Below, piece after piece: positions 1 to 20,236 of a DNA stretch of 20,236 nt. Source of the stretch: a virus; IMG/VR virus record IMGVR_UViG_3300006916_000532, positions 1 through 20,236 of that record; one strand, given 5' to 3'. Position numbers and translations under genes: made by a program. The notes beneath the pieces are model-generated. The model saw only the letters and a list, made by a program, of their open reading frames with translations, searched no databases and was not told the origin of the DNA. Position 1 is the stretch's first letter; each line of letters opens with the position of its first letter.

Positions 1-284
1 GCTGACCAATACCACAAAGTTCCATCGCTTTTTATAGCGTGAAACTGTAAAGCATTCTGACGGGCCACGACCTTTGTAAACGTGTGAGTAGACGCTGGCC
101 CAACATTGAAAGTTTTTGGAACGCTTGGATTTGCCCAAATTGAGGCACTGCCGTACATCTGCGTGCCTGTGTTGCTTACACTATTAGGTGTGATGCCTGA
201 TCCACCACCGCCACCACTTTGTGTCGTAAAAAACCCATCGACGTTATCGATGTCTGCTGTAGGCACTCCTGAAATTTCTCCCAT
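1..284 (-). CDS. RCC1-repeat-like tail-tip protein, partial (N-terminus only)
   Basis: The first 94 codons of a gene run off the left window edge without a stop. The ATG shares one base with the TAA of the upstream fibre gene (TAATG), which fixes the start. The product opens MGEISGVPTADIDNVDGFF, has a Gly-rich hinge, and by the edge reads HAIKSDGTLWYWS, which matches the core of an RCC1-type beta-propeller blade (xxAIKxDGTLWxWG). RCC1-like repeats occur in tail and appendage proteins of marine phages, so a role in the tail tip or receptor contact is inferred from position and this motif. Only one blade is visible, so the propeller is a prediction. It is the last gene visible in the tail module. 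Confidence 0.6.
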   Translation of the reverse strand, partial: MGEISGVPTADIDNVDGFFTTQSGGGGGSGITPNSVSNTGTQMYGSASIWANPSVPKTFNVGPASTHTFTKVVARQNALQFHAIKSDGTLWYWS

Positions 285-2317
285 TATGAATCAATTTGTA
301 CCCAATCTTGCGATGGGTTGAAATAACACATTACTTGCCCTCCTTGCAAGCTTGCTACAAAATAGCCAACAATTCGAGAATACTCGTCCGCCGTATCTGG
401 TGCAGTTGCGCTGAACGCGCCTGAAGCGCCCAACCATAACGGAGATCCTGCGCTTGCCCCGGATATAGAACCGCTTGCATTGACCATGCCTTGCAAAACA
501 CAAACCCCGCTACCTGTATGGAAACCCAAAAACTTCTTGGCGTTTGCGTTATTCTTTGCAGCCAAAGCATCGCCCATTATGTCAACAATCTTGTTTGAGG
601 CCACGCTGACATCGGCGTTCATCGTCACGTTGGCCGACGTCGTAAATGCGTCGTAGTCATACGCAGTCGGTGAACCACCGCCAGTGGCTTGATTTGTCCA
701 GCTTAATACACCGTTTCCATCAGTCTTCAGGACTTGATTTGAGCTTCCATTTGTCGTTGGCAGCGTGAGAGTGTAGTTTGCTTGTTCGGCGTGATCAGGG
801 CTTTGTATCGTGACCCCGTGTGACCCTGCTTCGCACATCAGCTTAATTGCGCCTGGGTTCGTGTTGCCATTGACCTGCACTAAGCCTGTGCCGTTAGGGT
901 CAAGTTCGATGTTACCGTTACTCGTGCTTGTAGTAATCTTCTGGGCCTTGACATCTAAGTCACCGCCAAGTTCAGGTGATGTGTCATCAATTACGTCTTG
1001 CAATGCGCTATCAGCAGTACTGCCTTGCGCTGCCGTAGCGTAATCAGATGAGTCGAACGCCTTGACCTGTGCAAGATTAGTCACCTCTGAATCCATCAGT
1101 GCCCCTGCCGCAGCTACGTTAGTCGTGTCCGTTACGTCTGCTCCCGTTTCAATGCCTGAAAGCTTTGTAGCATCTGCACTTGGGTAGCTGTTCTTTGCCG
1201 TATTCGCTGTTATCGCGTTAGCTTGAGCTGTAGATATTGTAGTCGTGTCACCTTCCAAAGCCGTTCCCGCTGACGTGCCGAACCCAGGGAAGGATGTCTT
1301 GGCTGTATTTGCAACGACCGCAGAATCGGCAGCAATATCAGCAGTACGAGCCAATGTACCGCTGGATGTCGGCAAGTCAATAATAGTATCTGCTGATGCT
1401 TGATTGCGTATAAACGCCAAATCATTGGTGCTGCTCTCGATGCGAAAACGAGTTCCCGTCTTTACATCAAACAAAGCCGTGTTTGCGGTAGCTGTGCCGT
1501 TAATCTCGGCAGCAGTAAACGCCGTTTCGCTGCCTGAAGCACCTGCCGCAACAATGAAGTCGATTTCACCCGGAGATGTCTCAGTCATTTTCACCTCCGT
1601 GACCCCCGTCTTCAATCGAGCGGTAGTTGAGGTCAGCGTCATCTCGGAGTCGGTTGCAAACTTGACCTTGCCCTCTGTGGCTGTCAAATCCAAACGCCCC
1701 TCGTCGGTGCTGGTGCCCGATCCGTCGGCGGTCAAGGTTGTGCTTGAGCCGCTTTTTAGCAAGGTAGTTAACTCTTGCAGGCTTCCGCTTGCAGAGAAAT
1801 CGCCTGATGAATTAGCAACAAGTACATCGCCATTCGACACCCCTGAAGTGCTGACGTCACTAAGTTCGTTCAGCTCGCTGGCACCTCCAGACTGGTCTAC
1901 ATACTCTAAAGATGTGGCGCCTGAGTTAACAGCTAACACCTGACCAGATGTGCCAATAGAATTGGGTACATCTGAGAGAACGCCTATTGCCTGTCCCGAA
2001 ACCGAGTTGGTGTCTTCTACATAGCTAATCACAAAGTTTGACCCGCTTGGACGGGTTGATGTGACCATTATTTTGTCTGTCGATTCCAAGGCGATAGGAG
2101 AAACCAACAAATCAACGCTTTCATTAGACGTCAATGCCTGGTTAACAATCTGCATAGACGTTGTGCCCTTTTTGACACTCAGCGTTACAGTTGCGCCATT
2201 TGAGTCGGTGCATATAATGCTTGATATAACCGTGTTGCTTGCGCTCGCGGCAAAAGCTTGTTGACTCGTGTTAGCTTGCGTAACTGTAAACTGCGCTATT
2301 TTGTATGCTGTAGCCAT
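284..2317 (-). CDS. Tail fibre-like structural protein (677 aa)
   Basis: This is a Ser/Thr/Ala/Gly-rich, Cys-poor protein, typical of trimeric phage fibres. The first ~105 residues look like a compact N-terminal domain. The middle carries loose repeats seen in marine phage fibres: a stretch beginning SGIETGADVTDTTNV near residue 390, followed by a segment reading SPELGGDLDV. The last ~55 residues (SPLWLGASGAF, RIVGYFVA, CYFNPSQDWVQI) resemble the C-terminal beta domain that ends many such fibres. The ATG overlaps the stop of the 924-aa tail gene by one base (TAATG), and its own TAA overlaps the next start the same way. No enzymatic motif (lyase, peptidase, chaperone) was recognised. Receptor binding is inferred from composition and position at the end of the tail module. 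Confidence 0.7.
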   Translation of the reverse strand: MATAYKIAQFTVTQANTSQQAFAASASNTVISSIICTDSNGATVTLSVKKGTTSMQIVNQALTSNESVDLLVSPIALESTDKIMVTSTRPSGSNFVISYVEDTNSVSGQAIGVLSDVPNSIGTSGQVLAVNSGATSLEYVDQSGGASELNELSDVSTSGVSNGDVLVANSSGDFSASGSLQELTTLLKSGSSTTLTADGSGTSTDEGRLDLTATEGKVKFATDSEMTLTSTTARLKTGVTEVKMTETSPGEIDFIVAAGASGSETAFTAAEINGTATANTALFDVKTGTRFRIESSTNDLAFIRNQASADTIIDLPTSSGTLARTADIAADSAVVANTAKTSFPGFGTSAGTALEGDTTTISTAQANAITANTAKNSYPSADATKLSGIETGADVTDTTNVAAAGALMDSEVTNLAQVKAFDSSDYATAAQGSTADSALQDVIDDTSPELGGDLDVKAQKITTSTSNGNIELDPNGTGLVQVNGNTNPGAIKLMCEAGSHGVTIQSPDHAEQANYTLTLPTTNGSSNQVLKTDGNGVLSWTNQATGGGSPTAYDYDAFTTSANVTMNADVSVASNKIVDIMGDALAAKNNANAKKFLGFHTGSGVCVLQGMVNASGSISGASAGSPLWLGASGAFSATAPDTADEYSRIVGYFVASLQGGQVMCYFNPSQDWVQIDS

Positions 2318-5091
2318 TATTTCTTGCTAATAAAGATTGGGAACAGGTCGCCAAACAGGGAGCTTCCTCCTGTGGAAATGTTGTCCAAATCTACGCTATT
2401 TGTGACGGTAATTAGGTCTGTTTTTGAGGAGATTCCTGACACGGTTGTGCTCAATGATTCGTGCTTTTGAAAGACGTGATTGACCCCACCCCCAGGCACA
2501 AAATCTCCATCGCCTGCCCCTGGAGGGTTGTTTGGGTCTCGCCCGGTATCGTCCTGTTCCTCAGTAATAGTGGCCTCAGACGTATACCCGCACAACAAGG
2601 CTTCTATCCTTTGCGCGTGGTCCTTCAGCTGTATTGTTATTGAGTGAGGAAGGAACTCTTCATTTCCCGCGCTCAGTTTGGAGGTGTTAAACTTCTTGTA
2701 TGGGCGGCATACATCCAAAAACTGCACGCTTTCGTCTAAACGAGGCCGTATGATTGTGCCCGTCACCATTTGACGAGCGTGACCACGAATGTTTATGGCC
2801 CTGGCCGTAGTGTAATACCCCATCGAGGTGTACATGCTTGAAAACGGCATGTCCGACGAGGTGAACCCATCAGGATGCATCTTTATGTTGTCCTCTCTGT
2901 TTAGAGGGCTGGAGGTGTCGCTGGGGTGTGTGGCGCGATAACGACCGAACGCCCTGTTGCCTGAGTTCTCAAAGGTAGCCCCAAAAGCGGTGCTGTTTAA
3001 CGAAATCTGCTCCGATCCGTTGCCGCTATCGTCAAAAGCGACGTATCTGGCGTCATAATTCTCTGTGCCGTCACCAAGGTATACCTCAATGCCTGACAGC
3101 TGAAAATGCTTCAGTATCGAGTGGTTTTCGCTGTATTGACTAGTTGCGCTTACCACAGACGGAGGGGTAACCAAAGGCCAGTCTGAGGCTGCAAATTTTT
3201 GGTTTTCTGTAGCCTCTCCAACTACGTCAATCGCGTTGCCTGATGAGTCAAATAAGTTGTTCCAGTCGTTATTGTGAGGAATCTCATACAATCTCAGTGC
3301 GCTGCCTATTTGAAGCTTAGTGAACGAAGCAGATGCTCCGTCAGCGGTGTATGGCGCCTCTATCTGCTCGTCGAATCGATAGATAAAGTGATTTCTTGAG
3401 TGATCTTTTTTTAGTACGTTGTCAGCGTCTGCGTCTTGCTTGAGTAGCGGCGGCGTGTAAAAGCTGTAGGTAAAATCCTCTGATTGAAGGAACTCATCAG
3501 TAGTTCCTGCACCCTCATCGGTCAGGATACTAGGATCTGCACCAATCATAATCTCCAAAAAAGCCTCGTCATACATCGCGTCGGCATCATCTACCCACGT
3601 ATACTGTTCATAGGTCTTTGGAGTGTAGTCAGCGCTTGTGTCCGGAACATCTACTCCGTAAGCTTCCCCTGAACTATAGAAACCGAGCGACCTAACGCGA
3701 CGGCGCAAAGCATACCAATTAGTTCCATCATTGACTCGAACCGTCATGCGCAAAACCGCCAGATTTCCTCTGTTTTGGTTCTCAAAATTGCTTCCTGACG
3801 TCCAGTATTGAGCACTACCAGAGAAATGCAGCCTAAATGACCCCCCATCGTCACCCTTCGGTATTTCGATGTCGGTTATGATACCTTGAGTGGGCACATT
3901 TGAGTACACGTTTTTTGTAGTGACCACAGGGAAGTTGCCTGTTGAGATTGAATCAAGGCGGTACAAGTAAGTCTCTAAGCCCGGACCGTCGTAGCCCATT
4001 CCCGACCTAAAAATCAGATCGCTACCCGCTCCTTCGTGAACTTGAGCGATAGAACCCACCGGATATACACCCCTTCTCGCTGCCCCTTTCAGGAATTGAG
4101 CACCAATATGGTCTAAATACACGACCTGCGGGTCTGTATCGTTGTCGGTGCCGTTGGAGGTGTAAACAGATGAGTGACTAAAATTTCCGTTCTCGTCCTT
4201 TGTCCATTCGAAAAACCCTATGTCGTCGTCATCACCGTTTATGATGCGCTCACGATCAAACAGGTGAAATTTACCCTCTGAAAAACAGAAAGTGGCCCCT
4301 AAAGAGGCGCAAATGTCGTGCAAAATCTCGTATGTAGACACGAATCCACTGCGGCGATCTGTGCGCTTGCGCTCAAAAGCAATGTCTCGCTTCTCCCTTG
4401 GAGCGGGTCGCGTGTAAAAGGAGTCTGCCTTCAAAAAGAAGTGGTCCAGCACAGCGTCATTCGAGGGGAAGTGATTGTGTGTGGAGTTTCCTGGCCTTAC
4501 GAGTCGATGCTCAACAAACATAGGGTAGTCATGACCATCGGAACCAGTGCCTTCTAGCTCGTCGTCAATTATTGACCAATGAGGCAGTTTTTGAACGACT
4601 TCCTTGAGCCAGTACACCAGGCTTGTTTCACCCGTAAACAGGTCGCCGTTAGTGTCTTTGTAGTCCACGTTCTTCAGCGAAGCAATGCCGTCACTAGCCA
4701 CGAATGTGGTCAGGATTCTACCGTCGTCAATCTTCTCGGTTACTTCTTCGGGATGAATGATGCCTGCCCATTCAAAATCTTCTTGAACAGAGGTCTTTCG
4801 ATACAGGCGAACAAACATCCTGAACTCGTCACCAGCAAAACAAGGCACAGTAATATGAGTGCGCTCGGTCTCCGTGAGGTAGGCAGAGAACTTCATTGAC
4901 GAACTCATGATCGGCTGCAACACGTCGTCAACAGACCCCTTCCAATCCAGTACAAATCCTGGATCAGAGATCTCTACCGTTGTGAACGGCGAAAAGCTGC
5001 CTTGAGACACGATGTTTACGTCCCACACCTCCAGTCGGTATGAGAATCCGTCAATGACGTCGTATGTGGTATTTACTATTCGTCTAGCCAT
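2317..5091 (-). CDS. Tail-tip/baseplate-like protein of unknown family (924 aa)
   Basis: This gene directly follows the tape measure and overlaps its end by 8 bases, the place where siphophages encode distal tail and tail-associated proteins. The N-terminus (FSYRLEVWD, then EISDPGFVLDWKG) suggests a beta-rich module followed by a long mixed region. A Gly/Pro-rich flexible hinge (NNPPGAGDGDFVPGGG) lies near residues 850-868, before a ~55-residue tail ending in FPIFISKK. I recognised no peptidase, lysozyme or hydrolase motif. From position and size it is probably the tip hub or adaptor holding the fibres, replacing separate Dit and Tal proteins, since no other candidates lie between tape measure and fibre. 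The family name is unknown to me, so the function is inference from gene order. Confidence 0.6.
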   Translation of the reverse strand: MARRIVNTTYDVIDGFSYRLEVWDVNIVSQGSFSPFTTVEISDPGFVLDWKGSVDDVLQPIMSSSMKFSAYLTETERTHITVPCFAGDEFRMFVRLYRKTSVQEDFEWAGIIHPEEVTEKIDDGRILTTFVASDGIASLKNVDYKDTNGDLFTGETSLVYWLKEVVQKLPHWSIIDDELEGTGSDGHDYPMFVEHRLVRPGNSTHNHFPSNDAVLDHFFLKADSFYTRPAPREKRDIAFERKRTDRRSGFVSTYEILHDICASLGATFCFSEGKFHLFDRERIINGDDDDIGFFEWTKDENGNFSHSSVYTSNGTDNDTDPQVVYLDHIGAQFLKGAARRGVYPVGSIAQVHEGAGSDLIFRSGMGYDGPGLETYLYRLDSISTGNFPVVTTKNVYSNVPTQGIITDIEIPKGDDGGSFRLHFSGSAQYWTSGSNFENQNRGNLAVLRMTVRVNDGTNWYALRRRVRSLGFYSSGEAYGVDVPDTSADYTPKTYEQYTWVDDADAMYDEAFLEIMIGADPSILTDEGAGTTDEFLQSEDFTYSFYTPPLLKQDADADNVLKKDHSRNHFIYRFDEQIEAPYTADGASASFTKLQIGSALRLYEIPHNNDWNNLFDSSGNAIDVVGEATENQKFAASDWPLVTPPSVVSATSQYSENHSILKHFQLSGIEVYLGDGTENYDARYVAFDDSGNGSEQISLNSTAFGATFENSGNRAFGRYRATHPSDTSSPLNREDNIKMHPDGFTSSDMPFSSMYTSMGYYTTARAINIRGHARQMVTGTIIRPRLDESVQFLDVCRPYKKFNTSKLSAGNEEFLPHSITIQLKDHAQRIEALLCGYTSEATITEEQDDTGRDPNNPPGAGDGDFVPGGGVNHVFQKHESLSTTVSGISSKTDLITVTNSVDLDNISTGGSSLFGDLFPIFISKK

Positions 5092-7657
5092 ATATTCGGT
5101 CTAATGCTGTTGCTCCACGTCGTGTCCCAAACACCAAGTCGGAACCGCTTATGTATCCTTCAGTGCGCATGTTTGGCCCTGCGCTTCTGTTGAAGCTACC
5201 CATATTCATACCGCTCATGATAAACTGTCCCATTTTTTGACCTCCAAGCGCATTTTTAGCAGCAAATGCTACAGTAGACGTGCCTCCTGAGAGAATAGAC
5301 AGTATAGCAAAAGCAGCAATCAAAGCGATCACCTTAGCCAAAACCCTGTTCAGGGCGGAAAGCAAGTTTGTCCTGAGTGATTCAGCAAAGGTAGCGCTTC
5401 CATTTATCGCGTCTTGAAAAGCCCTAGAAATAGTGCTTCCAAAGAACTGACCCACAGCAAGAGCTGTATCTCTTATCTGTTGGGCGTTTGCCTCCATAAG
5501 CGCCTCAAGCTCTTTTTCCCTTGCTTGTTGCTTTGCCCGTATGTCATCAAGGGCTTTTTTGGTGGCGTCAGCTCTTTCCTTTTCCTCTTTTGCAAGGTTC
5601 CTGGATTCGCCTCCTAAAGCCTTGTAGTAACCGATTAGAGCCTCAACCTCCTCTCCCAGTTTGGTAGTTTCTTCCGTTATGAGTCCTGTCCTGGCAAGCT
5701 CCTCTGCTTTTTGCAGGTTTATGCTTTTCTGCCTTCCCTCTAATACTTGAAGCGCTATGTTTGCTTTTGCAATATCTCCAGAGCCATCACCAAAAGAAAA
5801 GTCTGTTAGCCGTTGCGCTTTTTCAAACTCATCGATAATGTCTCTGTCAAATATCGGTATGTCTTTGTCCTTCTTCTTGTTAAGGTCGTCAAAAGTAATA
5901 CCGTACAGTTTGAGCACTTTCTCTAAATCAGCTATCTCTGCGCTGATCTTCTTTACCGATTCAGGGTCAAGTATGTCCCCAGCTTTAGCACTGCGTCTGG
6001 CCCTATCAAGGTCGTCAAGCAACTTGAGGCGGCGCTCCAAAAGCTTGTTTAGCGTGTCGCCTTCATTAAGGCTTTCTCCTGGAGGTGGAAGGTTGTCAGG
6101 ACCAAGGAACTTATCAAGCTCCTGTCGTCTGCGGATGGAAAGCCTAACCTCTTTTGCGTAGTCGGCCTGAGCAGCAGTCAGCTCTTCTATCTGCTTGATC
6201 AGAGCGTCTCGTCTTGATGCCTCTGCGGGGTTCATCCCCGGATTCCTTTCAAGCTGGTTATTAAGATCGTTCAATGTCAGCTCAAACTGAGCGAGCTTCC
6301 TAAGCTGATCTTCGCTTACAAACTTGGTTTTTGCGATGTCCTCAAATCCCTTGTCTGCGCTCGAAAGTGCTCGCCTAAGCTCTTCCAAAGAAAGGACTGT
6401 TGCGTCTGTTTCTTGAGCAAACGCCAGCTGCTGCGCTAATCCAGCCCCTATAGCGCCGATAAGAGCTATTATCGCTGTGGGTATAGCGCCAACTGCGCTG
6501 ACTAAAAAAGCTACAGCCCCTGCCACAACACCAAGCACGGTAACGATTGCGCCAAAGGCTACGGTAAGGACGCCCGAATTAGCCACCGCACTTTTGGCCT
6601 CATCACTCATATCAGCCAGACCTCGTATAAACCTGGCAAGGTTGTCTGTCAGAGTCAAAAGCTCTCCACCAAAAGAATCGACAAAGCTGATTGACAGCTC
6701 CTGGCTGGCTGACTGAACACGTTTAAAGGATGCCTGTAGAGAAGTGTCCAGGGTCGTAGCAAACCCTTGAAGGAATCCTTCTGAGTTGGATATTTCTAAC
6801 CGTAGCTTTATAAACTCATCCCGCAAACCGCCGAGGGCAGCAGCCGGACCAGCCCCACGAAGGCCGAACTGTTCGAGTTCAGCAGAGAACCCCTTGCTGT
6901 CATTCAAAAGCTCCTCTAGAGCCTCTTCCGCCGTGAACCCGTCTTTAGCAAGCTGTGCGAGAATACGACGTAAAGCAGTACCACCACGACTAGCGTCAAA
7001 ACCTCGGTCCGCAAGCAGACCCAGTAAAGCCGTGGTGTCGGCCAGGTCGAAGCCAGCTGCCGCCGCTTCCGATCCCACATAGTTTAACGATGCAGCAAGC
7101 GTTTCTGCATTGATCGCGGTGTTTGCAGCTACAGCAGCGAACAGGTTCCCTACATACGCCGCCTGCTCTGCCTCTGGTCCGACCCTAGCAAGCGAGTCGG
7201 CAAAACGATTCATCGTCTTAACAAGGAACTCGCCTGCGGGGGCGAGCTGCATGTCCATGGCTTGAGCAAATTGCAGGACAGTTCCCTGAATACGCTGTAT
7301 GGTCTGATTAGATTTACCCAGCTTTGCCAATGAAAGCTGAAGCTCACTAATCTCGGTTGCCGTAAAGATTGTAGAGGCACCTAACTCACGAGCAGACTTG
7401 GTCAGGTTGTCTATGTTTCTGCCCCCGCGAAGTGCCGAAATCTTCTTTTGAGCAAACTCAAATGCTGTAGCCGTTTTTATGGCAGCCGTGGCAGCAGCAG
7501 CAATTGGCAAAGAAATAAAGGTGCTTATGTCGCGACCTATCCTTGTGGCTTTTGAACCGAATCTCTCTAAAGACTTTGTGGCTTTATTTAGCCCTGTAGC
7601 AAACCCTTTAGTGTCCGCTACAACATTAGCCTTTACCGTTACTTGCTTGCTTGCCAT
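5084..7657 (-). CDS. Tail tape measure protein (857 aa)
   Basis: The protein acts as the ruler for tail length and is thought to help DNA delivery through the cell envelope. The N-terminal ~350 residues resemble the PhageMin_Tail/TP901 core: helical and Ala-rich, with TASATEI-style segments such as ASTIFTATEISELQ (94-107) and GFDLADTTALLGLLADRGF (202-220). A long hydrophobic stretch covers residues ~362-407, and a second near the C-terminus begins VLAKVIALIAAFAILSIL. Between them are charged heptad-like helices, likely coiled coil. The length is close to the 853 aa of lambda gpH, which by the usual ~1.5 Å per residue predicts a tail of about 130 nm. The ATG follows the chaperone TAA directly with no gap. 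Together with the frameshifting chaperones upstream, it identifies a long-tailed phage. Confidence 0.93.
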   Translation of the reverse strand: MASKQVTVKANVVADTKGFATGLNKATKSLERFGSKATRIGRDISTFISLPIAAAATAAIKTATAFEFAQKKISALRGGRNIDNLTKSARELGASTIFTATEISELQLSLAKLGKSNQTIQRIQGTVLQFAQAMDMQLAPAGEFLVKTMNRFADSLARVGPEAEQAAYVGNLFAAVAANTAINAETLAASLNYVGSEAAAAGFDLADTTALLGLLADRGFDASRGGTALRRILAQLAKDGFTAEEALEELLNDSKGFSAELEQFGLRGAGPAAALGGLRDEFIKLRLEISNSEGFLQGFATTLDTSLQASFKRVQSASQELSISFVDSFGGELLTLTDNLARFIRGLADMSDEAKSAVANSGVLTVAFGAIVTVLGVVAGAVAFLVSAVGAIPTAIIALIGAIGAGLAQQLAFAQETDATVLSLEELRRALSSADKGFEDIAKTKFVSEDQLRKLAQFELTLNDLNNQLERNPGMNPAEASRRDALIKQIEELTAAQADYAKEVRLSIRRRQELDKFLGPDNLPPPGESLNEGDTLNKLLERRLKLLDDLDRARRSAKAGDILDPESVKKISAEIADLEKVLKLYGITFDDLNKKKDKDIPIFDRDIIDEFEKAQRLTDFSFGDGSGDIAKANIALQVLEGRQKSINLQKAEELARTGLITEETTKLGEEVEALIGYYKALGGESRNLAKEEKERADATKKALDDIRAKQQAREKELEALMEANAQQIRDTALAVGQFFGSTISRAFQDAINGSATFAESLRTNLLSALNRVLAKVIALIAAFAILSILSGGTSTVAFAAKNALGGQKMGQFIMSGMNMGSFNRSAGPNMRTEGYISGSDLVFGTRRGATALDRIYG

Positions 7658-7969
7658 TTAAAAGTTTTTAAAGGTTTCGTATAGCTTTTTAGCGTCCTCT
7701 TTTGTAGGTTGTTTTTTCTTGCCCGAATAAGGCATGAAATCTTCTGGCTTATATCGCTTCCCCTTCGGGGCGTTGATGTTTGCTGTCAACGATAAGGTGG
7801 ATGCTGTGTGGTTCCACGCTAGTTCGTCACTAAAGTACAGCCTTTTTACCACGGACGAGACCTCAGCCAGAGTCATGGTCCAAAAAGACTCAGGAGAGAC
7901 GCCCCTCTTTATGCATTCATGATAGAACCACAAAAGAGAAACGACCTCCTCGTCTTCATCCGCTACTTC
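7658..7969 (-). CDS. Frameshift-encoded C-terminal domain of the tail assembly chaperone (gpGT-like)
   Basis: This reading frame has no ATG near its beginning; its first possible start is a TTG at 7933. It is open back through the end of the preceding chaperone gene and lies in its -1 frame. Joining at the GGGAAAG heptamer (7969-7975) gives a 212-aa product: 109 residues of the first frame, then EVADEDEEVVSLLWFYHE and onward for 103 residues. The motif SPESFWTMTLAEV matches the 'SPxEFWxMTxxEV' pattern of T-domain chaperones. Such fusions bind the tape measure while the unshifted form coats it, and the tape measure gene follows immediately. The ending is Lys-rich. Function rests on family knowledge and gene order; the frameshift rests on the sequence. 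Confidence 0.85.
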   Translation of the reverse strand, partial: EVADEDEEVVSLLWFYHECIKRGVSPESFWTMTLAEVSSVVKRLYFSDELAWNHTASTLSLTANINAPKGKRYKPEDFMPYSGKKKQPTKEDAKKLYETFKNF

Positions 7970-8295
7970 TTTCCCTTGGCGCCAGTGTCCATTGCCGAAG
8001 CAATAGCTTCTGAAACGACCTCTATTTGCCCAGAGTCAAGGATCTCAGCAATAAACTGATCCTTGTTTGCAGAAAACTTTTTGCCAGCATACATCTGCCG
8101 ATTGGCTACGCTGTAGTAGGCGATTAAAGGCACTGCTGTCAGTGGGTCTGATGAGACCCAGGAGTCGAAGTCTTTGAGTTCAATTCCTTCGTTCTTCAAA
8201 ATCAAACGGATAGCGTTCATTGTAAACAACGCATCCTGTTCCTTGTTTTTAAAAGAAACCTTGAACTCCCCTCGAAAGTTGTTGGATAAATCCAT
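7963..8295 (-). CDS. Tail assembly chaperone, unshifted form (gpG-like, 110 aa)
   Basis: This small protein lies between the major tail protein and the tape measure, the standard place for the siphophage tail chaperone. It begins MDLSNNFRGEFKVSFKNKEQD and contains an all-alpha segment typical of the family. The ATG at 8295 lies just below a rho-independent terminator, so it may be translated from read-through or from a new transcript. The stop (TAG, 7963-7965) comes one codon after the slippery heptamer, so most ribosomes should end here and a minority make the longer GT form. It is expected to coat the tape measure protein during tail assembly and to be absent from the mature particle, as in lambda. 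Confidence 0.85.
   Translation of the reverse strand: MDLSNNFRGEFKVSFKNKEQDALFTMNAIRLILKNEGIELKDFDSWVSSDPLTAVPLIAYYSVANRQMYAGKKFSANKDQFIAEILDSGQIEVVSEAIASAMDTGAKGKK
7969..7975 (-). promoter_or_regulatory. -1 programmed ribosomal frameshift site GGGAAAG
   Basis: In the chaperone frame the codons read AAG GGA AAG AAG TAG, so the heptamer G GGA AAG fits the X XXY YYZ rule exactly. It is identical to the slippery sequence of the lambda G/GT genes. A one-base backward slip enters the frame that continues to 7658. The first-frame stop is 3 bases after the heptamer. I see no strong stem-loop just downstream, so any stimulating element is not obvious. Confidence 0.88.
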
Positions 8296-8311
8296 GTGGT
8301 TGATTAAGGGT

Positions 8312-8343
8312 AAAAAGGGGCGACACGACCTTCGCGCCGCCCC
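8312..8343 (-). terminator. Rho-independent terminator after the major tail protein
   Basis: Read on the minus strand, GGGGCGGCGCG pairs with CGTGTCGCCCC (three wobble pairs allow 11 pairs in all) around an AAGGT loop, followed by TTTTT. It sits 16 bases after the tail protein stop and 17 bases before the chaperone ATG. It should reduce transcription of the tape measure and tip genes relative to the major tail protein. Confidence 0.85.
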
Positions 8344-8359
8344 ATAACAAATATACTAA

Positions 8360-9001
8360 TTACGCAGCGATGAACTTGTGCAATTTTCCATAGCCTCGGA
8401 AAGTTGCGCTGTATGTTGCGATATCGTCTACACCACCAGTGAGTGAGCACGACTCGATCAACGCCTGACCTACGTATGAAACAACTCCAGCGTCGTTACC
8501 GAGTCCGTCGTCACCAATCTTTGTGGTGAAGCGAACGAAAACGTACTTTGAGTCCTTCGCCAAGTCGATCAAAGTGATCGGGCTTCCCGTGTCGCCTGAA
8601 CCGCTGGCGGTAAGGTCGATCAGTCCGTCAATAGTGAACGTGTAAGCAAACGCTCCAGATGCGATAAAGTTGGTAGAAGAACCCTCTCCGTCGCGAGCCG
8701 CCACTTCATTGATTGTGTTTGAAGCGTCGAGCGTTGTCGTTGTAGCCGCTGCCAACAAATGAGTTGCAGCAATAGCGGTTTCGGCGACCGCGTCTGGATC
8801 TGAAGTTGTGTCCAGTGTGTAGAGGCCGATGAAGTCGCTGGAAGCGTCAACTGCGAGAAACTTTGCGTCATCCGCAACGCCTGCTGCAACTGCTTCAGCG
8901 GCAGTAGGAGCACTGCCTGATGCGGTGACGACTTCTAACGGAGACGTGGAGCCTCCGTCAATGGCATAGATGCCTAATTGATTTGATGCTAATGTAGCCA
9001 T
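8360..9001 (-). CDS. Major tail protein (213 aa)
   Basis: The predicted tube subunit of the tail is a small, Ala/Ser/Thr-rich beta-type protein lying between the gp10-like completion protein and the tail chaperones, exactly where siphophages encode the tube protein. The centre has TFTIDGLIDL and the C-terminal part reads SCSLTGGVDDIATYSATFRG, a pattern common at the end of tube proteins. A compact start region (AATAATCAATC before ATG at 9001) is A-rich, without a clear Shine-Dalgarno sequence. A strong terminator follows, as expected for a protein made in hundreds of copies. There is no immunoglobulin-like C-terminal add-on. Assignment is by order, size and composition, since tube proteins diverge strongly in sequence. 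Confidence 0.82.
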   Translation of the reverse strand: MATLASNQLGIYAIDGGSTSPLEVVTASGSAPTAAEAVAAGVADDAKFLAVDASSDFIGLYTLDTTSDPDAVAETAIAATHLLAAATTTTLDASNTINEVAARDGEGSSTNFIASGAFAYTFTIDGLIDLTASGSGDTGSPITLIDLAKDSKYVFVRFTTKIGDDGLGNDAGVVSYVGQALIESCSLTGGVDDIATYSATFRGYGKLHKFIAA

Positions 9002-9007
9002 GATTGA

Positions 9008-9466
9008 TTATTTTCTAAAATTAGTTTTTGCGAGTTCAATTAAAAGATTGGTGATCTCGTCGTTTACGTTTTTTATTACGTCTCGCGATCGAGATGCGTA
9101 TATTCTGTAGAAGCTTATTCTTTTGTGGCCTGGTATCTGTTTTGCGGGACGTGCAAAGAAGATCGCGTACCACGCTTTCCTTTTGGGCAAAACCTTACGC
9201 CCGTATACGCCCTTTCTTTTGCCTTTGATCTTACGGTTACCCATAGGATCGTCAAAGTTGCCTTTCCTGCGCTGAAGCCTAGCTCCTTTACTGTACAAAG
9301 TGCCCCCTTTAAAGACGTTCTGCCATGGCCTTACAGCCCTAGCAAGAGCCTTGTCAAATTTTTGCTCTGCCTTAGAGGTGCCGACGCTTCGCCCATAGCG
9401 CTTCAAAGCTCTCTCAAGCTTCTTCATCTCGGTCCTAGGTATTTCGAGTCTAATTGGGCTAGGCAT
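9008..9466 (-). CDS. HK97 gp10-like tail completion/neck protein (152 aa)
   Basis: This is a strongly basic protein with many Arg and Lys residues (KIKGKRKGVYGRK, KRKAWYAIFFA), beginning with helices around IPRTEMKKLERALKRYG. Size, charge and position between the head-closure gene and the major tail protein fit the gp10-like family, which helps cap the tail and join it to the head. The ATG at 9466 shares one base with the stop of the preceding gene (TGATG); a GTG one codon earlier at 9469 is also possible but less likely. The gene ends 6 bases before the major tail protein ATG. Function comes from family resemblance and gene order. Confidence 0.72.
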   Translation of the reverse strand: MPSPIRLEIPRTEMKKLERALKRYGRSVGTSKAEQKFDKALARAVRPWQNVFKGGTLYSKGARLQRRKGNFDDPMGNRKIKGKRKGVYGRKVLPKRKAWYAIFFARPAKQIPGHKRISFYRIYASRSRDVIKNVNDEITNLLIELAKTNFRK

Positions 9467-11034
9467 CACTTCGCTATTTTGTAATACAGCTCTTTGCCAA
9501 GCCTACTACCCAAACCGTTAGGGTTGTGACTTGGGCCTGGGCCTAAGTTGATTACTATCTTTAGTGTAGCACCAACCCAAGCAGGCTCGTCTAGGACTTG
9601 CTCAAAAGATTGAGTGTCTCCATTGAAATACTTAGGTGTTTCAATACCAGGAGGTCCGCTATCTGGCACGTCGTCTGTAAACAAAGAAGTAATAGTCTCC
9701 TCATCAGACGTCTCTAGAACCTCCTCTCCGCTAGGTAAAATAACAGAAGCGCTCTCTACGCTAAGAACATATATACCTTCACTTGAAAACGAATTTCCAC
9801 CTGTACTTTCAAACTTGGCATTACCAGTCTCTGGTTGCTTGGCACTGCCCGCTCCTAAAAGATCATTTAGGTTCGACATTCTGTAGACACCAAGTCTCTC
9901 ACCTTCCTGTCTAAAGCAGTGGCTCGTAACGTCAGAAGGGAAGCTTACGCTGTGGTTTCGAAACCTAATTTTAGCGGAGTATTCGTATGAAACCTCTCCA
10001 CCATCCGTTTTGGTTACAGAGTTCTCGGCGTCGCGAGAGTTTAGTCCGTCTATGTACTCGCTAACGGCAGTAATCGGCGTAAGCTTGTAATACAGCCTCC
10101 CCATGCTGATACCGTAAGGCAGGTGCCACCACCCCGAATCGTTGTTGCCCCAACTAGTGGTGTCTAGTTTATACGTTTTGAACCCATCAGAGTTCAAATG
10201 TGTCGGCTCGGTCTCGTCAGCTGGAATTAACACAAATGTGTTAGGCGAGCTTTCTACAACTAGCTCCCCAGAGTCCAAGACAATCTTAGCTTCAGGGCTT
10301 GAGTTGTTTGGAACCAGGTCATACCAACGAGATGTGTAGCTTCGAATGTACTCGTCTGGGGGAACGCCCGCTGGCTCAGACAAAGCTGTCTTGTAAATGA
10401 ACTTGTCTTCGTTCATGATTAAGACGTCTGAAACAGTTGTTGGGTCTACAACATCAACCTCTTGAGTTACTGTGTTGTACTCTCGTCTTAATCCGATGTC
10501 AAAAGCAAATCCGTCGTCTTCGCCCGTTATGATGTCATTAGGCCCGCTTCCCGTGCTCCTTACAAGTAAGTCGCCACGTTCAGGAAACGGGCTATTGCTT
10601 ACTACCACGTAGTCAACCGTTGGATTTCTGTAGTGAGAATCTGCGTGAGTGATGAACGGGTACTCTTGATCAGGCAAGCCCAAAAAAGTATCGTCGTCTC
10701 GTAGCTCGGCACGAATTTTCAATACCTCGTGGCGACCCTCGTACTGGATAGAGTAGATGCGGAACTTCCCGCCCTCAAAAAAGATTACATCCTCGAACTT
10801 AACGCCCTTAAAATAGCGGCAGCGAATCTCGGCCTTAATCTTACCTGTTCGCTGTTCTTGGATGCGTTCTTCCGAGGCACCAGCAGACGGGGTGCCGATG
10901 TACTTAAACTCAGCACCCACATCTCGCTTCAGCAAAGAGACGGTCTTTACCTTTTCTCCCGCGTCATTGACGACCAAAGATTCCCTGTAGAAGGAAATCT
11001 TGTTCTTCATAGCTCCCGGAGTCAATACTGCCAT
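9466..11034 (-). CDS. Head-closure (SPP1 gp16-like) protein fused to a ~400-aa extension
   Basis: Residues 1-118 look like a phage head-tail joining (stopper) protein: the opening MKNKISFYRESLVVNDAGE, the core GAEFKYIGTPSAGASEERIQEQ, and the strand FRIYSIQYEGRHEVLKIRAEL. Such proteins are normally ~100-120 aa and plug the portal-connector channel. Here the frame continues without break for a further ~404 residues. The extension is rich in Ser, Asp, Thr and Tyr, contains WWHLPYGISMGRLYYKL and SFPSDVTSHCFRQEGERLG, and ends LYYKIAK. I do not recognise it; its composition suggests an exposed beta-rich domain. The ATG overlaps the connector TAA by one base. The stopper assignment is fairly secure; the role of the extension is unknown (neck fibre or whisker is one guess). 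Confidence 0.75.
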   Translation of the reverse strand: MAVLTPGAMKNKISFYRESLVVNDAGEKVKTVSLLKRDVGAEFKYIGTPSAGASEERIQEQRTGKIKAEIRCRYFKGVKFEDVIFFEGGKFRIYSIQYEGRHEVLKIRAELRDDDTFLGLPDQEYPFITHADSHYRNPTVDYVVVSNSPFPERGDLLVRSTGSGPNDIITGEDDGFAFDIGLRREYNTVTQEVDVVDPTTVSDVLIMNEDKFIYKTALSEPAGVPPDEYIRSYTSRWYDLVPNNSSPEAKIVLDSGELVVESSPNTFVLIPADETEPTHLNSDGFKTYKLDTTSWGNNDSGWWHLPYGISMGRLYYKLTPITAVSEYIDGLNSRDAENSVTKTDGGEVSYEYSAKIRFRNHSVSFPSDVTSHCFRQEGERLGVYRMSNLNDLLGAGSAKQPETGNAKFESTGGNSFSSEGIYVLSVESASVILPSGEEVLETSDEETITSLFTDDVPDSGPPGIETPKYFNGDTQSFEQVLDEPAWVGATLKIVINLGPGPSHNPNGLGSRLGKELYYKIAK

Positions 11035-11672
11035 TAGTAGCGCTTTACTGAGCCAAGCAAGCGCTGCACACCCTCCTTGACTTCTGTGGTGATACCTCCG
11101 AAAAACTCTGCCTCACGGTGTGAATCGTAGTGGCCTATCAACATAAGGGCTGCCTGAGTAAATTGCTTAGGCAAGTCCTTGACATTTTCCCCTCCAGAAA
11201 GGGTAACCTTATACAGGTCGTAGTCCTGGTCTTCGTTAAGGTCTACAGGAGGCTCTGTTCCTGTGAAGTCAACCTGAAGCGGGTAGCCTGTATTTCTAAC
11301 TCGCGCCTTATCGTCTACGTAAGCGACATAGTCTCCACTAGTGTCAAGGTAGTCGATGGCTTCTACGGTGTATGTGCCTGTAATGTTACGTAGGGTCTGG
11401 ATTTCATTAACCTCCAAACGGTCTAGATAAACCACTACAGTTGAGTTCTTGGCAGAAACAGATACCAAGTCGTAGTTTGAGTCCTCGTGGGACGCTGGAG
11501 TGCTGGAGCAGAACACACGGTTCGTCACCGTAAGCATGTAGTCCATAGCGGACTCCAGGTAGGAGTTGATAAGATCGTCAGCTTCCCCTTGCTCATATCG
11601 CAAGTGGCCGCGAATAATAGACAAAGGCACTAAGTCTTCTGCGTAGTAATTCTGTGTGACGATCGTTTTCAT
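11034..11672 (-). CDS. Head-tail connector, HK97 gp6-like (212 aa)
   Basis: This protein docks as a ring under the portal and forms the upper part of the DNA channel. The N-terminus has the family hallmark helices: VPLSIIRGHLRYE, then DLINSYLESAMDYMLTVTNR, matching 'lkxhLRiddddeDxlIxxyIxaA'. A C-terminal helical region (PKQFTQAALMLIGHYDSHRE) matches the conserved 'ixqAilLLvghwyenRe'. At 212 aa it is longer than HK97 gp6 (~108 aa), the extra length being a central beta-rich insertion around residues 75-150. The gene lies between the post-capsid terminator and the head-closure protein, and its TAA shares one base with the next ATG, consistent with coupled, lower-level production of neck proteins. 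Confidence 0.86.
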   Translation of the reverse strand: MKTIVTQNYYAEDLVPLSIIRGHLRYEQGEADDLINSYLESAMDYMLTVTNRVFCSSTPASHEDSNYDLVSVSAKNSTVVVYLDRLEVNEIQTLRNITGTYTVEAIDYLDTSGDYVAYVDDKARVRNTGYPLQVDFTGTEPPVDLNEDQDYDLYKVTLSGGENVKDLPKQFTQAALMLIGHYDSHREAEFFGGITTEVKEGVQRLLGSVKRY

Positions 11673-11683
11673 TTCCTAGATTT

Positions 11684-11716
11684 AAAAAAGGGGGCGACCG
11701 CAATAGCCGCCCCCTT
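11684..11716 (-). terminator. Rho-independent terminator after the capsid gene
   Basis: On the minus strand AAGGGGGCG pairs with CGCCCCCTT (9 pairs) around an 11-base loop, followed by a run of six T overlapping the base of the stem. It lies 20 bases after the capsid stop and 11 bases before the connector ATG. It shares the pattern GGGGCGGC...GTCGCCCC then T-run with the terminator after the major tail protein. Confidence 0.88.
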
Positions 11717-11736
11717 CCATTTCAGTTTAAGATTCC

Positions 11737-12834
11737 TTATACAGTGAATCCGTCGAATCCGTTGTAGTTGAGGATTTCAACGTCACGGTATACGTTAGCG
11801 ATGATTCGCGTAACACCGTGGTCTGCATCGGTGTAAGGGTCAATGATGAGGTTTATTCCGCCCCACGTGCCAGTCACGACTTGCTCCTTGTCGAACATGA
11901 AGAAGTCATCACCGTTGTTGCCCATCTGAGAAGAAACGTATGTCTCGTATCCCAATACGTTGCGACGATCAGCAGCAGCAGCGCTTGCGAACAACATACC
12001 AGAACCAGCGTCTTGGCTCAAAGAGCGCAGCTTTCGGTAAGCAGTAGGTCCAGCCAAAGCAACTACGTTCTCCAATGGAACGTCGCGTCCCATCAATGCA
12101 GCCTCCAAGTCGAGAGGGTTCATAGTCTCGGCGTCATATCCATCCAAAGTACCAGGAGTTCCCTGGTTCAACAAAACACCTGTAGTAGCACTACCCAAGA
12201 TAGCGGCGATGATGTCAGCGTTGAACTTCTTAGCAACTGCGTCACGGATGTCCTTTGCGAGGAAAGCGCCCATGTCGTCAGCAGACTGCGCCAACATCTG
12301 GTCAGTAACCTGTGTGTGAGCAGCGTAACGAACTGGGTTCAGCGTGCGAGAAGAGAACGAAGTGTTGTTGACAGCCTGGTTGTCAGCTTCGTTTGGCTTA
12401 CCAGCAGTGGCAGGGGTGCCCTGTACCTGGAACACAACGTCACCGCTCAAGTTGCCCAAGTTGCGAACACCCATCTGAGCAGCGATGTCGGTTGGCTTAA
12501 ACGCCTCAACGATACCGTTGTCAACCTTTCCGATTGTACCTCCAAATGCTGCGGAGTCGAGTCCACCACTACCGCTGTTATCAACAGTACCAGTACCGAG
12601 AGCAGCACGCTGTGCGACGAAGGAAGGGATGCAAATGCCGCCCGCAACATTCACCTTTGCGTTCTGGAACTCGTTACGAGCCTCCTGGTTCATTTCAGCT
12701 TCGAGACCGCTCAACTTGCCCTGAGCAGCTTCTTTAATCATTTTGCCAAAGCTAAATGTCTTGGCAGCGCGAGCCTCTGTATCGCCGAGGCCCTGAACGA
12801 GTGCCGGAGCACTATTCTTGTTTTGCTTTTCCAT
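11737..12834 (-). other. Possible internal start giving free major capsid protein (365 aa)
   Basis: An in-frame ATG (Met288 of the fusion) is followed by EKQNKNSAPALVQ, a typical capsid N-terminus. The 27 bases before it are extremely A-rich (AATAAATCACAAAACAAAAA on the minus strand), like the leader of the protease ATG at 13695 and unlike the surrounding coding sequence. The stretch looks like a former intergenic leader that has become coding (residues reading HNKSQNKNST). The free product would be the usual size for an HK97-type capsid subunit with a short N-terminal extension. Initiation here is inferred, not proven. Confidence 0.5.
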
Positions 12835-13695
12835 AGTGGAATTTTTGTTTTGTGATTTATTATGTCGAGCCTCGGTTGGCTCAGTATTGTACGCTTGTGA
12901 GTAAGGGTGAGGCAAAATAGCTGGGTCAATCAGTTCGTCTACCCGCTCTTCTTGTTCCTCTTCCTCCTCTTCTTCTTTTTCTTCTTCGTCCTCATCCTCT
13001 TCCATGCGCTCCTCTTCTTCCTCTTCTTCCTCTTCTTCCTCTTCTTCCATGCGCTCCTCTTCTTCTTCCTCTTCCTCGTCTTCGTAATGACCAGGACGCT
13101 CTTCGGGCTTCTCCTCGTCTTCCTCGTCCATGTAGCCTTTTTCCTCTTCCTCTTCTTCGAGCTTACGCAACTCTTCTTCTACCTCTTTGTCAAGGAACGC
13201 TTCCATAGAACGCAAACCCACTTCTGTGGTTGGGTATGCACCCTGCGTTGTTGGAGAAACATCAAACAAAGTTTCTACCTCGTTGATAACCCGCAAGTTC
13301 ACACCGTCCTCGCGACGCTCCCACGAGTCGTCAGAGATGGTGAAACCGAAGCTGGAGGTGGACACATTGCCCATGCGAATGTTTTCGGCCAAATCCTTAG
13401 CGTAGGATTGGTTACCCAGCTCGAATCGGTACTTGAGACCCTTGTCATCGACGTCCAGTTCCAAGCCGCGACCAACACGGGCCAATGGCATATTCCAGTC
13501 GTGGTTGAACAAGGCGACAGTATTAGACATGTCGGCTTTGTCAAACGCACCACGAGCAATACGCTCGGCAAACCTTCCGCCAATAACGGTCTCGTCCTCG
13601 AAACGCGCCGCGTAACCCTCGACCACGATGTTGCCGTCCTTCTCAGAACGTACCTCGAAGTCGGCGCTAAGTGACCGCTTTTCTAGATTTTCCAT
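11737..13695 (-). CDS. Prohead protease - poly-Glu linker - HK97 major capsid protein fusion (652 aa)
   Basis: Three parts are visible. Residues 1-~165 are a U35/S78-type prohead protease with NHD (His65 in ALFNHDWNMP), the serine of VSTSSFGF (Ser114 or 115), and ETLFDVSPTTQGAYPTT, which together supply the expected catalytic elements. Residues 171-256 are an acidic linker with 54 Glu in 86 residues. From Met288 on is an HK97-fold major capsid protein: NVAGGICIPS, VRYAAHTQVTDQMLAQS, FNADIIAAILGS, GYETYVSSQM and a C-terminus ending NYNGFDGFTV. In HK97 the protease, scaffold (delta domain) and capsid are separate or partly fused; here one frame spans all. The protease likely cuts the capsid N-terminus after assembly. 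The linker may act as the scaffold. A possible internal start (12834) could also give free capsid protein. The terminator downstream fits heavy expression. Confidence 0.93.
   Translation of the reverse strand: MENLEKRSLSADFEVRSEKDGNIVVEGYAARFEDETVIGGRFAERIARGAFDKADMSNTVALFNHDWNMPLARVGRGLELDVDDKGLKYRFELGNQSYAKDLAENIRMGNVSTSSFGFTISDDSWERREDGVNLRVINEVETLFDVSPTTQGAYPTTEVGLRSMEAFLDKEVEEELRKLEEEEEEKGYMDEEDEEKPEERPGHYEDEEEEEEEERMEEEEEEEEEEEEERMEEDEDEEEKEEEEEEEQEERVDELIDPAILPHPYSQAYNTEPTEARHNKSQNKNSTMEKQNKNSAPALVQGLGDTEARAAKTFSFGKMIKEAAQGKLSGLEAEMNQEARNEFQNAKVNVAGGICIPSFVAQRAALGTGTVDNSGSGGLDSAAFGGTIGKVDNGIVEAFKPTDIAAQMGVRNLGNLSGDVVFQVQGTPATAGKPNEADNQAVNNTSFSSRTLNPVRYAAHTQVTDQMLAQSADDMGAFLAKDIRDAVAKKFNADIIAAILGSATTGVLLNQGTPGTLDGYDAETMNPLDLEAALMGRDVPLENVVALAGPTAYRKLRSLSQDAGSGMLFASAAAADRRNVLGYETYVSSQMGNNGDDFFMFDKEQVVTGTWGGINLIIDPYTDADHGVTRIIANVYRDVEILNYNGFDGFTV
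12928..13185 (-). repeat. GAA/GAG-rich low-complexity tract encoding the poly-Glu linker
   Basis: The minus strand is nearly pure purine over long stretches. Within it, positions 12964-13053 form two 45-base units of 15 codons, each beginning CGC ATG GAA (Arg-Met-Glu, at residues 215 and 230), so the tract has grown by tandem duplication. Such tracts can slip during replication, so length may vary between relatives. Confidence 0.85.
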
Positions 13696-13703
13696 TATTG
13701 GTT

Positions 13704-14324
13704 TTATTTTGATGATAATTTATGACCCTTCGGGAAGAGATCAGTGTCGTGTTTACCGCTGCGAAACTTCTCATTCTTCAGCGCGTAAAGATAGCTGTTT
13801 ACACGAGCAAACGCCCACTGCTGTGGAGACTTTACACTAGGCCGTACAGAACCGGGGTTGGTTTTGTATGCACCAATCCCTCGGTTGTACACCTTCTGCA
13901 AAGTTGCCTGTGTAGTTTTCTTTTTAGAATCGCTAACAGATTCGTTGTGATCCTCAGCTTTCTTCTTGAGCGTAGGCCCGACACCCTTGTCCTCAGCTCT
14001 GCTTTCTTTTTCAGCCTTATTGATGGTACGCTCACACCAACCCTTCATACTGTCGCCACCCCAGGCAGCGTACATGATAGAGCCGCAGATATCCTTACCC
14101 TTGTCGTCAGTGAACTTACCTTGATCGTAAGTCTTAGCACGAGACAGAAACGAGAAGGTACGCTTAATTGTTGACAGCGTCAAACTTTGACCTGTAGACA
14201 ACTGCCGAGCACGAGTCCAGCCCACGCTGGTCCCGCAGCTCGTACCCTTCTCTTCCTTGTGCTTCAGGGCAGCTTTGGCGCGGTTCTTGGCCGCTTGTGG
14301 ATATCCGCCGTAAGTCTTAGCCAT
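13704..14324 (-). CDS. Conserved phage protein with DUF5824-like C-terminus (206 aa)
   Basis: A basic protein with two recognisable blocks. Residues ~28-105 carry TSCGTSVGWTRARQLSTGQ, then TIKRTFSFLSRAKTYDQGK and CGSIMYAAWGGDSMKGW, a pattern I know from phage proteins near protease and capsid genes. After a Lys/Glu linker, residues ~140-190 read LQKVYNRGIGAYKTNPGSV and QQWAFARVNSYLYAL, resembling DUF5824. Neither block has a defined biochemical role that I can name. The gene sits between portal and protease, overlaps the 69-aa gene by 8 bases and ends 8 bases before the protease ATG, so a role in head assembly or maturation is plausible but only inferred from position. No catalytic residues are assigned. 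Confidence 0.62.
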   Translation of the reverse strand: MAKTYGGYPQAAKNRAKAALKHKEEKGTSCGTSVGWTRARQLSTGQSLTLSTIKRTFSFLSRAKTYDQGKFTDDKGKDICGSIMYAAWGGDSMKGWCERTINKAEKESRAEDKGVGPTLKKKAEDHNESVSDSKKKTTQATLQKVYNRGIGAYKTNPGSVRPSVKSPQQWAFARVNSYLYALKNEKFRSGKHDTDLFPKGHKLSSK

Positions 14325-14526
14325 TTTTCTTTGGCGTAGCTTTTTTGACCTTTGGGGCCTTAATTTCGATTTCGTAGAAAGCCTTTCCTACACGGACCAC
14401 ACCTCCGTTCTCCCATACCTTGGCAAAGGTGCCAGCAGGAATGTGTTGAGCACCAGGAGTAGCTTTGTTAAATTTATTGGCAAACTCCTCCGCGCTCTTG
14501 CATTTTTTGATTACTAGTTTATTCAT
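14317..14526 (-). CDS. Small basic phage protein (69 aa), unknown function
   Basis: A short protein beginning MNKLVIKKCKSAEEFANKF, with a likely beta core (AGTFAKVWENGGVVRVGKAFYEIEI) and a Lys-rich end. It overlaps the portal gene upstream and the 206-aa gene downstream by 8 bases each, which argues it is a real, coupled gene and not a chance frame. I do not recognise the family. Its place between portal and protease suggests head assembly, but no motif supports a specific task. Confidence 0.65.
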   Translation of the reverse strand: MNKLVIKKCKSAEEFANKFNKATPGAQHIPAGTFAKVWENGGVVRVGKAFYEIEIKAPKVKKATPKKNG

Positions 14527-15781
14527 CTTCCTGTTCTAAGTTCATCATCGCTTGGTTGTCCACTTCGTCAGCGCCCTGTTGATTCCCTTGAGAAGCCACA
14601 GTAGCGGCGTAGTCAGCCATAGAAGAAAGCGGTATTTGATTAAGTTGAATGTGGTGATTGTCACCTCCTTGAACAGGCGCCAACCCCTCTTTACTTCGCA
14701 CCTCATTGATCGATAAAACTCCATCAGAGAGGAGGGAATGATAGTAGCTGGCACGCGAGGCGGAGTCGGCACGTAATAGTGAGTCGACATCGAACCTGCA
14801 TGAAAGCTCGTCGTTGTTTCGTAGGACTTTGCGCTCGACTTCAAGCTCGATTCGGCGCACCCAGGGCAGAATTGTCCCTTGCGAAAATTGCAGTGTTTGT
14901 TGCTCATAGTTGTCATAAGATGAGTTGCCCTCCATTCCGATGATGGCAGGCGGCACAGAGAAGAATCTTGCGATTTCTTCAGCCGTGTACTTCTTAACTT
15001 CTAGGAACTGAAGTTGCTCCAAAGGCACAGAGAGCGGCTGGTAAGCAAAGCCACCCCCCAAGATAGCGACCTTATGAGCGTTTTTCTTGCCCATAAATTC
15101 TTGCTTCCAGCGCTCACTGGCCTCCCTCATCTGCTCGATTGTTAGCGGCTCCTTCGTAGTCAATATGCCGCCGAGCATCCCGCCGTTTTCAAAGAACGTA
15201 CTGCCGAAATTTTGAATCGACTTGGCGGTGTTGAGGTTTTGGATTTGGATATTGGTTGGGTTCTTCCCACGGAACGCCTTAATTTCGAGAATCTGGTCTT
15301 GAGGAATCTTCGTTGGTGAACCCGTGTAGGTGTACCAGCGCGAACCGTCCGGCTCTACCATAGAGTGAACCTCTGTGGCAGGCAACCAGTAAATTTCATC
15401 GTCGAGGATAAGTGCAGTGCCGATGCCGTACAACAAGGCGTCGCTCACGATCATCTGCCAGAACTCATACGCGCCCATCATAGGGTTCGGCTCGACAGCC
15501 AGAAGACGAGTGACCGGATGGTCAGGCATAGGACGACGAATGCCATCGGCGTCCACCTGCTCAACAGTCAATCCCATAGAGGCGATGGTGTCAGCAATTT
15601 TACTTACACATGCGTATACAGCAGAAAGGGTCAACGTGTCTTGACCAGAGGCCAGACTCGTGTCGCTTACGATGGTGCTTAACCAGCCAGTGTGAGCCTG
15701 CGTGGGGAAGATTGGCGCTTGGTACCGATCTTCCTTGTTCAGGCCGAAAATACGTTGAAATAGATTGCGTTCTTTGGGCAT
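14519..15781 (-). CDS. Portal protein, HK97 family (420 aa)
   Basis: The predicted portal forms the dodecameric ring at one vertex through which DNA enters and leaves. The protein opens MPKERNLFQRIFGL, then shows SAVYACVSKIADTIASM, the conserved HK97 portal helix, HPVTRLLAVEPNPMMGAYEFW, a wing region with YWLPATEVHSM, and the clip/stem segment KYTAEEIARFFSVPPAIIGM, which is highly characteristic. The following YEQQTLQFSQGTILPWVRRIE matches the stem and crown motif 'xxFxxxTLxPxxxxiE'. Length fits the family (~400-430 aa). The C-terminal ~50 residues are Gln/Asp-rich and low in conservation. It lies 46 bases downstream of the large terminase and overlaps the next small gene. Confidence 0.95.
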   Translation of the reverse strand: MPKERNLFQRIFGLNKEDRYQAPIFPTQAHTGWLSTIVSDTSLASGQDTLTLSAVYACVSKIADTIASMGLTVEQVDADGIRRPMPDHPVTRLLAVEPNPMMGAYEFWQMIVSDALLYGIGTALILDDEIYWLPATEVHSMVEPDGSRWYTYTGSPTKIPQDQILEIKAFRGKNPTNIQIQNLNTAKSIQNFGSTFFENGGMLGGILTTKEPLTIEQMREASERWKQEFMGKKNAHKVAILGGGFAYQPLSVPLEQLQFLEVKKYTAEEIARFFSVPPAIIGMEGNSSYDNYEQQTLQFSQGTILPWVRRIELEVERKVLRNNDELSCRFDVDSLLRADSASRASYYHSLLSDGVLSINEVRSKEGLAPVQGGDNHHIQLNQIPLSSMADYAATVASQGNQQGADEVDNQAMMNLEQEDE

Positions 15782-15827
15782 CAGCGCGAAAGTAATACAG
15801 CGGATGCGCTACTGAACGAATTTTTTG

Positions 15828-17552
15828 CTACGTTCCTACAACAGACATAAAGAACTCGAAATCTGGTGGCGTCTCGTCCTCCTCAAACGTAAGCATTTCG
15901 CCTATCGCCATGATCGCCGCAACCACCCCGTCAATCTTATCTCCAGACTTAGATTTATCAACCTTAATGTTGCCGCTGGGGTCAAGTTTTAGATGAACAT
16001 TGCTCATCATCCAGCGCAGAACTTCGTCGCCGCCATGGTGTAGTTTGCCCTCTAACGCCAGCTTCTCGTAAAATTTAGATGGGAACGACATAGAAGCGTA
16101 GCCCTGACCGAATGGGTCGCACGGGACGCCGTCACCGTCCAGGTCGCGAATCAGACTCAACGAGTTCCAACGGTCATACGCCACGCCCTTGATGTTGTAC
16201 TTTTCCGAAAGGTTGTCTGGGTCGTACTGAACCTTGCCGTCCATTACGTAGTGCCCACTGAGCATCCTTCTGATCACGTTATAGTCAGTGACGTTACCCG
16301 GAGTCACGATCACGTTGTCATATTCCTCTATGTGGGCGTAGATGTGCGTCTCGTCTTTCTCCAGTCGGCGCTGAACAGCTCGTTCTGGAAGGAAGTAGTA
16401 GTTGGATATCTGGACTCCCTGGTCGGGGTCGCCAACAGCCACGCTAAACGCAGTCATGTCATCCGTGGCCGCGAGGTCCAGTCCGATGTATGCGTCCAGT
16501 TTTTCCCCGTCCGCGTTAAATGGCTGCTTGATATTCTCCTCAGCCATCCACAAGTCGTCCTCTATCCATATATCTTGCGCTCCGACGAAAAGGTTGCAGT
16601 GCTTGACCATAAATTCTGTGATCGTGCGACCGCCGTACAGCTTGGCGTTGTTGCACTGCTTGTGCAGGTACTCCATAGAGATGGACGCGTCCAATCCGGG
16701 GTTTGCCTTCTTCCACGCTTCGGGATCACCCCACTCGTCACCGTCGTCTTTATCTATCTCGTAGCACAGAAACAGCAGGTTTTCGTTGCTCACGGTGCCG
16801 TCCAGCACCTTTTTGCCACCGTTTACGAACTCGGTAGCCACTCCGTCCAGCACGAAGCCAGCGGTGGATATGGCGAGCATGAGCGGTGACTTACGCGAAC
16901 CCATCGACGACGCGAGTACCCTGTACAGCTCACCGTCCTTCATCGCGTGCATCTCGTCGACACACCCTATGTTCAAGCTCAGACCGTCCAAAGTATTGGC
17001 GTCGGACGACAATGGCTTGATTATACAATCTTTTGGGCCGTGAATCTCCTGTCTATTGGCTGTGAATCGCTTCGCGAGGGGAGGCGAGCGCTTGACACAT
17101 CGGCGTATCTCATCGAACACTTCCTTAGCTTGATCGCGCTTCGTGGCCGCCGTTACGAACTGCCCCGCACCGTCATCGTCCAGGACAGCCATCGCAAGTA
17201 TGATGGCCGCTGCGAGCTGAGATTTACCAGATTTACGCGCAACAAAGAAGTGTGCGGTGGTAAAACGACGCTTTTTCACGTCATCCTTGTGTACCCAGCC
17301 GAAAATCTGCCCTATGAACGCGACCTGCCACGGGGAGAGGATGAACGGCTTACCTGCCCATTCGCCACGCGTGTGGACGCAAACCGTTTCTATGAAGGCC
17401 ACATACTTGGCCGCAACATCTAGATCGAATACCCACGGGAAATCTTCGTCACCCTGGCGCTCCAGGTCACGGGTAAACCGCTCATACGCCTTTACTACGT
17501 ACTTTCCGGCCACAACAGACCCGTCGAGCACTCCCTCGACGTAATCCCACAT
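15828..17552 (-). CDS. terL: Terminase large subunit, HK97/P27 partner type
   Basis: The packaging motor: an ATPase with a nuclease that cuts concatemeric DNA and drives it into the prohead. Numbering from the ATG at 17552 (574 aa): LSPWQ (adenine/Q motif) near 72-76, Walker A-like ARKSGKS at 105-111, Walker B GCVDEMH with Asp199/Glu200, the coupling segment LMLAISTAGF just after, then the RNase H-like nuclease with Asp359 in GLDLAATDD, Asp460 in YDRW and Asp541 in KIDG. All expected acidic residues are present. A GTG at 17609 would add 19 residues and overlap the small subunit by 35 bases; I prefer the ATG because A-rich sequence precedes it and the conserved N-terminal helix (WDYVEGVLDG) starts there. 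Confidence 0.96.
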   Translation of the reverse strand: MWDYVEGVLDGSVVAGKYVVKAYERFTRDLERQGDEDFPWVFDLDVAAKYVAFIETVCVHTRGEWAGKPFILSPWQVAFIGQIFGWVHKDDVKKRRFTTAHFFVARKSGKSQLAAAIILAMAVLDDDGAGQFVTAATKRDQAKEVFDEIRRCVKRSPPLAKRFTANRQEIHGPKDCIIKPLSSDANTLDGLSLNIGCVDEMHAMKDGELYRVLASSMGSRKSPLMLAISTAGFVLDGVATEFVNGGKKVLDGTVSNENLLFLCYEIDKDDGDEWGDPEAWKKANPGLDASISMEYLHKQCNNAKLYGGRTITEFMVKHCNLFVGAQDIWIEDDLWMAEENIKQPFNADGEKLDAYIGLDLAATDDMTAFSVAVGDPDQGVQISNYYFLPERAVQRRLEKDETHIYAHIEEYDNVIVTPGNVTDYNVIRRMLSGHYVMDGKVQYDPDNLSEKYNIKGVAYDRWNSLSLIRDLDGDGVPCDPFGQGYASMSFPSKFYEKLALEGKLHHGGDEVLRWMMSNVHLKLDPSGNIKVDKSKSGDKIDGVVAAIMAIGEMLTFEEDETPPDFEFFMSVVGT

Positions 17553-17574
17553 CCTGTTCAGCCGTTTTGTGTTG

Positions 17575-18057
17575 TTAGACAAGGTCGTCGATTTCGTCCC
17601 CTTCTGCACGCTTGCTGTTGGCAGCGGCGGCGTTTACTGCGGCGCCCATCATGCGGGCACGGTCCATAGGTGAAAGACCCAGCTTGGCAGAAAGTTTGCT
17701 CACTTCGCCCTGAACTTTCGATAATGCGGTCATTTTGCCGCTAACATTGGACGATCCGTTCTCATATACCTGCACAATGTCGTCAACCGTCTGGATTTCC
17801 CGCGACAGCATAACGAACATAGACAGGTTCTTCGCGAGCATCGTAATCGTTACCACGTCCACACTTTCGAGCAGCCCAGTTTCGTCAAGGTAGTCTAGCA
17901 CCATGGTGAACATGCGTTCGCCCTCGTGATCCAGACTGACGATTGGCTTGAGTTCCGACGTTTTTTTAGCGTCAGATCGCAAAACTTTGGCTACCTCATC
18001 CTTTGCAGGCGAGGTTGCCTCTCTCATTTTTTGCAGTAACGTATTTTTATTTGCCAT
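17575..18057 (-). CDS. terS: Terminase small subunit, P27 family (160 aa)
   Basis: DNA-recognition partner of the large terminase. The core EGERMFTMVLDYLDETGLLESVDVVTITMLAKNLS is the P27 signature of helices around 'LtxxgilxxxDxxxlxxyax'. It is followed by a second helical part (IQTVDDIVQVYENGS, then KVQGEVSKLSAKLGLSPMDRARM), where 'GLSPxxRARM' is the conserved C-terminal motif of the family. The N-terminal ~30 residues are Lys-rich and may touch DNA. The ATG at 18057 follows the 43-aa gene by 9 bases, and the stop lies 22 bases before the large-subunit ATG, giving the normal small-large terminase pair. Confidence 0.9.
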   Translation of the reverse strand: MANKNTLLQKMREATSPAKDEVAKVLRSDAKKTSELKPIVSLDHEGERMFTMVLDYLDETGLLESVDVVTITMLAKNLSMFVMLSREIQTVDDIVQVYENGSSNVSGKMTALSKVQGEVSKLSAKLGLSPMDRARMMGAAVNAAAANSKRAEGDEIDDLV

Positions 18058-18066
18058 AGCTTGGGG

Positions 18067-18198
18067 TTAGCGTCCTTGGCCTCGGTACTTCTTCTTGTAC
18101 TTTTTAGAACGCTTGTGGTTGGACGTTTTGGTTTTGGCGTGTATGCCTGGGCGAGAAACGAATCGCTCCTCTTTTACGTTGATCTTAAGCTTCTTCAT
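18067..18198 (-). CDS. Very basic 43-aa phage protein
   Basis: This short gene fills the gap between the 88-aa protein and the small terminase. The ATG at 18198 lies inside the end of the 88-aa gene (14-base overlap), and the TAA is 9 bases before the small terminase ATG. The product has 17 Lys/Arg in 43 residues and only two acidic residues, and contains RPGIHAKTKTSNHKRSKKY followed by the ending YRGQGR. I recall similar RPGIHAKTKTS...YRGQG proteins in phages of Bacteroidota, without a known role. It could bind nucleic acid, perhaps with the terminase, but this is only from charge and position. Confidence 0.72.
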   Translation of the reverse strand: MKKLKINVKEERFVSRPGIHAKTKTSNHKRSKKYKKKYRGQGR

Positions 18199-18451
18199 TG
18201 AAATCGTAAACGTATATAGGTGTTTTTTCTCCGAAATAAGCCCCAGCTATATTGTATTCGAAAAATTCAACAGCATCTTCCCTGGTCATCTCCTCGTCCG
18301 CAGTCAGGATGTCCAGCATCTTACTAACGCTGTATACGGTCTTCGGATGATCGCCGTAGACGATGCCTATGACCGCGTCATCAAACCCGTCAGCGACAAG
18401 GCACTCTTCGTCTCTAATGTGCTCCCACAATTCTTGTTTGTCAAAAAACAT
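18185..18451 (-). CDS. Conserved phage protein of unknown function (88 aa)
   Basis: An acidic small protein that contains DDAVIGIVYGDHPKTVYSV, then KMLDILTADEEMTREDAVEF and FEYNIAGAYFGEKTPIYV. I recognise this 'vYsxxkxixxLxxxxMtxEeAxExxxyNxxGayxGexTPi' layout from many phage genomes, where it has no assigned function. The ATG overlaps the stop of the 133-aa gene by one base (TAATG), and the 43-aa gene begins inside its end. The position just before the terminases is not enough to infer a role. Confidence 0.75.
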   Translation of the reverse strand: MFFDKQELWEHIRDEECLVADGFDDAVIGIVYGDHPKTVYSVSKMLDILTADEEMTREDAVEFFEYNIAGAYFGEKTPIYVYDFNEEA

Positions 18452-18852
18452 TATGCTTCAATTGCTCGTATTAGTACATTGGCTTCGTAGCCGTCTTCGT
18501 CATAGTATTCCAGAAACAAGTCTAAATTCTTCAGGTGATACAGTGTGGTTTCTGAATCTTCGACCAAGCTGTACAGCTGGTTCTGGTTGACGTATGCGAA
18601 AATGGTGTCGGCCATCTTTGCCGCTTCGCTGTACGTGTTTGCGTAACAGTACACAGATATCTCAAATGTGCCGTAGTCAATACGAGCCAAATCGTTGATG
18701 TCGAAACTCGACTGCTGAATGATGACTTCAGGGTTCTGCTCTCCTTGAAAGCGAACACCTACTGACGCCTTGATGTGTGATAGCGTACTGTCGCTATCGA
18801 GGGCGGCACGAACCACCTCGTACACCGACTTGTGAGCCTTACGTAAACTCAT
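18451..18852 (-). CDS. Possible tail terminator/tail completion protein (133 aa)
   Basis: The layout resembles DUF3168/gpU-like tail terminators: an N-terminal helix (VYEVVRAALDSDSTLSHI), a strand with PEVIIQQSS, a central strand YGTFEISVYCYANTYSEA followed by the helix AAKMADTIFAYVN, and an end of alternating strands (LFLEYYDEDGYEANVLIRA). Those proteins cap the finished tail tube and join it to the head. The usual place for this gene, between the gp10-like gene and the major tail protein, is empty in this window, which makes the match more attractive, although its position upstream of the terminases is unusual. Sequence identity in the family is low, so this is a fold-level guess. Its stop overlaps the next ATG. 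Confidence 0.45.
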   Translation of the reverse strand: MSLRKAHKSVYEVVRAALDSDSTLSHIKASVGVRFQGEQNPEVIIQQSSFDINDLARIDYGTFEISVYCYANTYSEAAKMADTIFAYVNQNQLYSLVEDSETTLYHLKNLDLFLEYYDEDGYEANVLIRAIEA

Positions 18853-18855
18853 GCT

Positions 18856-19362
18856 TTAAATTTTTTTTATTCTGACCTTTTTAACTTTCGCTATCTCTTC
18901 ACACTTCTCTTTGTACCACTCGTACATCTTCCGAAGCTCTGGCATCCCAAACTTCTTTAGTTGTTTGGAGCGTCGCATTACCTCGGCAGATACACCTGGG
19001 CGCTCCTTATCCAGGGCCTGACCGAACACCCACTGTTCGCCCTGGGAGTACAGGTTGCAGCTTATACACTGCACGCGAATATTCCACTCGTGGTCCCAAC
19101 GGGTATTCATGTGTCGGCGACTGGCGAAGTGCCCGGCCTGCAATTTAGAGACGTGATCCTCCTTGCCGCAGGTATAACACTTGGCGAAACCATCTTCGTC
19201 AGCAGCGCTCCATCGAACAAATTTACTACACCACTCGTCCACTTTCTTCTTCATTTGAGCATGAGTGTACTTTTTCTCTGCCCGTGGCTTCGCTTTTGAC
19301 TTCTTATTCAATTGCTTACTTGATTTAGAATCCGCCCTGTTACTAACCTTCTTTTTTCTCAT
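18856..19362 (-). CDS. NinG/Rap-like nuclease (168 aa)
   Basis: A basic protein with the zinc-binding layout of lambda NinG (Rap): CYTCG at 62-66, QAGHF with His78 and Arg82, RWD at 88-90, and CISCN at 99-103. Lambda Rap is a structure-specific endonuclease acting on branched recombination intermediates. The first ~35 residues are Lys/Arg-rich. The C-terminal helix (PELRKMYEWYKEKCEEI) matches the family ending. The ATG overlaps the stop of the 64-aa gene (ATGA), and its own stop is only 3 bases before the next ATG. Here it may process replicating DNA before packaging; this is inferred from location beside the terminases. Confidence 0.85.
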   Translation of the reverse strand: MRKKKVSNRADSKSSKQLNKKSKAKPRAEKKYTHAQMKKKVDEWCSKFVRWSAADEDGFAKCYTCGKEDHVSKLQAGHFASRRHMNTRWDHEWNIRVQCISCNLYSQGEQWVFGQALDKERPGVSAEVMRRSKQLKKFGMPELRKMYEWYKEKCEEIAKVKKVRIKKI

Positions 19363-19553
19363 ACAAGCCCCTGATCCGTTAGCATAAAGACAACGCTCTC
19401 GTCATCCGTCTCCACAACCATCTTGTCGCTATTGTCTACGCCATCCAGAACACGGATGTTGCACTTGAACTCGCGAGCCATATCAGAGAGTGAACTCTTA
19501 AAGCTTTCCCTTTCACATCTCGTCCAACCCAGACTGTTTACCTGAATCCTCAT
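19359..19553 (-). CDS. Small protein of unknown function (64 aa)
   Basis: The frame starts inside the end of the HNH gene (41-base overlap) and its stop overlaps the NinG start (ATGA), supporting a real coupled gene. It begins MRIQVNSLGWTRCERESFK, with a helix then strands (CNIRVLDGVDNSD, MVVETDDESVVFMLTDQG). An upstream start would place more of it inside the HNH gene; the ATG at 19553 is preferred. I do not recognise the family. Its place between two nucleases is not enough to infer function. Confidence 0.55.
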   Translation of the reverse strand: MRIQVNSLGWTRCERESFKSSLSDMAREFKCNIRVLDGVDNSDKMVVETDDESVVFMLTDQGLV

Positions 19554-19947
19554 TTCCGTAAAGTTTCTTTCGCATGTACTTGACACAATCTTCGAACGAT
19601 TCAAACCTAACACCGTTGGCCTCATAAGATGCCCTTCTCGCGTTACAACTTCTACAGCTGCCTACTATGTTGGTCTGATCGTATCCGTTGTCGCACCTGT
19701 TGAGCGGGATCACGTGGTCCGCTTCCGTGGCTGGGGTTACGTGCCCCAAGTGCAAACACCACTGACAAATGGCATCGCGGTGCAGCACAGCCTCCCTGGT
19801 AGCCCTCCACTGCGGCGTCTTGTAGAAGCCGTTACTGGCTACCCCCTCGAACGGCCTCACCAGCCTACCAGAGTCCAAGTCCCTACGGTTGCGCCCTTGC
19901 TTTTTTGCTATCCAAGGTTTCTTCCTGGATGTGCGTCTCAAGTTCAT
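19513..19947 (-). CDS. HNH endonuclease (144 aa)
   Basis: HNH nuclease domain at residues ~41-110: WRATREAVLHRDAICQWC (zinc Cys61 and Cys64), then ADHVIPL with the catalytic His78, Asn93 in QTNIVG, and SCRSCNARRA (Cys98, Cys101). HNH proteins next to the terminases are common in HK97-type phages, where they take part in terminase cutting at cos sites. The N-terminal 40 residues are basic. A TTG at 19986 would add 13 residues, but the ATG at 19947 is favoured by start codon use. A TAnnTTTG box ends only 4 bases before this ATG, so the transcript could be leaderless or nearly so. Confidence 0.9.
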   Translation of the reverse strand: MNLRRTSRKKPWIAKKQGRNRRDLDSGRLVRPFEGVASNGFYKTPQWRATREAVLHRDAICQWCLHLGHVTPATEADHVIPLNRCDNGYDQTNIVGSCRSCNARRASYEANGVRFESFEDCVKYMRKKLYGNEDSGKQSGLDEM

Positions 19948-19951
19948 AAAA

Positions 19952-19990
19952 CAAATGTAGGGTGACGAGGGTGACTTTTTTTTCAAAAGT
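19952..19990 (-). promoter_or_regulatory. Candidate Bacteroidota-type promoter before the HNH gene
   Basis: On the minus strand a TACATTTG (19952-19959) matches the -7 box TAnnTTTG, and a TTTG lies 24 bases upstream as a possible -33 box. That spacing is slightly longer than the usual ~17-23. Two GTCACCC copies 9 bases apart lie between the boxes, so a protein binding them would cover the promoter. It is the only TAnnTTTG I found upstream of a gene start in the window. Confidence 0.4.
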
Positions 19991-20203
19991 TTTTCCTAAG
20001 TGCAAAAAGCACTCAGATATCTTTTTAAGAAAATTATCTCACCTTCTCACCCAAACAGCCTACATCCCTTAGCCCTGCTCGGTTCTTCCTGGGTGAGTAT
20101 TTGGGTGATGTGACCTCTTTTATGTCACCCATTTGGCGCTATGTCACCCCCCTCCCCCCTGATCGGGGTGACGAAAAACCCCTCGAAGGTGACATGTGGG
20201 TGA
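19961..20203. repeat. GGTGAC/GTCACC repeat cluster in non-coding region
   Basis: Six exact GGTGAC hexamers occur in both orientations: plus strand at 19961, 19970, 20167 and 20188; minus strand at 20124 and 20143. Degenerate GGTGA(G/T) copies lie between them. TATGTCACCC occurs twice, 19 bases apart (20121 and 20140), and ATGTCACC occurs three times over both strands. GGGTGA at 20103 can pair with TCACCC at 20125. The region lacks a gene and lies just upstream of the HNH-terminase block. It could be operators, a packaging (cos/pac) recognition region or a replication site. Confidence 0.6.
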
Positions 20204-20236
20204 GTTTTGACTCCCCCTGCCCCGTTGTCAGGCGCA
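19987..20236. other. Gene-free right end of the window (~250 bases)
   Basis: No convincing reading frame exists here on either strand. The stretch holds the hairpin at 19996-20016 and most of the GGTGAC cluster, and becomes C/G-run rich around 20145-20182 (CCCCCCTCCCCCC, and GGGGT pairing with ACCCC at 20165-20182). What lies to the right is not seen. Confidence 0.6.
19996..20016. other. 8-bp hairpin upstream of the HNH gene
   Basis: CTAAGTGC and GCACTCAG flank an AAAAA loop, giving eight pairs including one wobble pair. On the minus strand no T-run follows; on the plus strand a T-run starts six bases later, so it could terminate rightward transcription. No plus-strand gene is visible to its left, so its role is unclear. 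Confidence 0.4.

Follow-up and report, generated by a model that had tools for sequence, protein, structure and literature searches.

Sequence evidence for a putative capsid gene nested within a fused protease-acidic linker-capsid frame of a virus

Whether a single open frame that runs from a prohead protease through a highly acidic linker into a capsid protein yields one protein or two is the question raised by this locus. The frame was examined in a window constituting an entire IMG/VR virus record (20,236 bp). An earlier note had read it as one 652-residue frame joining a prohead protease, an acidic linker and an HK97-type capsid protein; Pfam and translation bore this out and placed the frame on the minus strand. 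Its surroundings are those of an ordinary head-tail module, with the small and large terminases, the portal and a DUF5824-containing gene ahead of the fused ORF, and head-tail connectors, tail tube, tape measure and tail fibre beyond it. A 522-aa gene (9466-11034, minus strand) matched Phage_HCP (head completion protein) in its first 110 residues only, the other 400 residues lying outside the match. The fused ORF, its parts and its upstream neighbour are as follows.

11737..13695, minus strand: ORF of protease, acidic linker and capsid, 652 aa in a single frame (open-reading-frame list, Pfam)
13195..13662, minus strand: Peptidase_S78 prohead protease domain, aa 12-167 (Pfam E 4.6e-42; family alignment)
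12835..13185, minus strand: linker, aa 171-287, hyperacidic over 171-256, then DPAILPHPYSQ, EPTEAR and an N/K/S/Q-rich stretch
11737..12834, minus strand: predicted capsid from an internal start, 365 aa, without delta domain (Phage_capsid and HK97-fold matches)
13704..14324, minus strand: upstream gene with DUF5824 at its C-terminal end, separate in the window

The first domain belongs to peptidase family S78 (PF04586), having both a profile match and a conserved His and Ser (i.e. His65 and Ser114/Ser115) that are invariant in the family alignment. The second matched Phage_capsid (PF05065) at aa 392-647 (E 6e-19), and Foldseek assigned it to the HK97 fold through matches to HK97 and other phage capsids, the best being 8gta (E 1.4e-13). 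The AlphaFold model of the fusion (mean pLDDT 63) supports the predicted capsid fold; helices modelled in the linker were of low to moderate confidence and carry no weight as evidence.

The relatives, a family of marine phages, are metagenomic and related among themselves; they were collected by two scans of viral contigs. The first, using the whole protein as query, gave 79 distinct relatives, and the second, using a profile built from the capsid alone and thus unable to see the protease, gave 381 encoding stretches from which 80 loci were kept. In both scans, the protease lay in the frame of the capsid wherever enough upstream sequence existed. The fusion, with both domains uninterrupted, was kept at 131 loci (a count that includes some overlapping cuts of one contig) with 67 distinct junctions, and every two-domain relative was in frame across the junction. 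Two loci, L033 and L035, look split; their frame breaks fall within the capsid or the protease and their junctions are in frame. A sequencing error is therefore excluded, and a frameshift or assembly error was likewise ruled out as the origin of the fusion because the junction frame is open in all relatives. The stop that a sequencing error might have hidden between residues 256 and 288, raised as a caution in the earlier note, is absent. A second caution, that relatives might lack the linker and keep the two genes apart, held in part: distant relatives are split, but close relatives are all fused. The closest annotated or deposited separate-gene relatives, Cellulophaga phage phi39:1 (capsid identity 27.5%) and the faecal contig MT835917, are distant. 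Heads of the phi39:1 type resemble the window in placing an HK97-fold capsid beside a prohead protease in identical order, but have separate genes, a delta domain on the capsid and no acidic linker, the opposite of the window on each point. In the distant relatives L093/L094, the genes are fused, the linker is moderately acidic and a delta-like domain follows the ATG. In L037-L042, L093/L094, L105, L109, L110 and L083, the upstream DUF5824 gene shares one frame with the protease, which suggests a joint role of its product with the protease or capsid in assembling the head.

The linker has a net charge of approximately -51 in the window. Its hyperacidic segment of 86 residues (aa 171-256) contains exactly 54 Glu, as had been counted previously, and Glu makes up 6% of the protein outside this segment. 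With a net charge of -15 or lower taken as acidic, 62 of the 67 distinct junctions had an acidic linker, although its sequence and length varied widely; the long linkers of the first relative set comprised 69-143 residues with a median net charge of -40. Linker sequence was fluid, with uninterrupted Glu runs, repeats of the VEEPVAEVVEE type and modules that are gained and lost (i.e. DSDYDGVKD in 13, RPGHY in 11, CxC in 19 and ILPHPY-like in 35 of the 62 distinct acidic linkers). The DSDYDGVKD-type module (DSDYDGVKDEDE; L006, L026, L031, L068 and L090) resembles a calcium-binding D-x-D-x-D-G loop.

This fluidity could mean that repeats expanded neutrally in a linker that tolerates them, with the poly-Glu run having no function of its own. 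Consistent with such expansion, the window holds tandem repeats (12946-13083), and the near-identical L047 and L048 are six Glu apart, showing that runs expand and contract while acidity stays. L037-L042 also manage without an acidic run after the protease, their protease-capsid spacer being 21-27 residues and non-acidic. In these loci, however, the frame additionally takes in the upstream gene, and an acidic stretch lies on the other side of the protease. Acidity otherwise persists through quite different linker sequences, and the Glu codons of the run are mixed (GAA/GAG 31/25), all of which makes neutral expansion distinctly unlikely. The constraint looks like one on charge near the protease and not on exact sequence. 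The Glu-rich coding run (12835-13185, minus strand) also contains 21 overlapping pentamers resembling Shine-Dalgarno (SD) sites (AGGAG, GGAGG and GAGGA), some of which precede ATGs. Bacteroidota ribosomes largely ignore SD-like sites; in an SD-using host these pentamers could be false starts.

At the boundary between linker and capsid, an in-frame ATG was present in 131 of 131 fused loci. It is preceded in the window by two further elements.

12832..12834, minus strand: conserved in-frame ATG, codon 288, predicted internal capsid start (start-context score, conservation)
12835..12866, minus strand: A-rich, G-poor leader, a predicted region of translation initiation without an SD (start matrix, synonymous-site test)
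12867..12882, minus strand: hairpin GAGCC-AACCGA-GGCTC within the coding sequence, 32 nt 5' of the internal ATG

Start contexts were scored with a matrix whose training set comprised 355 further gene starts of the contigs that carry the fusion, the fused ORF being left out. These training starts showed no SD peak and were enriched in A around -14 to -10, a profile matching that published for Flavobacterium johnsoniae. The junction ATG of the window scored 4.2, above 99.85% of 2,058 internal Met codons, and ranked second of 19 in-frame ATGs behind the ORF's own start (5.8). Median scores were 4.7 for 39 distinct junctions, 2.9 for training starts and -3.7 for internal Mets, with weak junction contexts in L013 and L036. 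A occupied position -3 of the junction ATG in 76%, and G was absent beside the ATG. In Flavobacterium johnsoniae, A at -3, -6, -12 and -13 promotes initiation (PMC6847099), and the A-rich, G-poor context of the junction ATG looks like that of Bacteroidota starts. From the style of the start sites alone, a Bacteroidota-like host would be inferred; a prophage search of genome contigs for the host found no relative of the fusion, and a TerL search gave only a 29% match, in Pseudoalteromonas.

Synonymous sites before the junction ATG avoided G. Within the preceding eight codons, Lys was encoded by AAA 22 times and never by AAG (67% elsewhere in the ORF), Gln favoured CAA by 19 to 0, and 0 of 64 Ser codons contained G. 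Upstream of the ATG, G occurred 50 times as compared to 112 expected for the same amino acids, with 0 of 5,000 simulations as low, these counts coming from related sequences and so not being independent events. In a sliding G test of 45 representatives, the two lowest windows of the ORF touched the junction ATG (z -11.3) and the next lowest had z -6.1 (sd 2.3 for windows elsewhere). Amino-acid choice by itself would not explain the G-poor leader. The leader (12835-12866, minus strand) also contains TAATAA in another frame just 5' of the internal ATG, which may be what is left of a pre-fusion stop or simply a by-product of Asn codons.

The hairpin (GAGCC-loop-GGCTC) is built by the codons of an E-P-(T)-E-A-R motif and usually ends 14-32 nt before the ATG. 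In 1.15 Mb of loci, with overlapping loci counted repeatedly, 109 of 111 occurrences of the pattern lay at the junction. The first Glu codon of the motif was GAG in 54 of 55 cases and the Ala codon, where present, GCT in 55 of 55, with approximately half expected for each. Stems of at least 5 pairs were found in 32 of 42 distinct regions as compared to 8.5 expected (maximum 16) under synonymous codon resampling. Pairing was kept in variant forms, namely GAGCT-GGA-AGCTC (L109), GAGTC with GGCTC (L019, L115 and L025), CGAG-GAAA-CTCG (the L054 lineage) and GGTGC-CGTTC-GCACC, which is encoded with an unrelated peptide (L036/L111). Covariation of the predicted hairpin is present but limited; in a MAFFT alignment, a gap falls inside the stem. 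No hairpin was found in L037-L042, and an Rfam search of the hairpin found no match. A longer stem pairing the E-A-R codons with QGLGD codons, as predicted in the window, was dropped since only part of the family shows it. No terminator was seen at the junction on the coding strand, where the hairpin runs into A and not T, and a promoter scan was uninformative, with three sigma-70-like matches as compared to 1.6 expected. The near fixation of the EPEAR codons, together with the different peptides that underlie the hairpins of other lineages, weakened the case for EPEAR as a cleavage motif acting purely at protein level.

Judged on sequence, selection has acted on the nucleotides of the junction to keep both a start signal and a hairpin, and the ORF carries the internal start signal of a nested in-frame pair. 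A nested gene, in which one ORF gives both a capsid-only product and a protease-linker-capsid product, is the favoured reading (probability about 0.78), and an account of the ORF as one protein is probably incomplete. The same elements could also form an RNA-processing or stability site, with capsid being translated from a processed, capsid-only mRNA: a hairpin conserved at nucleotide level could shield a 5' end, and the A-rich stretch is likely single-stranded. Against this, the start-like pattern (i.e. the frequent A at -3 and the lack of G adjacent to the ATG) points to initiation itself. Processing is an unlikely explanation, and is a variant of the two-product model rather than its opposite.

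Fused protease-capsid genes of other phages provide a comparison. That such fusions are known, as the earlier note had stated, is confirmed by Arthrobacter phages (clusters AM, AU and AN) and Rhodococcus phage RRH1, where they were termed unusual (Klyczek et al. 2017, PMC5513430). These fusions are like the window family in having protease and capsid in one ORF with a candidate start at the capsid boundary; they differ in that their sequences are not close and their starts are of SD type instead of SD-less. Candidate internal starts with SD sites were located at codon 165 of Circum (AAGGAG) and codon 274 of RRH1 (AAGGA), with weaker sites at codon 160 of Maggie and codon 241 of Gordon, and in Lactobacillus phage SA-C12 a TTG right after the protease region is preceded by a strong SD. 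In Circum, a scaffold-like segment follows the internal start and would be on every subunit, whereas the acidic linker of the window family precedes the start. In Roseobacter phages CRP-821, CRP-406 and CRP-811, one ORF spans an upstream domain, the protease and the capsid, S78 being confirmed by Pfam in CRP-821 and CRP-406. Each has an ATG at the start of the capsid precursor with AAGGAG or GGAGG 6-8 nt upstream. Like the window ORF, they have a protease-capsid fusion and a candidate internal start where the capsid begins; they have no poly-Glu linker, an SD-type start and the upstream domain inside the ORF, and the window differs in each respect. These ORFs (L083, L084 and L154, respectively) are annotated as 'major capsid protein' only, and the CRP-phage paper (PMC12629253) does not mention a fusion or protease. 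In the CRP-811 ORF, a further internal ATG at codon 112, between upstream domain and protease, is also served by a good SD (AAGGAG), and ORFs of the CRP type may hold more than one hidden start. Good SD sites were rare at other in-frame ATGs of the SD-type fused ORFs. In several lineages, the capsid boundary is thus marked by a start signal of the type in local use. That SD-using phages carry an SD at this place also speaks against RNA processing.

HK97-type delta domains are coiled coils of approximately 70-100 residues at the N-terminus of the capsid precursor. Only approximately 24 residues separate the junction Met from the conserved FSFGK segment in the window family, which has no such domain; the equivalent interval is roughly 85-95 residues in phi39:1 and L094, and the capsid genes of phi39:1 and MT835917 open with a coiled-coil, delta-like region of approximately 70 aa. 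The missing delta domain leaves room for a scaffold role elsewhere, and would fit a pure polyprotein in which every capsid subunit carries protease and linker and the linker is a built-in scaffold removed by the protease. The single open frame in all close relatives is also as a polyprotein would have it, and its cleavage could take place at the conserved E-A-R motif that lies between linker and capsid. A polyprotein, however, leaves unexplained the invariant ATG, the synonymous avoidance of G, the hairpin and the SD sites at the equivalent boundary in other phages. It also implies one protease per capsid subunit, as compared to approximately 55 protease copies per prohead in T4 (PMC9958956), and is very unlikely. 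The built-in scaffold proposed in the earlier note survives in part: the fusion and its acidic linker are real and conserved, but a scaffold on every subunit is unlikely since a conserved internal start after the linker implies many capsid subunits without it. What the sequence shows of such a scaffold is its acidic make-up and where it lies.

Under the nested-gene reading, translation from 13695 would give the protease-acidic linker-capsid protein and initiation at codon 288 (12834), marked by the hairpin and the A-rich, G-poor leader and not by an SD, would give a protein that consists of the capsid part only. Most of the shell would be built from such capsid-only subunits, with fewer copies of the fusion. 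As the long-form start is strong in the window (5.8 versus 4.2), translation need not yield mainly the capsid-only form. Copies of the fusion would co-assemble via their capsid part, carrying protease and acidic spacer into the prohead, where the protease would act. The linker would serve there as an interior tether or minor scaffold and later be cut away; its candidate roles are those of a flexible tether, an internal scaffold on a minority of subunits and a spacer of charge.

Nested genes of this kind have precedents in head assembly. In lambda C/Nu3, a long protease product and a short in-frame product share their C-terminal part; the lambda scaffold-protease fusion is cited in PMC5513430. 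Herpesvirus UL26/UL26.5 (PMC2949831) likewise pairs a long protease-bearing product with a short in-frame product having a common C-terminal part. The working logic is like that proposed for the window gene, with no membership by sequence being claimed; the shared part is a scaffold in both systems, whereas it would be the capsid protein itself in the window gene.

Protease-capsid fusion is thus already known, whilst no report was found of the hidden start, the hairpin or the acidic linker: a literature search for an internal capsid start, a hairpin or a poly-Glu linker in fused genes found none, an absence that is not proof. A broader proposal, held tentatively and at somewhat less than even odds, is that fused protease-capsid genes are generally nested, with a hidden capsid start fitted to the initiation mode of the host. 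In the window family, this start would take the form of an SD-less hairpin and A-rich leader, and the hyperacidic spacer would be present only on protease-bearing subunits as a minority scaffold. Hidden starts would then be predicted in other genes labelled 'major capsid protein' or 'capsid and protease fusion'. If true, the nested gene would explain how fused-gene phages can produce more capsid than protease, and how the protease is placed inside the shell by a tether to a capsid subunit. It would also provide a natural case of SD-less internal translation initiation, in which the part of the hairpin can be tested, and a way into the role of very acidic spacers in head assembly.
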